Part shown: positions 1 to 64,000 of the stretch, in pieces
Layout of the letters: each line of letters opens with the position of its first letter
Position numbering within the stretch: the first letter of the stretch is position 1
DNA from: Acidobacteriota bacterium
GTDB taxonomy: Bacteria; Acidobacteriota; Terriglobia; Acidiferrales; UBA7541
Length of the DNA stretch: 64,000 bases
NCBI GenBank assembly: GCA_013287135.1
Contig: JABDEK010000005.1
Span: 1-64,000, forward strand
Direction: 5' to 3'
Notes under the pieces: model-generated
Database searches by the model: none
What the model was told of the DNA's origin: nothing
Seen by the model: the letters and a program-made list of their open reading frames with translations, nothing else
Translations under genes and position numbers: made by a program

Positions 1-2
1 GG

Positions 3-104
3 GCCCGCGATGCAGGCACACTTTCGCAGGAGGAGAGACAGAAAGTCCTTAAGGAACGCCAAAGGTTTTCCAAGTTATTTCCAAAGGGCAGAGTTTGCTG
101 TTAG
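3..104 (+). CDS. Possible 3' end of a truncated gene (charged helix)
   Basis: An open frame enters from the left edge in frame 3 and stops at a TAG at 102-104. The last 33 residues include EERQKVLKERQRFSKL, a charged amphipathic helix of the kind seen in DUF3106-like proteins that carry repeated EERxxxLxxRxRF segments. Only the tail is visible and no start lies inside the window, so this may be a chance frame. The flanking sequence would decide. Confidence 0.25.
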   Translation, partial: ARDAGTLSQEERQKVLKERQRFSKLFPKGRVCC

Positions 105-303
105 GAGCTCTTTGTCAGCTGGAAGAGGGCGTCTGCGAGCAAACGACGCCCATGCCGCCGGCGCCAACCATTGCTATGATTTGCAGAGCGGAAACCGCCT
201 TCTGTTCGACATGGGATGCGCCGTTCCGCCATTGCAACAAATCCAAACAGCGGACGCAGCAGACCTCGAATTTCTCGGCGTTTTTTTGAATTTTTAATCT
301 GAA
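105..303. other. Intergenic, no feature recognised
   Basis: No convincing gene is seen. The open frames here are short and low in similarity to anything recognisable. An AT-rich run near 280-297 lies just beyond the stop of the multicopper oxidase gene but forms no clear stem-loop. Confidence 0.4.
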
Positions 304-1899
304 TTATGTTGCTGCAATCACTTCGTATGGCCTCATCATTTCGTTGTCTTCGTGTTCCAGTATGTGGCAGTGCCAAACGTAGCGTCCCGCGTAACCTTCA
401 AAATGAACGATGATGCGCGTCACCATACCCGGCTGCGCGCGCACAGTGTCCTTCCACCCCGCTTCGGAAGCGTCTGGGGCAACGGGATCTCCCGTAAATC
501 TCAACCCCCGCTTACTCATGTATGAAGCCATGTCGAATCGCCTCCTATCCAGTATTTGAAATCGCACCAGATGAAGATGAATCGGATGGGAATCATCGGT
601 CGGGTTGACCAGCGTCCAAATCTCGGTCGTGTTCAGCACAGGCTTTTCGGTAACAGGCTGGTGCCAATAGGTCCCGTTCAAGAGCATGAGAACGGGCTCC
701 GCCACGCGATTTTGATATTCGTCGAGAGAAAGTAGCCGCGTCTTCACCGCTTGCGATTCCAGTATCTTCGGAACTGACCGCAAAGCCGCCGGCAGCGAAC
801 TCGTTTCGTTCGCCTTGTCAGCTGAAACTCGGAACTGCATGATCGCGAAGGCGTCACTCTTCAGAATCATCTTCTCGCCGCGATGCTCGCTGAAGTCCGC
901 AATCAAATCCAGGCGCTCGCCTGGCGCAATCATCAACGCTTTCAGCGAAACTGGCGAGGGCAATAGCCCCTGGTCCGTTCCTATCTGGTAAAAAGACGCT
1001 CCGTTCTCGAAGGACAAATGGTAGAAGCGCGCATTCGAACCGTTCAACACGCGAAACCGATATTTGCGCGCCGCTACCTCAAGGTACGGAGAAAGTTTTC
1101 CATTCACAAGAATCCCGTCGCCGAAAAGCTCAGGTACCCATGGCGCATTCGGCTTGTCCGACACGGGATAAAAAAGTTGGCCTTCCGGCGTAAACAGGCG
1201 ATCGGAAATCACGAGCGGAACCTCGAATTTACCCGCGGCCAGATTCAACGAATCCTCACCGCGGTCGCGAATCAAATACACACCAAACAGTCCCGCATAA
1301 ATATTCAGTCGGTTAATTCCCATCGCGTGGTCGTGGTACCACAACATGGCCGCATCCTGTTTATTGGGGTAGTGATGCACGACCGACTTCCCCGCAGCAA
1401 TCCAATCCTCCGGAAAACCGTCGCTGTCAGGCGCCACTTTTCCGCCGTGAAGATGCACCACGGTCCTCACTTCGGGCTGGTCTTTCCCTGCTCCACCGAG
1501 GTTGTGATCAATAGGTAGAAAATGTTTCTCGGGAAGCTCGTTCACCCACTCCACCATAATTTCCTGTCCGCTGCGAACATCAAACGTCGGCCCCGGGAAT
1601 CCCGCGCCAAAACCCCACATGCGCGTGGGCTTCAGGTCGCGATGGACTTTCATTTCAAAGGCGCGCATGGCCATCCGGTAGTACGGCACCTTTGCCGACA
1701 GATTCGCCGAGCTTCCTCCGTATTCAGATGGTTGCGCAGTTGGCGGGATCGGAAGAGGGTCGACGAACTTGGCCAAAGAACTCGTGTTGAGAGTTGCAGC
1801 CTCAACTTCCGGCGCTTGAGCGAACGCGGCCCGAGGGTTCATCAATAACGCTGTGGTGGCCAAACTCGAATGGTGTAGGAATTTACGTCGTGTGATCAC
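304..1899 (-). CDS. Tat-exported multicopper oxidase
   Basis: A multicopper oxidase of the CotA/bilirubin-oxidase type, which oxidises substrates such as phenols or metal ions and reduces O2 to water, probably in the periplasm. The copper motifs are visible: HLHGG near residue 149, WYHDHAMG near 187, HPIHLHL near the C-terminal region, and the type-1 signature HCHILEHEDNEMM close to the end. I place the start at GTG 1899, preceded by AGGAAG with a 5-nt spacer. This puts a twin-arginine signal (TRRKFL, hydrophobic stretch, AFAQA) at the very N-terminus. A longer ATG frame begins at 1965 but would bury the signal. The length of about 531 aa suits the family. The true substrate is unknown. Confidence 0.9.
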   Translation of the reverse strand: MITRRKFLHHSSLATTALLMNPRAAFAQAPEVEAATLNTSSLAKFVDPLPIPPTAQPSEYGGSSANLSAKVPYYRMAMRAFEMKVHRDLKPTRMWGFGAGFPGPTFDVRSGQEIMVEWVNELPEKHFLPIDHNLGGAGKDQPEVRTVVHLHGGKVAPDSDGFPEDWIAAGKSVVHHYPNKQDAAMLWYHDHAMGINRLNIYAGLFGVYLIRDRGEDSLNLAAGKFEVPLVISDRLFTPEGQLFYPVSDKPNAPWVPELFGDGILVNGKLSPYLEVAARKYRFRVLNGSNARFYHLSFENGASFYQIGTDQGLLPSPVSLKALMIAPGERLDLIADFSEHRGEKMILKSDAFAIMQFRVSADKANETSSLPAALRSVPKILESQAVKTRLLSLDEYQNRVAEPVLMLLNGTYWHQPVTEKPVLNTTEIWTLVNPTDDSHPIHLHLVRFQILDRRRFDMASYMSKRGLRFTGDPVAPDASEAGWKDTVRAQPGMVTRIIVHFEGYAGRYVWHCHILEHEDNEMMRPYEVIAAT

Positions 1900-2018
1900 G
1901 CAGCTTCCTGAAGTTGCGAAAGATAACACGTAAAGACAACCAAGGCACGTGCGGCGCATTGCCACACGTGCCTTGGTCGCTCGTCGTAGGAGAACGCTCT
2001 AATACATATTTCTCTACT

Positions 2019-3632
2019 TTACTTCGCGGACGGATATTCCACTTCCCCAGTCTTATCGTTCAGAATAAACAACTCATCGCTCGGTACCTGCTTGAAGTCG
2101 AACATCTGGCTGATCGAGTTTGCGATGCCGTCGAACGAACCCTGTCCGAGGCGCTCTCCGCCCAGCCAATTGTCCTCCATGAACCGAACGGTCGAACTCT
2201 GATCCGTCATGGTGTGATCAACGAAGTTGTGTCGCGCCCACGGCGAAATAACCAAATAAGGCAACCGCGGCCCATACCCGCAACGGCCTTGCGCGTGAAG
2301 TGTGTTCGGGTTGATGCCGGGCAGCGCGGTTACTCCGGTTCCACAAGCTCCCGGACCAGTCAACGCGTCGTCTGCCGTAGCCGAAGTGTTCACGATTTGC
2401 CCCAGTTGGTGATCGTACCAACCGTCGGAGTCGTCATAGTTGATAACCACGGCCGTACTTGACCATTCCGGTTGGCTTTGCAGGAAATTAATCACGTCCA
2501 CGATGAATTTCTGCTCATCCAGCGGGTCCGAGTAGCCTGCATGCCCGTCCTGATATCCGGGCGCCTTCAAGAAGCTTACCGCCGGAAAGTTACCGGCTTG
2601 CACTGCGGCGTAGAAATCCAGCGTGTCATACTGGTGATTTGCGCCATCCGTTTGTCCGATGGCAGCAATCGAACTAGGACGCACGTGTGTCGGGTTTGCA
2701 GTGGAAGGATAATACTGGAACGGTTGATGGTGTGGAATGTAATCGTTTTTGAGCATCCCGGTGATCGCCGAAGTTGTCTTTCGACCGCAGCCCGTGGTTC
2801 CATTTGGATTTACGATGCTGAGGTTAAAACCACCTTCAAAGAAACCCCAGGTCACGCCTGCCGTGTTCAGCAGGTTGCCGATATTCTGGCCGCCCATTTG
2901 AACCGTCTCGCCGGTTGTTGTGGAGCAAACATCTCCCACCGGATCGGCGTCGCTAATCAGCGTGAGCCCGCCGTTTCCGTCGCCCACAACTGAGCCTGTG
3001 CCGTTGTTATTTTCCGTCACTCCATTCGTCTGTCCGGAAACCAGATTCAGCGCTCCCGGTGTGGAAGGACCAAAGTTCGTATCGTAGGAGTTGTCGCTCA
3101 TGGCGTAGTGCTGTGCATAGTTCCACAGTGCCGTAACAGTATTTCCGTCGTAGTAGCCCATCACCAAGCCGGTGGTGTCCGCGATTGGCGGTGCGCCGGG
3201 AGGCGGGCCGGAGGTTCCGGTGTTGGCCGGGAACAGATCCATTAAGCCGCCATCGAAAGCCAATTGCTCCGGAGTGTAATCGTGATCCTGGTCGTTGGTC
3301 GCGGCTTGCGAACGATCTAAACGGAACGGGTTAGTTGCGCCAGCGCCGTTTGCCGGATTCAAGTTGGGATTGCTATTCAACAACGCGTTCGTGGACCCGT
3401 TGATTGTGGGTGTCCCCGCTGCCGCGTGAAACCCCGGCTCTCCCGATGGGTTGGCTGCCACCGGATAGGTTCCAAAATAATGGTCGAATGAAACGTTCTC
3501 TTGAAAAATAATGACGAGGTGCTTGATCGGCGTAGCGGTCTTCAGGCTCTTGGCGGGTGGCGGCGGTGCAGCGCCCAGCATCCCGGGGTTGAGCAACATC
3601 CCCGCAAGTAATGTGGCACAAACTCTGCGCAT
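2019..3632 (-). CDS. Exported phosphoesterase (acid phosphatase/phospholipase C family)
   Basis: Phosphoesterase family protein (PF04185 type) that hydrolyses phosphomonoesters or phospholipids outside the cytoplasm. The family hallmark ENVSFDHYFG follows shortly after the signal peptide, and further metal-site motifs appear later (SDNSYD; NYDDSDGWYDHQ; SPWARHNFVDH). The start at ATG 3632 has AGGA upstream and begins a signal peptide (MRRVCATLLAGMLL...GAA). A longer frame from 3770 adds 46 residues of no obvious quality. At about 537 aa the length is normal. It shares its strand and exported fate with the neighbouring oxidase, but the 119-bp gap means a common transcript is not certain. Confidence 0.88.
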   Translation of the reverse strand: MRRVCATLLAGMLLNPGMLGAAPPPPAKSLKTATPIKHLVIIFQENVSFDHYFGTYPVAANPSGEPGFHAAAGTPTINGSTNALLNSNPNLNPANGAGATNPFRLDRSQAATNDQDHDYTPEQLAFDGGLMDLFPANTGTSGPPPGAPPIADTTGLVMGYYDGNTVTALWNYAQHYAMSDNSYDTNFGPSTPGALNLVSGQTNGVTENNNGTGSVVGDGNGGLTLISDADPVGDVCSTTTGETVQMGGQNIGNLLNTAGVTWGFFEGGFNLSIVNPNGTTGCGRKTTSAITGMLKNDYIPHHQPFQYYPSTANPTHVRPSSIAAIGQTDGANHQYDTLDFYAAVQAGNFPAVSFLKAPGYQDGHAGYSDPLDEQKFIVDVINFLQSQPEWSSTAVVINYDDSDGWYDHQLGQIVNTSATADDALTGPGACGTGVTALPGINPNTLHAQGRCGYGPRLPYLVISPWARHNFVDHTMTDQSSTVRFMEDNWLGGERLGQGSFDGIANSISQMFDFKQVPSDELFILNDKTGEVEYPSAK

Positions 3633-3880
3633 ATTTTCAAATCCTACATTTGGCTTCGTGACCTGTCGGAGGCCCCGGATAGCCTCCACGCACGAAGCGC
3701 AGGAAGCGTAGAAGCGCAAGGTTACGGCACAGTTAATCGGCCGTTTCGTCGGCGTGAACTTCTGTAACATTTCAGTCTGTTGGAAAGTAATAGGGAAACA
3801 GATAGTGGCGGTTATCAGGATGTGGTTACTTAAAGATAAAACGGCAACGCACGGAATGCCGTATGGACTTCGTCTTCGGA

Positions 3881-4717
3881 TTATTCCTTCTTTTCCGACA
3901 TGGTGAAGTTTACTTCGCTGGACTGCCCGGGCTTTACGTCCACCTTTTTAGCCCAAGTTGACGGCGCGCTGTAAATCGGTCGCTTTACTTCGGTTTGTGC
4001 CCCGACGTCCAGCACTTTAGCTTCGGAAAGAATTTGCCAGCCTTCGTGCCAGGCCACAATTTCGTAATCTCCTGGCGGAACGTCCGTGAGCTTGAAGAAT
4101 CCGTGTTCGTCGGTGACGGCATAGTACGGATGTTTCACCACGATTACGTTTGCGTTCATCCACACGTGGCCGGCGTTGCATTTTAATTCCACCACGCCAT
4201 TGCGCGGCAGCGATATCGGGATGTAGTGGTTTTGAAACGGAAACGGAATGTTGTTGGAAGCTGCGCCGGTCATCTGCACCGTGTGCAACACGGGATCGCT
4301 GTTCTTGATCTGCAATTTTCCGCCCTGCGGCACCAGCATGATGTGCGGAACGTAGCGGCAGGTTTTCTGATCGAGGTGGTCGCGAGCGTCGGGCAGATCC
4401 ATAGCCTTGCCCTTGGTGACGTCTCTTAGAAACACGACTGTATTCGCCACGCCGCCGTCGGAATCAATTTCTAAGCGTTCAAGGTCGCGAACTTTCAGAG
4501 AATCCGGGTCGCAGAGTTCAGCATTTTTCGTGACGGGCAGTTTCGGAATCTTGGGAATGGGGCCGGTCCATTTTACGATGCCGGTGATGGTGCCGCCGTT
4601 TTCAACGGTAACCGCGGTGTAGTCGCTCTGGGCTTGCGCTTTTCCCGCGTGGCAGAAGGTCAACAGAAGAAGCGCGCTTGCGTATTTAATGAATCGAAAC
4701 TTTTTCACAATTCTCAT
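3881..4717 (-). CDS. Exported cupredoxin-like protein with carboxypeptidase-regulatory domain
   Basis: A signal peptide (hydrophobic residues about 10-25, cut after QAQ) is followed by a plastocyanin-like region and then a carboxypeptidase regulatory-like beta-sandwich (ITDV-type turn in LTDVPPGDYEIVAWHEGW). Possible copper ligands are seen in the order His (VLHTVQM), Cys (LKCNAGH), His and Met (GHVWM). The arrangement is common among acidobacterial exported proteins. It may act as an electron shuttle between the nearby multicopper oxidase and cytochrome c, but that is inference from position and fold only. No enzymatic residues are evident. Confidence 0.7.
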   Translation of the reverse strand: MRIVKKFRFIKYASALLLLTFCHAGKAQAQSDYTAVTVENGGTITGIVKWTGPIPKIPKLPVTKNAELCDPDSLKVRDLERLEIDSDGGVANTVVFLRDVTKGKAMDLPDARDHLDQKTCRYVPHIMLVPQGGKLQIKNSDPVLHTVQMTGAASNNIPFPFQNHYIPISLPRNGVVELKCNAGHVWMNANVIVVKHPYYAVTDEHGFFKLTDVPPGDYEIVAWHEGWQILSEAKVLDVGAQTEVKRPIYSAPSTWAKKVDVKPGQSSEVNFTMSEKKE

Positions 4718-5037
4718 ATCAACCTCGCAGAGGACTTGTGCACGACTATCCCCGGGAACTATCCCACCGGCAAAAATTTCCTATCGAATACGGGAGCCGA
4801 CTTAACTTTTTTGAGGTCCGGCGCTTGCCTGGGCCTTCGACTTGAGGTTTTCGTCCTGCAAAATTCGGATCTGGTATGGCGCCTATAGGTATGGACGACG
4901 CACTCAAGCTTGCGCCAAGAACCTCCCCACGCTAAACGATACCCTCTTCAGAAAAGGACGGACGAACTCGTTGCGGGCGCTTTGTCTTATCGGTATATGA
5001 TTCTTTGGATTCGGCCGGAAGTTCAAGAAACGGAGTT
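4718..5037. other. Intergenic, no feature recognised
   Basis: About 320 bp between the cupredoxin-like gene and the cytochrome c gene, both on the minus strand. It should hold the promoter of the former. I see no convincing promoter pair, stem-loop or conserved small gene. Confidence 0.4.
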
Positions 5038-5502
5038 TCAGTGCGTGGTCGTGGGCACGGATCTTAGGTAAGCGATGATGTCCATGGCATCCTGATGATT
5101 TAAATGGTAGATATGCATCGGCGGACGGATGATCTCACCGTTCGGCCCCTGTCCCTTCTCCAGAATCTTCTCGCCGTCTTTGTCTGTGTAAGCAGCAAAG
5201 CCCGCCAGGGCTGGCGCCTGTTGCGCCCAGTTTTGGTCCGGGTGCACTGGAACGATCCACACCGGCGCGCCTTGTAACGCTCGAGAATTGTCCAGGTTGC
5301 CGCGCGCGTCGCGAGGTGTATGGCATTCCGTACAGCGCGCAACTTCTTCCGTTAAATATTTCCCCCGCTTGAGCCGAGTTTGATTTGGCGTTGTGCTAGC
5401 TGCGGCAGACTGCTTAGGAGTTTGCGTTGCTCGGGTTGAGGCGATCACTGCTCCCGCAAACAAAATAAATGCGATGAGGCACAAACTAGAAGGAGTTCTC
5501 AT
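5038..5502 (-). CDS. Exported small cytochrome c
   Basis: A 154-aa c-type cytochrome. An N-terminal signal peptide (MRTPSSLCLIAFILFAGAVIAS) is followed by a single haem-binding CTECH motif near residue 57 and a C-terminal helix (MDIIAYLRSVP) typical of soluble cytochrome c folds. The axial Met is probably among the PPMHIYH or DAMDII methionines. It would carry electrons in the periplasm and lies on the same strand as the multicopper oxidase group. The partner is not identified. Confidence 0.85.
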   Translation of the reverse strand: MRTPSSLCLIAFILFAGAVIASTRATQTPKQSAAASTTPNQTRLKRGKYLTEEVARCTECHTPRDARGNLDNSRALQGAPVWIVPVHPDQNWAQQAPALAGFAAYTDKDGEKILEKGQGPNGEIIRPPMHIYHLNHQDAMDIIAYLRSVPTTTH

Positions 5503-5650
5503 TTGATTTTAGTAGCACTTTTTGCGGGACGCGTCCAGCAAATCATTCGCATGCACGCAAACCGGCGACGCAGGTTCAGGGCGTCTTACGTATCCAAATG
5601 CGTGTAAAATGCCAGCGCTTATTTGTCGTCACTTGCACGGAAGGAGATTT

Positions 5651-6967
5651 GTGCGGAAGCAAATAATCTACCTCGCAAGCGTGTCTTTGCTTTTTGCAAC
5701 CGGGGCGTTTGGGCAAAGCGTTGCGGCGCCGGGCGCCTCGACCCAAGTGGTGGCGATCAAAGCCGGGCGGCTGATTGATGTGGAAGGAGGGAAAGAGCTC
5801 AGCAATCAGGTGATCTTGATCCGCGGGAATCGCATCGATGCGGTCGGCGCGCAGTTGAATATTCCGGCGGATGCGAAAGTGATCGATTTATCCGGGATGA
5901 CCGTGCTGCCCGGCCTGATTGATTGCCACACTCATCTAGCCGACGGAGCTCGTGACGGTGGAGATCCGCTTACTTATCTTAAGAAAACTGTGGCTGAAGT
6001 GGCGCTTGAGTCCGTGCCCAATGCGCGCCTCACGCTGGAATCCGGATTTACCACGGTTCGCGATGTGGGCGTCTATCGCGCGCTGGGCGATGTCGCGCTG
6101 CGCGACGCGATCGCTCGCGACGATATTCCAGGGCCGCGCATGTATGTCGCTGGCGCGTACGTAACAATTTCCGGAGGCGCGGGATCGCTAAGTGGATTTG
6201 CGCCGGATATCGTGTTGCCGTGGGATTTGCATTACGGTGAAGCGAATAGTCCGTGGGAAGTTCGCGCCGTAATTCGGAAGCTGACGAATGATGGCGTGGA
6301 CCACATCAAGATCCTTTCGTCCGGCGCGGTGCTGGCGCACGGCAGCAATCCCCATTCGCAGGAATTTACGCTCGAAGAATTGAAAGCGGCGGTTGAGGAA
6401 GCCAGTCACTTCGGCCTTCGTGTAGAAGCGCATGCACATGCGGCGCAAGCAATAAAAAACGCGATTCTCGCCGGAGTGGCTTCCGTGGAGCACGCCACCA
6501 TGATCGACGACGAAGGTATCGCGTTAGCCAAAGCGCATGGAACTTACCTCGACATGGATATTTACGATGAACAATGCATCGAGGAGGACGCCGCGCACTC
6601 GAATATTCCGTTGGAGTTTGTGCAGCACGATGTGCACCTTGGGCAAATCCAGCGTGACAACTTTCGAAAGGCTGTGCAGGCCGGTGTCAAACTGTCCTTC
6701 GGCACCGATGCGGGCGTGTGCCCCTACGATGTCGCGGCGAAGCAATTTGCGTTCATGGTGAAATACGGGATGAGTCCGCTGCAAGCAATTCAAGCGGCGA
6801 CGACCTCCGCAGCCGATTTGCTGGAGCATAGCGATATCATCGGCTCCCTTCGCCCTGGAAAGTATGCGGACATCATCGCCGTGTCGGGCGTCCCGCTGCA
6901 AGACGTGCGCGTGCTCGAAACTGTCAGCTTTGTGATGAAAGAAGGCAAGATTTACAAACAGAAGTGA
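5651..6967 (+). CDS. Exported amidohydrolase family protein
   Basis: Metal-dependent amidohydrolase resembling imidazolonepropionase-like and Xaa-Pro-dipeptidase-like enzymes of the superfamily. Metal ligands are visible in DCHTHLAD (HxH), VEAHAHA, SVEHATMID and GTDAGV, and the C-terminal composite-domain return (LRPGKYADIIAV) is present. The start GTG 5651 has AAGGAG four bases upstream and begins a signal peptide ending in GAFGQ. The longer frame from 5522 adds non-signal sequence. The mature protein would act in the periplasm. The substrate is unknown; peptides or cyclic amides are the usual guesses for such exported members. Confidence 0.88.
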   Translation: MRKQIIYLASVSLLFATGAFGQSVAAPGASTQVVAIKAGRLIDVEGGKELSNQVILIRGNRIDAVGAQLNIPADAKVIDLSGMTVLPGLIDCHTHLADGARDGGDPLTYLKKTVAEVALESVPNARLTLESGFTTVRDVGVYRALGDVALRDAIARDDIPGPRMYVAGAYVTISGGAGSLSGFAPDIVLPWDLHYGEANSPWEVRAVIRKLTNDGVDHIKILSSGAVLAHGSNPHSQEFTLEELKAAVEEASHFGLRVEAHAHAAQAIKNAILAGVASVEHATMIDDEGIALAKAHGTYLDMDIYDEQCIEEDAAHSNIPLEFVQHDVHLGQIQRDNFRKAVQAGVKLSFGTDAGVCPYDVAAKQFAFMVKYGMSPLQAIQAATTSAADLLEHSDIIGSLRPGKYADIIAVSGVPLQDVRVLETVSFVMKEGKIYKQK

Positions 6968-7012
6968 GACGATTCCAGAAGCGTGATCTGAATTACAGCC
7001 CGCGCGCAGAAA

Positions 7013-7681
7013 CTACGAAGGCAATGCGGCAAGAGCTTTGCTGATGCGGTCGCCGAAGGAAGTCGCAAACACCGCCTGCCGCTCCGGATCCCCGAGATAC
7101 GGATCAACAAACGGCCCGCCTTTGTCCAACACCAACCGGTCTCCCCAACCAACCAGCCCAAAAAGGCGAATCAGTTCCTGCGTAGCTTGTGAAATCGGTA
7201 CGATGTAGGCAGGCTGCAGGAAATATTGCACGCGCTTTACAATCGTGGGCGCCAGTTTCCGCAACGCGTTATGCAATTCCGCGCGGTTCTCAATGGGACA
7301 TTCCACCGCATAACTTGCAAAAAATCCGTGCTTGCGGAATTCATTCAGGCACAGGACTTCGTCAATCTTGGTGATGGCGTTTCCCATCGTTTTCACCAGC
7401 TCGTCGAAATACATGCGGGCCGCCACCGAACGCACCGTTCGGTCCTTCGTAGCGCGATAAAAATAATCGTTTTCCGATCCGCGTGGTGCGGAATCAAGCA
7501 CAAGAACCTTAATCTGAGTGGGACGAAAGCGCGCGGCGAGATCGAGCCGCTCCTTTCGGGCCTGAACGTGCGCCTCATCGACGCGCGCCCCGCATCCTTC
7601 GCAAATTGGCACGCTTTTTTTGCCCTTTGCCAGGCAGTTACCAGGCCGCCCTCGGCGGCAAGAGAATGCCACGCGCATCAC
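7013..7681 (-). CDS. Hypothetical protein, possibly uracil-DNA-glycosylase-superfamily-like
   Basis: A 222-aa protein with a CEGC pair near residue 28, followed by a segment (FRPTQIKVLVLDSAPRGSENDYFY) laid out like the VAESPP motif region of an uncharacterised UDG-superfamily group. A later LAPTIVKRVQYFLQPAYIVPISQAT stretch resembles the strand that ends the core of that fold. This is pattern memory, not an alignment, so function is not assigned. It is the last member of the minus-strand set headed by the M16 peptidases, 42 bp after the DUF983 gene. The exact start is uncertain; the first 20 residues are poor. Confidence 0.6.
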   Translation of the reverse strand: MMRVAFSCRRGRPGNCLAKGKKSVPICEGCGARVDEAHVQARKERLDLAARFRPTQIKVLVLDSAPRGSENDYFYRATKDRTVRSVAARMYFDELVKTMGNAITKIDEVLCLNEFRKHGFFASYAVECPIENRAELHNALRKLAPTIVKRVQYFLQPAYIVPISQATQELIRLFGLVGWGDRLVLDKGGPFVDPYLGDPERQAVFATSFGDRISKALAALPS

Positions 7682-7723
7682 GTGAGCGCAAGCTGAGCTC
7701 GTTCCGGCCTGCCGAATCGTACA

Positions 7724-8119
7724 TTAGCGCTCAGGGTCTATGAACCGATCTATATAAATCCACAACACCCGGCCCAGCCGGGTAACCGCAGGAACCGCTG
7801 GGAGAAACAATAAAATAGCCACGACACAGAGCTTCTCGAAGGACCAGTGTGTGAACGTCCATAGGATCGCGCCAATCACTGTCGTGGTGAGCATCGCTAA
7901 GGCATAATCAATGATCATGGCGCCAAGAAAATAGCCTTCTTCGCGTTCAAACCAGAGATGACAGACCGCGCATTCGTCATTCATCTTCGGCAAGCTGGAA
8001 AAAATGGAGGTCGGATAAATTTTGCCAGTGCGGCAGCGAGGGCAAAGGTGGCGTAAAATGCCTTGAAACGGGGAGATTTTGACGCGATCGGCCATGTCAA
8101 ATCCCGCCTGGAACACCAT
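7724..8119 (-). CDS. DUF983 family membrane protein
   Basis: Small integral membrane protein of the DUF983 family. It has the family's two zinc-ribbon-like pairs (CPRCRTGKIY and CAVCHLWF), the conserved FEREEGYFLGAMIIDY segment, and two hydrophobic helices (about residues 66-85 and 90-110). Molecular role unknown; the domain is common in Bacteroidetes, Alphaproteobacteria and Acidobacteria. It begins 6 bp after the serine hydrolase gene, implying cotranscription. A second ATG at 8095 is an equally plausible start. Confidence 0.8.
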   Translation of the reverse strand: MVFQAGFDMADRVKISPFQGILRHLCPRCRTGKIYPTSIFSSLPKMNDECAVCHLWFEREEGYFLGAMIIDYALAMLTTTVIGAILWTFTHWSFEKLCVVAILLFLPAVPAVTRLGRVLWIYIDRFIDPER

Positions 8120-8125
8120 GTCTTT

Positions 8126-9301
8126 TCAGCGCACTTTTTCCGCGGCAGGCCTCAGAGATGGATTGTAAAGAGCGGCTACCTCGTGCGCAATTTTATCCGG
8201 GTGCGAATGCTCGGAATCCAGATTGGTCAGCACAATGACGGTGAATCGGTCGTCCACATAGCGCGAGAGCTGCGTAGTAAAACCTTGCCACGCGCCACCG
8301 TGCTCGATCAGCCGGTGGCCATTTACTTCCGTCACCTCCCACCCAAATCCATACGGAGCAGTTTTCCCATCGTTCAAACGCACCGCTGACCACATCTGGT
8401 ACAGACTCCCCTTCTTCAGCAGCGTATCGGTGTAAAGCGCAGAGTCCCACTTCGCCATATCCAGAACGTTGGTATAAAGCGCGCCGTCCGCCGTGGTGTT
8501 GAGCATCGGCGAAACCCACTCCTGGTTTTTGATTTCGCCATTCACCAGTCGATAGCCCGCAGCACGATTCGGAATGATGTCGGCTTCGCTGATGATTCGC
8601 GTCGAGGTCATCCCCAGTGGCCGAAAAATCCGTTCCTGCAGCGCGTCGCCATAAAACTGTCCAGTCACCTTATGAATCAGAATCCCAAGTATGACGTAAC
8701 CGCTGTTGCTGTAGTTCCATTTCGATCCCGGCGGAAACTCCAGCGGCAATCCGCTGAACTTCGTAAAAAGTTCGTCTTCCGTGTAATCGCTGCGCAGATT
8801 GATGAACGCTGCGCCCTTCTTAGTCAGCGAATCCGATTCGTAATCGGGGATGCCTGAAGTGTGCGTTAGAAGATTCCGCACGGTGATGTTGTTCCAACTC
8901 GCCGGAGAGCCAGGAAGATATTTCCCAACAGGATCGTCGAGATGGATTTTCCCATCCTCAACCAGCATCATCACAGCGGTTGCCGTGAACTGTTTCCCCA
9001 CCGACCCCGTCTGAAATATCGTCTCCGGCTTCACGGCGACATCAAGCTCGATATTCGCTAGTCCGTATCCCTTGGCCTTGACGATCTTCCCGTCGCCAAC
9101 AATAGCAAGCGCAAGCCCGGGAATTTTCTCCGCGCGCATCTCCCCGTCTACATAAGCATCGATTCTTGCAGAAATCCCGTCGTCGGAGGAACCGGAATTT
9201 TGCGCTCGAACAGCAAACGGCGCCGCGATCGCAACGCCGATCAGAATAAACATCGCGAATCGAGCACACACCACCATTCTAATTCCGCATAATTGCTTCA
9301 A
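8126..9301 (-). CDS. Exported serine hydrolase, beta-lactamase class C family
   Basis: Penicillin-binding-protein/class C beta-lactamase fold. The catalytic SxxK is SVGK ([11 protein letters not shown]), the second motif is YSN (WNYSNSGY), and the third is HGG ([10 protein letters not shown]). An N-terminal signal peptide ends near AVRAQ. The start is TTG 9301, supported by GAGGAG four bases upstream; an ATG occurs eight codons later. Such enzymes are mostly esterases or D-amino-acid peptidases rather than drug-resistance enzymes. It lies 20 bp after the M16 peptidase pair in the same transcript, suggesting a role in extracellular peptide or cell-wall turnover. Confidence 0.9.
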
Positions 9302-9321
9302 TTTGCTCCTCGCGTACCGAG

Positions 9322-10731
9322 TTAAGGCGCGGGCTGAATCGGTATTCCAAACGGCGCCAGCGCTTCGCGAACCACTTTGCCTTCCCCCACTGCCACAATA
9401 GCCGCGCGTGACGCCGGAAAATATTTCTTCGCCGCCGCATCCACATCATCAGACGTCGTGGCCGCAATCTTCTTCCCGTAAATCCCGATTTCTTCCGGCG
9501 GCAAGCCCTTCACCCAGAGGTCCGAAAGCCCTTCCGCCACCGATGACCGACTCTGCAACCGAATCGCTTCTATGCCCACGAGAAAACGTTTCGCCTGCGT
9601 GAGTTCTTCCGGCGTAGGAGTGGTCGTGACCATGCGATTCAGTTCATAACTCATCTCGTTATAGGTCGCACCCGTCACTGCATTGCGAACGTCCGCGCGA
9701 GTTACGAAATCGCCGGCAGCCCGGTAAGTGTTCAGCTCTGCGAACGGCGAATACGTGTAGCCCTTGTCCTCGCGAATATTCAAGGTTAAGCGCGAACCAA
9801 ACGTCCCGCCATAAATGGCATTCGCCACCACCGCCGATTCATAATCCGGATCGCTGCGCAACGGTCCCGCAGCCGCCAACTCAATCGTCGTCTGCACCGA
9901 CCCGGGCCTTTCCACCAGGAAAACTGCATGTGCCGCTTCAGGATTTAATCGACCTATGTCTGCCATGGGCGATTCCGCCGGCGCCCTCCAACCCCCAAAG
10001 TTCGTTTTCACAAGTTCGAGCATTTTCTCGTTTCGAAAATCTCCCACCGCGATGAAAGCAGTTTGGTCCGGACGAAAACGCTGCGCATAAATCTTCCGTA
10101 AATTCGCCGGTGTTGAACCCGCAATCGATTCCTGCGTCGGAGAGATAACGTGATAAGGGCTGGTCCCGAAAAGCACTTTCGCGACCGCACGCGACGCAAG
10201 AAATGACGGATCGGCTTCCTGCTGCTGCAGCGAGTCTGCAAGATTTTTCTTGGCCAGGGCCACTTGGTCGTCCGGAAACGAGGCGTTCTGCACAATGTCG
10301 GCAAGAACCGCGATAGCCGGTTCCGCCTTGGACGCGAGAATCGTCGTTGAAACTTCGATTTCGTCTGGTCCAGCCGATGCGCTCAGGTCTCCACCGGCTC
10401 CCTGAAATTCCTCGGCAATTTTGCGGGCATTGCGCGATTTGGTTCCCTGATCGATCGTATTGGAGAGCAACTCGGATATCCCCGGCCGATCGCTTGGATC
10501 GGCTGCATACCCCCCGCGAATCACAACGGTGTAAGACAATTTTGGAAATCCCGGCTCGGACACCAGCCACACAGTAAGTCCGTTATCGAGTCGCGCGATT
10601 TTTACCGACGGCGCCTCGATCGGTTTCTCCGGTCCGTACGGTGGAAGATCCTTGGGCAACGGCGCCGGTTTTTGTGCAAAGGAGCACGGCGCATACAACG
10701 CCACAATCGCAACGATATTCAGAAACCTCAC
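9322..10731 (-). CDS. M16 family peptidase-like subunit lacking the zinc motif
   Basis: Exported 469-aa pitrilysin-family (M16) protein with a signal peptide ending CSFAQ. The position where active members carry HxxEH reads [12 protein letters not shown], so it should not bind zinc. It does carry the R/Y-rich C-terminal half ([18 protein letters not shown]) that binds substrate. In two-subunit M16B proteases a catalytic chain pairs with an inactive chain like this one. Its start overlaps the stop of the upstream catalytic subunit by 4 bp, so the two are translationally coupled and probably form one heterodimer in the periplasm. Confidence 0.92.
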
Positions 10732-12110
10732 TGTGCACCTCCCGACTTCCCAGCGTCCGGACTCGCAGGCACCGGAACTCGATTGATAATCGTTCTGTTC
10801 GTGCTCACCAGATACTTCGCGGCAAACTCGCGCACTTGATCCGGCGTGACCTTGGTAAGTTCGTCCGGCATGTTGAACACGCTCTCGAAACTCCCGGTGA
10901 ATAGCACCGCGTGTGAAAGCGCCGAAGCCCGCGTAATCGGAATTTCCAGCTGCCCGTACGAATCCGAGCGCATCTTAGTGACCACGCGATCCAAATCCTG
11001 TTGGCTCGGTCCTTTGGCGGACAATTCACGGATGGTCGCATCGTAGGCGGCAAGCAACTGGTCTTCCGTCACCTTCGGCGGATACACGATGAAGGAAACC
11101 ATCAGCGTGGGGCCGTTGTATTCGAACGGATTGCCCAGCGGCCAGTTCACGCCGCCATCCACGGAGAGCGCCACTTGCTTTTCTTTCACCAGTGCTTGGT
11201 ACAGACGCGATGCCTGCCCGTTATGGAGCAGTTCGCCGGTCACGGCTGCAGCCAGTGAGCTTGACGAACGTGGCGGCGGCATGCGGTAACCAATCGCCAG
11301 CGCCGGAACTTTCGCGAGTTTGTCCGTTTCTATTTCACGACGTTCCGCGGTCTGCGGTTTTTCTTCCATCGTCGGCCGGGGAGGTGTTGGCCGCGACGGA
11401 ATACCGGCGAAATATTTCTCTACTTTCTCATAAACTTCGTTGGGATTCACATCTCCAACGATCGCCATCACCGCATTATTCGGCGAATAGTACTGTTCAT
11501 AAAATTTCTGGACGTCCTCGATTCTCGCGGCATTGAGATCCTTGAAATCTCCGTAGAAATTGTGTGCGTTGGGATAGGTGTCGAACGCCTTGCCCGGCAG
11601 GTCGATGGCAAAGAAAAACCCGTATGGCTGGTTCATCACGTTTACGCGGACCTCTTCTTCGACCACGTTCCGCTGGTTTTCCAGGTTCTTGGTCGAGAAA
11701 TCCAACGTCTTCATGCGGTCCGCTTCCAACCAAAGCAAAGGATCCAACGCGGACACTGGAGCCGTTTCGATGTATTCGGTGAAATCGTAACGAGTATCGC
11801 CATTGTTCGTGCCGCCGCCGCTCTCAATCACGCGGTCAAACACTCCCTTCGGCGAATTCGGAGTGCCTTCGAACATCATGTGTTCGAAAAGATGCGCAAA
11901 ACCTGTGCGGCCTTCCGGCTCCAGACGAAACCCAATGCGGTAGCTGACGCATATTCCAAATGTCGGCGCGGAATGATCTTCGGAAACCACTACGGTCAGG
12001 CCATTCGGCAGCTTCTTCATTGAGGTGGGCGGCTTCCACTCTTGGGCGCCTGCCGAACTCGCGAAACATAAAACGGCACACAGAACGAATAAGCAAAACG
12101 AACGTTTCAT
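10728..12110 (-). CDS. M16 family zinc peptidase, catalytic subunit
   Basis: Exported pitrilysin-family protease of 460 aa. The inverted zinc motif HLFEHMMFEG (HxxEH) is present near residue 75, with the distal glutamate region in ENQRNVVEEEVR. A signal peptide ends SSAGAQ. It partners the inactive subunit encoded immediately downstream (4-bp overlap) and heads an apparent operon M16, M16-like, serine hydrolase, DUF983, UDG-like. It probably degrades short peptides outside the cytoplasm. Confidence 0.93.
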   Translation of the reverse strand: MKRSFCLFVLCAVLCFASSAGAQEWKPPTSMKKLPNGLTVVVSEDHSAPTFGICVSYRIGFRLEPEGRTGFAHLFEHMMFEGTPNSPKGVFDRVIESGGGTNNGDTRYDFTEYIETAPVSALDPLLWLEADRMKTLDFSTKNLENQRNVVEEEVRVNVMNQPYGFFFAIDLPGKAFDTYPNAHNFYGDFKDLNAARIEDVQKFYEQYYSPNNAVMAIVGDVNPNEVYEKVEKYFAGIPSRPTPPRPTMEEKPQTAERREIETDKLAKVPALAIGYRMPPPRSSSSLAAAVTGELLHNGQASRLYQALVKEKQVALSVDGGVNWPLGNPFEYNGPTLMVSFIVYPPKVTEDQLLAAYDATIRELSAKGPSQQDLDRVVTKMRSDSYGQLEIPITRASALSHAVLFTGSFESVFNMPDELTKVTPDQVREFAAKYLVSTNRTIINRVPVPASPDAGKSGGAQ

Positions 12111-12290
12111 AATTCCGCCTTTCCTTTTGAAGACGGCGTCGCCCCGGCAAGCCGCAAGGTTTCACGCTACAAAGCGCACGGTATATTACCGCGCACCTTG
12201 GGCAACGCCGATGTAAATTCTTTGTCTCCTGTGATACTTTCGCGGCGCACTTCGCTAGCACAAGTTCGCACGGGAAAGGTTGACGCAACC

Positions 12291-13196
12291 ATGATTCGAT
12301 TAAGAATGCGGGCAGTCCGCAAGACTTCACTGGCCGCATTGTTCCTGTTAATGTTGGCGCTGCCGCAGACGCCTCTCTTCGCGCAAACATCATCAATCGT
12401 GAAGTGGGAAGAGCTGACAGCATCCGACTTCGTAGTTGCCATACAGCGGGCTCAACTCACTTGCATACTCCCGATTGGCATCCTCGAAAAACACGGTCCC
12501 CACCTCCCTCTCGGCACCGACCTGCTCAATATCAGGCACGTTTCCCTCGCCGCCGCGCAGCAGGAGTTTGCCATTGTTTTCCCCGAATATTATTTTGGAC
12601 AGATTTTCGAAGCGCGCCACGAACCCGGCACCGTTGCTTACAGCGCAAAAATTCAACTCGAGCTTTTGCAGGAAACCACCGACGAGATGGCGCGAAACGG
12701 CTGCAAGAAAATCGTTATTGCCAATGGCCATGGCGGCAATGAGGACCTGCTTCCCTACTTTGCGCAAACCCAACTCGCCACGCCGCACGATTATGTGGTT
12801 TATGTCTTCCCGTTGCCGGAGCACCTCGACCAGCCCGGCCGCCCCTCGGTGAAAAATCCGGCTGACATGCACGCGGGCGAAACCGAAACGTCTCACATGA
12901 TGATCTCGCGCCCCGATTTAGTTCACATGGACCGCGCCAAGGACGAATCGGGCGCCGATCAGCATCGCCTGAATCTGCCCGACACGCTGTACACCGGTAT
13001 CTGGTGGTACGCGCGCTTCCCCAATCACTATGCCGGTGAAGGCGCGGCGGCCACCAAAGAACTCGGCGAATTCGACATGAAGGAATGGATCAGCGAACTT
13101 GTAACCGCGCTGCGTGCGGTGAAGTACGATACTGTAAGCCTCCCGTTGCAAAATGAATTTTACGAGAAGGCCAAGCATCCGCTTGGGACTAAATGA
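12291..13196 (+). CDS. Exported creatininase family amidohydrolase
   Basis: Creatininase-fold metal hydrolase. Metal-binding motifs are EKHGPHLPLGTD near residue 65, NGHGGNEDL and HAGETETS. A signal peptide begins at ATG 12291 (MIRLRMRAVRKTS...LFAQ), with GGAAAGG about 11 bases upstream. Starting at 12198 would place 31 unrelated residues before the signal, so the internal start is preferred. The family includes creatinine amidohydrolase and mycofactocin-type peptidases; the substrate of this exported member is unknown. It is followed 29 bp later by an MBL-fold hydrolase, suggesting a two-gene transcript. Confidence 0.87.
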   Translation: MIRLRMRAVRKTSLAALFLLMLALPQTPLFAQTSSIVKWEELTASDFVVAIQRAQLTCILPIGILEKHGPHLPLGTDLLNIRHVSLAAAQQEFAIVFPEYYFGQIFEARHEPGTVAYSAKIQLELLQETTDEMARNGCKKIVIANGHGGNEDLLPYFAQTQLATPHDYVVYVFPLPEHLDQPGRPSVKNPADMHAGETETSHMMISRPDLVHMDRAKDESGADQHRLNLPDTLYTGIWWYARFPNHYAGEGAAATKELGEFDMKEWISELVTALRAVKYDTVSLPLQNEFYEKAKHPLGTK

Positions 13197-13225
13197 GCCA
13201 CTAAGAATTCTCAGGAGAGAAAATT

Positions 13226-14068
13226 GTGAAGCGCTTTTTGCTCGCCTACGTTCTTGCCGCTCTGATAGCCGGCCCAGCTGGGACGCCAGAATATTCGATC
13301 CAGGCAATACGTTACGCCACCTCGCCCGACGTGCCGGTGTCTGAGCTTGTGATCGGCGCTCATAAGGACGAGAAAATCGACATCGCCATGGTTATTTGGC
13401 TGATTCGTGGCGGAGGCCACACCATTCTTTTCGATAGCGGCTTCCACCGCGACACTTTTATAAAGGATTTCCCGATGAAGGATTATTTGCGCCCCGATGA
13501 AGCCGCGCGCCTTGCCGGCGTGAAGCCCGAAGAGGTCACCGACTTGGTCATCAGCCACGCGCACTGGGATCACCTGGGCGGCATCGATCTTTTCCCGAAG
13601 GCTAATGTGTGGATTCAGAAGGACGAATATCGCTACTACACCATGGACGCATGGCAACCCGGCGGAGACCACGGCGGCATCGATCCGGAAGACGCCAAGC
13701 AATTAGTGCAATTGAACACCGAAGGACGCATCCGTCTGGTCGATGGCGACAACGTGGAAATTTTCCCCGGCATTTGCGCGTACACCGGCGCGCGCCACAC
13801 GTACGCTTCCCAGTATCTGCGCGTCGAAGGAAACCCCACGTTCGTCCTGGCCTCTGACAATTGCTATCTATATCGAAACTTGTCGTCTCATATGGCCAGC
13901 GCGACTTTCACCGATGCCGACCACGCTGCGAATATCGCCGCGCAATCGCGAATGATAGAGCTTGCCGGCTCGCCTGATCGCGTGGTGCCCGGCCACGATA
14001 CTCTCCAGTTTCAGAAGTTCCCCACCGATGGACGTGTGGCCACCATCAAACCAGCGATCGATCATTAA
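13226..14068 (+). CDS. Exported MBL-fold hydrolase, N-acyl-homoserine-lactonase-like
   Basis: Metallo-beta-lactamase fold hydrolase with the family motif HAHWDHLGG (HxHxDH) near residue 113, a later ARHTYAS segment and a terminal GHD (VPGHDTLQF). The overall plan and length (280 aa) match the AHL-lactonase-like group (AiiA/AttM), although many relatives hydrolyse other lactones or esters. The start is GTG 13226, with AGGAG nine bases upstream, opening a short signal peptide. If it is a true lactonase it would quench quorum signals; this is inference. Confidence 0.82.
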   Translation: MKRFLLAYVLAALIAGPAGTPEYSIQAIRYATSPDVPVSELVIGAHKDEKIDIAMVIWLIRGGGHTILFDSGFHRDTFIKDFPMKDYLRPDEAARLAGVKPEEVTDLVISHAHWDHLGGIDLFPKANVWIQKDEYRYYTMDAWQPGGDHGGIDPEDAKQLVQLNTEGRIRLVDGDNVEIFPGICAYTGARHTYASQYLRVEGNPTFVLASDNCYLYRNLSSHMASATFTDADHAANIAAQSRMIELAGSPDRVVPGHDTLQFQKFPTDGRVATIKPAIDH

Positions 14069-14080
14069 GCGATGAAAAGA

Positions 14081-14785
14081 CTATCGTGCAGGATGAAGTT
14101 GCGTGTGGCCTGAAGATGGAATTGCTCGCGCCTCAATTAGCCGCTGCGAGCGAACGTGACGATGGCGTTCCAGAAGATGTTTCTGCGCGCGGCGTCCCCA
14201 CGAGCGCACAAAATAATAATTCAAAGTGCCGCCAAAGCCCGCGCTAAGAACAGGAATCAGTCTGCCGGACCACTTCTCAGCCACTTCCGCCCCGACTTTC
14301 ACCGCGATGCGATCGATAATTCGCGGAACCAGACGCTCGATGGCTTGCTTCTCCACAAAATCGCGTCCCAAGTCGAGTCCCGCCGCGCTGGCTGCGGCGA
14401 TCCACAGGCTGTTCACTTCGTCTTCGGTGGAATATTCGAACCCGTATACCAAACTTAATTTCTGCAACATTCGAATAGTGATGGCCGAAAGAATTCCCGC
14501 ATCCGGGATGATCGTCAACATCCCGCCCATTCCCAAACCCAAGCCCTCCAGCGTCGCCGTCCTGGTGGAAGACTTGATGATGCGGTTGGCGATCGGCGTA
14601 ATCACTTCCTCGCCGAGATAGAACATGTCGCGCCAGGACTCAATCGGCAGCTTGTGTGCGCGCTTGATGTGTTTCAGGAATTTTTGCGGATCAACTTGGA
14701 CCGTTTCGTAAGCTTTGCGAAATCCTGCAGCGGTAGAAGTCTGCATCAACCGGGCGAGCGCTGAATCTTTTTTTCGTAGTGGCAT
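14081..14785 (-). CDS. EcsC family protein
   Basis: EcsC-domain protein, a helical family sometimes linked with ABC transport and membrane stress, with no defined reaction. Visible features are LPIESWRDMFYLGEEVITPIANR, a glycine-rich hydrophobic segment (LEGLGLGMGGMLTIIPDAGIL) and a C-terminal SAGFGGTLNYYFV helix, in the usual order. The frame is open to 14866, but the first 27 residues are unconvincing and neither start has a good ribosome site, so ATG 14785 is chosen tentatively. It converges on the lactonase-like gene with a 12-bp gap. Confidence 0.75.
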   Translation of the reverse strand: MPLRKKDSALARLMQTSTAAGFRKAYETVQVDPQKFLKHIKRAHKLPIESWRDMFYLGEEVITPIANRIIKSSTRTATLEGLGLGMGGMLTIIPDAGILSAITIRMLQKLSLVYGFEYSTEDEVNSLWIAAASAAGLDLGRDFVEKQAIERLVPRIIDRIAVKVGAEVAEKWSGRLIPVLSAGFGGTLNYYFVRSWGRRAQKHLLERHRHVRSQRLIEARAIPSSGHTQLHPAR

Positions 14786-14943
14786 GCTAATTTGATGCGC
14801 CGAGCCGTACCCAGGTAACGCAGGCTCAACATGCGAATTCAGCATAGCAGGTTTGCGCCCAGCCATACAAAAACCAGTTCAACGCGACCGTAACTGGCGC
14901 GCGAACCTAAGCTAAACGGTCGCTAGTCAGCTCGCTCCCGCGC

Positions 14944-15228
14944 CTACCAGGTGAATCTCGCCCTCAGTTGCATGTGCCGCGAGCCGCCGGAGCCGATCAC
15001 CGGGTTCGAACTCGCAACGTCAGGCGTAGCGATCACGGTCCCAACGTTGCTGGGACTGAACAAATCGATGGTGCCATTCTCCCTGAAGCAGCCAGCGTTC
15101 GCCAACATGTTCACCGCACCCTGCCCACCCGCTTTCTGTGCAACAGCAATGCATTGAGGATTCCCGCCGGTCAGGTTACCGCTGGCGTCGGTCGTAAAAT
15201 CGGTTTTATACGCACGACTGTCTAGATT
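14944..15228 (-). pseudogene. C-terminal remnant of an outer-membrane beta-barrel (TonB-receptor-like)
   Basis: Reading the minus strand from 15228 to the TAG at 14946-14944 gives 94 residues ending in RHMQLRARFTW. The alternating terminal strand with a C-terminal aromatic is the outer-membrane insertion signature, and the preceding Asn-Val-Gly-Thr-Val then Gly/Ser-rich segment looks like the last strands of Oar-like TonB-dependent receptors of Acidobacteria. There is no start, and a TGA lies directly upstream at 15231-15229. Hence this is a decayed tail rather than a gene. The match to Oar is from memory of the family. Confidence 0.45.
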
Positions 15229-15264
15229 TCACATACTCGCGGGAGAGCTATTTCGGGGACCCAC

Positions 15265-16224
15265 TTACTGCGCGGATAAAGCTTGAACTGATTCAGATTT
15301 CTTCGCGGGATATAGCGACGCGAAAATCGCGAATGCCAGCAGCGTGCAAATGAAATCCAACGCGCTTCCTTCCGGCCCCACCGTGCCTCCCGTCAACCAT
15401 CGTGGCCCGTGAAGGCTGGAATTCAAAAGATGGCCCGTTGCCATCATGCCACTATCCGGGACCGAGTAGATAAACGTCTCGGCGAAATCGCCAGCCCCGT
15501 GCAGTCCGATCGCGAACCACAAATTTCCCGTACGACGCAGCGTAAAACACGCAAACAGCGCAAACAGCACCACCGAAAGCGCTCCAATCCAATCCTCGCC
15601 CGCATTCGAAAGATGCACTGCTCCGAATAGTGCAGACAGAAGAATTGCTGCCGGCCAAAACCCCATCCCTGTCGCCAGCGTGAATAGTGCATAGCCGCGA
15701 TATAAAAATTCCTCCGAAATCCCCACGAGCAAAAATATAAATCCCCAAATGGCCGCGTACTTTAGAATCGCCACTTGTGATAGGGCCAGCCCTCCAAAAG
15801 AAAAACCTCCCAGCGCGCGCATGATCATAATCTCGGTGGACACCAGCGCGAGTCCCCCAACAATTCCCTGCCAGAATAATTTTCCAAACGCCCCTTCGAG
15901 CGGGATGCCGTAGCTGAACGAGTCCTGCTTTTCAATGCGGCTCATGATGAACGCGGCCAGAAATGCCAACACCGTCTGCGAAACTTCCGCAACGAATCCG
16001 AACATAGGAGTAATGACGCCCGCTTGTGCTTGATTCCCCATTGCAACGATCGTCGGGTTCTTCGCTAGAAGAAATTGAAGGCCAGTCTGCATCCCCATGA
16101 AAAGCGCCACAAAAATAAAGAAGCGCCAACCCGCGCGAATCCCGTTAGGCCCCACAAATATCGTGCGCAACACAGATGTCTTGGGCCTTTCGAAACTCGT
16201 TTCCGTCATTTTAGGTTCCGTCAT
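15265..16224 (-). CDS. CPBP family intramembrane protease
   Basis: CPBP (CaaX protease/bacteriocin-processing, Abi) glutamic endopeptidase of about 319 aa with several membrane helices. Motif 1 is EEFLYR (EExxxR), motif 2 is FGAVH (FxxxH) and motif 3 is HGAGD. The start is ATG 16224, with GGCAGGCGAAG upstream; a second ATG is 5 codons on. The frame stays open to 16749 only because it runs into a transposase remnant, so a much longer prediction would be chimeric. A close paralogue sits at 43293-44291 with the same VFVGPNGIRAGWR-like lead-in and tail. Confidence 0.88.
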   Translation of the reverse strand: MTEPKMTETSFERPKTSVLRTIFVGPNGIRAGWRFFIFVALFMGMQTGLQFLLAKNPTIVAMGNQAQAGVITPMFGFVAEVSQTVLAFLAAFIMSRIEKQDSFSYGIPLEGAFGKLFWQGIVGGLALVSTEIMIMRALGGFSFGGLALSQVAILKYAAIWGFIFLLVGISEEFLYRGYALFTLATGMGFWPAAILLSALFGAVHLSNAGEDWIGALSVVLFALFACFTLRRTGNLWFAIGLHGAGDFAETFIYSVPDSGMMATGHLLNSSLHGPRWLTGGTVGPEGSALDFICTLLAFAIFASLYPAKKSESVQALSAQ

Positions 16225-16379
16225 TCTTCGCCTGCCCTCGCGCTGGTTGATGCCGCGCCCGCAGCATAATTCAACTCCAGGCATACCGCAAAGACCGACA
16301 CATTCGCCCTTGCAGAGTCGCCAAAGCGCCATGAATAATTCCCAATCTTGCTGGAAATCCAACCCGCCCGCTCGTCCTT

Positions 16380-16838
16380 GGGTGTCAACGCAAAGTAGAA
16401 ATGTCCGGGTTTTCGCAAGATAGAAATGTCCGCTTCCATGGCCTTCTCCGAGGGTGACTGCAGGTACATGGTATTTGGGTGTGATTTTGTTTTTGGGTCT
16501 CTCTGTTCTTTCCGCAAGTCCTGGAGGCCGTGGGTCCGGAAGGATTGCGGTCGCTCGCGACGGTTCTGGACAGGAGCGCAGGTGCAGAAAGCGCCCCTGG
16601 TAGCGCAAACGGTGGCTTCCATCCAACCGCCGTTCGATCTCTACCGCAGCTCCACAAAGCCCTGCGCAAACTTCTTCCCGCGCTACCTCCCAGCGATTTC
16701 CGTCCCAACTGACCGTGTGGTCCGGAGCGACTTGGCGGGCCACACGCACGCTCAGAATTTCCTCCGGGTGATGTTCTGGCCCCAGTCGTCGATTCCCGCC
16801 AGCCGCATTTCCTTCACCAGACGGTCCTGAAGAGTTTC
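16380..16838 (-). mobile_element. ISNCY-type transposase remnant (3' part, internally deleted)
   Basis: The minus strand first reads LQDRLVKEMRLAGID (about 16838-16790), then jumps frame and resumes at EEILSVRVARQV and later EIERRLDGSHRLRYQGRFLHLR. Both blocks belong to the C-terminal half of ISNCY/IS1202-group transposases, where they are normally separated by about 50 residues. An internal deletion and frameshift are therefore directly visible. At the far end the 12-mer TAGAAATGTCCG occurs twice (16396 and 16421, 25-bp period), as at IS margins. No intact transposase or terminal inverted repeat pair was found. Confidence 0.7.
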
Positions 16839-16930
16839 AAACTATCGCCCTCCTCCGCAACCATCCTGAGTCCAAAAAACGTCAGAGACGCAACCAACCA
16901 TTTTCGCGACGAATTTGTAGGAGATCACCT

Positions 16931-17605
16931 TCAAGAATTGAGGCGGCGTGGACCACTGACAAACGGATTGCCACGCTCGTAAAAACGAAGAAGCCTGTGA
17001 GCTTCCACCCTGATTCCAATGCGCACGCTGACTCCAATCTCCCCCGTAGGTTTCGCTTCAGTACCCAACCAAAGCGGACCTTTGGCACACAAGTCCACCC
17101 CGTCCAAACTTCGAGTAATGCGCAACGCCGCAGCCAGCCGCCCAGGCCCGCGCGAAAGTTCAGTCAGAGGCGCCGCCTTTTTGTCGGCGCTGTCGGCCGA
17201 TCTGTTGCCACGCCCTCTTCTCGACGGTTTTTCGGCGCGATGCAGCTGCATCCAGTCGATCCCTTCGAGCGGCTCCAACCCGCGCAAAAGAATCCCTTCA
17301 CCGATTCCTTCGCGCTGTCCGGAAACGTTCAGCATGAAATGGTTGCCATAAATAAAATAAACGTACGCGTGGCCGCGCTCCAGAAAAAGCGTCCGGTTGC
17401 GCGGCGTCACTCCGCGAAAGGCGTGGCAAGCCGCATCGCCGACGAGGTAGGCTTCGGTCTCGACGATTCGCCCGCTGAGCCGCACATGCGGCAAGTCATG
17501 CACCAGCGTCTTCCCGATCAGGAAACGCGCCAGTTCGACGGTATCCATTGGCAGCTCGCTGCGACGAAGGGGGCGAATGCGAATTTTAGTGCGAGCGAGC
17601 GTCAT
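16931..17605 (-). CDS. DNA-3-methyladenine glycosylase (AAG/MPG family)
   Basis: Base-excision-repair glycosylase that removes alkylated purines. Family motifs are visible: ELARFLIGK near residue 24, IVETEAYLVGDAACHAFRG with the catalytic Glu in VETEAY, YVYFIYGNHFMLNV, and the late block ELSRGPGRLAAALRI. The length of 224 aa is typical. It is monocistronic on the minus strand, with the upstream gene divergent (70-bp gap). A degenerate transposase lies about 90 bp downstream. Confidence 0.93.
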   Translation of the reverse strand: MTLARTKIRIRPLRRSELPMDTVELARFLIGKTLVHDLPHVRLSGRIVETEAYLVGDAACHAFRGVTPRNRTLFLERGHAYVYFIYGNHFMLNVSGQREGIGEGILLRGLEPLEGIDWMQLHRAEKPSRRGRGNRSADSADKKAAPLTELSRGPGRLAAALRITRSLDGVDLCAKGPLWLGTEAKPTGEIGVSVRIGIRVEAHRLLRFYERGNPFVSGPRRLNS

Positions 17606-17675
17606 GCGTTTCGTTCTATCATACGAACGGTTCGCGCGCGGCTCACATTATTTCTGGATCCCGCTGGTGAGATAG

Positions 17676-18593
17676 ATGAACGACAAAATCCCAGATAAAG
17701 ACCAAGCTTGGCCGGAGCTCCCGTTTGCGGAGTGGAAAGATACTTGCGCTACTCTGCACATGTGGACGCAGATCGTTGGAAAAGTGCGGCTGGCGCAAAG
17801 TCCGCTAATCAATCACTGGTGGGAAGTTCCGTTGTACGTTTCGGCGCGAGGGCTAACCACGTCGTCGATTCCCCGCCCCGGAGGAAATTTCGAGATTAGT
17901 TTTGATTTCATCGATCACCGGCTCGATGTCAGGACCAACCTCGGCGAGTCGAGAACGATTTCCCTGTATCACCGGACCGTAGCCGGATTCTATCGCGAGT
18001 TCATGGAGATGCTGCGCTCGCTGCGTATCGACGTAAAAATCTGGCCGATGCCCGTAGAAATACCGAACCCCATCCGCTTCGACCAGGATGTAACCCACGC
18101 CCGCTACGATCCCGCTTACGCCAATCGCTTTTGGCGGATTTTGGTCACGCTGGATTCGATATTCAAAGAGTTTCGCGGAAAATTTATTGGCAAGGCCAGT
18201 CCAGTGCATTTTTTCTGGGGAAGTTTCGACATGGCGGCCTCGCGTTTTTCTGGCAGGCGAGCGCCAGAGCGTCCCGGCGCGGACAAAATAACCAAGGAAG
18301 CGTATTCGCACGAAGTGAGCAGCGTGGGATGGTGGCCGGGCGGAGGCGACGTAACGAGTCCGATGTTCTACAGCTATATCGCCCCAGAACCATCTGGATT
18401 TCGCGAAAGCGCTGTGCGTCCGTCCAAAGCCTTCTTCGACGCAAAACTCGGCGAATTTTTGCTTTCGTACGACGACGTCAGGACGGCCACTGATCCCAAG
18501 GCGGCATTGCTCGATTTTTGCCAGAGCACCTACGAAGCCGCCGCCATAAATGCCAAGTGGGACCGCGAATCCCTCGAGAGGAAACCCGCCTAA
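17676..18593 (+). CDS. DUF5996 family protein
   Basis: A 305-aa cytoplasmic protein matching the DUF5996 layout: an opening WPELPFAEWKDTCATLHMWTQIVGK, then LINHWWEVPLYVSARGL, FFWGSFDMAASRFSGR in the middle, and SHEVSSVGWWPGGG near the C-terminus. The conserved His and Trp residues in these blocks suggest a ligand pocket, but no activity is known to me for the family. It starts at ATG 17676, 70 bp from the divergent glycosylase. Confidence 0.85.
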   Translation: MNDKIPDKDQAWPELPFAEWKDTCATLHMWTQIVGKVRLAQSPLINHWWEVPLYVSARGLTTSSIPRPGGNFEISFDFIDHRLDVRTNLGESRTISLYHRTVAGFYREFMEMLRSLRIDVKIWPMPVEIPNPIRFDQDVTHARYDPAYANRFWRILVTLDSIFKEFRGKFIGKASPVHFFWGSFDMAASRFSGRRAPERPGADKITKEAYSHEVSSVGWWPGGGDVTSPMFYSYIAPEPSGFRESAVRPSKAFFDAKLGEFLLSYDDVRTATDPKAALLDFCQSTYEAAAINAKWDRESLERKPA

Positions 18594-18681
18594 AGCAGCT
18601 TCCTGTTCCTATCGCAGCTTCAAAAATGTCGCCAAAATAGTACTAGATACTCTTTCCCTACACGCTCCACGCTAGTCATAG

Positions 18682-20616
18682 ATGTTAGCGCGGCCGCTCT
18701 CTTATGATTCAAACAGCAGCGCCATGGACCAGCCGACCAATCCGGGTAGAGGTGTCTCCGGCGCAGGTGTGCCTACGCCGCGCCATTCTCGCGGCCCAAG
18801 CGGGAGCCACGATACTGTTTTGCTCAGCGACGCCCCCGAGAATAATTTCGCCGAAACCGTAGTCGCGCCCGTAGCGCCATTCCAAGTTGCAAACCTTAGC
18901 TCCACCGCCCTTGCCGCGCTCAGCAAACGCTACGACATTTTGGGCGAAGCCGGACACGGTAGCATGGGCAACGTTTACAAAGCGCGCGACCGCGAGACCG
19001 GGGAAACCGTCGCGCTGAAATTGTTGAAACCAGAGATCGCTTCCGACCAGGCCATGATGGAGCGGTTTAAGAACGAGCTTCTTTTCGCGCGCAAGATTAC
19101 GCACAAAAATGTTTGCCGCATGCATGAATTCAATCGTGTAGGCGGCATCGCTTACACCTCGATGGAATTCGTGGAAGGCGAGAGCCTGCGATCGGTGCTC
19201 AACCGATTTGGCGGGCTGCCTCAGCGCAAGGCCGTGAATCTGGCTTTGCAAATTTGTTCAGGGTTGAAGGAAGCGCATGCGCAAGGGATCGTCCACCGGG
19301 ATTTAAAGCCCGAAAACATTATGGTGGACGCCAACGGCAACGTGAAGATCATGGATTTTGGCATCGCGCGTTCGATGGAGGCGGTAACGCGTATGACCGG
19401 ATCAATGGTCGGCACGCCGCAATACATGGCCCCCGAGCAGGTTGGCGGGAAACCAGTCGATTACCGCACCGATATTTACTCGCTGGGATTGATTTTGTAC
19501 GAAATGTTTACGGGTTCGGCGGCGTTTCAGGCCGATAATCCCGTCGCGGTTGCGCTGAAGCAAATGCAGGAAGAGGTAATTCCTCCACATCAGATCGATC
19601 CGGCAATCCCTGCATATATTGAACGAACGATCTTGAAATGCTTGTTGAAAAATCCGGTAAATCGCTTTCAGACGATCGCACAACTGGAAAACGCGCTAAA
19701 TGGGTCGGAGGGGCAGAATCCCGCTAGTGCCGCGTCGCCCGTTCGAGCGGCAAACGTGCCAAGAGTTGTAAGCGCGCCTGCCACTGCGCGCAGCGCGACA
19801 CCTTCGCTGCCGCCCGCAGCAACACAACGTAGAGGAGTTTCACCGATTGTTTGGATCCTGCTGGGCGCAGCAATGGTCTTAGGCGCGCTCGGAGTTTTGA
19901 ACGGTATCGCCAAGAAAAAAACGGCCGTAGAGATGATTCCGCCACCGGCTGCGCTTCCTGCGCCGGTCCCACCAGACTTTGCTTACGTGAGTTCGCCAGC
20001 GAAAAGCTCGGCGGCTGTTTCAAAAGTGAAGCCAGCAGACGCAGAGCCCTCCAACTCGATGTCGTCTGCCGACCCCGGCAGCGAACTTACAGTTGCGCCG
20101 TACACGAATTTCAAACCTGAGGTTGCGAAGAACAACGCAACACCGGAGCCAAAATCGGAGCGCCAGCCCCCGGAAATTTTCCCGCGCATGGAAACAGGGC
20201 CGGTCAAGAAACCCTTTAGACCGTCGCCTGGCGCGGCGGCCGCAACGCTTCGCGCCGATGCAGCCGCGAAAAACAGTAGAAAGAATCCTGCAGCAAAGAA
20301 ATCCGCGCAGCCTGCACCTTCAAATTCACCCGTTACGGGAGCTTCAACGGCGGAAACCTCGAAAGCTTCGTATTTATGGGTGGGCCGGTTCCAGCGAGAA
20401 GATCGCGCCAAAGCGGCGGAGAAGAAGATCTCTGCGTTAGGCCTGCCTGCGGCGGTGCTCCCGAAGCATGGTGACGACGGAGATTTTTACATAGTTTACA
20501 GCGGACCTTATCTGAACGAAAAAATTGCAGGTGCGATGGAACAACTCGAAGCGAAAGGTTTCTCTAACGTGCGTGCAGTACCTCTTCCGCTGGCCGATAA
20601 GAAGGCGAAACAATGA
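18682..20616 (+). CDS. Membrane Ser/Thr protein kinase with C-terminal SPOR domain
   Basis: PknB-type kinase. The kinase domain spans about residues 84-340, with VALK Lys113, HRDLKPEN Asp207, DFG 225-227 and the APE segment (MAPEQ). A single membrane helix lies at about 387-409, followed by a long Ala/Pro/Lys-rich linker and a SPOR-like domain at about 565-640. The SPOR domain probably binds denuded peptidoglycan, so the enzyme could couple cell-wall or septal state to phosphorylation. Two starts are possible (ATG 18682 or 18724). It overlaps the PP2C phosphatase gene by 4 bp and leads the kinase/phosphatase/FHA group. Confidence 0.92.
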   Translation: MLARPLSYDSNSSAMDQPTNPGRGVSGAGVPTPRHSRGPSGSHDTVLLSDAPENNFAETVVAPVAPFQVANLSSTALAALSKRYDILGEAGHGSMGNVYKARDRETGETVALKLLKPEIASDQAMMERFKNELLFARKITHKNVCRMHEFNRVGGIAYTSMEFVEGESLRSVLNRFGGLPQRKAVNLALQICSGLKEAHAQGIVHRDLKPENIMVDANGNVKIMDFGIARSMEAVTRMTGSMVGTPQYMAPEQVGGKPVDYRTDIYSLGLILYEMFTGSAAFQADNPVAVALKQMQEEVIPPHQIDPAIPAYIERTILKCLLKNPVNRFQTIAQLENALNGSEGQNPASAASPVRAANVPRVVSAPATARSATPSLPPAATQRRGVSPIVWILLGAAMVLGALGVLNGIAKKKTAVEMIPPPAALPAPVPPDFAYVSSPAKSSAAVSKVKPADAEPSNSMSSADPGSELTVAPYTNFKPEVAKNNATPEPKSERQPPEIFPRMETGPVKKPFRPSPGAAAATLRADAAAKNSRKNPAAKKSAQPAPSNSPVTGASTAETSKASYLWVGRFQREDRAKAAEKKISALGLPAAVLPKHGDDGDFYIVYSGPYLNEKIAGAMEQLEAKGFSNVRAVPLPLADKKAKQ

Positions 20617-21467
20617 CGACAATAAGCTTACAGGAGTCAGCGACGATGCAGACCGCATTCGGGGCGCGCAGCGACACCGGGCGTGCTCGCGGAAATAACG
20701 AAGATAGTTTCGCGCTCGCTCCTGAGCTGAATCTGTTCGTGCTCTCGGATGGAATGGGCGGCCTCGCAGCGGGTGAGGTCGCGAGCAAGTTGACCAGTGA
20801 AACTGTTATCGCTCATTGCCGCGAAGCGGCAGTAAATCCGTCGCTGCCGTTGAACGGAGAAGAGCTGGATGGAATGTCTGCGCATTCGAACAGATTGGCC
20901 AGCGCGATACGCACCGCAAACCGCGTGGTGTACGCGGCCGCTCAAGGCAGTGAAAAGAAACGCGGCATGGGCGCAACAGTTGTGGCTGTGTGGTTCGTGG
21001 ACGAAGTGCGTGTAAGTATCGCGCACGTTGGTGACAGCCGTATTTACGGGCTGCGTGGCGCCGATTTCGTGCAACTCACCGAAGACCATTCGTTCGTAGC
21101 GGAACAGGTCCGGCGCGGCATGATGACCAAGCACGAAGCCGAAAACAGCAATATGCAAAGCGTGTTGTTACGCGCTCTTGGTGTAGAGCCGCAAGTGCAG
21201 GTCGATGTTTCCGAAAAAGATTTGTTGGAGGGTGACACTTTGCTGCTCTGCTCGGATGGGCTGACGCGAGAGCTTTCGAACGCGCAAATTTCCGCAACGT
21301 TGGCAGAAATCGAAGATCCTCAAGAGGCGGCCGAGCGGCTGATTGAGATGGCGAACGAAGCGGGCGGCGGAGACAACATCACGGCGGTGGTTGTCCGCTA
21401 TGTGCCAAAACCGCGAGGGGCGTTCAGGCGAATCGGGAAATGGTTTAAGGGGTCCGAAAATCGGTGA
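20613..21467 (+). CDS. PP2C family Ser/Thr protein phosphatase
   Basis: Metal-dependent (PPM) phosphatase, presumably the antagonist of the upstream kinase. Motifs in order: DTGRARGNNEDSF, VLSDGMGG, VAHVGDSRIY-like AHVGDSRIYGL, LCSDGLT and GGDNITAVVV, giving the standard acidic metal ligands. The length is typical. The first ATG (20613) overlaps the kinase stop; a second ATG at 20646 has a better AGGAG and would make a protein 11 residues shorter beginning MQTAFGARSD, which fits the family better. The C-terminal tail is basic. Confidence 0.93.
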   Translation: MTTISLQESATMQTAFGARSDTGRARGNNEDSFALAPELNLFVLSDGMGGLAAGEVASKLTSETVIAHCREAAVNPSLPLNGEELDGMSAHSNRLASAIRTANRVVYAAAQGSEKKRGMGATVVAVWFVDEVRVSIAHVGDSRIYGLRGADFVQLTEDHSFVAEQVRRGMMTKHEAENSNMQSVLLRALGVEPQVQVDVSEKDLLEGDTLLLCSDGLTRELSNAQISATLAEIEDPQEAAERLIEMANEAGGGDNITAVVVRYVPKPRGAFRRIGKWFKGSENR

Positions 21468-21521
21468 CTGCGCAGCACTCGGAACTGGGTGCGCGACGAT
21501 TGAAAATCAGGAGGCGCTACC

Positions 21522-22262
21522 ATGTCAAAATTAGTTCTTAAATTCGAGAGTTCAGTATTGAAAGAAGTAGCTGTGGGGACAAAGGAAGTGAGTATCGGTC
21601 GCTCGCCAGAGTGCGGAATCGTGATCGACAACCCAGCGGTATCGAACTATCACGCGCGTGTGTTCAGCGAAGAAGGGCGCATGATGCTGGAGGATTTTGG
21701 AAGCTTGAACGGAACCTTTGTGAATGGGCAGCGCGTGAAGATGGTCACGCTGAAGCCGGGCGATTCCGTTGCCATCGGAAAACACACTATCGTTGTTACG
21801 GACTCGAGCGAAGTCAGAGGAACCGCGCCGGGCGGTTCGAATGGCAACGCCTGGCCCACAGTTCCGAAAATTAACGAAACGGTGATGCTAGATACGAAAG
21901 AGCGTCGCGAGTTTTTGCGTCAGGTGGCGGCAGCAGGAGAGAGCGCACAGGTAGCGCCGGGCCGATTGAAATTACCAACACTGCTGGTGCGCAAAGGCAA
22001 GACCGATTTGAAGGAGTACACCCTCAGCGACAAATTGACCGTCATTGGCAAATCCGCCATGGCGACGATCAAGCTGAAGGGATGGTTTGCTCCTAGAGTT
22101 GCAGCGCAGATTACTCGCCGCGAGGACAATTCGTTTTATATCGGCAAGGCTGAGAAGATTCCGACGGTGAACGGCGTTTCGATTGCGCAACCAACCAAAC
22201 TGTCGTCCGGCGACGTGGTTGAGGTTGCGGGAATCGAGCTGGAATTTATCTTCCGCGACTGA
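21522..22262 (+). CDS. FHA domain protein
   Basis: Phosphothreonine-binding FHA domain at about residues 20-95, with the canonical GRSPEC, SNYHARV and LNGTFVNG motifs. A second, weaker FHA-like beta-sandwich follows near residues 150-245 (LSDKLTVIGKSAMATI; PTVNGVSIAQPTKLSSGD) but lacks the SxxH and Arg residues, so it probably does not bind phosphate. AGGAGG precedes ATG 21522. It follows the kinase and phosphatase at a 54-bp distance and is the likely reader of the phosphorylation they set. Confidence 0.92.
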   Translation: MSKLVLKFESSVLKEVAVGTKEVSIGRSPECGIVIDNPAVSNYHARVFSEEGRMMLEDFGSLNGTFVNGQRVKMVTLKPGDSVAIGKHTIVVTDSSEVRGTAPGGSNGNAWPTVPKINETVMLDTKERREFLRQVAAAGESAQVAPGRLKLPTLLVRKGKTDLKEYTLSDKLTVIGKSAMATIKLKGWFAPRVAAQITRREDNSFYIGKAEKIPTVNGVSIAQPTKLSSGDVVEVAGIELEFIFRD

Positions 22263-22421
22263 CGCGAGGCTCGGAAACCGCTTTTTCATCTCGGGCGTTC
22301 TGTGTCGGCAACTTCAGTTACCATCCCGTTGGTACTACGGTTCTATAGGCATCACCTTCCGCGCCCGCTAAATTTAGGATGTTAAGGGCCCCTCACTGAT
22401 CGAGACTTGGGAGGTCAACCC

Positions 22422-22769
22422 ATGGCCACAGCTACACTTATCGCGCCGGAGCCGGCCGTTTCATCTCCGCCCAAATCGGGTCGGAATTTGCGACGGCGCG
22501 AGCGGCTGAAGATATCGTTGCCCCTGGAAGTCCGGCCATTCGACGCTCGATTTGCAGAGATTGCGGATGTGGGCGAGGTGCTGGACTTTACGCGCGATGG
22601 ACTCTACTTTGCGACCTGTATGCCCCATTATTTCAAGGGGATGCGGCTGCTTGTGACCTTCCCGTTTGGGGAGAAGATCTCAGCACACAAAAAGTTTCTG
22701 GGCTCTATCGTGCGGATGGAGAATCGCCCTGACGGGACCTTGGGAATTGCCGTCCGATTTCTGCTTTAA
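22422..22769 (+). CDS. PilZ-like domain protein (first of three)
   Basis: A 115-aa PilZ-type protein. RRRERLKISLPLEVR corresponds to the RxxxR c-di-GMP-binding arm, although the usual D/NxSxxG turn reads VLDFTRDGLYF, with an altered spacing. The end (GIAVRFLL) fits the barrel's last strand. The start ATG 22422 has GGGAGG seven bases upstream; the frame is open five codons further. It is a predicted c-di-GMP receptor or a degenerate relative and follows the FHA gene on the same strand. Confidence 0.8.
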   Translation: MATATLIAPEPAVSSPPKSGRNLRRRERLKISLPLEVRPFDARFAEIADVGEVLDFTRDGLYFATCMPHYFKGMRLLVTFPFGEKISAHKKFLGSIVRMENRPDGTLGIAVRFLL

Positions 22770-22862
22770 ATCGTCTTCACGTTTCCGTTTAGACATCGCG
22801 CCGGGGATAGCGCTTGTACGTCCGTCTGGCCGCAGAGACAATATTAATTAGCAGCCTAACGG

Positions 22863-22903
22863 CCGGCGCTTGGGGGAACGTAGTTCAGCCGAGCTGTCGC
22901 CGG
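22863..22903 (+). promoter_or_regulatory. Extended stem-loop in the leader of the second PilZ gene
   Basis: CCGGCG (22863-22868) pairs with CGCCGG (22898-22903). Inside it CTTGG (22869-22873) pairs with CCGAG (22889-22893), and GAAC/GTTC closes a GTA loop. This stacked hairpin ends 24 bases before ATG 22928. No T-run follows, so it is not a simple terminator. It could be an mRNA-stability or translation-control element; the role is unknown. Confidence 0.45.
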
Positions 22904-22927
22904 ACGCAGAAAGCTAAGGACACCGTG

Positions 22928-23455
22928 ATGCAAAGCTCAAGTGACAAGAAGAAGGGTCTTGGGGCTCCTTCGCCCGCAGTTCAAGAAGCCGAACGGCGCA
23001 TTGCGGAGCGCCACATGTTTACGGCTGGTGCGGAGGTTGTCGAGCTGAAGTCAGGAGCGCGCTTCTCGACACGTACGACTGACCTTGGACCGGGTGGCTG
23101 CTTCGTTGACACGACGGTTCCCTTCCCAATCGGGTCAAACGTTCGGATCACTTTGAACAAGGGCACCAAAGCATTTGCGACACCGGGCACAGTGGTTTAT
23201 TCGCAGCATGGATTGGGTATGGGCATCGCTTTCACCGAGCTGGATGCGGAGAAGCGACTGGAACTGGCGGACTGGATAGCGGGCGTTACTGTCGAGCGTC
23301 CTGCGGCACACGAAGTGGCACGCGCGCCAAAAGATTCGAATCCCAGCAAGGGTCGTGAGTTTGTGGCGCTAGTTCGGCTAGTTCGACTCATGATTGGAAA
23401 AGGCATTTTGACCGAAGCCGAAGGCGCTTCTGTCTTGCACGATCCCGTTCTGTAG
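22928..23455 (+). CDS. PilZ domain protein (second of three)
   Basis: A 175-aa protein with a PilZ domain in residues about 20-115: ERRIAERH supplies the basic arm, TDLGPGGCFVDT the D/NxSxxG-like turn (here DLGPGG), and GLGMGIAFTELD the closing strands. A C-terminal extension rich in VRLVRLMIGKGILTEAEG follows and resembles nothing I recognise. The start ATG 22928 has AAGGA seven bases upstream; an in-frame GTG directly precedes it. It is a probable c-di-GMP effector in the signalling island. Confidence 0.85.
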   Translation: MQSSSDKKKGLGAPSPAVQEAERRIAERHMFTAGAEVVELKSGARFSTRTTDLGPGGCFVDTTVPFPIGSNVRITLNKGTKAFATPGTVVYSQHGLGMGIAFTELDAEKRLELADWIAGVTVERPAAHEVARAPKDSNPSKGREFVALVRLVRLMIGKGILTEAEGASVLHDPVL

Positions 23456-23540
23456 TCACCGCGCGGTAAAAAATCCGGCCTGGCGACCTGGGGTGAAGCT
23501 CCAACCCCGCCTAAATGTTCATTTTGGGATTTTTTGACGA

Positions 23541-23558
23541 TTCCTGCCGATTCAGGAA
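23541..23558. repeat. Short inverted repeat TTCCTG-N6-CAGGAA
   Basis: A perfect 6-bp inverted repeat with a 6-bp spacer (TTCCTG at 23541, CAGGAA at 23553) in the 220-bp gap before the third PilZ gene. It is the only symmetrical element in that gap and could be an operator or a weak stem-loop; the match length is short enough to be chance. The rest of the gap shows nothing. Confidence 0.3.
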
Positions 23559-23675
23559 AGAAATGCTTAGTTCACGTCAGATTTACATTCCGTTAGTATA
23601 TTAAGTGCTTTATTTTGTTCGTCCTCCTCGCCTACGCGATGGCAATTGGAGTGCAGCCCATGACCGGGGGTATCA

Positions 23676-24017
23676 ATGGGAGAACGAAGAAAAGCAAGAC
23701 GATACGAGCTTTACCTTCCGGTACAAGTCTGCCTCCCACGCCAGCGGCCGGTTGAATTTTATACGGGCCAACTCCGCGACGTCTCACGCTCAGGTATTTT
23801 CTTCCATTCTCATATTCCACTCGATCATGGAGCCGCCCTAGAGCTAACTTTTTCGTTGCCGGCTGAGAGGGACCGCGGAACCTCGGTGTTAGTGCGTGCC
23901 AGTGCGAAGGCCTTGCGCGTGTCGGAGTTGCCTGGCGATGGCGTGCCGGTGTATGGAGTTGCAGCGACCATCGACCGGATCGATTTTGTGCGGCCGGTTG
24001 TTTCCAGCGCAGCATAA
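23676..24017 (+). CDS. PilZ domain protein (third of three)
   Basis: A compact 113-aa single PilZ domain: ERRKARRYELYLPVQV carries the RxxxR arm, LRDVSRSGIFF the D/NxSxxG turn, and VYGVAATIDRIDFV the last strand. Both c-di-GMP-binding motifs are intact, making this the strongest of the three as a true c-di-GMP receptor. It starts at ATG 23676 after a G-rich ribosome site and is followed by a strong terminator at 24061, which closes the signalling island. Confidence 0.88.
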   Translation: MGERRKARRYELYLPVQVCLPRQRPVEFYTGQLRDVSRSGIFFHSHIPLDHGAALELTFSLPAERDRGTSVLVRASAKALRVSELPGDGVPVYGVAATIDRIDFVRPVVSSAA

Positions 24018-24060
24018 TTATCGGGCGATTCAATCTACCGAAATTGATTCCTGGAAAAAG

Positions 24061-24095
24061 AAGGCGCGGTTCTTCGGAGCCGCGCCTTTTGTTTT
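24061..24095 (+). terminator. Rho-independent terminator after the PilZ gene
   Basis: AAGGCGCGG (24061-24069) pairs with CCGCGCCTT (24080-24088) around a TTCTTCGGAG loop that can close further. TTTTGTTTT follows directly. Confidence 0.85.
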
Positions 24096-24186
24096 GTCTG
24101 CACTGGCATGGGGAAAACTCCGGTCATGTAAGTGTACTTCAGACTCTACAGTGCGGTTACAATAGAAATCGTCATCGGAAGATTCC

Positions 24187-24531
24187 ATGCCCAAAGCAAG
24201 CGAAGCGCAGCGAGTGTTTGAGTTAGAGCGCGAAACCTTGTGCGCACTTTGCATACGCGGAAGCGCTAACGCGCGGCAAACTACTGTGATGCGCGAATTG
24301 TCTAATCACGTCTGGCAGGATGCCGAACACCGTGTGGTATTCGAAGCGATTCAAAGACTCAGCAGCAGCGACCCGAAACTTTTGCAAGAACAGCTCCCCG
24401 CGCAAGCTACGCGCATGGGGTTTCCGGACGTGAGCTGGGACAACTACTTCGCGCCGCAACCAGAAGCGGAAATCGATTTCGTTTCGTTGGTAGGTGAATT
24501 ACTCGCTGCGCCGAAAGAAAAGAAATCTTAA
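24187..24531 (+). CDS. Hypothetical protein, weakly DnaB-N-domain-like
   Basis: A 114-aa protein conserved in style with acidobacterial hypotheticals. LERETLCALCIRG ... WQDAEHRVVFEAIQRL resembles the N-terminal helical domain of DnaB-type helicases (an Lxx-ALL start, then H-xx-IFEAI), but no helicase follows. LLQEQLPAQATRMGFPDVSWDNYF is also a recurrent block. A GGAAG ribosome site lies five bases upstream. Function unknown. Confidence 0.7.
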   Translation: MPKASEAQRVFELERETLCALCIRGSANARQTTVMRELSNHVWQDAEHRVVFEAIQRLSSSDPKLLQEQLPAQATRMGFPDVSWDNYFAPQPEAEIDFVSLVGELLAAPKEKKS

Positions 24532-24587
24532 ACAAAAGAAGAAATACCCGTCTGAAGCTCTCTGCCCCGGCTGGCGCTCCGAATCGC

Positions 24588-25529
24588 TTATTTGCCGGTT
24601 AAGCCAAAGGCGCGGGAATGAAATTCCAGCGATACCGGAAAATGGTCCGCCACGTAATTCCAGTCGTGGCCGCCGGGATATAAATGGAATTCGTTGGGGA
24701 TGTCGCGAGAGTCGAGTAGTTCGTGGAACGCTTTCGCTCCGGCGTCGAATCCGTAGTCGTCTTCGGTGCCGCAATCGAAATATATTTTCAATCCAATCGG
24801 GCGCGCGCCACTGTTAACAATAGTGAAGGGATTGTTTTGCCTCCAGTAAGCAGCGGCGGGCGGCGAACCGAAAGCACTGCCGAGAATGCGGTTGAGGATG
24901 GCTCCCTGATAGTCCGAGGCGCTAACGGTCGGGAGAGTCGCCAACAGTGCCGCGCTATGTGCACTCACCGAACCAAATAATTGCGGGTAGCGAAGCGCAA
25001 ATCGAAACGCGCCGTAGCCCCCCATGGAAACTCCGCTCACGCCGCGATGTTCGCGACCGGCGTGAATGCGATACTGCTTCTCTATATAAGGAATGAATTC
25101 GTGAATGAAAAAATCTTCGTAGCGCACTTTTCCATCGCGCGAGTTGATATAGAAACTTCGGCCGGCATCTGGTGTGACGATTAGAAATTCGCCGATTTGC
25201 TTTTGCGACCACAGATCGTTTATTAAATCCATCCCGCCTGAATTAACCAGAATTTCCGAATTGGAGCCTAGGCCGTGAAGGAAATACAGCACCGCATAAT
25301 TTTGCTTACTGGAATCGTAACTCGGCGGAAGGAGGACGCAATATGGAACGGGGTGGCCGAGAATTTTACTCGGCATGGACCGGCATTCGCCGCGTCCGAG
25401 CGCAGCAGCTTGCGTTGTCGAGGAGATCACGCACCAGCCTGACCATAGAATTAAAAAAGAGCAGAAGACACTGGGCTTGGAAACTATTCCGCGATGGCGC
25501 GCGTGAGTTGGGTGCGCACAGCTACTCAT
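24588..25529 (-). CDS. Exported esterase, alpha/beta-hydrolase (esterase D/FrsA-like)
   Basis: Alpha/beta-hydrolase of the putative-esterase family (PF00756 type). The nucleophile elbow is GVSMGG, the acid is probably the Asp in GTEDDYGFD, and the His is in PGGHDWNY. YAVLYFLHGLGSN supplies the oxyanion region. A hydrophobic N-terminal segment (about residues 19-42) suggests export or anchoring. Its start overlaps the end of the ABC permease gene by 8 bp, so it belongs to the exporter operon. The substrate is probably a short-chain or thio-ester. Confidence 0.87.
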   Translation of the reverse strand: MSSCAHPTHARHRGIVSKPSVFCSFLILWSGWCVISSTTQAAALGRGECRSMPSKILGHPVPYCVLLPPSYDSSKQNYAVLYFLHGLGSNSEILVNSGGMDLINDLWSQKQIGEFLIVTPDAGRSFYINSRDGKVRYEDFFIHEFIPYIEKQYRIHAGREHRGVSGVSMGGYGAFRFALRYPQLFGSVSAHSAALLATLPTVSASDYQGAILNRILGSAFGSPPAAAYWRQNNPFTIVNSGARPIGLKIYFDCGTEDDYGFDAGAKAFHELLDSRDIPNEFHLYPGGHDWNYVADHFPVSLEFHSRAFGLTGK

Positions 25530-26907
25530 ACCTTAGAGCCTCGACGGGATTCAGTTTTGCGGCGCGCGACGCCGGATAAATACCAGCCGCGAGACTTACT
25601 ACGATCGAGAACGCGATGGCACTGGCCACCATCCACCAGGGCACGGAAGATAAATCGATCGGAGGGAGGTCGCGTTTGTGCAAATACACATTGGTCCCGA
25701 ATGTAAGCGCAGTACCAATCAGCCAGCCAAGTGTGACGCCGAAGATGCCGCCGAGAAGTCCCATCACGCCGGCCTCGGCGAAAAACAGCCGGCGAATATC
25801 GCGGTCCGCGGCGCCTAGAGCTTTCAGGATGCCGATTTCGCGGCGGCGTTCGAGAATCGCCATCACCAGGGTATTGACGATGCCGAGCGACGCAACCGCC
25901 AGCGCCAAGCTTCCGAAAATTCCCAGGAATAAATCGAAGACCGCAAAGACTAGCCGCAAACTTTTTGTGGCATCGAGAAGCGAAAAAGTGCCATAGCCCA
26001 TTTGCTGGATCGCGTCTTCTACACTTTTCACTTGCGAAGGACTTTTCACGCGCACCGTCAGGCTCTCGTATGTTTGTTTGGAGCTGGAGCGCCGTAACAG
26101 CCCGCGCAGGTCATTGGCTTGGGCGACGCGCAGAATTTCGGCGACTTGCATCGGAATCAGCAGCCGTCCGCGGCCAAATGACCCCACGCTTGTTGCGGGT
26201 TCGGTCTCGACAATGCCGATGATGTGGAAAGTCTTTTCGCGCGGAAGGATCGAAAATCCGGGCGATTGTCCGGTCACTTCATCGGTAGAGTTTGCAGATG
26301 GTTTGTCAGGGTCACTTTTCTTCGGACTTGGCTCGGCGGGCAACGCTTGACGCTCCGCGTAACGCAGTACGAGGTTTTTTCCGATCAACGAATCAGGCTG
26401 GTTGGAAAGATCCTTCGCGAATTCGATCTGAAGAATCGCCTCGTCGGCATCCGGGCTGGAAAAGAAATTCCCTTTCATGCCATCGAAGGCGCCTTCTGTT
26501 TTTGCCGAGGGCGGAATTCCAGCGACGGTCGTGGAGAACGGCTTGCCTTCAAATTGTATTTCGGTGGGAAAACGAATCTCTGGATAAACTTCCACGACAT
26601 TTGGGAGGGCGGCAATTTTCTGGCGCGCTTCGTCATCGAGGATCTTCGCCGGTTCTCGGGTTGCCGTTTCGGACTGTGCGGGGCGTCCGAAGCCTCGCTG
26701 ATTCGCGCGCGAACTTACAAAAACCGCGTCGAACAGGCCCGACTTCGATAGCTTTTTGTTGGCGAGCTCCTGCAATCCGACTCCCAGCGATAGCATGGCA
26801 ACGAGCGATGCGACGCCTACAGCGATGCCGAGCGTGGTGAGCGAATTCCTCAGCAACGCTTCGCGGAGGTTGCGGGCGGCTAGTTCGGTGAGGTCGCGCG
26901 TCTTCAT
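25522..26907 (-). CDS. ABC transporter permease (MacB/LolC-type)
   Basis: A 461-aa FtsX-type permease: an N-terminal membrane helix (about residues 25-45), a large periplasmic MacB-like domain (about 50-310), then three C-terminal helices including VNTLVMAILERRREIGILKALGA, the conserved FtsX coupling segment. It couples with the ATPase encoded upstream (4-bp overlap). Such pairs move lipoproteins, peptides or drugs, or drive extracytoplasmic mechanotransmission; the substrate is not evident here. No membrane-fusion protein gene is adjacent. Confidence 0.9.
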   Translation of the reverse strand: MKTRDLTELAARNLREALLRNSLTTLGIAVGVASLVAMLSLGVGLQELANKKLSKSGLFDAVFVSSRANQRGFGRPAQSETATREPAKILDDEARQKIAALPNVVEVYPEIRFPTEIQFEGKPFSTTVAGIPPSAKTEGAFDGMKGNFFSSPDADEAILQIEFAKDLSNQPDSLIGKNLVLRYAERQALPAEPSPKKSDPDKPSANSTDEVTGQSPGFSILPREKTFHIIGIVETEPATSVGSFGRGRLLIPMQVAEILRVAQANDLRGLLRRSSSKQTYESLTVRVKSPSQVKSVEDAIQQMGYGTFSLLDATKSLRLVFAVFDLFLGIFGSLALAVASLGIVNTLVMAILERRREIGILKALGAADRDIRRLFFAEAGVMGLLGGIFGVTLGWLIGTALTFGTNVYLHKRDLPPIDLSSVPWWMVASAIAFSIVVSLAAGIYPASRAAKLNPVEALRYE

Positions 26908-27611
26908 ATTTTGTTTCCGTCACTCAGCAGTTTTCCGTCTCCCATGGTGACGATGCGATGGGCATAGCGCGCCGCACGATCGCGATCGTGGGTGACCATT
27001 ACAATAGTCATGCCAAGCGATTCATTAATTTCCTGCAAGAGATGAAGGATGGCGTCGCCCGTAACGCTGTCCAGATTTCCGGTGGGCTCGTCGGCCAGCA
27101 GAATTGTGGGGCGATTTACAAGAGCGCGCGCCAGCGCGGCGCGCTGCTGTTCTCCGCCAGACAATTCACTGGGGCGATGCGTCAAGCGAGCGGACAGGCG
27201 GACGCGTTCGACAGCTTCGCGCACACGGCTGGGGCGTTCGTCGCGATCCACTTCAGCCAAACGCAGCGGGAGTTCCACATTTTCTTCCAGCGTCATGCGC
27301 GGAAGAAGATTGAACGCCTGAAAAACCATGCCGACGGTGTGGTTGCGATGTTGCGCGAGGTCTGCGGAGCTCATTTCCGCGAGATTGCGCCCGTGCGCAA
27401 AAATCGCGCCGGAAGTGGGACGATCCAGTCCCGCCATCAAATTGAGCAGAGTGGATTTTCCGGAGCCGGAACTTCCGAGCAGCGCTACGAATTCTTTTGG
27501 TCGAATGGCTACAGTGACGTCATCGACCGCATGCACCAGCGCGTCACCCATTTGATAACTTCTGGAGACCCGGTCGGTTCGGATTGCAACTTCATTGGCT
27601 GATTCCGTCAT
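26904..27611 (-). CDS. ABC transporter ATP-binding protein (MacB/LolD-type)
   Basis: A 235-aa ATPase with Walker A GSSGSGKS, the Q-loop in MVFQAFNLLP, signature LSGGEQQRAALARAL, Walker B ILLADEPTGNLD and the switch His in VTHDRD. It is the first gene of an operon with the FtsX-type permease and an esterase. LolD-group ATPases act at the inner membrane. Confidence 0.94.
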   Translation of the reverse strand: MTESANEVAIRTDRVSRSYQMGDALVHAVDDVTVAIRPKEFVALLGSSGSGKSTLLNLMAGLDRPTSGAIFAHGRNLAEMSSADLAQHRNHTVGMVFQAFNLLPRMTLEENVELPLRLAEVDRDERPSRVREAVERVRLSARLTHRPSELSGGEQQRAALARALVNRPTILLADEPTGNLDSVTGDAILHLLQEINESLGMTIVMVTHDRDRAARYAHRIVTMGDGKLLSDGNKI

Positions 27612-27685
27612 TTTCCCCGCAACATTATTAGTACGGATGGCCGCGCAGATTAGTTACTTCAATCTTCTAAGAACACGCAGGTGGG

Positions 27686-28810
27686 TTATAGATTCAGATG
27701 GCCGTATCGCTCCGTCGAGATGGTTTCCGCTTTCTGCAATATTTTCGCTGGCGTCGCGCCGCGTGGATTGCTCCACCGCCCCGGTATTTTCAGGTTGCAA
27801 TTGGGGCAGTGGCCGTCTTTCAGGCGGTTTTGCTGGACGTCATGCCAACCGCGACGGATTAGGAGCATCTTGCATGAAGGGCACGACGTGCTCGCCGCAT
27901 CGGTGTGAATGTTTCCCTCATACACGTAGTGCAGGCCGGATTCCAGCGCGATAGCACGGGCGCGGTGCAGTGTTTCCGGCGGCGTTCGCGGCTTGTCCTG
28001 TAACTTAAAATCGGGATGGAAGGCGGTGAAATGCAACGGCACGTCCGGCCCCAGATTCTCCAATATCCAGTCGGACAGGCGGCGAAATTCCTCCGCTTCA
28101 TCATTAAGTGTAGGGATTATCAAATTTGTAACCTCAAACCAGACATTCGTCTCATTCTTCAGCCATTTCAGCGTGTCGAGAACGGGCTGCAGGTGCGTCA
28201 GAGTGATGCGACCGTAGAAATTTTCAGTGAAGGCTTTCAAGTCCACGTTGGCCGCGTCAACCTGGTCGTAAATATCGTGGAAGGCGTCGTAGGTGATGTA
28301 GCCGTTCGTCACCATGACGGTGTTTAGGCCGTGCTTTTTCGCTGCGTGACAAATATCGATGACGTACTCGCCCCAAATAGTCGGCTCGTTATAAGTGAAT
28401 GCGATCGACGGGCAATTATTTCCAATAGCAAGGAGCGCAACATCTTCAGGCGAAACGTGCGTGGAATGCACCTGGTCTGACCGGGACTTTGAGATGTCCC
28501 AATTCTGGCAGAAGAAGCAACCCATGTTGCAGCCGGCCGTGCCCATGGAAAAGACGCGCGTTCCAGGCAGAAAATGATTGAGGGGCTTTTTCTCGATGGG
28601 ATCGATTTGAATAGCAGCGGGCGAAGCGTAACCAAGACTGTACAGTTTGCCGCCTTCGTTCACGCGAATGAAGCAGAACCCCGCCTGGCCATCGCCGATA
28701 TGGCAATGCCGCGGACAAAGATAGCAATGCGCTTTGTTGTTAGGCTCGGCTTCCCACCAGCGTGCTTCGTGAAGAGAGGCGGTTTTTTGAAGGATTCTTA
28801 GATCTTCCAT
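27686..28810 (-). CDS. amrS: AmmeMemoRadiSam radical SAM enzyme
   Basis: Radical SAM protein of the AmrS group (pyruvate-formate-lyase-activating-enzyme-like). The cluster motif is CNMGCFFCQNWD (CxxxCxxC), the N-terminal block has CYLCPRHCHI, and a C-terminal zinc ribbon is visible (CPSC ... CPNC). SIAFTYNEPTIWGEY is typical of the family. At 374 aa it is full length. In other genomes AmrS is encoded with AmmeMemo partners AmrA and AmrB; none is seen here. The modification it performs is unknown to me. Confidence 0.9.
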   Translation of the reverse strand: MEDLRILQKTASLHEARWWEAEPNNKAHCYLCPRHCHIGDGQAGFCFIRVNEGGKLYSLGYASPAAIQIDPIEKKPLNHFLPGTRVFSMGTAGCNMGCFFCQNWDISKSRSDQVHSTHVSPEDVALLAIGNNCPSIAFTYNEPTIWGEYVIDICHAAKKHGLNTVMVTNGYITYDAFHDIYDQVDAANVDLKAFTENFYGRITLTHLQPVLDTLKWLKNETNVWFEVTNLIIPTLNDEAEEFRRLSDWILENLGPDVPLHFTAFHPDFKLQDKPRTPPETLHRARAIALESGLHYVYEGNIHTDAASTSCPSCKMLLIRRGWHDVQQNRLKDGHCPNCNLKIPGRWSNPRGATPAKILQKAETISTERYGHLNL

Positions 28811-28909
28811 GGCATCGCGTCGACTAAGGCGACGCTAATGTTTATTATACGCCACAAGCGCGGTTCGCGAATTGCGGGTAAAACGCCGCGGAACAGGGAT
28901 AATAGGAGC

Positions 28910-29500
28910 ATGTCGGTGTGGCTACCGCGCTTCGGGCAGCGAACAATCTTGCGAGTCTTGGCAATCAGCGCGGCATTGCTGATTTTGCCGAGCGCCTTTG
29001 GCCAAGCTCCCCCACCGATTGTGGAATACAAGGAAGTGATTCCGATCACATCGGGCCAGATCCGCGACGGAAAAACTTGCATCAATTTTAATCCGGTAAT
29101 GACCGCCGGAGATTTCTTCGACGGTTTACAGCGGCGCGAAACCGCGTCGGGCGATGAGTTCCTCAAGAATTCGCAGATAATCAGAACTTTCCCCGACCAA
29201 ATTACCGTGCAGGTTCAGACGGCCATTAACATTTGCGACGCCGATATCTACACGGCTGCACCGGTGCCTTCTTTTTTCAATGACCTACGGTTCAAAGCGC
29301 AGTGGAAGCGCGGGCTGGTGATGCGCGCGGTTTCGCAGGTTACCGTGCAGCGCGTGATGTTTGCTTCCGAGGACGGCAATAACCGGCTGATGTTTCTTCT
29401 GAAAATTCGCGATCACGACGTGCCACTGACGGACCACCTGATCATTTCCGTAATGTCGCCGCAGGGGAAGCTGCTGTCGCGCATGTCTGGGAAACTTTAA
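28910..29500 (+). CDS. Exported hypothetical protein
   Basis: About 197 aa starting at ATG 28910 (AGGAG very close upstream; GTG 28916 has better spacing). A signal peptide covers the first 33 residues (ending SAFGQ). The mature part is mostly beta-strand: ITVQVQTAINICDADIY, LMFLLKIRDHDVPLTDHLIISVMSPQGK, a pattern of acidobacterial hypotheticals that I cannot place. The frame is open to 28838 upstream but without a signal. Confidence 0.7.
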   Translation: MSVWLPRFGQRTILRVLAISAALLILPSAFGQAPPPIVEYKEVIPITSGQIRDGKTCINFNPVMTAGDFFDGLQRRETASGDEFLKNSQIIRTFPDQITVQVQTAINICDADIYTAAPVPSFFNDLRFKAQWKRGLVMRAVSQVTVQRVMFASEDGNNRLMFLLKIRDHDVPLTDHLIISVMSPQGKLLSRMSGKL

Positions 29501-29518
29501 GTCGCGGAAAAGGAAAGA

Positions 29519-29548
29519 TGCCGGGCTGAAGGCCCCTGCGCTACATAA
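29519..29548. repeat. REP-like element (GGGCTGAAGGCCCCTGCGCTAC)
   Basis: An intergenic, partly self-complementary stretch (GGGCTGAAGGCCC core) of the style GGGGCTGAAGCCCCTGCGCTAC that recurs between genes in related genomes. Only one copy is seen in this window, so the dispersed-repeat status is from family memory. Confidence 0.35.
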
Positions 29549-29597
29549 AAACCTTGGAATCTTGCGCACCGTTGGGCGCCTCGGAAAACGAAGCGGT

Positions 29598-29816
29598 TTA
29601 GAACTTCTGAGCGGCGCGCCGGATGGCCACCCATTCGAGAAAACGTTCCATGCGGGCGCGCTCTCGCCACATCAGGGCAAAGAATTTTCGCGCGTCGAGG
29701 TCAGCGGCTTCTTTGCCGAAAAACGTTTCCATTCGCCAGCAAATGTAGGGCGAGGCCCACGGGCGCAATCGATAGCCCTTCGAGATGATCCAGTAATAGC
29801 GCAGCGCGTTCAGCAT
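29598..29816 (-). CDS. Small conserved hypothetical protein
   Basis: A 72-aa basic, aromatic-rich protein (MLNALRYYWIISKGYRLRPW, then a FALMWRERARMERFLEW helix). The pattern of conserved Trp/Tyr/Arg residues looks like a short protein family of Acidobacteria. ATG 29816 has AGGG eight bases upstream; the frame extends to 29990 but the extra part overlaps the divergent TPR gene and reads as non-coding. Function unknown. Confidence 0.6.
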   Translation of the reverse strand: MLNALRYYWIISKGYRLRPWASPYICWRMETFFGKEAADLDARKFFALMWRERARMERFLEWVAIRRAAQKF

Positions 29817-29887
29817 TTCGCGCGCCCTACGCTCGAAGACCGGTGGCCGCGCGATGGTAGAATTAAGGCGTTCGCAAAAGGACCGTG

Positions 29888-30232
29888 ATGACCGCGGAAG
29901 ACCACTACTACGCTGGAATCGATTTTTTTGGCGAAGGCAAACTTGAATCCGCGATTGAAGAATACAACCGGGCGCTGGAGCTCGATCCAAAGTTGATCGA
30001 CGCGCTTCATGGCCTGGCGCAAGCGTATCACGCCAAGGAAGATTTTAATCGCACGATTGAAGCCGCTCGACGGATTTTGGATTGGGAACCTGAAGACATC
30101 CTCGCTTGGACCACGATTTCACGCGCTTACCAGCGCCTGGGCATGATTCCCGAAGCCGAAGAAGCTGGCAACAAAGCGCGGATTTTAGGTTGGAAGCAGC
30201 AGTTGCGGGATCAAAAGGCGAAAGCGCAGTAG
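29888..30232 (+). CDS. Small TPR-repeat protein
   Basis: A 114-aa soluble protein made of about three tetratricopeptide repeats: HYYAGIDFFGEGKLESAIEEYNRALELDP, then KLIDALHGLAQAYHAKEDFNRTIEAARRIL, then WTTISRAYQRLGMIPEAEEAGNKA. It is likely an interaction scaffold; no partner is evident. The start ATG 29888 (AAAGGA five bases upstream) is preferred over GTG 29885. A strong terminator follows. Confidence 0.87.
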   Translation: MTAEDHYYAGIDFFGEGKLESAIEEYNRALELDPKLIDALHGLAQAYHAKEDFNRTIEAARRILDWEPEDILAWTTISRAYQRLGMIPEAEEAGNKARILGWKQQLRDQKAKAQ

Positions 30233-30250
30233 CCCGACAACATAGCGAGA

Positions 30251-30290
30251 AAAAAGGGGCCGAGTCACCAGGTGACTGCGGCCCCTTTTT
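30251..30290. terminator. Bidirectional rho-independent terminator
   Basis: AAAAAGGGGCC ... GGCCCCTTTTT encloses a nearly perfect stem with inner AGTCACC/GGTGACT pairing. With A-runs before and T-runs after, it can stop both the TPR gene (plus) and the convergent aldehyde dehydrogenase gene (minus). Confidence 0.88.
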
Positions 30291-30310
30291 GATATTTGTG
30301 ACACCAAGTT

Positions 30311-31804
30311 TTACAGCGCGGCGCAGACCGACTTGACCTCGGTGTAATTCTTGAGGACTTCGTGGCCCATCTCGCGACCCCAGCCGGATTGTTTATATCC
30401 GCCGAACGGCAGCGACGCGTCGAACACGTTGTAGCAATTGATCCACACGGTTCCCGCGCGAAGCTTGGACGCGAGCGCATGAGCCTTCTTGATGTCGCGT
30501 GTCCAGATTCCTGCGGCAAGGCCGTACTCTGTGTTATTCGCTTTGGCGGCAATTTCGTTAATGTCGCTGAACGGAATCGCCGTAAGCACAGGCCCGAAAA
30601 TTTCTTCCTGCACCACCTTCATCGTGTCGGTCGTATTGATCAGCACGGTGGGCTGCACGAAGTAGCCTCGATTCCCTGCTCGCGCACCGCCGGTGACCGC
30701 CTTGGCGCCTTCCTGCTTGCCGGATTCCAAGTAGCCGCACACCTTATTGAATTGCTCTTCGGAAACCAACGGGCCCATATCGACGTCGGGATCAAATCCC
30801 TGACCGATACGGATTTTGCTGGCGTTCTGCGCCACGCCGTCCACCACCTTGTCGAAAATTTTCTTGTCGATGAACAGACGCGAACCTGCGCAACAAGTCT
30901 GGCCTTGGTTGAAGAAAATCGCGCTGGCGGCGCCGGGGATCGCGGCGTCGATGTCGGCATCGTCAAGAATAATGTTGGGAGACTTGCCGCCCAGTTCCAG
31001 CGAAACTTTCTTCAAGTTGCCCGCCGCGGCGTGAATAATGAGCTTGCCGACTTCCGTGGAGCCAGTGAACGCGATCTTATCGACGTCGGGATGCGCGGCC
31101 AAAGCGGCGCCAGCTGTTTCGCCGAAACCGGGAACGATATTTACGACTCCTTCGGGGAATCCCGCTTCCATGATGAGTTCGCCCAGTCGCAGAGCGGTGA
31201 GCGGCGTTTGCTCCGCAGGCTTCAGGATCACGGTGCAGCCAACGGAGAGAGCGGGAGCGAGTTTCCAGGCGGCCATGAGCAGCGGAAAATTCCAGGGAAT
31301 GATTTGTCCAGCGACGCCCACCGGCTCGCGCACAGTGTAGGCGTGGAATTTTCCCTGCTTCGCCAGGCCTAGCGAAATCGTGTTGCCTTCAATTTTCGTG
31401 GCCCAGCCTGCGTAGTAGCGGAAATGATCGACGGCCAGCGGAACGTCGGCAGCGCGCGCGACCTTCAGCGGCTTGCCGTTATCCAGCGATTCGAGTTGCG
31501 CAAATTCTTCGGTGTGCCCCTCGAGCAGGTCGGCGAGCTTCCAAAGCAAACGTCCGCGCTCGGAAGGAGAAATTTTCGACCACGGGCCGGTCTCGAAAGC
31601 AGCGCGGGCCGCTTTCACGGCCCGGTCGATATCTTCTTTGTCGCCCGCCGCAACATTGGCGAGGACTTCACCAGTCGCGGGATTGTATGTCGCAAACGTT
31701 TTGCCGGAGGCTGCATCTACCCACTTTCCGTTGATCAGAAGCTTGCCTGTCTTAGATACGAAACCTGTAACGCTGCTATCGGGTTGAACTACTGCTGTCG
31801 CCAT
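30311..31804 (-). CDS. NAD(P)-dependent aldehyde dehydrogenase
   Basis: A 497-aa aldehyde dehydrogenase oxidising aldehydes to acids. Catalytic Cys lies in FNQGQTCCAGSRLF, the general-base Glu in SLELGGKSPNI, the nucleotide loop in FTGSTEVGKLI, and the C-terminal block in FGGYKQSGWGREMG. This resembles the ALDH1/2-type (betaine/phenylacetaldehyde) clade. It is transcribed alone on the minus strand with about 200 bp of leader (31805-32012) in which I see no clear operator. Confidence 0.95.
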   Translation of the reverse strand: MATAVVQPDSSVTGFVSKTGKLLINGKWVDAASGKTFATYNPATGEVLANVAAGDKEDIDRAVKAARAAFETGPWSKISPSERGRLLWKLADLLEGHTEEFAQLESLDNGKPLKVARAADVPLAVDHFRYYAGWATKIEGNTISLGLAKQGKFHAYTVREPVGVAGQIIPWNFPLLMAAWKLAPALSVGCTVILKPAEQTPLTALRLGELIMEAGFPEGVVNIVPGFGETAGAALAAHPDVDKIAFTGSTEVGKLIIHAAAGNLKKVSLELGGKSPNIILDDADIDAAIPGAASAIFFNQGQTCCAGSRLFIDKKIFDKVVDGVAQNASKIRIGQGFDPDVDMGPLVSEEQFNKVCGYLESGKQEGAKAVTGGARAGNRGYFVQPTVLINTTDTMKVVQEEIFGPVLTAIPFSDINEIAAKANNTEYGLAAGIWTRDIKKAHALASKLRAGTVWINCYNVFDASLPFGGYKQSGWGREMGHEVLKNYTEVKSVCAAL

Positions 31805-32012
31805 GTGATTTCCTCCACTTAATTGAAATAGGAATTTTGAAGCTTAAAATTTTCGCGGAACTGAGTTGGTATCCTGGCATAACTCGCAACGTAAGCGCAC
31901 CTGCGCTCAAAAGACGTCATCTCGACTAACGGGCTGATGGCTTGATTAAAGTTACTCCGGCGCGACGCAAAATTCAAGTGTGCGTCGTCGCATGGTATAA
32001 CGCTTTTCGACC

Positions 32013-32690
32013 TTAAGACGAGACGCGGCGGACCCAGATGCGTTCGGTGGCGGGTTTGCCCAGGTGAACGCGAGCGGCGCGATGCGCGATGGACACGGCC
32101 ATGGTTTCGTCATATTCGCGCTGATGGACGCGGACGTGGGTGCCGGGACGAAGCTGCAGACCTTCCATGAACTCGAGAAACTTTGGATCCTTCTCGAAAA
32201 CACGCAGCACTTCGTAAGAGCGGGATACCTCAGCATCGGATAAGCGTACTGCGCCGAATTTCTTGCGCAGCTTCGACATGCCCCCGAAAAGCGGCACGCC
32301 ATGCGGGCAGCGGACGTCGCGGCCAAAACGTTTCAACAAAAGTTCGGCCACTTCCGGCGAAATGCCATGTTCAAGCCGCTCGGCCTCTTCGTGCGCGCGC
32401 GACCAATTGATGCCGATCACTTCGGTAAGAAGTTTTTCGGCGAGACGGTGGCGAAGCACAAGATGCTGCGCGATTCCCTTCCCCTTTTCGGAGAGCGATA
32501 TGCGGCCTCCGCGCATAACGCGCAAGTAGCCCGTGCGCGTCATGCGTTTCAACGCGGCAGTCACCGCGGGAGGAGTTACGCCGAGGTCTTCCGCTAAACG
32601 TGCGCTGATCGGTACTTGCTCTTCCTGTACGATCTCCCAGATAGCTTTTAGATAATCTTCCTGGGAGACGCTGGTTTTTTCGCGGCGCAA
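32013..32690 (-). CDS. DtxR/MntR family metal-dependent regulator
   Basis: A 225-aa DtxR-family repressor: an N-terminal winged helix (VSQEDYLKAIWEIVQEEQVP, LGVTPPAVTAALKRM), a metal-binding dimerisation domain with the His/Glu set in LRHRLAEKLL, AHEEAERLEHGIS and CPHGVPLF, and a C-terminal SH3/FeoA-like domain (LRPGTHVRV). It would repress metal uptake with Mn or Fe bound. The start is TTG 32690 with GAGG four bases upstream. It ends the pdx-led gene string; no metal transporter is adjacent. Confidence 0.9.
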   Translation of the reverse strand: MRREKTSVSQEDYLKAIWEIVQEEQVPISARLAEDLGVTPPAVTAALKRMTRTGYLRVMRGGRISLSEKGKGIAQHLVLRHRLAEKLLTEVIGINWSRAHEEAERLEHGISPEVAELLLKRFGRDVRCPHGVPLFGGMSKLRKKFGAVRLSDAEVSRSYEVLRVFEKDPKFLEFMEGLQLRPGTHVRVHQREYDETMAVSIAHRAARVHLGKPATERIWVRRVSS

Positions 32691-32789
32691 AATGCCTCGC
32701 AGTCTTTGGCGCAGGGTAGAGCTGAACGCTAGGGCTTAGGTTGTTCGGCTCGCAAGCGAGCCGCCAATTCCTTCACCTTGCGTTCGATA

Positions 32790-33146
32790 TCATCGCAAAT
32801 GCTGCCGTGTAGTTCTATAGCCTCGCCAAAAAGGATCGCCAATGCGCCAGTCTTCAAACTCTTTGCCAGCAAATAGAGAGTTACCGGGAATCCCTGACAT
32901 ATTTACGATCAGGTCCGGAGTCTTCAGCCTATGAGTGCGCCGGCCTTTTGAGAATTGGCCTTCGTAGGAGATGCCGCGTTCGCGTGGGACGCGCTGCGTG
33001 GTGTTGTCAATGAATCCGAGCGGATGGACGCCGGCGCTTTCGGGCGCGACGATGTCGGAAGCGTCGTGGCGCGCGATCGCTTCGGCCGTCTGGCTGCGGA
33101 CACAATTGGCTATGCACACGAAAAGGACTTTTACAGGCTCGGGCAT
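32790..33146 (-). CDS. LMW protein-phosphatase/arsenate-reductase-like protein, frameshifted C-terminus
   Basis: Low-molecular-weight phosphatase fold. The P-loop is VCIANCVRSQ (Cx5R) at about residues 11-19. The as-read frame ends with DPFWRGYRTTRQHLR, which is aberrant: after a run of five T (minus strand; plus 32828-32832) a one-base shift restores DPFGEAIELHGSICDDIERKVKELAARL to a TAG at 32731-32729, giving the family's DPF aspartate context and normal C-terminal helix. Either the gene carries a real 1-base insertion or the read is in error. It sits 9 bp after pdxT. Confidence 0.75.
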   Translation of the reverse strand: MPEPVKVLFVCIANCVRSQTAEAIARHDASDIVAPESAGVHPLGFIDNTTQRVPRERGISYEGQFSKGRRTHRLKTPDLIVNMSGIPGNSLFAGKEFEDWRIGDPFWRGYRTTRQHLR

Positions 33147-33155
33147 GGGCGTCGG

Positions 33156-33728
33156 CTAGGTAGCGTCGTTCGCGATGCTCAGAAAATATTCGTGGATAGA
33201 AGGATCTTCGCTCAGTTCTGGATGGAATGTCGAAGCTAGAATCTTTCCTTGCCGCACGAGAACTGGATGGCCGGCATCTTCAGCGAGGACCTGCACGCCT
33301 TTGCCGACCGATTCGATAATCGGCGCGCGAATGAAAACCATTTCCATGGGCTCGGAGCGAAGTTTAGTCTGTCCCAAGTGAACATCGCTCGCGAGCTGGC
33401 GGCCATAGCCGTTGCGAAGGACGGAGACATCAAGCAGCGCAAGCGATTCCTGCGTGGGGCCGTGAACTTCGCGCGCTAGAAGAATCGTTCCGGCGCATGT
33501 TCCGAAAAACGCGCCCCCGTCCGAGGCAAACTGTTTTAGCGAATCGAACAAGCCTTCTTCCGTCATTACTTTCAGATGCGTAGTGCTCTCGCCGCCCGGC
33601 AAAATTACCCCAGAAACGTCCTTCAAATCTTCGGGGCGGCGGACGTAGGTGTAGGACGCGCCAATGCGATCGAGCATTTTGGCGTGCGCCTCGTAGTCAC
33701 CTTGAATTGCGAGTATGCCAATGGTCAT
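33156..33728 (-). CDS. pdxT: PLP synthase glutaminase subunit
   Basis: Class I glutamine amidotransferase that supplies ammonia to PdxS for pyridoxal 5'-phosphate synthesis. Family marks: GILAIQGDYEAH, LPGGESTT, FGTCAGTILLA with the catalytic Cys, and the His-Pro-Glu near the C-terminus (STFHPELSEDPSIHEYF). At 190 aa it is full length. It lies 44 bp downstream of pdxS. Confidence 0.96.
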   Translation of the reverse strand: MTIGILAIQGDYEAHAKMLDRIGASYTYVRRPEDLKDVSGVILPGGESTTHLKVMTEEGLFDSLKQFASDGGAFFGTCAGTILLAREVHGPTQESLALLDVSVLRNGYGRQLASDVHLGQTKLRSEPMEMVFIRAPIIESVGKGVQVLAEDAGHPVLVRQGKILASTFHPELSEDPSIHEYFLSIANDAT

Positions 33729-33772
33729 TTTTCTTTGCGCAAAAAGATAGCTTGCCAGCAGTTCCCTAACGC

Positions 33773-34663
33773 CTACCAGCCGCGCGTTTGCATCAAATCT
33801 TTTTCTTCGAGCTGACGGATATCGAGACCCTTCATTGCGTCGCCCAGCTCTTCGGAAGCTTCCAGCACCACTTTCGGATCCTTGTAATGCGTAGTCGCTT
33901 TCACGATCGCGCGAGCGCGTTGCGCCGGATCGCTGGACTTGAAAATGCCGGAGCCGACGAAGACCGCTTCAGCGCCCAACTGCATCACCAACGAGGCGTC
34001 AGCGGGAGTGGCAATGCCGCCCGCCGAAAAATTCGGTACCGGGAGTTTTCCGTTTTTCGCAACCCACTGAATCAGTTCAAAGGGCGCGCCCAGCTCCTTA
34101 GCTTCGTGCACCAATTCTTCTTCGCCCAACAACGTGAGCCGCTTCATCTGGCTCACAATGGTGCGGATGTGGCGCACGGCTTCCACGATGTTGCCTGAGC
34201 CCGCTTCCCCTTTCGTGCGAATCATCGCGGCGCCTTCGGTGATGCGGCGGAGCGCTTCGCCAAGGTTTCGCGCGCCGCAAACAAACGGCACTTTGAAACC
34301 GTGCTTCCAGACATGATGCTCGTCGTCCGCCGGCGTCAACACTTCGCTCTCATCGATGTAATCAACCTCGAGCGATTCCAAAACTTGGGCCTCGGCGAAA
34401 TGGCCGATGCGGACTTTGGCCATCACCGGGATGGAAACCGTGTTCATGATTTCGCGGATGATGCGCGGAGCGGCCATGCGCGCCACGCCGCCGTCCTTGC
34501 GAATGTCGGAAGGCACGCGTTCGAGCGCCATCACAGCGCAAGCTCCGGCCTGCTCGGCAATGCGTGCCTGCTCGGCGTTTGTGACGTCCATGATCACGCC
34601 GCCTTTCAACATTTCCGCCAGGCCCACTTTCACGCGCCACAAATTATTGTTCATCAGATCCAT
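33773..34663 (-). CDS. pdxS: PLP synthase lyase subunit
   Basis: PdxS (Pdx1) makes pyridoxal 5'-phosphate from ribose 5-phosphate, glyceraldehyde 3-phosphate and ammonia delivered by PdxT. Highly conserved blocks are present: [23 protein letters not shown] with the first catalytic Lys, [18 protein letters not shown] with the second Lys region, and [10 protein letters not shown]. The length of 296 aa is standard. It follows a thioesterase gene by 27 bp and precedes pdxT. Confidence 0.97.
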
Positions 34664-34690
34664 GATGTTTCTCCTGTTCTCAAATCAAAA

Positions 34691-35152
34691 TTAAGAGCTT
34701 TTGTTGTCACGAGCAATCTCTGCTGTGTTTTCCCCGCGCGATTCCCGGGGCTCGATTATCACAAAACGTCCGCGTCCGCGCGCTAGTACTTGTCCAGCTT
34801 GATTGCGAATTTCCCCCACATGATGCAAGTTGCGTCCGGACTTTTCCACTTCATGCGCTTCGACGATTAAATCCTCGTCAACCCTAACAGGCTTCAAGTA
34901 TTCCACATTGAGTTCGGCAGTAACCGCGCGCACGCCACGGAAGCGATTAACCTTGCCCATCACTTCATCGAGCACGGTTGCGATGATACCGCCGTGGATG
35001 AAACCGCCACCGCCCTGATATTCCGCTCCAAGTCTGAAATTTCCCACAATGCGTCGTGCGCTATCGTCTTGCTCAAACGTGAGCAGCATCCCGCGAGTAT
35101 TCGCGCCACCGCAGCCGAAACATACATTCGTCGGATTGGGTTCGAGCAGCAT
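34691..35152 (-). CDS. PaaI-type hotdog-fold thioesterase
   Basis: Hotdog domain with an N-terminal CFGCG pair, IHGGIIATVLDEVMG as the active-site helix start, and VEYLKPVRVDEDLIVEA as the closing strand. It would hydrolyse an acyl-CoA. ATG 35152 lies four bases after the stop of the MocR-type regulator gene; an upstream TTG (35221) would overlap that gene by 65 bp and adds poor sequence. Its place between a PdxR-like regulator and pdxS is unusual, and its substrate is unknown. Confidence 0.82.
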   Translation of the reverse strand: MLLEPNPTNVCFGCGGANTRGMLLTFEQDDSARRIVGNFRLGAEYQGGGGFIHGGIIATVLDEVMGKVNRFRGVRAVTAELNVEYLKPVRVDEDLIVEAHEVEKSGRNLHHVGEIRNQAGQVLARGRGRFVIIEPRESRGENTAEIARDNKSS

Positions 35153-35156
35153 ATCG

Positions 35157-36695
35157 CTAAACGAAAGCAACGCGAGATGGCGAGTCGTTTCGCGCGCCTC
35201 GCTGACGCTTGCGTATTTCAAGCTTCAGGAGTTCGCTGAACGTCTGCACCCCTTTGGCGATGCGTTTCTCGTCGAGCCCTGCGAATCCAAGCCTCAAAGT
35301 ATTGGGCTGCGGATTCTGCAGATAGAAATATCGGCCGGGGACGAACACCACGCCGCGTTCGCGGAGATGAATCAGAAGTTCGCCGGAATCGAAGCCCGGG
35401 GGCAAAGTAACCCACACCGACATTCCGCCCTCGGGACGCGTCCAAGTAGTTTCTCCTGGCATATATTTCTGAAGCGCGGCTTCGATTGCTTCCAACCGTC
35501 CGCGATAAATTCGCTTCATCTTCGATAGATGACGCGCCAGATACCCGCGGCGCACAAATTCCGCCAAGGTGGCCTGCGCAAGTTGGTCTGTATGCAGATC
35601 GGTTGATTGCTTCACTAACCTCAATCGCTCGATGGCATCTTCCGGGCCGATACACCAGCCGACCCGCAATCCAGGAAACGCAATCTTCGAAAAACTGTCG
35701 ATTTGAATTACGTTTCCGGCGCGATCGAGCGACTTCAGAGATGGCAGCGCGGTGCCACGAAGGCGCAGACGCGCATAAATTGCGTCTTCAATAATTGGCA
35801 CTTGATAGTGCGACGCAATTTCCAAAATGCGGCGGCGTTCCGCCAAGGGCAGCGTTGTGCCGGTTGGATTATGAAAATCAGGCGTAACGAAAATAAACTT
35901 CACGCGATTTTGCAACAGCACCGATTCCAGCGCATCGAGATCCATCCCCACGTGGCCTGCCGGACGAGCATTTGTTTCCACGCCAACCGCCAGCATGCGC
36001 ACGCGCGCTCCGGCAAAAATCGCCACCGCGCCGGGATACGCAGGATTTTCCAGCGCTACCGAATCGCCGGGGCGCAAGAAAGCTTTGCAGACCAGATCGA
36101 TAGCCTGTTGACAGCCATCGGTAATAAGAAGCTGCTCGCCGCGAAGGTGCAGTCCGTCGGCGCGAAGAAATTCGATCAAGACGCGCTTGAGCGGCTCATA
36201 GCCATCGGACGAGCCAAGCTGCAACACCCGTCTGCCGTCATTTCGCAGAACCGCGTTGCAGCAGCGTCGGAATTCCTCCACCGGAAAAAATTCCTCAGAG
36301 GGTCGCGCGGTAATAAACGCGATCGAGTCAGCCGGAACTTCGGGCATCAACCGCGTTAGATTTTCGTCGCCACGCTCATCGGCAAAGATCGATTCCCAAC
36401 GCATGCCGCCGCCATTGCCGTTCGTGCGCGGGGGCGGAGTGAACTGTTTGGTCGGAACGCCACAAATATAAGTACCGCGGCCCACATGCCCCTGAATCAT
36501 CCCTTCGGCTTCAAGCTCAGCATACGCATTCGCTACCGTAGTCCGGTGCACTCCAAGCTGCGTGGCTAATTCGCGGCTTGCAGGAATTCTGTCGCCGGAG
36601 CGAAGGTCTCCAGAATGAACCAGGGCGCGCAGTTGGTCCCGAAGTTGAACGTAAAGAGGTATGTGACTCTCCGGCTGTAAATGTAGTGGAAGCAT
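35157..36695 (-). CDS. MocR/PdxR family regulator (GntR HTH plus aminotransferase fold)
   Basis: A 512-aa MocR-type regulator: an N-terminal GntR winged helix (IPASRELATQLGVHRTTVANAYAELEAEG), then a full class-I aminotransferase-like domain that binds PLP through the Lys in DSFSKIAFPG. It is transcribed with pdxS and pdxT, so the PLP-responsive PdxR subtype is the best guess. ATG 36695 has AAGGA seven bases upstream; the frame is open to 36716. A promoter and a 20-bp-spaced direct repeat lie directly upstream, suggesting autoregulation. Confidence 0.88.
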   Translation of the reverse strand: MLPLHLQPESHIPLYVQLRDQLRALVHSGDLRSGDRIPASRELATQLGVHRTTVANAYAELEAEGMIQGHVGRGTYICGVPTKQFTPPPRTNGNGGGMRWESIFADERGDENLTRLMPEVPADSIAFITARPSEEFFPVEEFRRCCNAVLRNDGRRVLQLGSSDGYEPLKRVLIEFLRADGLHLRGEQLLITDGCQQAIDLVCKAFLRPGDSVALENPAYPGAVAIFAGARVRMLAVGVETNARPAGHVGMDLDALESVLLQNRVKFIFVTPDFHNPTGTTLPLAERRRILEIASHYQVPIIEDAIYARLRLRGTALPSLKSLDRAGNVIQIDSFSKIAFPGLRVGWCIGPEDAIERLRLVKQSTDLHTDQLAQATLAEFVRRGYLARHLSKMKRIYRGRLEAIEAALQKYMPGETTWTRPEGGMSVWVTLPPGFDSGELLIHLRERGVVFVPGRYFYLQNPQPNTLRLGFAGLDEKRIAKGVQTFSELLKLEIRKRQRGARNDSPSRVAFV

Positions 36696-36716
36696 TGGCT
36701 CGTCCTTGTAGGCCAA

Positions 36717-36757
36717 TATAAAGAACTAATTATAGCTGTAAAGAGCCAATTTGTCTC
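36717..36757 (-). promoter_or_regulatory. Promoter with direct-repeat operator candidate for the pdx operon
   Basis: On the minus strand GAGACA (36757-36752), 17 bp, then TATAAT (36734-36729) forms a sigma-70-type promoter about 30 bp from the regulator's ATG. Two copies of TTRGYTCTTTAYA (36749-36737 and 36729-36717; 10 of 13 identical) lie exactly 20 bp apart, flanking the -10. Direct repeats two helical turns apart are the known style of MocR operators. Binding is inferred. Confidence 0.65.
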
Positions 36758-36769
36758 GCGGGGGTTGGA

Positions 36770-38365
36770 TTAGCTTGTAGGTTCGGCCCCTCCTGAAGAG
36801 CGTAGCAGGAAGCGTTGGATCTTTCCGGTAGCGGTTTTGGGCAACTCGGAGACGAAGCGAAATTCGTGCGGGCATTTGAAACCGACCAGCCGTGTGTGGA
36901 GCCAGCCGTTGATTTCGCTGTCCAGGCCGCCGGACGGAGTGATTAAACCTGGCCGCACTACGATGTACGCGACCGGGCGCACCAATCCCAGCGCATCAGG
37001 CCGACCCACTACCGCACATTCAGCCACGGCGGGATGCGAAAGTAGAATATTCTCCACTTCCCCGGGCGAGACCCACATGCCCGACACTTTCATCATGTCG
37101 TCAGCGCGACCGGCGTAATGATAAAAACCTTCGAGATCGCGCGAAAATTTGTCTCCGGTAAACACCCAGCCGTCTTTCTTCACCCGTGCCGTTAGCTCAG
37201 GGATTTCGCGATATTCGGAGAATGCGCTATCCCCTTTCACCCACAGATTGCCAATCCCTCCGTCAGGCACCTGCTCGTTTGCTTCATTCACGATACGGAC
37301 TTGGTAGCCGGGGACTTCGCGGCCGCATGTGCCGGGGCGAGCTTGTCCAGGACGCGTGGATAAAAACACATGCAACATCTCCGTGGAGCCGATGCCATCG
37401 AGAATTTCGATCCCGAGTCGCTGCCGACATTTTTCAAAAACTTCAGCAGGCAGCGATTCCCCGGCGGAAACCGCGATTCGAATCGACGAAAAATCCAGTT
37501 TCAAGCCTTGCTCAGCTTCCCGAAGCAGAGCCGCATAAAAAGTGGGCACCGCGTAAAAAATGGTTGGACGATATTTCTCCACGATCTGCGCCACGCGGTC
37601 TGGACGCGGACGCTCGGGATACAGCACCGTGCCGGCTCCGAAAAATAACGGGAAATACATTCCGTTTCCCAAGCCATAGGCGAAATAGAGTTTCGAAACG
37701 GAGAACATCCGGTCATCATCGCGAAGCCCAAGTACGCCATCCGCGTAGTTGTGAGAAGTAACCAACATATCGCGATGCGCGTGAACGGCGGCCTTCGGCG
37801 GTCCACCACTACCGGAGGTGTAGAGATAAAATGCAGGATCGGTAGCGGAAGTCGGATAGGTCGGCGGAGCCTGGCGTCCAAAAGGCAGCCAATCGCCCCA
37901 ATGGATAGCCTTGCATCCGATACTCTGCAGTCGCGGCGCTGGTCGTCCGGTAACCACGACTAATTCAAGAGCGCTAGCCAACTGCCCGGCTACGAACTCA
38001 TCGAGAATCACGTCCTGCACTACCGCAAACCGCGCGCCAGAGTTTGAAACGTAATGGCGATAGTCCGCGGCGCGCGCCATCGAATTCACCGGCACGGCAA
38101 TCGCGCCAATCTTGGCCGCACCAAAGAAGCATGCAATGAACTCAATCGAATCCGGCAACGCGATCAGCACGCGGTCGCCAGGCTTACATCCGGAATCGAA
38201 AAGAGCGTGGGCTACGCGGTTTACCGCGAACTCAAGATCAGCGTAACCGGCCTCTCGCTCGACACCAAGGATTGCGGGCTTGTCCGGATGCTGGCGCGCA
38301 GGTCTGCAGATGAATTCGTCCGTAATATTGAAAACGCCGGAAGGAGACACAGACGATTGCGCCAT
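36770..38365 (-). CDS. Benzoate-CoA ligase family acyl-CoA synthetase
   Basis: ANL-superfamily AMP-forming ligase of 531 aa. Motifs: P-loop YTSGSGGPPKAAVH, IGSTEMLHVF (A5), DGWVFTGDKFSRD (A7) and the hinge and Lys region PKTATGKIQRFLLR. The IGSTE and LYFAYGLGNG stretches match the benzoate-CoA ligase family, but the P-loop TSGSGG is slightly altered and no aromatic-degradation genes are nearby, so the acid may be different. It is transcribed toward the pdx operon. Confidence 0.88.
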   Translation of the reverse strand: MAQSSVSPSGVFNITDEFICRPARQHPDKPAILGVEREAGYADLEFAVNRVAHALFDSGCKPGDRVLIALPDSIEFIACFFGAAKIGAIAVPVNSMARAADYRHYVSNSGARFAVVQDVILDEFVAGQLASALELVVVTGRPAPRLQSIGCKAIHWGDWLPFGRQAPPTYPTSATDPAFYLYTSGSGGPPKAAVHAHRDMLVTSHNYADGVLGLRDDDRMFSVSKLYFAYGLGNGMYFPLFFGAGTVLYPERPRPDRVAQIVEKYRPTIFYAVPTFYAALLREAEQGLKLDFSSIRIAVSAGESLPAEVFEKCRQRLGIEILDGIGSTEMLHVFLSTRPGQARPGTCGREVPGYQVRIVNEANEQVPDGGIGNLWVKGDSAFSEYREIPELTARVKKDGWVFTGDKFSRDLEGFYHYAGRADDMMKVSGMWVSPGEVENILLSHPAVAECAVVGRPDALGLVRPVAYIVVRPGLITPSGGLDSEINGWLHTRLVGFKCPHEFRFVSELPKTATGKIQRFLLRSSGGAEPTS

Positions 38366-38473
38366 GGCGGCGATTCTACATCACAAGCATTTCCGCTCTT
38401 GCATGGGAATTGCTAGGCCCAGGAGATAGGGGGGGCTTACTTCAAGAACGGAAGACCTGTTCGAAGCTCCCGC

Positions 38474-39034
38474 TTACTGCGTGGCAGATTTCTCGCCAAG
38501 TCGCCTCATGCGCTCCTGCAGCTTCTTGCGCAGCGTGGATGGAGCATTGGGGTTAAATGCAACCAGATACCACAGCGGTTGGGTGCGATCTCGGCTGAGC
38601 CGAGTAAGCGTCGCAGCGTCGCTATTTGGATGCCTCGCGATGTTCTCGCGAATCGCGGAATACGGATGGTGCGAAAGGTGCCCGAGCGTCTTGGCGGAAA
38701 CTTTAGGGTGCTCGCTGATCAGCCGCAACAAATAATAGTCTTCTTTAGGCGCCTGCCGCGACAAGCTATCCAGCGTGTCCGGCTTAACCTCTGCGCTTAG
38801 CACCAAACCGATTTTTTCGTCCCATCCCGCATTAATGCGGTTCAGCTCCTGGGTTCGCGCATGGATCAATTGCTCGATCACACGCCGTTCCTGTTCGAGG
38901 CGCGGCGCGGGAAGCGCGCTACGTTCCACAGAATCCAGCACCCGTAATAGGTGTTGGCGCTCGCCAAATACAATTTGTGAAGTCCGCACAGTCTTTCCCT
39001 TCGTGGCATTTCGCACCAAGTCTGAACGTCTCAT
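38474..39034 (-). CDS. LRV-like (leucine-rich-repeat-variant) protein
   Basis: A 186-aa soluble protein. Its C-terminal half has three repeats of about 24 residues of the leucine-rich-variant type: ISEHPKVSAKTLGHLSHHP, IARHPNSDAATLTRLSRD and VAFNPNAPSTLRKKLQ. The N-terminal half is helical and charged. Such repeats form a curved scaffold; no partner or function is evident. It stands alone on the minus strand. Confidence 0.7.
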   Translation of the reverse strand: MRRSDLVRNATKGKTVRTSQIVFGERQHLLRVLDSVERSALPAPRLEQERRVIEQLIHARTQELNRINAGWDEKIGLVLSAEVKPDTLDSLSRQAPKEDYYLLRLISEHPKVSAKTLGHLSHHPYSAIRENIARHPNSDAATLTRLSRDRTQPLWYLVAFNPNAPSTLRKKLQERMRRLGEKSATQ

Positions 39035-39412
39035 CGTTCGATCACCCCGCAGGTCTCATGGGCCGCAGCGAGTTCCCAGGAAGCGGCTCTGGAACAAGTA
39101 AAATTCGCGCCGACGCGCGGCGATTTCTTCGAGGATCCCCGTATTGCTCTATCGATTTGGATAACGCGCCAGATTATCCGGCCTTCGCGCAAAAGAGTAA
39201 AGCAAACTAGGGCTAGTTGTTCCGTAGGGCGCAATAGCCGGTTCTAGAACCACCGAATCAGCCTGCCTTGCGTACTCGACAGGGCCTTGTTCTCGACCCA
39301 GTGTAGCGCCGCTGACGCCGAGCGTGGCGCCACCGGACGCGGAGTTAAGCCTAAGCCACCTCCGCGTGGCCTGATGTGGCGACGTTGTATTCAAGCGAAA
39401 CGGGGTGGTACA

Positions 39413-39434
39413 GAAAAAGTACAGGTACTTTTTC
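39413..39434. repeat. 22-bp palindrome (GAAAAAGTAC-AG-GTACTTTTTC)
   Basis: A perfect 10-bp inverted repeat around a 2-bp centre, about 135 bp before the desaturase start. The short centre suits a dimeric repressor's operator better than an RNA hairpin. Confidence 0.55.
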
Positions 39435-39453
39435 AGACCGCTAAGTCTCGGTA

Positions 39454-39486
39454 TTACACAACTATTACAAATCCTTTACGCGGGTG
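39454..39486 (+). promoter_or_regulatory. Three TTAC direct repeats with 11-bp period
   Basis: TTACAC, TTACAA and TTACGC begin at 39454, 39465 and 39476, exactly 11 bp apart, about 85 bp before the desaturase ATG. This is the classical geometry of PhoB/OmpR-family response-regulator boxes. An OmpR-family regulator is encoded 1 kb downstream. The link is inference. Confidence 0.5.
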
Positions 39487-39569
39487 CTGGTAGTCTAATC
39501 ACAATGTAAGCGCATCGAGCAAGCGAAAGTAGATCGAAAAATCAGGAACCGAAAGAAAGGGCCAAGAAA

Positions 39570-40496
39570 ATGGGAGTTGAACTCACCGATTTGGAAAGAA
39601 GACCTGCTGAACGCGACGAAATCAACTGGGTCACCGCGTCCTTCATGATGTTATTCCACGTGGGCGCAATCGCGGCGCTATTCTTCTTCACCTGGAAAGC
39701 GTTTTTTGTCGCGGTAGTTCTGTGGTGGATGGCTACCAGCCTGGGCATCGGCATGTGCTATCACCGGCTGCTCACTCATCGCGGCTACAAAATTCCCAAG
39801 TGGCTCGAATACACGCTGACAGTTTTCGCCACACTCGCTCTGGAAGGCGGCCCCATTTTCTGGGTAGCCACGCACCGAATTCACCACAAATATTCCGACC
39901 ATGAAGGCGATCCGCATTCCCCCATCGACGGCAAATGGTGGGCGCATATGGGCTGGATCCTGATGGGCAAGTCGATGCACCACGACACCTCCACGCTCGC
40001 CCGTTACGTCCCTGACCTGGCCAAAAACAAGTTTCACGTTTGGATCACGAAATACCATTACATCCCGATGATCATTCTGGGACTGATTCTGCTCGCAGTC
40101 GGCGGCTGGAAATTTGTCCTGTGGGGAATTTTCCTGCGAACTGTCGCGGGACTGCACTTCACCTGGCTCGTCAATTCCGCCACTCATTCCTGGGGAACGC
40201 GCCGCTTTGAAACTCGCGACCTTTCCACCAATAGCTGGTGGGTCGCGCTGCTAAGCTGGGGCGAAGGCTGGCACAACAATCACCACGCGCATCCCGTTTC
40301 AGCTCGCCACGGTTTGAAGTGGTACGAGATTGACGCAAACTGGTACGGCATCTGGCTGCTAAAGAAACTCGGCTTGGCCAAGCAAATTCACACTACCAAG
40401 CTCGAGTCGGTGAAGCGCGCTGAACCAGGCGTGGAAGAAGCGGCCCAATTCGGCGCTCCTGAAGCTCAGCCCGATCTAGCATCCGCACAGTTCTAG
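39570..40496 (+). CDS. Membrane acyl-CoA (fatty-acid) desaturase
   Basis: Diiron desaturase of the stearoyl-CoA delta-9 type that inserts a double bond into fatty acyl chains. The three His boxes are intact: HRLLTH, HRIHHKYSD and HNNHHAHP. Four membrane segments are evident (about residues 20-60 and 150-195). At 308 aa the length is normal. AAAGGG precedes ATG 39570. Phased repeats upstream and a terminator at 40522 mark it as a single regulated transcript controlling membrane fluidity. Confidence 0.94.
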   Translation: MGVELTDLERRPAERDEINWVTASFMMLFHVGAIAALFFFTWKAFFVAVVLWWMATSLGIGMCYHRLLTHRGYKIPKWLEYTLTVFATLALEGGPIFWVATHRIHHKYSDHEGDPHSPIDGKWWAHMGWILMGKSMHHDTSTLARYVPDLAKNKFHVWITKYHYIPMIILGLILLAVGGWKFVLWGIFLRTVAGLHFTWLVNSATHSWGTRRFETRDLSTNSWWVALLSWGEGWHNNHHAHPVSARHGLKWYEIDANWYGIWLLKKLGLAKQIHTTKLESVKRAEPGVEEAAQFGAPEAQPDLASAQF

Positions 40497-40521
40497 AAAC
40501 ATCCGCAATTCACGATTTGCT

Positions 40522-40556
40522 TAGGCCGCGGCCACAAACTGCGGCTTATTTTTTTT
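40522..40556 (+). terminator. Rho-independent terminator after the desaturase
   Basis: TAGGCCGC (40522-40529) pairs with GCGGCTTA (40541-40548), with one G-T pair, around an 11-base loop; a run of eight T follows. Confidence 0.75.
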
Positions 40557-40649
40557 ACGAGTCCGTTTCCTTCGATAACGATCCCGTGTTCGCTTCACAA
40601 CTGGCGCATAGGAATCTGCTCCTCCGCGGTACAATCCAGTGAGATACCC

Positions 40650-41603
40650 ATGCGTATCGCAAGCCGCCGAAAGACCATCGCATTTTTCCTGGTGCTGGGA
40701 ATATCCCTGGTGGCCCTGGCCATCGCCCTCGACGTCGGCTGGATCATCCTCAACTGGCGCCAAAGCGTCATGCTATTCCTGGGTGTAATCGTTTTCGCCA
40801 CCATTATCCTGGGCATGATCCTGAACACCACCTTCCTGGTGCGCGAAATCCGCTTGAATGAGCAGCACGGCAGTTTTATTAACGCGGTTACTCACGAGCT
40901 GAAGACGCCGATTACCTCTATCCGTCTCTACCTCGAAACCCTTCAGCGGCGCGAGGTGGAAGAAGAGCAGAGACAAAAGTTTTACGAGCTAATGCTGAAC
41001 GACACTGACCGCTTGTTGGGAACCGTCGAGCAGGTTCTGAAAGCCGGCCAAGTGGGATACAAGCGCGGTGAACCATATCGCGCGCATATTGACCTGGGCA
41101 GCCTCGCCGCCGAGTGCATGGACCTCGCGCGCAGGCGTCACCATCTGAGCGACGAAGCTCTTCATTTTGCGTCCGCAAATGGCCAACCGCCAGCCGCTGG
41201 CAACGCAGCCGGCCCACCCGACTCAAAGCCTATTGCCGAATTTCCGGTGCTAGGCGACCCTGAAGAACTTCGCACGGCCATATCAAACGTCCTTGATAAT
41301 GCCATCAAGTACTCCATGGGAAGCGTTGACGTGGCGGTGAGCATCGAAGCACCCGACCAAGCGCGCGTAGTTCTCCGCGTGCGCGATCGCGGCGTCGGAA
41401 TTCCAACCGACCAGCTCAAACGCGTGTTCAAGCGCTTCCACCGCGTACGGCGCCGGAGCACTTCCAAAGTAAAAGGTACCGGCCTCGGCCTCTTTATCGT
41501 TCGCTCCATTGCGCGCGCACACGGCGGCAAGGTTTATGCCGAAAGCGAAGGCGAAAATCAGGGCACTACCGTGACTTTGGAATTACCGCGGAGCGCTGCA
41601 TGA
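40650..41603 (+). CDS. Intramembrane-sensing sensor histidine kinase
   Basis: A 317-aa kinase with two membrane helices (about residues 9-34 and 40-62) joined by only a few residues, so it has no real extracytoplasmic sensor. The cytoplasmic part has the H-box FINAVTHELKTPITSI, N-box NVLDNAIKYS, G1 DRGVGIP and G2 KGTGLGLFIV. Kinases of this plan sense envelope or bilayer state. It overlaps its response-regulator gene by 4 bp and follows a desaturase. Confidence 0.93.
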   Translation: MRIASRRKTIAFFLVLGISLVALAIALDVGWIILNWRQSVMLFLGVIVFATIILGMILNTTFLVREIRLNEQHGSFINAVTHELKTPITSIRLYLETLQRREVEEEQRQKFYELMLNDTDRLLGTVEQVLKAGQVGYKRGEPYRAHIDLGSLAAECMDLARRRHHLSDEALHFASANGQPPAAGNAAGPPDSKPIAEFPVLGDPEELRTAISNVLDNAIKYSMGSVDVAVSIEAPDQARVVLRVRDRGVGIPTDQLKRVFKRFHRVRRRSTSKVKGTGLGLFIVRSIARAHGGKVYAESEGENQGTTVTLELPRSAA

Positions 41604-42355
41604 GTCGCGTGCTCGTTGTGGAGGACGAAACGCACCTGGCCGACGGCTTGAAATTCAACCTCGAAGCCGAAGGATATTCCGTGCAGGTAGTAGGCGACGG
41701 CGAGTCTGCCATTGACCAGCTTCTAAAGACCAACGAAAAGTTCGATGCCGTCGTGCTCGACGTAATGCTTCCCGGTATAGATGGCTTCGGCGTCGCATGC
41801 GCTCTGCGCAAAGCCAAAAATTACGTTCCCGTGCTGATGCTCACCGCGCGCGGACGTCCGGAAGATGTTCTCGAAGGGTTTGCCGCTGGAGCCGACGATT
41901 ACCTTCCCAAGCCGTTTCAGCTGCCCATATTCTTGGCGCGTCTTCAGGGGCTTTTGCGGCGTTCGGGATGGCTAAGCGGCGCAAATAAGGAATCTGAGAA
42001 AAAATCTTCGGGCCAAAAAGTCGTGGCGAAAAGCGAATCTCCCGCTAGCGAGCAGATGTTGTTTACCTTCAACGGTAGAACGCTCGACTTCGACACTTTG
42101 CAGCTTCGCACAAAAACCAGCACTATACAGCTCACTTTGATGGAAGCGAAACTTCTCCGTCATTTAATAAAACAGAATGGCCGCACGGTATCCCGCAAAT
42201 CGATTCTAGAAGATGTGTGGGACTTGCGAGAAGACACCGACACGCGTGCAATCGATAATTTTATCGTGCGCCTTCGACGTTATATCGAAGACAATCCGGC
42301 CAAGCCACGCCACCTGTTGACCGTGCGAGGCGTCGGATATCGTTTCGTGGCCTAA
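41600..42355 (+). CDS. OmpR/PhoB-family response regulator
   Basis: Receiver domain (phospho-acceptor Asp54 in VLDVMLPG, Lys104 in LPKPF) joined by a Lys/Ser-rich linker of about 30 residues to a winged-helix DNA-binding domain (LTLMEAKLLRHLIKQNGRTVSRKSIL ... DNFIVRLRRYIEDNPAKPRHLLTVRGVGYRF). It is the partner of the kinase encoded just upstream. DNA targets of this class are usually 11-bp-phased direct repeats, as seen before the desaturase gene. Confidence 0.95.
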   Translation: MSRVLVVEDETHLADGLKFNLEAEGYSVQVVGDGESAIDQLLKTNEKFDAVVLDVMLPGIDGFGVACALRKAKNYVPVLMLTARGRPEDVLEGFAAGADDYLPKPFQLPIFLARLQGLLRRSGWLSGANKESEKKSSGQKVVAKSESPASEQMLFTFNGRTLDFDTLQLRTKTSTIQLTLMEAKLLRHLIKQNGRTVSRKSILEDVWDLREDTDTRAIDNFIVRLRRYIEDNPAKPRHLLTVRGVGYRFVA

Positions 42356-42411
42356 CGTTCCTCTCCAGACTTGAATTCAAGTTGTAAAAGAATTACGTGA
42401 GGCAAACCTTC

Positions 42412-42672
42412 ATGGCGGCTTTCGACGAGCATCGCGAGGAATTGGAACATTACGAAACGATGATGGGCCCGTATCGCGGTCGCCTGGCCGTCACGCTGGA
42501 TCTGCTGACCAACGCGCTTGTGCTAGTCGGCCAACACGGCATCTATTGCCACAGCAATCGCGACGCGAATGTTCCGGTGATGGACATCCGCATCATCACC
42601 GCTGAGATTGGCAAAGCGAAAGAATTGATTCAAAGCGTAATGGAAGGCCTTCGCGCGGAGAGAAGGACTTAA
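42412..42672 (+). CDS. Small hypothetical protein
   Basis: An 86-aa, mostly helical protein (MAAFDEHREELEHYETMMGPYRGRLAVTL, then LTNALVLVGQHGIYC). ATG 42412 is preceded by GAGGC at nine bases; a GTG five codons upstream is possible. No family recognised. It lies 56 bp after the response regulator on the same strand, so it may belong to that operon. Confidence 0.6.
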   Translation: MAAFDEHREELEHYETMMGPYRGRLAVTLDLLTNALVLVGQHGIYCHSNRDANVPVMDIRIITAEIGKAKELIQSVMEGLRAERRT

Positions 42673-42781
42673 TTCCATATAGAGGTTCGCCAATACCCAG
42701 CTTTAAATCTTTTGTCCCAGCTGTAATTAAAATTCCGCCAAACAATCCTTATCTATGGATACAATGCGTTCCCGGCTCTGA

Positions 42782-42815
42782 GGAGCGGCCATTTTGGATG
42801 GCCCTCCGTTTTATT
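42782..42815 (+). terminator. Terminator-like stem-loop before the RsbW-like gene
   Basis: GGAG-c-GGCCAT (42782-42792) pairs with ATGGCC-CTCC (42798-42807), with one bulge and a TTTGG loop, followed by GTTTTATT. It can end the upstream transcript or attenuate the gene that starts 40 bp later. Confidence 0.55.
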
Positions 42816-42854
42816 GTCAGCTTCGCCCAGCTTTCGCTACGAGGGATTAGGGAA

Positions 42855-43313
42855 ATGGATTTGTACAAAGGATGGAAAGTGGGGCCTCCATATCCTCAGT
42901 TCGAACTCTCCATGCCTAGCGAAATATCCGTCATTTCACCTTTTGTGGACGACTTCATGGAGCGCATGAAGGAATACACCCGTTTTAACGGCGATGCGAG
43001 CGATATCGAAGTTGCCCTGCGCGAAGCCATCGCAAACGCAGTTCTTCACGGCAACCGGGAAGATCCCCATAAGCGAGTCCACCTGAGCTTTCGATGCGAA
43101 CCTACCGGCGAACTTTTTTTCGTCGTGCGAGATGAAGGACCCGGCTTCGATCCCGAAAAGGTTCCCGATCCGTTAGCCCCTGAAAATCTCGATGCCGAAC
43201 ACGGTCGCGGAATTTTGATGATGAAGTCCTACATGGACCACGTGCATTACGATCGCGGCGGAACAGAAGTACACATGCACAAAAAACCACCCTCAGCGAA
43301 ACCGGCCAGGTAG
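42855..43313 (+). CDS. RsbW-like ATP-binding protein (anti-sigma/serine-kinase fold)
   Basis: A GHKL-type HATPase protein of 152 aa like RsbW/SpoIIAB. N-box EVALREAIANAVLHGN, G1 VRDEGPGFDP and G2 GRGILMMKSYMDHV are all present. Such proteins bind sigma factors or phosphorylate anti-anti-sigma proteins. No STAS partner is adjacent. The chosen ATG follows AGGGA; an ATG at 42798 would begin inside the terminator-like hairpin and is disfavoured. Its end overlaps the convergent CPBP gene by 21 bp. Confidence 0.85.
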   Translation: MDLYKGWKVGPPYPQFELSMPSEISVISPFVDDFMERMKEYTRFNGDASDIEVALREAIANAVLHGNREDPHKRVHLSFRCEPTGELFFVVRDEGPGFDPEKVPDPLAPENLDAEHGRGILMMKSYMDHVHYDRGGTEVHMHKKPPSAKPAR

Positions 43314-44291
43314 TCCGAGCGCCTCAGGGTCTGGATAGCGCACTTCTCGATATTTCCGAAGAATCAACAGAGACACAACGACGAGGCAAATTAGTGTGAA
43401 GATGCTGGCCTCCGGGCCGGTACTTCCACCCGTCAGCCATTTCGGGCCGTGAAGCTCGGAGTGCAGGAAATTGCGGCTGGCGTTGAGTCCGCTGTCGGGC
43501 ACGCCGTAGAAAAACGTCTGTCCCCAATCCCACGCGGCATGAAATCCGATTGGCCACCACAAATTCCCGGTGCGCTGCACTGCGATGCACGCAAAGATGC
43601 CGAAGGCTGCAACCTGTATCAAACCAAAAATCGATTCACCCGCGTTGCCAGTGTGAGCCGCTGCGAACAGCGCGGACAATACAACGGCGGCCGGCCAGAA
43701 TCCGATACCAGTAGTGAGGGTAAATTGCATGTAGCCGCGAAACATAAATTCTTCTGAGAATCCTACTGCCAGGAAGGCCAGCGTCCATTCCCCAGTTGAA
43801 AGAGCCAACGCTGAGCCATGCGTGTCGACTCCGGTGATTCGGAATCCGTGGAACAGGAAAATCACAAAAAGCACGCCGCTAATCGATAAAAATCCCCATA
43901 ACAATCCTTCCCAAAAATATTTCGGAAAGGGCGTTCGCAAAGGCAGTCCGTAATGTGCAAGCTTTCGGTGCTCGATGCGACCCATGATTAAGGTAGCGAC
44001 AAGAATCACTGCGAGGCTCGTAAGTTCACCTATTGCGATCAGTCCCGGCGTAAGGGTGGTTAGTTGGCTGGGATTGACCGGGGCGTGTCCAAATTTGCGA
44101 GCCAAATAGTGGCCGATGACGTTGATAAGGAAAACAATGGCGACCACCATGGCCAGAAAAATTAGGGCCCGCCAACCAGCTCGCAGACCATCGGGCCCGT
44201 AGAATATGGTGTTGCGCGCAGGCTCAGCGGGAGGAGGCGATGTGGACGATTGTGTTATATCTGCCGCTGGAGGTAAGTTTGACTGGTCCAT
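43293..44291 (-). CDS. CPBP family intramembrane protease (second copy)
   Basis: A 332-aa CPBP/Abi-type membrane protease with motif 1 EEFMFRGY, motif 2 FAAAH and motif 3 HAAWD. N-terminal YGPDGLRAGWR and the end motif LHGPKWLTGGSTGPEAS closely parallel the paralogue at 15265-16224. Eight or so hydrophobic helices are visible. It may process prenylated or peptide substrates in the membrane; none is known. It is divergent from the ECF sigma gene. Confidence 0.9.
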   Translation of the reverse strand: MDQSNLPPAADITQSSTSPPPAEPARNTIFYGPDGLRAGWRALIFLAMVVAIVFLINVIGHYLARKFGHAPVNPSQLTTLTPGLIAIGELTSLAVILVATLIMGRIEHRKLAHYGLPLRTPFPKYFWEGLLWGFLSISGVLFVIFLFHGFRITGVDTHGSALALSTGEWTLAFLAVGFSEEFMFRGYMQFTLTTGIGFWPAAVVLSALFAAAHTGNAGESIFGLIQVAAFGIFACIAVQRTGNLWWPIGFHAAWDWGQTFFYGVPDSGLNASRNFLHSELHGPKWLTGGSTGPEASIFTLICLVVVSLLILRKYREVRYPDPEALGLPGRFR

Positions 44292-44430
44292 TCGAGAGGG
44301 CCTCTTTTTTAGTGACGGGCAGTCGCGCTAATCGCCGCCATTGGTGATACGGCTGCGAAGTATAGAAAGTTCCAGCCCAAAGCGCAAAGATTGTCGTCAC
44401 ATCACATGGTGAAAACCGATATTTCAGCGT

Positions 44431-44452
44431 AACCTTTCCGCTCCCCGGCCGT
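44431..44452 (+). promoter_or_regulatory. Candidate ECF-sigma promoter (AAC-N16-CGT)
   Basis: GTAACC with AAC at 44431-44433, then 16 bases, then CGT at 44450-44452, matches the usual ECF promoter layout. It lies 34 bp before the sigma gene start, so the sigma factor may drive its own operon. Single-site evidence only. Confidence 0.5.
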
Positions 44453-44486
44453 TTATGTTATTGGAAGACGAAAATCGGAGACGCGG

Positions 44487-45077
44487 TTGAAGGCACCTGC
44501 ACAAGATGCCGGCGAGCGGCGTCTGGTCGAAGCAGCTCAAAAAGACCCGACCCGTTTTGCGGAGCTTTACGAAAACAACTTTGCACGGGTGTACGCGTAC
44601 GTTTCGCGTCGCGTGAACAATCGCGAAGAAGCGCAGGACCTAACGGCTGAAGTGTTCCATCAGGCGCTGGCGAATCTCGGGCGTTTCGAATGGCGGGGAG
44701 TTCCTTTCGCAGCATGGCTGATCCGTATTGCAGCGAACGCGATTGCGGACCGCTGGAAGCTGGCCGCGCGGGAACACGGCCACGCCCTGCCGGGCGAGCT
44801 TTCCTCCAAGGAAATTAGTCCCGAAGAGATCGAACATCGCGCCCGGCTGTTCCGGTTAGTGGACACGCTTCCCGCCGAGCAACGCCGGGTAATCGAAATG
44901 CGTTTCGCGCAGGAAAAAAGCATTAGCGAAATCGCTAAAGGCATTGGACGTACAGAAGGCGCGGTAAAACAGTTGCAGTTTCGCGGCCTGGAAAGTTTGC
45001 GGTCCCAGTTGGATGTTTCATCGCGCAAAGGCACCGCCAGTAAATCGGCCGGCAAAACAGGTAGATTGAATGGCTAA
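44487..45077 (+). CDS. ECF-type RNA polymerase sigma factor
   Basis: A 196-aa sigma-70 family ECF factor. Region 2 spans about residues 25-95 (FARVYAYVSRRVNNREEAQDLTAEVFHQAL) and region 4 about 125-175 (LPAEQRRVIEMRFAQEKSISEIAKGIGRTEGAVKQLQFRGLESLR). The start is TTG 44487, with GGAG six bases upstream. Its last 8 bp overlap the start of a gene whose N-terminus looks like an anti-sigma leader, so that product is its likely regulator. A possible self-recognised promoter lies upstream. Confidence 0.92.
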   Translation: MKAPAQDAGERRLVEAAQKDPTRFAELYENNFARVYAYVSRRVNNREEAQDLTAEVFHQALANLGRFEWRGVPFAAWLIRIAANAIADRWKLAAREHGHALPGELSSKEISPEEIEHRARLFRLVDTLPAEQRRVIEMRFAQEKSISEIAKGIGRTEGAVKQLQFRGLESLRSQLDVSSRKGTASKSAGKTGRLNG

Positions 45078-46563
45078 GCAAAACTTGAGCGAACAACTCG
45101 ACCTGCTCGTGGAAGCGCTCATCACGCGCCAGGAAACCGCGCCAGGGAAGCGCCAACCGAAGGCGAATCCGCAATTGCAGGTGCTTGCGCGAATTGCTGC
45201 GGAACTGCTCGATCTACCGCGCCAGGATTTTAAGGATCGTCTGAAATCGAACCTGGAAAGGAGAACACCGATGGGAAGCAAACCAGTTATGAAAGCGGAA
45301 ACCCGCCAGACAGCGACTGCTTATCTGACGGTAAGAGACGCGGCCGCTGCAATCGAGTTTTACAAAAAGGCCTTCAGCGCCACCGAAGTGATGCGGCTCG
45401 TCGGACCTGGAGCAAAGATCGGCCACGCCGAAATTCGTATCGGCAATTCCAAGATCTACCTTTCCGATGAGTTCCCGGATTTTGGATCGGTCGCGCCGCA
45501 AAGGCCAGGCGGCTCTCCGGTGAAAATGGACATCGTAGTGGATGATGTTGACGCCGTTGCAGCGCGCGCCATCGCAGCAGGCGCCAAGGAAGTCCGCGCC
45601 ATCCAGGATCAGTTCTACGGCATGCGCACGGGCCAGGTCGCGGACCCCTTCGGCTACGTCTGGAATATTTCCACGGTACTGGAAGAATTGACCGGCGAGG
45701 AAATGCAAGAACGCTACGACGATTTAGTAAGGCAAGGTGCATTCACGCAGCCTCAACAAAAGCCCGACGAAAAGCGCGGCCCGCGAGCAGTAAGGCCAAT
45801 TCCTGAAGGCTTCCACACGTTAACGCCATATCTCGCCGTAAATGGCGCAGCCAGACTGATCGACTTCCTGAAGGAAGGCTTTGGCGCCGTAGAAAAATTC
45901 CGTGTGAACAGACCGGGCTCGGAATTGGTCATGCACGCCGAGATGCGCATCGGCGATTCCGTGCTGGAAGTGGCCGACGCCAGCGACGAATTCGGCGCGC
46001 GGCTGCTAGGAAACATTCTCCATGTCGATCAGGTGAGCGCGGCGTACCAGCGCGCGTTGAAGGCAGGCGCGACTTCCCGCTTTGCGCCAATCGAGCAGTC
46101 TTATGGAGACCTGGAAGCCGCCGTGAAAGACCCAGCTGGAAATTACTGGAACATCACCGAGATCCGCAAAACCGACCACAGAACTGAGGACACGCGAACG
46201 ATCCTGCCTTACTTGAATCTTGCCGGCGCGGCTGAGTTTGTAGAGTTCGCCAAGCGCGCATTTGGCGCCGAGGAAGTATCCATGTTCAAGGCGCCCGATG
46301 GCAAAGTTGTCCACGCGCGTCTTCGCATCGGTGACTCGATTCTCGCTCTCGGCGAAGCGTACGGCGAGCGCGCGGTAATCCTCGGAGCTTTGCACATGTA
46401 CGTGCCCAACGTGGACGACGTGTACGCAACAGCTGTGCGCGAAGGTATCAAAGTGTTGCGCCCGCTTCGCGACGAGCCTTACGGCGACCGGGCTGCAGTC
46501 TTGCAAGACGCCTTCGGCAACTGGTGGTTCCCGTCCACGCACGTCAAGGACGTGCAATTCTAG
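45070..46563 (+). CDS. Anti-sigma-like N-terminus fused to three VOC (PhnB-like) domains
   Basis: A 497-aa cytoplasmic protein. Residues about 1-65 form a helical leader (EQLDLLVEALITR ... LDLPRQDFKDRLKSNLERR) of the kind found at the start of anti-sigma factors. Three tandem VOC/PhnB-like domains follow (about 78-225, 245-370 and 380-495), each with paired beta-alpha-beta-beta-beta modules and GHAEIRIG/MHAEMRIG/VHARLRIG strands. The gene overlaps the ECF sigma gene by 8 bp. I infer that the VOC part senses a small molecule and controls the sigma factor. A strong internal ribosome site (AAAGGAG, ATG 45271) could yield a VOC-only form. Confidence 0.85.
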   Translation: MAKQNLSEQLDLLVEALITRQETAPGKRQPKANPQLQVLARIAAELLDLPRQDFKDRLKSNLERRTPMGSKPVMKAETRQTATAYLTVRDAAAAIEFYKKAFSATEVMRLVGPGAKIGHAEIRIGNSKIYLSDEFPDFGSVAPQRPGGSPVKMDIVVDDVDAVAARAIAAGAKEVRAIQDQFYGMRTGQVADPFGYVWNISTVLEELTGEEMQERYDDLVRQGAFTQPQQKPDEKRGPRAVRPIPEGFHTLTPYLAVNGAARLIDFLKEGFGAVEKFRVNRPGSELVMHAEMRIGDSVLEVADASDEFGARLLGNILHVDQVSAAYQRALKAGATSRFAPIEQSYGDLEAAVKDPAGNYWNITEIRKTDHRTEDTRTILPYLNLAGAAEFVEFAKRAFGAEEVSMFKAPDGKVVHARLRIGDSILALGEAYGERAVILGALHMYVPNVDDVYATAVREGIKVLRPLRDEPYGDRAAVLQDAFGNWWFPSTHVKDVQF

Positions 46564-46596
46564 CCGTCGTTGAAGGGCTCACGGGGCCGCAGGAAT

Positions 46597-46615
46597 CACG
46601 GCCTTCGGGCCGGTG
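46597..46615. terminator. UUCG-capped stem-loop between convergent genes
   Basis: CAC-GGCC-TTCG-GGCC-g-GTG forms a compact hairpin with a stable tetraloop between the convergent VOC and MBL genes. The T-run is poor, so termination is only possible. Confidence 0.4.
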
Positions 46616-46641
46616 TCTTGCTTGGCGTAATCTAAATTGGT

Positions 46642-47382
46642 CTAGCGAAGGTAGGGATTGCTCGCGCGCTCGGCGCCGATCGTCGTATTGGCGCCGTGAC
46701 CGGGCGTGACTAGGGTTGCATCCGGCAAGGTGAGTAATTTCTCGTGAATTGATTTCAGAATGTCTTTGGTCGAGCCGCCCCACAAATCTGTTCGCCCAAT
46801 GCTGCCTTGAAAAAGGGTGTCGCCAGCAAGGAGCCGCGTGCCCTCGCCAGAAGTCACACCTGGTTTCCTAGCCCTAGGATGAACAGGTTCATTCGCGCCA
46901 TGCGCGTGAGAATGGCGCCATGACTCGGCTTCTCCCTGGCCCCCAGGTTCGACTACCAGGCAAATGCTCCCCGGCGTGTGACCCGGCGTATGCAAGACGC
47001 TCGCCGCAAACCCGCCCCAGCGCACCGCGTCCCCTTCCTTCACGAAATCCTGAATCCGCATCATCGCCGGAGTCGCCACGCCTAGCCACTGCGCTTGCAT
47101 GTCGAGATGTGTATAAAGTTCCAAATCACCTTCGTGGATCAGCACAGGCGCTTTGGTCGCAGCGTGCAGTTGCGCCAGCCCGCCCACATGATCGATATGT
47201 GTATGCGTGCTGACAATCGCACGAACCTTCAAATCATGCCGCCGCAAAATTTCCAGGATGCGCTCTACTTCATCGCCCGGATCCACCACAATCGCTTCGT
47301 GCGTACCAGGATCGCCCAGTATAGAGCAGTTGCATTGCAGCATCCCCACCGGAATGATTTCGTGGATCAGTTTTTCCGCCAT
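46642..47382 (-). CDS. MBL-fold hydrolase, glyoxalase II-like
   Basis: Metallo-beta-lactamase-fold hydrolase of 246 aa. Metal motifs THTHIDHVGG (HxHxDH), LHTPGHTPGS, LLAGDTLF and TPGHG are all in order, as in glyoxalase II/YcbL-type enzymes. A His/Gly/Glu-rich insertion (about residues 145-180) is unusual and looks like a flexible loop. ATG 47382 is preferred; the frame extends to 47484 across the divergent gene. It may act on glutathione-like or other thioesters. Confidence 0.87.
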   Translation of the reverse strand: MAEKLIHEIIPVGMLQCNCSILGDPGTHEAIVVDPGDEVERILEILRRHDLKVRAIVSTHTHIDHVGGLAQLHAATKAPVLIHEGDLELYTHLDMQAQWLGVATPAMMRIQDFVKEGDAVRWGGFAASVLHTPGHTPGSICLVVEPGGQGEAESWRHSHAHGANEPVHPRARKPGVTSGEGTRLLAGDTLFQGSIGRTDLWGGSTKDILKSIHEKLLTLPDATLVTPGHGANTTIGAERASNPYLR

Positions 47383-47424
47383 CGCAGCTCTAGTATACTT
47401 GTTGTGCCCGCCGGACTCGAAACC

Positions 47425-48477
47425 ATGGACACTCCCCTTCTCAAGGAACATCGCGCCGTGAACGCGCAACTCGCCGAGTATCACGGCTGTCTGCTGCCGG
47501 AAAAGTTTTCAGATCTAAACACCGAATATCGCGCGGCCAAGCAAACCGCCGCTCTATTCGACACGAACTGGCACGCCATTTTTTCGCTCGCAGGCCCCGA
47601 CCGCGTCCGCTATCTGAACGCAATCGTTAGCAACGACATAAAATCCGTCGGCGAAGCCTACGGCGCCCGCGCTCTGCTGCTCAACCCACAAGGGCACATT
47701 CTCGCCGAACTCGAAGTGTATGCGCTCGAACAGAAATTGCTGGTGCGGGCCCACGCGTCCGTACGCGAACGCACCTTCGCCACGCTCGATAAATACATCA
47801 TTATGGATGACGTCACGCTCGAAGACCTCACCGACCAACTCGGCAGCTTTGCCGTGGAAGGCCCGCAAGCCGGCACCATTATCGCGCAAGCGTGCGGACT
47901 CGCTCTTGAAGGCTTTTCAGAATTTGCGAACGCAGAACTTCCGATCGACGGCGTTCCGTCTCACTTAATTCGTCGCTCTCACTTCGGCGGCCACGGCGCA
48001 GAAATAATCGCTCCCCGCGAACATCTCGGCTTGCTTTGGCAAAGCATGCATGCCCGAGTTCATGCCGCTCATGGCACCTCCATCGGGATGACGACGCTGA
48101 ACGCGCTGCGTCTCGAGGCTGGCATTCCATGGTTCCCCGACGATTTCAACGACTCTGTAATCCCGCACGAAGCCACGTTGGAAGCAACGCACGTAAGTTT
48201 TACGAAAGGCTGCTACACCGGCCAGGAAATCGTGGAGCGCGTCCGCTCGCGCGGTCACGTAAATCGCCGCCGCGTGCTACTCACCTTCTCCGGCCAGGCC
48301 GCCCCCGTGTCCGGAACAAAACTCTGCGCTAGCGGCGCCGAAGTAGGTTACGTCAGTAGCGCAGCCTTCTCTCCCGCCTCCGGCAAAGCCATCGGCATGG
48401 GTTACGTTCGCCGCGAACATAACTCCCCCGCTAGTGTCCTGGAATTTGAAGGGGGAACAGCGACAGTGGCGAGTTAG
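47425..48477 (+). CDS. ygfZ: Folate-binding YgfZ/GcvT-like protein
   Basis: A 350-aa tRNA-modifying GTase/YgfZ-type protein, a tetrahydrofolate-dependent factor for Fe-S cluster assembly or repair. The hallmark KGCYTGQEIVERVRSRG is present near residue 255, with GcvT-like LFDTNWHAIFSLAGPDRVRYLNAIVSNDI at the N-terminal side. ATG 47425 is 42 bp from the divergent MBL gene; the ribosome site is weak. The frame is open to 47095 but that part lies antisense to the MBL gene and is not coding. Confidence 0.87.
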   Translation: MDTPLLKEHRAVNAQLAEYHGCLLPEKFSDLNTEYRAAKQTAALFDTNWHAIFSLAGPDRVRYLNAIVSNDIKSVGEAYGARALLLNPQGHILAELEVYALEQKLLVRAHASVRERTFATLDKYIIMDDVTLEDLTDQLGSFAVEGPQAGTIIAQACGLALEGFSEFANAELPIDGVPSHLIRRSHFGGHGAEIIAPREHLGLLWQSMHARVHAAHGTSIGMTTLNALRLEAGIPWFPDDFNDSVIPHEATLEATHVSFTKGCYTGQEIVERVRSRGHVNRRRVLLTFSGQAAPVSGTKLCASGAEVGYVSSAAFSPASGKAIGMGYVRREHNSPASVLEFEGGTATVAS

Positions 48478-48516
48478 TCGAAGTGAAATGCCCGCGGAAA
48501 ATAAATCTCGAAATTC

Positions 48517-48906
48517 TTAGACTAACGCTTGCTCGATCAAAGGTCCGATACCAACAATTGTCTTGATCTGCTCGTCCGTCAGCCCGAACCGCTTCTGGAT
48601 GTATTCCGGATCGTTATAGCTCAACCACACTTTGCCGTCTGCGTCTTGCCAGGCCAACGCCTTTAGAGGCAGGTCCAGCGCGGCAGTCGGCGCAGCCAGC
48701 ATCACCTGCGTCCCGCCTTTCGGATTCCCAAATATCAGAAGCTGCGTGGGAGGCATCTTCAATCCAACCTTTTCCGCCTCGCCACTATGGTCCACACGAA
48801 CAAAAATCTTAATTCCCTTCGACTGCAGCAACGCGCCCACTCGGTCCAAAGTTTCCGGCACTGAATACTTGCTCGCTCTGCTCACAATTCCTTCACCTGT
48901 TTTCAT
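48517..48906 (-). CDS. DUF302 domain protein
   Basis: A 129-aa DUF302 protein: an N-terminal SRASKYSVPETLDRVGALLQSKGIKIFVRVDHS, then PPTQLLIFGNPKGGTQVMLAAPTAALDLPLKALAWQD, typical of the family. The fold is alpha/beta and may bind a small ligand; its function is not known. It stands alone. No signal peptide. Confidence 0.9.
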   Translation of the reverse strand: MKTGEGIVSRASKYSVPETLDRVGALLQSKGIKIFVRVDHSGEAEKVGLKMPPTQLLIFGNPKGGTQVMLAAPTAALDLPLKALAWQDADGKVWLSYNDPEYIQKRFGLTDEQIKTIVGIGPLIEQALV

Positions 48907-49015
48907 AAGATTGGCTCCTCAGATGGGAATCGAAAATTGCACCGTACTTTTCGGATGCGAGATAGAAATTGATCGATGTTAAGAACGTTACGAAGAAAGT
49001 GTTACGTGGCCGTAA

Positions 49016-49570
49016 TTACTTGGCAGCATCTGCGCCGAAGTTCATCGACTTCATAAAACTACCGCGCGTTGCATCAATCTTTTTCTGAAGCTGCATAATC
49101 GCATAAAGCAGCGCCTCAGGCCTCGGAGGACATCCCGGCACATAAATATCGACCGGAATCACCTGGTTCACGCCCTGCACAATCGCGTAATTATTGAAGA
49201 CGCCGCCAGAGGTTGCGCAAGCGCCCATCGAAATTACCCACTTCGGTTCCGGCATCTGCTCGTAAAGATGTTTGATTACCGGCGCCATTTTCACCGAGAC
49301 GCGCCCCGCGATAATCATCAAGTCCGATTGCCGCGGAGATCCGCGAAAAACTTCCGCTCCAAACCGCGCAATGTCGTATCGCGAAGACGCCATCGACATC
49401 ATCTCAATCGCGCAGCACGCCAACCCAAACGACATCGGCCAAATCGAACTGCGCCGCGCCCAGTTCACCACTTTGTCCAGCGACGCCAGCAAAATCCCCT
49501 CGTCCTTCAGGAAGTTTGCATCCTGGCCCGGCGCTTCCAGCGTTACTCCTTTCGCGAGTTCAATCGCCAT
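49016..49570 (-). CDS. nuoB: NADH-quinone oxidoreductase subunit B (orphan)
   Basis: A 184-aa complex I subunit B carrying the N2 4Fe-4S cluster. Ligands are visible: the CC pair in [22 protein letters not shown] and [11 protein letters not shown]. Full length and well conserved. Other nuo genes are not next to it, so it is an isolated copy; whether it is the only NuoB or a second one cannot be told here. Confidence 0.95.
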
Positions 49571-49892
49571 TGTTTCGATCGATCCTCAGCTTCTCAGGCA
49601 TGCACGACACGCACTCAGTCCCTAGCCAGCGTATCCCGATATTTTGCACTTTACCTCCCTGCATTGCAATCGGATGCATTTTCAAGCTCGGCGGCGAACC
49701 GAACTTCAACCGGGAATGCATGCTCGGATTCCCCTTGCCGGGTTTGCCGGAATCTGGACGCCTTCGCCTGATTTGAGCGCAGGATTATTTTTTCCGAACC
49801 GTAGTCAAACGTTCACCGTCTGTTCACAGACCTTAGTGGCGTGCGAGATAAACTGCGCAGCGGAACTGCACTTACCCGCCTCCGGAGGGAAT
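49571..49892. other. Intergenic between divergent nuoB and an exported-protein gene
   Basis: About 320 bp that must hold both promoters. I see no clear promoter, riboswitch or stem-loop. Repeated TGCAT motifs occur but without regular spacing. Confidence 0.4.
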
Positions 49893-50996
49893 ATGAAGAG
49901 ACCAATTTCAAAGACCTTGCTCGCAGCCGCATTTATCTTCAGCTTTGCGTCCGTCATCTCTGGTCCATTATTCGCGCAAAATCCTACGCCAACAGCGATT
50001 CCACCGTACCAGCTGAGCATATTTGCCACTGCGCCGGCCGGGCTGAGCGCGCCTGATTCAGTTGCCGTGCGGGGTGATCAGGTTTTCGTAGGATACGGGG
50101 ACAATCACGCGCCAGATGGTTCGGACGGCCTAAGCAGCCAAGTCGTCCAATACAACATGAAGGGCCACCTCATTCACATCTATACAGTGCTAGGCCACAA
50201 CGATGGAATCAAAATCAATCCTGCAACCGGCCTGGTCTGGGCCTTGCAAAACGAAGACGCCAATGCGAACCTGGTGATCGTTAATCCCGAGACCAAACAG
50301 CAAAAATTTTACACTTTCGGTCCCACCCTCCACGGCGGAGGCTACGACGACCTGGTTTTTCGTGGATGTCAGGTTTTCATCAGCGCCTCCAACCCAGCCA
50401 ACACCAACCCAAACACCGGCCCCGCGATCGTGCGAGCGCATCTCAGTGGCACGATGGTGGAAGTAGATCCGGTTCTTGCAGGTGATGCGAGCGCCATCGA
50501 CATCTCCACGGACCAAACGATTCAGCTCAACTTGACGGATCCGGACTCCATGACCCTAGATCCGCTTGGAAATCTGGTGCTGGACAGCCAGGGCGACGAC
50601 GAATTGATTTTCGTAAGTGATCCGAACACAAAAAATCAGCGAGTGCTGCACTTGCCACTGACATACCTACCGCCCAACTCCAGTACGCCGACTTCCGTTG
50701 AAGTGGATGACACATCATTTACCACCTCAAGCCAGGGATTCATTCTTTTCGCCGACAAAACTCTGAATACGGTATACCGGCTGGATAAGGTTGCCTTTCC
50801 TCCGGAAACTGCGTTCACCGCGGCAGATGGAGCATCACTCGTGGGCACCATCAACCCGAACACTGGACTGATCACTCCGATCGTCACTGGTCTTGGAAAT
50901 CCGGGCGGTCTAGTCTTTGTGGATACTTCAAATGATCAACGAACGCTTTTGCGCGAGGCTTACGAAGATGAGTGCGGTGACGGAGACTATAACTGA
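49893..50996 (+). CDS. Exported beta-propeller-like hypothetical protein
   Basis: About 367 aa. ATG 49893 has GGAGGGA directly upstream and starts a signal peptide ending FAQ. The mature part is composed of repeated beta blades (DSVAVRGDQVFVGYGDNHA; GIKINPATGLVWALQNEDANANLVIVNPE; DSMTLDPLGNLVLDSQGDDELIFVSD) suggesting an NHL/SMP-like propeller. No catalytic set is evident. The frame extends 83 codons upstream without a signal, so the longer start is rejected. Confidence 0.8.
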   Translation: MKRPISKTLLAAAFIFSFASVISGPLFAQNPTPTAIPPYQLSIFATAPAGLSAPDSVAVRGDQVFVGYGDNHAPDGSDGLSSQVVQYNMKGHLIHIYTVLGHNDGIKINPATGLVWALQNEDANANLVIVNPETKQQKFYTFGPTLHGGGYDDLVFRGCQVFISASNPANTNPNTGPAIVRAHLSGTMVEVDPVLAGDASAIDISTDQTIQLNLTDPDSMTLDPLGNLVLDSQGDDELIFVSDPNTKNQRVLHLPLTYLPPNSSTPTSVEVDDTSFTTSSQGFILFADKTLNTVYRLDKVAFPPETAFTAADGASLVGTINPNTGLITPIVTGLGNPGGLVFVDTSNDQRTLLREAYEDECGDGDYN

Positions 50997-51098
50997 GGTT
51001 CGCTGCAGGCGAATTGTGTGATGACGAGAGCAGTCTAAGAGTCATCGGATTCCGGGCTGCTCCCATATTTACCCTTGATTCACCACAAAGTTGAGGAG

Positions 51099-51455
51099 CT
51101 AAAGCCGTTGGCTCGAATCCCGTTGCAATAACAAAATGTTGTGCCCCTCGGGATCATGCAGCACCGCCCAATTCGCTTCCGACTGAACGAAGCGGTCCGC
51201 TCCGATTGCCGTCTTCGCCGCCTCAAGATCCGCAACCGCGAAGAACAAAGTAGCTTTGTCCTTCGACGGATACGTTTCCGACCTTTTTTGCTCCAGAGTC
51301 ACAAAACTTGTCCCGCTGTCAAACTTCGCAAAATGACCGGGCTGGTGATCCGCCAGTTTCAACCCGAGCGTCTGGGAGTAAAACGTCTTGGCCTCATCTA
51401 AATTATCGAAGTAAAGTCCGGCCCCCAGAAAACGAGCTGCTGCAATTTCCGCCAT
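51099..51455 (-). CDS. VOC family (glyoxalase-like) protein
   Basis: A single-domain VOC protein of 118 aa: ARFLGAGLYFDNLDEAKTFYSQTLGLKL, then FFAVADLEAAKTAIG, and the closing WAVLHDPEGHNILLLQ. It may be a dioxygenase/resistance-type relative. GGAGG lies just upstream of ATG 51455; a start at 51485 would overlap the upstream gene by 4 bp. Substrate unknown. Confidence 0.85.
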   Translation of the reverse strand: MAEIAAARFLGAGLYFDNLDEAKTFYSQTLGLKLADHQPGHFAKFDSGTSFVTLEQKRSETYPSKDKATLFFAVADLEAAKTAIGADRFVQSEANWAVLHDPEGHNILLLQRDSSQRL

Positions 51456-51481
51456 GTCTCCTCCCGATAAATTGCTACGCC

Positions 51482-51946
51482 TCACTTCACCACAATCGTC
51501 AACTCCGCTGTCTTTTTATTTTCCTTCCCGTCGTCAGCGGTAAAAGTGTATTTCGTCGTTTTCTTGGGTGTGATCTGAAAGCAGCGATTGACTGAGGGCC
51601 AAACGTCTCCCACGGGCGGATCGATGCTCACGGACTTCGCGTTCGACGTTCCGTAGCACATGGTCACGTCCTCCCCGCGATGAATTTCGCCCGGTGACGC
51701 ATAAAAGCTGATTATTTTGAATTCTTCTCCGCCCAACGTCTCCACCGTGTCGGCAGCCTGCTGCTTTTCCTTTTGGGCCTGTTCCGTTTTCACTTCCTGG
51801 TTGATTTCTGAGTTTTCATGCCATCGGCTATAAAAAATCCAGCCCACATAAATCAGCAGCACGAGCGCGGCGGCAGAAAATCCAAGCCACAGCTTCCGAT
51901 TTAACGACATCGGCTTCGTTTCCGGCTCTGGACCGCCGCTCAACAT
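51482..51946 (-). CDS. Membrane-anchored Ig-like domain protein
   Basis: A 154-aa protein with a membrane helix (about residues 17-37), a charged coiled segment (NSEINQEVKTEQAQKEKQQ), then a bacterial Ig-like fold (ITFYASPGEIHRGEDVTMCYGTSNAKSVSIDP) ending TIVVK. The same Ig motif (TSNA.SVSIDP) recurs in the PEGA-OmpA protein at 56937. No signal-cleavage motif is seen, so it is probably anchored. Function unknown. Confidence 0.75.
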   Translation of the reverse strand: MLSGGPEPETKPMSLNRKLWLGFSAAALVLLIYVGWIFYSRWHENSEINQEVKTEQAQKEKQQAADTVETLGGEEFKIISFYASPGEIHRGEDVTMCYGTSNAKSVSIDPPVGDVWPSVNRCFQITPKKTTKYTFTADDGKENKKTAELTIVVK

Positions 51947-51981
51947 AAATTCCCTCGCTATAAATCCACGCTCGCCTGCGT

Positions 51982-52365
51982 TTATCGGTCGGCATCCCGC
52001 AGCAATTGCGAAAGCGCCGCGTCAAACTTTTCCGGATCATCGATAAACACAGCAGTGCCCCGCGCCTTCAACCAGCACCAAGCGTGCTTCCGGTATCTCT
52101 CCGGCCATCTCTTTTTGCGCTTCCAACAGCGGAGATCCGGCCGAAGCTATCACCAGCGCAGGCCGGTTAATTTTTTTTAGAGTACGATCACAAATTTGGA
52201 AATAGGCAGCGCGTCGATCAGTTCGTGCAGGTCAACCGCGCGGCGTTCAGGCGTGTTGCCCGACAGCATCTTTGACGACTCGCCTTGCCTCCTTGTGAGT
52301 GCCGGAAAATCCCGGCGCGAGCCCGTGGCACAAAATAATTGCAAGAATGGGCAGTCCAATCTTGA
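51982..52365 (-). pseudogene. Decayed alpha/beta-hydrolase gene
   Basis: Three pieces in different frames: an N-terminal CHGLAPGFSGTHKEARRVV (about 52365-52280), a central RRAVDLHELIDALPISKFVIV ending at a TAA at 52177, and a C-terminal NRPALVIASAGSPLLEAQKEMAGEIPEARLVLVEGAG with FIDDPEKFDAALSQLL to a TAA at 51984-51982. The nucleophile elbow and lid expected after KFVIV are missing, and a further one-base shift lies in the GAG(H)A region. It is a deletion and frameshift pseudogene of an epoxide-hydrolase/peroxidase-like hydrolase. Confidence 0.65.
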
Positions 52366-52443
52366 ATCATCTTGTCATCTTTGGCTTAGACGAAATTGGC
52401 CGGCTTACCGTTACCCTATCGCGGCATCCTCAACCCTGCCGAG

Positions 52444-53475
52444 CTACGCTACACGCAACACAATCTTGCCGAACTGCTCGCGAAGCTCCAGCCGCTGATG
52501 TCCTTCCGCGCATTTCTCAAGCGGCAGCACCAGGTCTATCACCGGACTCAACAATCCGCGCCGGTAAAGTTCCAGCGCGCTGAACAGATCGGCTTTGCTT
52601 CCCATGAAGGAACCCAGCAGCGAGAATTGCCGAGTAAAAAGATAACGAATATCGATTTTTGCGTCGAAGCCGGTCGTGGCCCCACATGTAACTAAGCGCC
52701 CGCCAAACGCGAGGCTGCGGATGCTTTCTTCCCATGTAGCTTGGCCCACATGTTCGAATACTACGTCCACACCGCGCCTATTTGTCATCCGCTTCACTTC
52801 TTCTGAGATCCGATTCTCCGAGTGCAAAATCATCGAGTCCGCACCCAGCTCTTTCCCCTTCAACACTTTTTCTTTGGTGCTGGCTGTGGAGATCACGCGC
52901 GCGCCTGAAGCCTTCGCGATCTGAATCGCCGCGCTCCCCACTCCACTGCCTGCCGCAAGAACCAACACGGTTTCGGCAGGTTTCAATTTCGCGCGCGTAA
53001 TCAGCATGTGCCACGCAGTAATAGACACCAGTGGAAACGCCGCGGCTTCCTCAAACGACATTTTCTCCGGGATGGGCACCACATTCACGGCGGGCGATTT
53101 CACGTATTCCGCGCATCCGCCGTCCACCATCTGCCCAAGCAACGTGTATTGACGGCATTTGTTATCTTCTCCCGCCAGACATTTCTCACATTGGCCGCAA
53201 GAAATCCCCGGCTGCAGCATCACGCGCTCGCCGACCTTCACGCTTTTTACCTTCGCGCCAATCTTCGCAACTTCTCCTGCAATGTCACTGCCCGGTATGT
53301 GCGGAAGCGGTATTTCGATTCCAGGCAAGCCGCGTCGCAAAAAGAGGTCCAGATGATTCAGCGCGCATGCGCGCACGCGCACCAGCACTTCGTATGCGTC
53401 AATTTCCGGCGTGGGCGCCTCTACAGTTCGCAACACTTCCGGCCCGCCATGTTCCGAATAAACAATCGCTTTCAT
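52444..53475 (-). CDS. Zinc-binding MDR dehydrogenase/quinone oxidoreductase
   Basis: A 343-aa medium-chain dehydrogenase. GroES-like N-terminal half with the structural zinc cluster CGQCEKCLAGEDNKC; Rossmann half with AAGSGVGSAAIQIAKASGA binding NAD(P). It has HLDLFLRRGLPG and LLGQMVDGGCAEYV typical of NADPH:quinone reductase and secondary-alcohol-dehydrogenase relatives. Substrate unknown. It follows the hydrolase pseudogene on the same strand and is divergent from an acetyltransferase. Confidence 0.92.
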   Translation of the reverse strand: MKAIVYSEHGGPEVLRTVEAPTPEIDAYEVLVRVRACALNHLDLFLRRGLPGIEIPLPHIPGSDIAGEVAKIGAKVKSVKVGERVMLQPGISCGQCEKCLAGEDNKCRQYTLLGQMVDGGCAEYVKSPAVNVVPIPEKMSFEEAAAFPLVSITAWHMLITRAKLKPAETVLVLAAGSGVGSAAIQIAKASGARVISTASTKEKVLKGKELGADSMILHSENRISEEVKRMTNRRGVDVVFEHVGQATWEESIRSLAFGGRLVTCGATTGFDAKIDIRYLFTRQFSLLGSFMGSKADLFSALELYRRGLLSPVIDLVLPLEKCAEGHQRLELREQFGKIVLRVA

Positions 53476-53638
53476 AATTGCTCTCCGCTAACGCCTGGCG
53501 AAACGAAAGTAGCATCCGCCAGTAGTCATGTCCAGAACAGCGCATGCTGCAAAGACACGCCGTTGACACCGCAGTGCTCCTAACGTAAGTTCTCCACAAA
53601 CACTACGCCGCTCTCGAACGCTGCTGCCTGAGAAGACC

Positions 53639-54364
53639 ATGAACAACCAGTTTTCAAAACGCTGGCAATCCGCACGCGAGGCCTTACGTTGGCGCGGCTT
53701 GCTCTTCTCTTCGTTGCTGGCCACCCGCGAAATGCTTCGCCCGGTTATGTACTGGCATGCCTGGCACATTTTTCAGACCGATCTTGAGCGCATGCCGACG
53801 CCCTATGCCAAAGAGAAAGTGGACGTGAAAGTTTTTTGCAACAAAGAAAATCGCGGGAGTGTCGAAGCTCAGATTTCCCTGATGGGAGGAATCCCATCGG
53901 CCGAGGTGAACTCGCGCTTTGATCGCGGTGACGCCGCCGCCGTCGCTTATGTGCAGAGCGAGCCCGCCGGTTTTATGTGGCTAACCTTCACCGACGGCGC
54001 CGAACTCGCATTCGGCGTCACCTGGATTGTCCACGCGGATGAAGCTCTGCGTTACGGTTCTTTCGTGGTCCACAAATGGCGCGGCCTGGGAATTCACAGC
54101 GCGATGAATCGTGCGTTGAATGAATATGCGCGCGACCGCGGTCTTGCCCGCACACTCGCCAGCATTAGCGCGGTCAATCCTCAGTCGCTCAATCTCGCTA
54201 AACGCGCGCGCAATCCCCCCCTAATGACGATCATCCTGGTTCACATTCGGGGCGTGAATTGGACCTACATAAAAACGATCGATGCCCCATTTTCCTCGCG
54301 CTTCGCCCGCTCCGCGACAAAGCTCATTCCCCGCAAACCCTACTCAATCAGCGACGAAATGTAG
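53639..54364 (+). CDS. GNAT-like acetyltransferase
   Basis: A 241-aa protein with a GNAT-type core in the second half: AAVAYVQSEPAGFMWLTF, EALRYGSFVVHKWRGLGIHSAMNRALNEYARDRGL (pantetheine-binding RGLGIHSAM loop) and ISAVNPQSLNLAKRA. The N-terminal third (about 60 residues) is not shared with standard GNAT proteins. Substrate unknown. It is a single-gene plus-strand unit. Confidence 0.72.
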   Translation: MNNQFSKRWQSAREALRWRGLLFSSLLATREMLRPVMYWHAWHIFQTDLERMPTPYAKEKVDVKVFCNKENRGSVEAQISLMGGIPSAEVNSRFDRGDAAAVAYVQSEPAGFMWLTFTDGAELAFGVTWIVHADEALRYGSFVVHKWRGLGIHSAMNRALNEYARDRGLARTLASISAVNPQSLNLAKRARNPPLMTIILVHIRGVNWTYIKTIDAPFSSRFARSATKLIPRKPYSISDEM

Positions 54365-54480
54365 AGCGCTAGGAATCCTTTTGTTTATCCGCAACATTCC
54401 CTTTTATGTCGTAAAATAGCCACGCGGAAGATCGCCGCGCCTCGAACGAAGAACTAAACTCGGCGCACGAGCCAGGGTCC

Positions 54481-55320
54481 ATGGATGTCTTTGAAGAAGT
54501 CGTGCGAATCAGAAAAGCGGGACAGCGCGCCGCGCTCGCCACCATCGTTCACACGGATGGCTCCATCCCGAGCTACGAAGCTTCGCGCATGCTGATTCGC
54601 GATGACGGCTCCATCGCAGGCACTGTCGGCGGAGGCTGCGTGGAAGCCGAAGTATGGGCCGCGGCCAAGGAAGTAATCCAAACCGAGCAGCCGCGAAAGA
54701 TGACCTTCAATCTGAACCACGAGCCCGGCTTCGATTCCGGCCTAATCTGCGGCGGTACGCTTGAAATTTTTGTCGAACCAATTCTGCCGCAGCCAATTCT
54801 CTACATTTTCGGCGGCGGACATATCTCCGTAGCCCTGGCGCGCATCGCAAGCCAAGCCGGATTCGCGATCGGGATCGTTGACGACCGCGCCACGTTCGCA
54901 AACCCCGAGCGTTTCCCCATGGCTTCGGAAATTCTCACCTCTTACGAGGATGCCTTCGAAAAAATCCGCCCGAACTCAGCCACGTACCTCGTCATCGTTA
55001 CACGCGGACACAAAGACGACATGCGCGTTTTGTCCTGGGCGGTCGAAACAGACTCCCGCGGATTCCCACCTCGTTACATCGGAATGATTGGAAGCCGCCG
55101 CAAAGTAATTTCGGTTTACAAAGCTCTGGAGAAGCAGGGAGCCTCACTCGACAGGTTCGATCGCGTCCACGCACCTGTCGGCCTGGATATCGGCGCGCTT
55201 ACCCCGGAGGAAATTGCAGTCAGCATCACCGCCGAGCTCATCGCCGTCCGGCGGAACTCCGAAAATTTCCCAAAAAAATCGGTCAAACTCTCCGAACTCG
55301 CCAGCCTGCACGGTGACTGA
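54481..55320 (+). CDS. XdhC family protein
   Basis: XdhC/CoxI-type maturation factor of 279 aa that helps insert sulfurated molybdenum cofactor into xanthine dehydrogenase-type enzymes. N-terminal GSIPSYEASRMLIRDDGSIAGTVGGGCVEAEVW and the C-terminal Rossmann segment YIFGGGHISVALARIASQAGF are typical. It is 5 bp upstream of a MobA-like gene, a standard partner. No molybdenum hydroxylase gene is in the window, so its client lies elsewhere. Confidence 0.92.
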   Translation: MDVFEEVVRIRKAGQRAALATIVHTDGSIPSYEASRMLIRDDGSIAGTVGGGCVEAEVWAAAKEVIQTEQPRKMTFNLNHEPGFDSGLICGGTLEIFVEPILPQPILYIFGGGHISVALARIASQAGFAIGIVDDRATFANPERFPMASEILTSYEDAFEKIRPNSATYLVIVTRGHKDDMRVLSWAVETDSRGFPPRYIGMIGSRRKVISVYKALEKQGASLDRFDRVHAPVGLDIGALTPEEIAVSITAELIAVRRNSENFPKKSVKLSELASLHGD

Positions 55321-55325
55321 GCCGC

Positions 55326-55910
55326 ATGCTCGCCGTTGCGATTCTCGCTGCGGGCGAATCTCGACGGATGGGCCAACCCAAAGCGTTGCTGAAGTATCGC
55401 GGGAAAACTTTTGCCGAACATCTGGTTTCCGCGACGCGCCACCCACGGGTGAACATAACGCGAATTGTGCTCGGCGCACAGGCCCAGGAAATCTCCCGCC
55501 TCCTTCCCTTTGATTCTTCCTGGATTCTCACCAATCCCGATTGGCAGCAGGGCCAGCTTTCTTCCATCCAGTCCGCAATTCGCAGCCTCCCTCCAGGTGG
55601 CACGGAGGGACTTATCCTCTGCCCCGTAGACCATCCCCTGATTTCAAGCTTCCTGGTAAGCCAGTTAATTCACGAATTCGACTCGACTGGGAAGCAAATA
55701 GTTCTCCCAACCCATAAACGAAAGCGTGGCCATCCAGTGATTTTTCGCGCTTCGCTTTACCACGAATTACTGGCAGCGTCGCCCGGCGTCGGCGCCCGCC
55801 AAGTAGTTTGGGCGCATGCAGCCGACGTGGCAGAGGTGGAGACGGACGAGGAAGGTGTAATCCTAAATTTAAACGACCCGGAAACATTGAAGCGAACCCT
55901 TAACGAGTAG
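55326..55910 (+). CDS. MocA/MobA-like nucleotidyltransferase
   Basis: A 194-aa nucleotidyltransferase with the motif LAAGESRRMGQPKALLKYRGK (NTP loop; GxSxRMGxxK) and the metal Asp in CPVDHPLI, as in molybdenum cofactor cytidylyl-/guanylyltransferases. With XdhC directly upstream it probably makes the MCD or bis-MGD form of the cofactor. GHPVIF is another conserved patch. Confidence 0.88.
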   Translation: MLAVAILAAGESRRMGQPKALLKYRGKTFAEHLVSATRHPRVNITRIVLGAQAQEISRLLPFDSSWILTNPDWQQGQLSSIQSAIRSLPPGGTEGLILCPVDHPLISSFLVSQLIHEFDSTGKQIVLPTHKRKRGHPVIFRASLYHELLAASPGVGARQVVWAHAADVAEVETDEEGVILNLNDPETLKRTLNE

Positions 55911-55929
55911 TGCCCGCCCATTACTTCGG

Positions 55930-55986
55930 GCAGTAGCACGCGTTTATTCACTCATTTATTGCTTTATGCAATAGCACGCGTCTGTT
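55930..55986. repeat. Imperfect 19-bp direct repeat, 38-bp period
   Basis: GCAGTAGCACGCGTTTATT (55930) and GCAATAGCACGCGTCTGTT (55968) match at 16 of 19 positions. They lie just after the MobA-like gene and have no known role. Confidence 0.4.
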
Positions 55987-56109
55987 GCTTCACGCATTCC
56001 TAGCGCCAGACTTAAGCCCGGCATCTTGCTGTTGACTCGACTTGGGTTTCGCAGTTCGCTTTTTGCCTGGTTTCGGTTTTGGTGTTGATTTTGATTATTG
56101 TTTTACGTT

Positions 56110-56165
56110 GTCATCCCGAAGTCGGGGTCTTTTGCCGATTGACCGGAGGGACCTGCTCTTTCGCT
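56110..56165. repeat. REP-like element (GTCATCCCGA ... GGAGGGACCTGC)
   Basis: GTCATCCCGAAGTCGGGG followed by GACCGGAGGGACCTGCTCTT resembles a dispersed intergenic palindrome of related soil bacteria. CCCG/CGGG pairs. One copy in this window. The rest of the 300-bp gap (55911-56207) holds no gene I can support. Confidence 0.4.
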
Positions 56166-56207
56166 CGGAGCCATGCCTTCACGCCGCTATCTAAGTCTGG
56201 CAGTGCT

Positions 56208-56564
56208 TCAAACCAGTTTGGCGGCGAGGGCACCAAGCGCGTCCGCACAGAGCTGAGCCGCATGAAAAGTTGCAGGAGGAAGCGTCCCTAACCCTTCGGA
56301 AATCTGTTGCGGCGTGATCAACCGAAACTCCGCCACCGACTTCCCCACCAGAAAATCCGTTAACACCGAACTTGCAGCAATAGCAGCCACGCACCCCTGG
56401 GTTTTAAACCGAGCTTCAGACACGCGTCCTGCGTCCATCCGCACCGACAGCCGCAATATATCTCCGCAAACTGGGTTCACGACCTCCACCGTCGCGCTAG
56501 CATTCGCCACTTCGCCCGCATTATGTGGATTGCGGAAATGTTCCAGAACCGTTTGATTAAACAT
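56208..56564 (-). CDS. IscU/NifU-type Fe-S cluster scaffold
   Basis: A 118-aa scaffold protein on which Fe-S clusters are assembled. The three conserved cysteines are in NPVCGD, QGCVAAIAASS and AAQLCADAL, in the spacing of the SufU/IscU family; the last Cys context (AQLCADAL instead of HCSxLA) marks a divergent branch. No cysteine desulfurase is adjacent. Confidence 0.83.
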   Translation of the reverse strand: MFNQTVLEHFRNPHNAGEVANASATVEVVNPVCGDILRLSVRMDAGRVSEARFKTQGCVAAIAASSVLTDFLVGKSVAEFRLITPQQISEGLGTLPPATFHAAQLCADALGALAAKLV

Positions 56565-56936
56565 GTGTGCCGACGTTCGAGCCTAAGACATGCGTCCCCA
56601 TGATTCAGCTCGCCCCTTACCAGCTACTACTTCGGAAAACGCTTCGAGAATGTGTTCCACCACGGAACATTTTCGAGATTTGACCGCGAAAATTCGCCGC
56701 TGCAAAAACCAACAAACGCTTTGCCTGAAGCAGTATAGGGCTAATCGGATTTTGTTTAATAGTTGATACACGGGTAGGCAAGACTCCTGACAACATCGTT
56801 CGCTTTTTCTTTCAAATTTATTGACAGAACGCGCATACAAATATACCTTCTTGGTGCGGTCCAGCCAGCGCTTTACCGAACGGGCGCGGAAGCGCACAAA
56901 TTAATCCGCCTATAAGAATCGTTAGGAGATATAGAG
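56565..56936. other. Intergenic before the PEGA-OmpA gene
   Basis: AT-rich 370-bp region between divergent genes. No coding sequence is convincing; a promoter at 56821-56847 is listed separately. Confidence 0.45.
56821..56847 (+). promoter_or_regulatory. Candidate sigma-70 promoter of the OmpA-like gene
   Basis: A perfect TTGACA (56821-56826) and TATACC (56842-56847) lie 15 bp apart, about 90 bp before ATG 56937. The spacer is a little short, so either the -10 is offset or the promoter is weak. Confidence 0.5.
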
Positions 56937-58673
56937 ATGCGAAGAATTGGACACATCTTGACCCTCGCGGTGGCAGTCGCGCTCTGTGCAAGCGCCGGCT
57001 TCGCTCAAGATGGAAAGCTGAAAATGAAAGTCTCACCACCACAAGCGTATGTATTCGTGGATGGCAACGCGATTCGCGACGGAAGCCGCTCGGTCAGATT
57101 GGCCCCAGGCAAGCACACCGTGGTAGTGGTGAACTACGGCTACAAAATTTCCACGCAGGACGTCAATATTGAATCCGGAAAAACCACCGATCTTGCGGTG
57201 ACCCTGGAGCCTTATGGCGACAAGGTCGCAGGTCCTTGGGGCCGAGTTTACATATCCGGGACTGACGTGCGTGCCGCCGTTCTGTCGAACGGAAAAACTC
57301 CCGGTTATTTTGTAGGGCATGTAGATGAGTTCAACAACGATTTCTGGATCTGGAAGCAAGAGTTGCTGCTGCCACCGGGAACCCACCACCTCACGATTAC
57401 TCGCGGCGGCAAAGAACTCTGGTCCGGCGACGTTAAAGTAGAAGCCGGAAAGAAAGTCTCGATTAACGTCGGCAAGAATGCCCAGGTCACCACCGACTGG
57501 AGCAAGCGTCAAGCCGATCTGCAGAAGAAGTCTCCGCTGCCTCGCTTCCATGCAGGCATCGCCAGCGCGACCGTAGTCGTCGCCCCGGTCAGAGCAGTCA
57601 TCACCAACGCCACTGCCAATATCAACTGCAGTCAGAACACTGATATCGCTTGGCAGACCACCGATGCCGTCGATGTAACTATCGACAACAGCGTCGGCAA
57701 CGTCGACTTGAACGGCAGCAAGTCTGTTTCGCCGCGCGCGACGACAACCTACACGCTGACTGCGTCCGGACCCGGTGGAATCGTCACGGGAACCGAAACC
57801 GTCAACGTGAATACAAAAGTTGACGCCACTCTGACGGCAAATCCGACCGAACTGCACTATCGCAAGATCGGCGACAAAGTTATTACCGACGACAACGGAA
57901 CGCTCACTTGGACCACCTCAAACGCCGATTCAGTCAGCATCGACCCATTCGGCAAAGTGGATTTGAACGGCACTCAAACCATCAAGTCCGAGCCGAAAGA
58001 CACGACTGAGATTCCCGAAGGTCAACCTGCTCGTACAGTAGACGAGCAACGCGCCTACACGCTGACAGCCACAAACGTCTGCGGTGGAAGCACCACGCAA
58101 ACGGCAAACGTGCACGTGGCCGGTTCGGTAGAGCCGATTCCGTCCGTGGTTCTGCAGAGCATCTTCTACCCCACGGACTACCCAGACAAACCGCATCCAC
58201 AAGTTGGTCTCGTAAAGAGCCAGCAACTGGAACTCGCCACGCTGGCCGATGGGTTCAAGAAGTATCTTGAATACGATCCCGATGCGAAGCTCTCGATCGA
58301 ATCTCACGCGGATATTCGTGGCTCCAAGCCTCATAACCAAGATCTCAGCGAACGCCGCGTGGAACGCATTAAACAGTATCTCGTCGATCAGGGCATCGCC
58401 GCCGACAAGATCCAAACTGCCGCTTATGGAAAAGAGCGCCAGCTGGAAAAGTCGGAAGTGAAGAACCTGGAAGACACCAACCCGAACAAGCCGCCCAAGG
58501 CTCGTGAACGAAACAAGCAGGGCGACTGGCTTGCGTACAACCGCCGTGCAGACATTGTGCTGTTGCCTTCCGGCAAAAAGTCAGCGCAATTCTATCCGCA
58601 CAATGCCGACGACTCTGGAATCATGTGGCAGATTCCGAAGCCGCCGCTCAAGAAGGTTGAAGCAGCTCAGTAG
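56937..58673 (+). CDS. PEGA / Ig-like / OmpA C-terminal surface protein
   Basis: A 578-aa exported protein. A signal peptide (ends FAQ) is followed by PEGA-like repeats (about residues 30-185: YVFVDGNAIRDGSRSVRLAPGKHTVVV), two Ig-like domains (about 215-390), and an OmpA-type peptidoglycan-binding domain (about 400-555), with its SIESHADIRGSKPHNQDLSERRVERIKQYL and AYGKERQL signatures. It probably anchors an outer-surface structure to the cell wall. GGAGATATAG precedes ATG 56937. A terminator follows. Confidence 0.9.
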   Translation: MRRIGHILTLAVAVALCASAGFAQDGKLKMKVSPPQAYVFVDGNAIRDGSRSVRLAPGKHTVVVVNYGYKISTQDVNIESGKTTDLAVTLEPYGDKVAGPWGRVYISGTDVRAAVLSNGKTPGYFVGHVDEFNNDFWIWKQELLLPPGTHHLTITRGGKELWSGDVKVEAGKKVSINVGKNAQVTTDWSKRQADLQKKSPLPRFHAGIASATVVVAPVRAVITNATANINCSQNTDIAWQTTDAVDVTIDNSVGNVDLNGSKSVSPRATTTYTLTASGPGGIVTGTETVNVNTKVDATLTANPTELHYRKIGDKVITDDNGTLTWTTSNADSVSIDPFGKVDLNGTQTIKSEPKDTTEIPEGQPARTVDEQRAYTLTATNVCGGSTTQTANVHVAGSVEPIPSVVLQSIFYPTDYPDKPHPQVGLVKSQQLELATLADGFKKYLEYDPDAKLSIESHADIRGSKPHNQDLSERRVERIKQYLVDQGIAADKIQTAAYGKERQLEKSEVKNLEDTNPNKPPKARERNKQGDWLAYNRRADIVLLPSGKKSAQFYPHNADDSGIMWQIPKPPLKKVEAAQ

Positions 58674-58698
58674 TAGCTTCTTAAGCTCAGATTCGCTT

Positions 58699-58738
58699 AC
58701 CGCGCCGGAGAGCATTTCTCTTCGGCGCGGTTTTGTTT
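58699..58738 (+). terminator. Rho-independent terminator after the OmpA-like gene
   Basis: CCGCGCCG-g-AGAG (from 58700) pairs with CTCT-t-CGGCGCGG around a CATTT loop, followed by TTTTGTTTT. Confidence 0.85.
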
Positions 58739-58777
58739 TGCATGGCAACTTCGCGCGCCATTTAGCCGCTAGCTCTG

Positions 58778-58783
58778 TATAAT
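58778..58783 (+). promoter_or_regulatory. TATAAT box just before a kinase gene (leaderless candidate)
   Basis: A perfect TATAAT at 58778-58783 ends 12 bp before ATG 58796. A start site about 7 bp further would leave a leader of five or so bases. There is no Shine-Dalgarno sequence before the ATG. No clear -35 is visible. Confidence 0.5.
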
Positions 58784-58795
58784 GCCCGTCTCATA

Positions 58796-61546
58796 ATGTC
58801 GCTTTCCCTCGGCACCAAGCTCGGCTCCTACGAAATTATCTCGCCCCTCGGCGCGGGCGGCATGGGCGAGGTGTACCGCGCGCGCGACACGCGCCTGGGC
58901 CGCGAAGTCGCTTTAAAAGTTTTACCCACCGCGTTCGCCTCCGATCCTGAACGCATGGCGCGTTTCCAGCGCGAAGCGCAAGTTCTCGCATCGCTCAACC
59001 ATCCGCGCATTGGCGCCATCTACGGCTTCGAAGATGCAAACGGCGTCCGCGCGTTGGTGATGGAGCTCATCGAAGGCCCCACGCTCGCGGATCGCATCGC
59101 CCGCGGCCCCGTCCCAATTGACGAAGCGCTCCCGCTCGCACGAGAAATTGCGGAAGCGCTCGAAGCTGCTCACGATCGCGGCATCGTTCACCGCGATCTG
59201 AAACCCGCCAATATAAAAATCACCTCTGACGGCAACGTAAAAGTTTTGGACTTCGGCTTGGCTAAAGCCGTCGAAGGTGACGTTTCTTCTACTGACATCC
59301 AAAATTCTCCGACCATCAGCCGCATGGCCACGCAGGCCGGAATTATTTTGGGCACTGCCGCATACATGTCGCCCGAACAAGCCAAAGGCAAGACCGTGGA
59401 CCGCCGCACGGACATCTGGGCCTTTGGTTGCGTGCTTTATGAAATGCTCACAAGTAAGCATGCCTTCGAAGGTGAAACCGTCACCGACACCCTGGCAGCC
59501 GTAATCCGCGGCGAGCCTGATTGGACCCTGCTGCCTGCAACCACTCCGCAAGCCGTTCGAAATCTTTTGCAGCGTTGCTTGAAAAAAGATCCGAAACAAC
59601 GCCTGCAATCCATCGGCGAAGCGCGCATCACTCTTGACGAAGTCCTCTCCGGCTCCACACAAGCCGTCGCTCCAATCCAGGAATCTCAATCATTGCCGCC
59701 CGCGAAAAAATCTTCGCTGCGCTTCCTGCCCTGGGCGGTTGTTGCGCTTCTCGGTGCAGCGCTCCTGGTCGCTCTGTTTGCTTTGCGGCAAGCGTCGCAT
59801 CCTTCCACGCTGAAGCCCGTGGAACTCGCGCTAGCGATTCCCCCGGACCAGATGCTCGACACGCTTGCTGGCCCAGCCATTGTGATTTCCCCCGATGGCT
59901 CGCGAGTGGCCTATGTCACCCGCGATCGAGGTTCAATCACCGGAAAACTCTACGTCCGCGAAATGGATAGCAAGACTGCCGTGCCGATCGAGGGAGCCGG
60001 GGGAGCCTCCGCCCCGTTCTTTTCTCCCGACAGCTTATGGATCGGTTTCTATGGCGACGGAAAATTAAAGAAAGTCTCGGTGCACGGAGGCGTGGCCATC
60101 GCCCTCACCGACGTGAACGGCTATCGCGGCGGCACCTGGTCCGAAGACGGCACCATAGTCTTTCCTGCACAATTTACCTCTCCGCTTTTCCGCATTCCGG
60201 CAGCAGGAGGAAAGCGCGAAGCGGTCACACACCTCGACAATTCGCGTTCTGAGATCACTCACCGCTGGCCGCAATTCTTGCCTGGTGGAAAAGCCTTACT
60301 GTTCACCTCATCGGCGGACAATAATTTCTTTGAGCACGCCAGTGTCGAAGCCGTTTCGCTCGATCAGGGTGAGGTCAAAGTGCTGGTGGAGAACGCCTAT
60401 TTCGGCCGCTATCTCACCGACGGCTACTTGGCCTATGTATCGCAAGGCACCGTCTTCGTTGCTCCCTTTGACGCTCAAGCATTGAAAATCACCGGCACGG
60501 CTATTCCGGTTTTGCAGGGCGTTGACACGGACCTCTCCGATGGCGCCGCTCAAATGAGCGTATCGCAGAGCGGTACAGTTGTTTATTTGTCCAACGGCAA
60601 TTCGAATCAGAGCCTCAACATCGCTCTGCTGGATCGCAAAGGAGACACCTCCACGCTGATCAACGATCAGCCCGAGGCGTCCTCTCCAGCTGTCTCTCCC
60701 GACGGAAGGCGCGTTGCCTTCCAGAAACTAAACGGAATCTGGGTGCACGACATCGCTCGCGGCACAACCTCTCCGCTCACTCCTGGAAATGGCGGGGCGA
60801 GTTACCCAGTTTGGACTCCTGATGGCCGGTGGCTCGCATACTCCCATCCGCGTACGACAGGCTCCGGCACAGGACAGGGCATCTACCGAAAACGCGCCGA
60901 TGGATCCGGAGAAGAGGAAGCCCTAACGCCCGAGCACGTCCTCAACGCGTATCCCAGCTCATGGTCCCCGGACGGCAAGATTTTGGCCTACTACCAGATG
61001 TCGGAGAAAGATGGATCCTGCTGTGAAATGTGGATGCTTCCGATTGATGAAAACGGCAAGCCGCAGGAACCGAAGCGGTTTCTCGGGGAGGGCAGTGGGA
61101 AGGCCCGTCTGCCGCTATTCTCCCCGGATGGCCGTTGGGTGTCATACATGTCCTGGGAATCCGGCAACCCACAGATTTACGTGGTTCCGTTTCGCGGGCC
61201 GGGAGGCAAATGGCAAATCTCTACCGATGGCGGAGCAGAACAGCGATGGTCGAAAACTGGCCATGAACTTTTCTACGCAGGGACGGCCAGGACGCTAGTC
61301 GCGGTTCCGTATTCGGTGGACAAAGACTCTTTCCAGCCCGGCAAGCCGCAAGTGCTCTTCGCCGACCGATTCGAACTCCGCGCTCCGTTTACATCCTATG
61401 ATGTGATGCCCGATGGCCAGCACTTCGTTATGTTCCAATTCGCCCAAGGCAGAGCCAAACCCGTCTCCGACCCCACGGTAGTCCTGAACTGGCTCGACAA
61501 AGTTCGCCAACTCGTCGCCGCCGGCCAGACCAACGGAGGAAAATAG
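58796..61546 (+). CDS. Ser/Thr protein kinase with TolB/WD40-like propeller
   Basis: A 916-aa kinase of the type abundant in Acidobacteria. The kinase domain covers residues about 12-285 (glycine loop GAGGMGEVY, Lys41, HRDLKPAN Asp134, DFG 152-154, MSPEQA). A membrane helix lies at about 310-331, followed by a long beta-propeller-like domain (340-900) with recurrent SPDGxRVAY, SPDSLWIGF, SPDGRRVAF, TPDGRWLAY and SPDGRWVSY blades that may sense a ligand outside. No partner phosphatase is adjacent. Confidence 0.93.
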   Translation: MSLSLGTKLGSYEIISPLGAGGMGEVYRARDTRLGREVALKVLPTAFASDPERMARFQREAQVLASLNHPRIGAIYGFEDANGVRALVMELIEGPTLADRIARGPVPIDEALPLAREIAEALEAAHDRGIVHRDLKPANIKITSDGNVKVLDFGLAKAVEGDVSSTDIQNSPTISRMATQAGIILGTAAYMSPEQAKGKTVDRRTDIWAFGCVLYEMLTSKHAFEGETVTDTLAAVIRGEPDWTLLPATTPQAVRNLLQRCLKKDPKQRLQSIGEARITLDEVLSGSTQAVAPIQESQSLPPAKKSSLRFLPWAVVALLGAALLVALFALRQASHPSTLKPVELALAIPPDQMLDTLAGPAIVISPDGSRVAYVTRDRGSITGKLYVREMDSKTAVPIEGAGGASAPFFSPDSLWIGFYGDGKLKKVSVHGGVAIALTDVNGYRGGTWSEDGTIVFPAQFTSPLFRIPAAGGKREAVTHLDNSRSEITHRWPQFLPGGKALLFTSSADNNFFEHASVEAVSLDQGEVKVLVENAYFGRYLTDGYLAYVSQGTVFVAPFDAQALKITGTAIPVLQGVDTDLSDGAAQMSVSQSGTVVYLSNGNSNQSLNIALLDRKGDTSTLINDQPEASSPAVSPDGRRVAFQKLNGIWVHDIARGTTSPLTPGNGGASYPVWTPDGRWLAYSHPRTTGSGTGQGIYRKRADGSGEEEALTPEHVLNAYPSSWSPDGKILAYYQMSEKDGSCCEMWMLPIDENGKPQEPKRFLGEGSGKARLPLFSPDGRWVSYMSWESGNPQIYVVPFRGPGGKWQISTDGGAEQRWSKTGHELFYAGTARTLVAVPYSVDKDSFQPGKPQVLFADRFELRAPFTSYDVMPDGQHFVMFQFAQGRAKPVSDPTVVLNWLDKVRQLVAAGQTNGGK

Positions 61547-61706
61547 CTCGAGCCTCCCATTCGAGTCCTTTCCGCTATTCCAAGAAAGCGTACTGCTCCC
61601 TGCCCAGTACACGAATTAAGGACCGATTCGGGGGTATCCGTCGCTCGCGCAAGCGAAGTTCCTGCGACATTACGTCAACAATGCGCATCGAATACTTGGG
61701 AGCAAA

Positions 61707-62819
61707 ATGCGACGACAACGTTTGATCGGTTTCATTGCAATGATCCAGTCCCTTCTTTGTTTGATCCACTTGTTCCTCTATAAAACGTGGACATTTGCAG
61801 CTCCAGGAAGCCACGCGCCCGGAGCGTTCTGGGCCAAACTTGTGCTCGGCTTTTTGTCGGTGAGCTTTGTCACCGCTTCGCTGCTCGCATATCGCTATAC
61901 CAACCCTCCTCTGCGCGTGTTTTACCGGGCAGCCGCAGTTTGGACCGGCATGCTCACCTTCCTCTTTTTTGCCGCCGTTCTCTCCTGGATTATTTTCGGT
62001 GTGGCGCAACTGGCAGGCTTGGCTGTGAACTTCCATCGCATCGTCGAAGTACTATTCGCCGTCGCGGCGGTGACCGGCTTCTACGGAGTTTTCAACGCAA
62101 GCTGGACGCGGATCACCCGAACGACCGTCCAACTTGCGAACCTGCCTGCGGCGTGGCGCGGGCGGAAAGCGGCGCTCATCAGCGATGTGCACCTCGGCCA
62201 CGTGCGAAACGGCAGTTTTTTGCGCCGCATGGTCGCCAAGATTTTGAAGGAAGAGCCCGACGCGATTTTCATCACCGGAGATCTGTATGACGGCACCGCC
62301 ATCGACGCGCAACGCGCAGCGCAGCCATTAATCAACCTCGTGGCGCCGCAAGGAGTGTATTTCGTCGCGGGCAATCATGAGCAATTTGGCGACGACAGTA
62401 AATATATGCGCGCAATTTCGGCCGCCGGAGTCCACGTGCTCCGCAATGAGAAAGTGGAAGTGGACGGCTTGCAAATTGTTGGCGTCCCCTACCGTCACGC
62501 GACGCACGATGGCCACCTTGCCTCGGTGTTACGCGGTGTCAGCTTGGACCGCGATCGCGCGAGCATCCTATTGACGCACGCGCCGGACCATCCGGATGTC
62601 GCCGAGGCCGCCGGCGTTTCCCTGCAACTATCCGGCCACACTCACCTCGGCCAATTCATACCTTGGAGTTGGATTGCCCGTCGGATTTACCGCCAGTTTG
62701 TCTATGGCCTAAGCCGTATCGGCAAGATGCAGGTTTTCACTTCAAGCGGAGCCGGCACCTGGGGCCCGCCGCTGCGCCTAGGCTCAAATCCCGAAATCGT
62801 AGTGCTTGAATTCCAGTAG
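61707..62819 (+). CDS. Membrane metallophosphoesterase (YaeI-like)
   Basis: A 370-aa calcineurin-like phosphoesterase with about four N-terminal membrane helices (residues about 10-125) and a C-terminal catalytic domain: DVHLGH, GDLYDG, GNHEQF, and GHTHLGQ. The family (YaeI/YkuE) includes phosphodiesterases of envelope precursors. GGGAG precedes ATG 61707. A 160-bp gap before it (61547-61706) shows nothing distinctive. Confidence 0.9.
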   Translation: MRRQRLIGFIAMIQSLLCLIHLFLYKTWTFAAPGSHAPGAFWAKLVLGFLSVSFVTASLLAYRYTNPPLRVFYRAAAVWTGMLTFLFFAAVLSWIIFGVAQLAGLAVNFHRIVEVLFAVAAVTGFYGVFNASWTRITRTTVQLANLPAAWRGRKAALISDVHLGHVRNGSFLRRMVAKILKEEPDAIFITGDLYDGTAIDAQRAAQPLINLVAPQGVYFVAGNHEQFGDDSKYMRAISAAGVHVLRNEKVEVDGLQIVGVPYRHATHDGHLASVLRGVSLDRDRASILLTHAPDHPDVAEAAGVSLQLSGHTHLGQFIPWSWIARRIYRQFVYGLSRIGKMQVFTSSGAGTWGPPLRLGSNPEIVVLEFQ

Positions 62820-63040
62820 ATTTCACCAGCTCTTGGAAGTGTTATGATTTTTGCGCGGTTTATACATAGTCTGACTTATCCTGGTCCACTGTTCGGCTTG
62901 GACTCGGTCGGGCACAAGCTCAGTCCTCAACTCTCAGACGCTCTATCCTTCGCTTTCGTCACCTTCTGATCCTCGGGTTATATTTAGTGCTGTTTTGGTA
63001 AGCTCTCTGCGCCTGCGGAAGAAACCTGGGGAGGTTGGCG

Positions 63041-64000
63041 ATGCATTTGCGATTAATGGCAGTGTGTTGCGTGTTTAGTATGTGCTCGCCGGCAGCGAGG
63101 GCGCAGACGGGAACTAGCGGCACGCCGTCCGGTCCTGCAGTTACTGCGCCCGCGATCTTGCCGAGCAACAGGCAGCCTCGCGCCCGTGATCTCGGTGTGC
63201 CCTTCGATGGCACACCCGGACCGTTGAACGCCATCACCGACGTTGCAGGCGTAGAGGTGGGCTACAAAACGCTTATCACCGGTGAAGGCCGCCTCCTCGT
63301 TGGAAAGGGTCCCGTTCGCACCGGGGTGACCGCTATCCTGCCGCGTGGAAAGCAAGGCACCAAGAGTGTCTTCGCCGGGTATTTCGCCGGAAACGGAAAT
63401 GGCGATATGACCGGTACGCACTGGATTGAGGAGAGTGGTCTGCTTGAAACGCCGATACTCATCACGAATACGGGAAGCGTCGGCGTCGTGCGCGACGCTG
63501 CGGTCGCCTGGATGGTGCAACAAAAGCGACCCGGAGACTTCTGGTATCCGGTCACTGCCGAAACCGCCGACGTACCTCTGAATGACATCAAGGGCCAGCA
63601 CGTCACCGCGCAGGACGCTTGGGACGCGCTGAACTCCGCCACAGATGGACCACTTCTCGAAGGCAATGTTGGCGGTGGCACCGGAATGATTTGCAACGGC
63701 TTCAAAGGCGGAACCGGAACATCGTCGCGTAGGCTCAGCGCTGCCGATGGCGGCTACACGGTGGGTGTGCTCGTCCAGTGCAACTACGGCGGATCGCAGC
63801 AATTAAGGGTCGCAGGCATTGCCGTGGCCCGGGAAATGAATCTCCAGCGGCCTTGCGTCGAGAAACTCCTTGATCCGCCGGTGGTGTATTGGTGGAATGG
63901 AACGACCGTTCCAGTCTGCGACCCAAAAGTAGCCGCCACTGCCGATGGCGTCCGCGCCTCGGAAGAGGGCTCCATCATCGTGATCGTCGCGACCGACGCG
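63041..64000 (+). CDS. P1 family peptidase (DmpA-like), truncated by window end
   Basis: An open frame of at least 320 codons beginning at ATG 63041 (GGGGAGG six bases upstream) with a signal peptide ending ARAQ and running off the right edge. RARDLGVPFDGTPGPLNAITDVAGVEVGYKTLITGEG, KGPVRTGVTAILPRG, GDMTGTHWIEESGLLETPILITNTGSVGVVRDA and the NYGGSQQLRV segment are typical of DmpA/BapA aminopeptidases, which self-cleave before a catalytic Ser. That residue probably lies near NYGGSQ or beyond. The gene is real but incomplete here. Confidence 0.9.
   Translation, partial: MHLRLMAVCCVFSMCSPAARAQTGTSGTPSGPAVTAPAILPSNRQPRARDLGVPFDGTPGPLNAITDVAGVEVGYKTLITGEGRLLVGKGPVRTGVTAILPRGKQGTKSVFAGYFAGNGNGDMTGTHWIEESGLLETPILITNTGSVGVVRDAAVAWMVQQKRPGDFWYPVTAETADVPLNDIKGQHVTAQDAWDALNSATDGPLLEGNVGGGTGMICNGFKGGTGTSSRRLSAADGGYTVGVLVQCNYGGSQQLRVAGIAVAREMNLQRPCVEKLLDPPVVYWWNGTTVPVCDPKVAATADGVRASEEGSIIVIVATDA

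What the first reader, a model, noticed from the sequence alone, without database searches (positions are those of the whole stretch)
44431..46563. ECF sigma factor coupled to an anti-sigma-like protein carrying three VOC domains
The sequence shows an ECF sigma gene overlapping by 8 bp a gene for an anti-sigma-like helical leader fused to three VOC/PhnB-like modules, with an AAC-N16-CGT promoter candidate in front. Anti-sigma factors are usually membrane or zinc-binding proteins; a soluble, ligand-binding VOC sensor on the leader would be an unusual way to gate a sigma factor. The regulator-target relation is inferred from overlap and layout, not shown.
Basis: partly seen in the sequence, partly recalled or inferred. 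Interest (0 to 1): 0.75.

Follow-up and report, generated by a model that had tools for sequence, protein, structure and literature searches.

The report
Likely VOC-sensor anti-sigma factor pair
In a little-studied group of soil bacteria, a gene switch (an ECF sigma factor) overlaps a soluble protein that joins a likely sigma-inhibiting segment, related to one known in Streptomyces, to a row of VOC domains of a kind that often binds small molecules, suggesting a switch opened by a chemical inside the cell.

Summary
Window 44487-45077 encodes an ECF sigma factor that overlaps by 8 bp a 497-aa gene (45070-46563): a 68-residue three-helix leader, then three VOC modules. A promoter, CGTAAC-N16-CGTTTA, lies at 44428-44455.

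The pairing is conserved: of 41 distinct leader-VOC genes in Acidobacteriota (window included), 38 have a sigma gene directly upstream and 32 keep exactly the 8-bp overlap. The promoter motif precedes 32 of 39 sigma genes examined, against 3 of 11,700 shuffles.

The leader can be placed. The sigma factor's nearest solved relative is Streptomyces BldN; the promoter resembles BldN's, CGTAAC-N16-CGTTGA. The leader profile matches N-termini of RsbN/DUF5667-type membrane proteins beside ECF genes. RsbN inhibits BldN. So the leader is most likely a soluble RsbN-class anti-sigma domain, its membrane and outer parts replaced by 2-4 VOC modules.

Not shown: sigma binding, ligand, release. Single-chain AlphaFold gave no confident docking; the solved RsbN chain was not matched. 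I rate it a new variant of a known kind.

The parts
44428..44455 (+). Predicted promoter of the sigma operon, CGTAAC-N16-CGTTTA, probably read by the sigma factor itself
   Evidence: Exact site; motif upstream of 32 of 39 sigma genes vs 3 of 11,700 shuffles; only match to the tight pattern in the own genome; close to the published BldN motif CGTAAC-N16-CGTTGA (PMC2375139 passage)
44487..45077 (+). ECF sigma factor gene, 196 aa, TTG start
   Evidence: Pfam Sigma70_r2 and r4; best NCBIfam TIGR02952 BldN family, 131 bits, below its cut-off of 206; best PDB sequence 6dxo_A = BldN, E 1e-21
45070..45077 (+). 8-bp overlap of sigma stop and leader-VOC start
   Evidence: Exact 8-bp overlap in 32 of 41 distinct loci, window included
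45070..45273 (+). Leader, residues 1-68: three-helix segment of RsbN (class III anti-sigma) type
   Evidence: Alignment of 15 leaders, invariant A43, L49, P50, F54, L58; profile match to N-termini of DUF5667 proteins beside ECF genes and of a Nonomuraea RsbN-type protein; helices 6-18, 34-47, 51-65, pLDDT about 60 alone
45319..45678 (+). VOC module 1 (residues 84-203)
   Evidence: Pfam Glyoxalase; model
45820..46161 (+). VOC module 2 (residues 251-364)
   Evidence: Pfam Glyoxalase; model
46201..46542 (+). VOC module 3 (residues 378-491)
   Evidence: Pfam Glyoxalase; model

Best explanation
The two overlapping genes form a sigma/anti-sigma pair. The leader of the 497-aa protein is a soluble class III (RsbN-type) anti-sigma domain that holds the overlapping BldN-like ECF sigma factor inactive. 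The VOC array behind it is the sensing part: when it binds, or runs short of, a small molecule in the cytoplasm, the leader lets the sigma factor go. The freed sigma factor transcribes its own operon from CGTAAC-N16-CGTTTA, making more sigma and more VOC protein; in some relatives extra genes (VOC, YjbR, methyltransferase, peroxiredoxin-VOC) lie in or next to the same operon. I found no sign of a wider regulon, so the VOC protein may be both sensor and product. Shown by the sequences: gene pair, overlap, conserved promoter motif, conserved leader. Supported statistically: relation of the leader to RsbN-type N-termini. Inferred: sigma binding, autoregulation, ligand gating, direction of the signal.
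For: Pairing: 38 of 41 distinct leader-VOC genes have an adjacent sigma ORF (177 bits or more), 32 of 41 with the 8-bp overlap. In a sample of 297 genomes of the phylum a sigma match at E<=1e-25 occurs in 6 genomes, and those 6 carry the leader; a seventh leader genome, G084, has no such sigma match. Co-loss: in G084 no sigma gene precedes the VOC gene and the front half of the leader is gone; in G314 the sigma gene looks broken (by eye) and the leader is gone; both keep VOC modules. Anti-sigma relation: leader vs four DUF5667-protein N-termini, hhalign score 28.7, E 2.5e-5, in register, against at most 17.6 in 200 column shuffles and 13.7 in 92 decoy windows; 2 of the 23 places where the leader profile scored E 0.01-0.1 in the phylum sample lie in N-termini of DUF5667 proteins found independently; an ECF gene directly precedes the DUF5667 gene in 4 of 8 such loci. 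Leader vs the Nonomuraea RsbN-type protein: score 24.6 vs at most 17.5 in 300 shuffles; that protein carries DUF5667 and follows a BldN-like sigma gene (6dxo_A, E 4e-57). Sigma nearest to BldN by sequence, and a relative's sigma by fold. Promoter like BldN's. No membrane-like segment in the 41 sequences held, highest 19-residue hydropathy 1.48. Tight promoter pattern, fitted to these promoters: 19 of 23 matches in 61 genomes lie at sigma/VOC loci, one of them the decayed G314 locus; the other 4 do not exceed the 7 control matches.
Against: No binding data. AlphaFold of a sigma-leader single chain gave pTM 0.40 and leader pLDDT 55-72: no confident docking. The leader profile did not hit the solved RsbN chain, nor did the Nonomuraea protein. 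The DUF5667 N-termini and the Nonomuraea N-terminus do not match each other directly (score 10.7), and the Nonomuraea match spans only 17 columns. With the plain leader profile an unrelated-looking membrane protein (L124) scored as high (13.3 bits) as the DUF5667 N-termini (13.1-13.4). No Pfam or NCBIfam model covers the leader. Loci are related by descent, so counts are not independent. In G331 the sigma gene is broken but the leader whole. Nothing shows that the VOC modules bind a ligand or change sigma activity.
Confidence: 0.62

Rival explanations
1. The VOC protein is a detoxifying or drug-binding product of the operon, and the leader is an anti-sigma domain giving plain negative feedback: more protein, less sigma activity. 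The VOC modules sense nothing.
For: Fold matches of the VOC modules include the thiocoraline-binding protein TioX and metallothiol transferase FosB as well as glyoxalases; VOC modules remain where sigma and leader are lost or broken; single VOC, YjbR, O-methyltransferase and peroxiredoxin-VOC genes lie next to some loci.
Against: In the two searches made with the leader alone, all 31 genomes with a strong match (E<=0.001) carry it fused to VOC modules; a pure feedback device would not need that.
Confidence: 0.2
2. The leader is not an inhibitor but a positive partner (an adaptor that stabilises or activates the sigma factor), with the VOC array delivering the signal.
For: Pairing, overlap and co-loss fit any obligate partner.
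Against: Relation to N-termini of RsbN/DUF5667-type proteins, of which RsbN is a known inhibitor (PMC8103513 passage).
Confidence: 0.08
3. The two genes are only translationally coupled operon members; the leader is an unrelated helical extension, and the RsbN resemblance is convergence of short amphipathic helices.
For: Short, divergent match; solved RsbN chain not found; no docking in the fold; an unrelated-looking protein scored as high with the plain profile.
Against: Profile-profile score well above shuffles, reversed and decoy windows; the match falls in register in proteins at the same gene position after ECF genes; leader eroded in two of three cases of sigma loss or breakage.
Confidence: 0.1

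Closest known systems
BldN-RsbN of Streptomyces (class III anti-sigma, ASDIII)
   Same: Sigma nearest to BldN among solved structures; promoter CGTAAC-N16-CGTTTA close to BldN's CGTAAC-N16-CGTTGA; three-helix N-terminal leader related to RsbN-type N-termini
   Different: RsbN is membrane-anchored (PMC8103513 passage); this protein has no membrane-like segment, and VOC modules stand where the Nonomuraea RsbN-type protein has a hydrophobic stretch (by eye) and DUF5667
ChrR of Rhodobacter sphaeroides (soluble zinc anti-sigma domain + cupin sensor)
   Same: Soluble anti-sigma domain fused to a presumed sensor fold (PMC8999054, its section 2)
   Different: Class I zinc domain and cupin, versus class III-like leader and VOC array
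ECF125 and ECF127 groups with soluble anti-sigma factors similar to those of ECF121
   Same: Soluble and, as the review says, similar to the anti-sigma factors of ECF121; that ECF121 is the BldN group is my inference
   Different: Group membership could not be tested (the classification paper is not held); the review's main text holds neither 'VOC' nor 'glyoxalase'
ECF41 and ECF42 sigma factors with C-terminal SnoaL-like or TPR extensions
   Same: Soluble regulatory domains tied to an ECF sigma factor (PMC8999054 passages)
   Different: There the domain is fused to the sigma factor; here it is on a separate overlapping gene with its own anti-sigma-like leader

Membership tests
ECF sigma factors, BldN-like | Sigma-70 regions 2 and 4 | tested here: met
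   Pfam r2 and r4 above cut-off
ECF sigma factors, BldN-like | Over the TIGR02952 (BldN family) cut-off | tested here: not met
   131 bits vs cut-off 206; so BldN-like, not a member of that equivalog
ECF sigma factors, BldN-like | BldN-type promoter CGTAAC-N16-CGTTGA | tested here: met
   Window CGTAAC-N16-CGTTTA, one base different; of 30 relatives with N14 spacing, window included, the first -10 base is C in 9, A in 18, G in 3. Use of the site by this sigma factor is not shown
Class III (RsbN) anti-sigma factors | N-terminal domain related to those of DUF5667/RsbN-type proteins beside BldN-like ECF genes | tested here: met
   hhalign vs four DUF5667-protein N-termini and vs a Nonomuraea RsbN-type protein, above shuffles and decoys
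Class III (RsbN) anti-sigma factors | Direct sequence match to the solved RsbN chain | tested here: not met
   Not among matches up to E 10 with the leader profile or the combined profile; the Nonomuraea RsbN-type protein also missed it, so the test is weak
Class III (RsbN) anti-sigma factors | Membrane anchor and DUF5667 domain | tested here: not met
   Highest 19-residue hydropathy 1.48 among 41 sequences; no DUF5667 match in the window protein. RsbN-like in its leader only, so not filed as an RsbN
Class III (RsbN) anti-sigma factors | Binds sigma regions 4 and 2.1/2.2 | tested here: inconclusive
   Single-chain model pTM 0.40, no confident docking
Class I zinc anti-sigma factors | Hx3Cx2C zinc motif | tested here: not met
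   No cysteine in the window protein
VOC (glyoxalase/bleomycin-resistance) superfamily | Paired beta-alpha-beta-beta-beta modules | tested here: met
   Pfam PF00903 in three stretches; model and Foldseek
VOC (glyoxalase/bleomycin-resistance) superfamily | Metal site or bound ligand | not tested
   Ligand positions were not mapped on a structure

The most novel reading that the evidence does not exclude
A one-protein circuit: the same polypeptide is anti-sigma factor, chemical sensor and effector. VOC modules bind a toxic or signalling small molecule; binding frees the BldN-like sigma factor, which makes more of the binder from an essentially single-target promoter until the compound is titrated and sigma is captured again. 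Changing the number and kind of VOC modules (2 to 4 seen) would retune which compound opens the switch.
Probability: 0.35. Interest if true: 0.8.

Novelty: new variant of a known kind. Interest (0 to 1): 0.62.

Why it matters
As of 2020 the class III anti-sigma domain rested on one crystal structure, that of the membrane protein RsbN (PMC7406223 passage). A soluble version fused to VOC modules would show that the domain is portable between membrane and cytoplasmic sensors, and would give ECF sigma factors a route to respond to intracellular small molecules without zinc, a phosphorelay or proteolysis. It makes testable predictions in organisms whose regulation is little known: a short target promoter, a partner gene and a modular sensor. 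The leader is common in its order (25 of 61 genomes).

Tried and rejected
Zinc anti-sigma domain: rejected, no cysteine in the window protein and no model matched the leader (Pfam and NCBIfam; all 15 leaders vs Pfam, only weak scattered matches).

Direct match to the solved RsbN chain: sought with the leader profile and with the Nonomuraea protein; not found.

Wider regulon: in the own genome (79% complete) the loose pattern gave 16 matches against 35 for the reversed control, so no excess; the tight pattern gave one, the window's own site. In the order sample 4 of 23 tight matches lie elsewhere: G316 before a methyltransferase gene (Pfam LCM; no leader match there), two in G348 and one in G314 with no sigma or VOC gene among the ORFs listed after them. 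Not pursued.

Sigma-leader docking by AlphaFold: inconclusive; one long helix ran from the last sigma helix into the leader, probably because the chains were joined. A first alignment that mixed sigma-only and leader-only rows was misaligned and not used.

First promoter pattern: 17 of 39, about 1% of shuffles; replaced by the pattern after looking at the sequences.

First decoy set for hhalign (47 windows) held two windows of the joined chain that contained the leader itself and scored 46.1 and 26.2; repeated without that row, maximum 13.7 of 92.

Plasmids: no match to the leader. Leader outside Acidobacteriota: profile searches were possible only in this phylum.

Print: the searches that I ran listed no paper on a VOC-fused anti-sigma factor. 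Their listings were capped (for example 25 of 389, with no listed paper holding 'vicinal oxygen chelate'; no paper holds both DUF5667 and anti-sigma). I saw listings, passages of PMC8999054 (plus its section 2), PMC8103513, PMC7406223 and PMC2375139, and no whole paper. The 2021 ECF classification and the RsbN structure paper are not held.
Full report
WHAT IS THERE. The finding's coordinates are right. An ECF sigma gene (44487-45077, TTG start) overlaps by 8 bp a 497-aa gene (45070-46563). Pfam sees sigma-70 regions 2 and 4 in the first and Glyoxalase (VOC) in three stretches of the second. An AlphaFold model shows leader helices at residues 6-18, 34-47 and 51-65 and VOC modules at 84-203, 251-364 and 378-491; the leader is poorly ordered alone (pLDDT about 60), the VOC modules well ordered. 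The promoter candidate is CGTAAC (44428) - N16 - CGTTTA, ending 44455.

THE PAIRING IS CONSERVED. In a sample of 297 genomes of the phylum, sigma matches at E<=1e-25 occur in 6 genomes and the leader (E<1e-7) in those 6 plus G084. In 61 genomes of the order, 25 carry the leader. Pooled, with duplicates and repeats removed (L150 = L039; L010 = L119), there are 41 distinct leader-VOC genes including the window: 38 with an adjacent sigma ORF, 1 with a broken sigma gene (L167, G331), 1 at a contig edge (L149, where the sigma gene seems to lie on another contig end, L221), 1 without sigma (L119, G084). The overlap is exactly 8 bp in 32 of the 41; six others have gaps of 6-13 bases. The proteins carry 2 (27), 3 (13) or 4 (1) VOC modules by one model's count; L044 has a further, different module that was not counted, and L049 and L160 are cut by the end of the stretch held. 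None of the 41 has a membrane-like segment (highest 19-residue hydropathy 1.48). These loci are related by descent, so the counts describe conservation, not independent events.

CO-LOSS. In G084 no sigma gene precedes the VOC gene, no sigma match was found in the genome at E<=1e-25, and the leader has lost its front half. In G314 the promoter remains, the sigma gene looks broken (read by eye), the leader is gone, and Pfam finds two VOC stretches. In G331 the sigma gene is broken and the leader still whole. So VOC modules can outlive sigma, but in two of these three cases the leader has gone or been cut with it. Three cases are few.

THE PROMOTER. GTRACYTT-N13-15-GTT lies upstream of 32 of 39 sigma genes examined (one duplicate among them), 30 with N14, against 3 of 11,700 Markov shuffles; the pattern was fitted after inspection. 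The consensus is CGTAACCTTT-N11-C[A/C]GTTTAT or a shorter -10, close to BldN's CGTAAC-N16-CGTTGA (PMC2375139, passage); the first -10 base is C in the window and in 9 of the 30, A in 18, G in 3. Of the seven loci without it, two have near misses (L006, L044, read); in two (L160 = G348, L152 = G352) the promoter stands before an extra gene, a VOC protein (Pfam) and a YjbR protein (Pfam), that precedes the sigma gene; in three (L153, L171, L172) none was found. A tight pattern over 61 genomes gave 23 matches; I count 19 at sigma/VOC loci (17 upstream of the leader locus in the same genome, G326 at a contig end with the sigma gene, and the decayed G314 locus) and 4 elsewhere, against 7 control matches. 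In the own genome (79% complete) only the window's site matches. So autoregulation is likely and a wider regulon not evident.

WHAT THE LEADER IS. No Pfam or NCBIfam model covers it. Three results tie it to RsbN-type proteins. First, 2 of the 23 places where the leader profile scored E 0.01-0.1 in the phylum sample (G002, 0.029; G078, 0.062) lie in the N-termini of proteins that a separate search found to carry DUF5667 (Pfam again), each directly after an ECF gene. Only 8 of 297 genomes have any DUF5667 match, 4 over the cut-off. Second, profile-profile comparison of the leader with four such N-termini (three from proteins over the DUF5667 cut-off, L239 below it) gives score 28.7, E 2.5e-5, in register over helices 1-2 and the LP turn, against at most 17.6 in 200 column shuffles, 12.1 reversed and 13.7 in 92 decoy windows. 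Third, a Nonomuraea record holds a BldN-like sigma (6dxo_A, E 4e-57) followed by a DUF5667 protein with a hydrophobic stretch whose N-terminus matches the leader's LP turn and helix 3, score 24.6 against at most 17.5 in 300 shuffles. That rsbN follows bldN in Streptomyces is recalled. Against: the two kinds of N-terminus do not match each other directly, the Nonomuraea match is 17 columns long, an unrelated-looking membrane protein (L124) scored as high as the DUF5667 N-termini with the plain profile, and the solved RsbN chain was not hit.

SIGMA. Its best solved relative is BldN by sequence (E 1e-21, next 4e-11); the sigma of the relative L044 is nearest to BldN by fold. It scores 131 bits with the BldN-family model, below the cut-off of 206, so it is BldN-like rather than a member. 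Of 36 places in the own genome that match that model, it is the best.

MECHANISM. RsbN blocks BldN by covering region 4 and by holding it at the membrane (PMC8103513, passage); its first two helices bind region 4 and the third region 2 (PMC7406223, passage, which swaps the two names). A three-helix leader that is poorly ordered alone fits such a binder. Here the membrane anchor and outer domain are replaced by a soluble VOC array, so the signal is presumably cytoplasmic. Fold matches of the array include glyoxalases, FosB and the thiocoraline-binding protein TioX. Neighbouring genes in relatives (VOC, YjbR, O-methyltransferase, peroxiredoxin-VOC) fit chemical stress, but they vary. In the two searches made with the leader alone, all 31 genomes with a strong match carry it fused to VOC modules. 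The single-chain sigma-leader fold was inconclusive. Ligand and direction of response are unknown.

WHAT IS KNOWN. Soluble anti-sigma factors are known, many of them zinc-binding; ChrR joins one to a cupin (PMC8999054, its section 2). Groups ECF125 and ECF127 are said to have soluble anti-sigma factors similar to those of ECF121 (same section). The window's sigma may belong to one of these, which would make the soluble class III domain already predicted; the classification paper is not held. No paper listed in my searches (capped listings) describes the VOC fusion.

TAXON. One locus of the same genus (G349, L150) has the same leader protein start (150 residues) as L039, titled Candidatus Acidiferrales bacterium, so the window comes from that group of Acidobacteriota.

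On re-reading, some statements were mended (spacer length in the consensus, rows left out, by-eye readings, weak-hit counts, capped listings) and two calls were added (95, 96).

Noticed in passing
window 42798-43313 (+): HATPase_c_2 protein (RsbW/SpoIIAB-like by recollection; Pfam E 2e-26), another possible anti-sigma-type kinase 1.2 kb upstream, after a response-regulator-like ORF at 41600-42355 (by eye).
   Followed up: no
window 43293-44291 (-): Rce1-like CAAX-protease family protein, divergent from the sigma operon.
   Followed up: no
window 46642-47484 (-): Metallo-beta-lactamase-fold hydrolase (glyoxalase II-like by recollection) convergent with the VOC gene.
   Followed up: no
L228 (G316), motif at 1501 of the reverse strand: The operon's promoter motif before a methyltransferase gene (Pfam LCM) in a genome without a leader match: orphan target or chance.
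   Followed up: partly
L040:3346-4287: Peroxiredoxin fused to a VOC domain directly downstream of a leader-VOC gene.
   Followed up: no
L044 and L065, C-terminus of the leader-VOC protein: A further, different module, VOC-like in L065 by one model, conserved at the C-terminus in these two loci.
   Followed up: no
L235, L236, L237, L239: DUF5667 proteins beside ECF genes in Acidobacteriota share an N-terminal LD..LD..L segment with the leader; apart from chance-level matches Pfam shows only DUF5667 (and DUF5666 in L239) in them, not this segment.
   Followed up: partly
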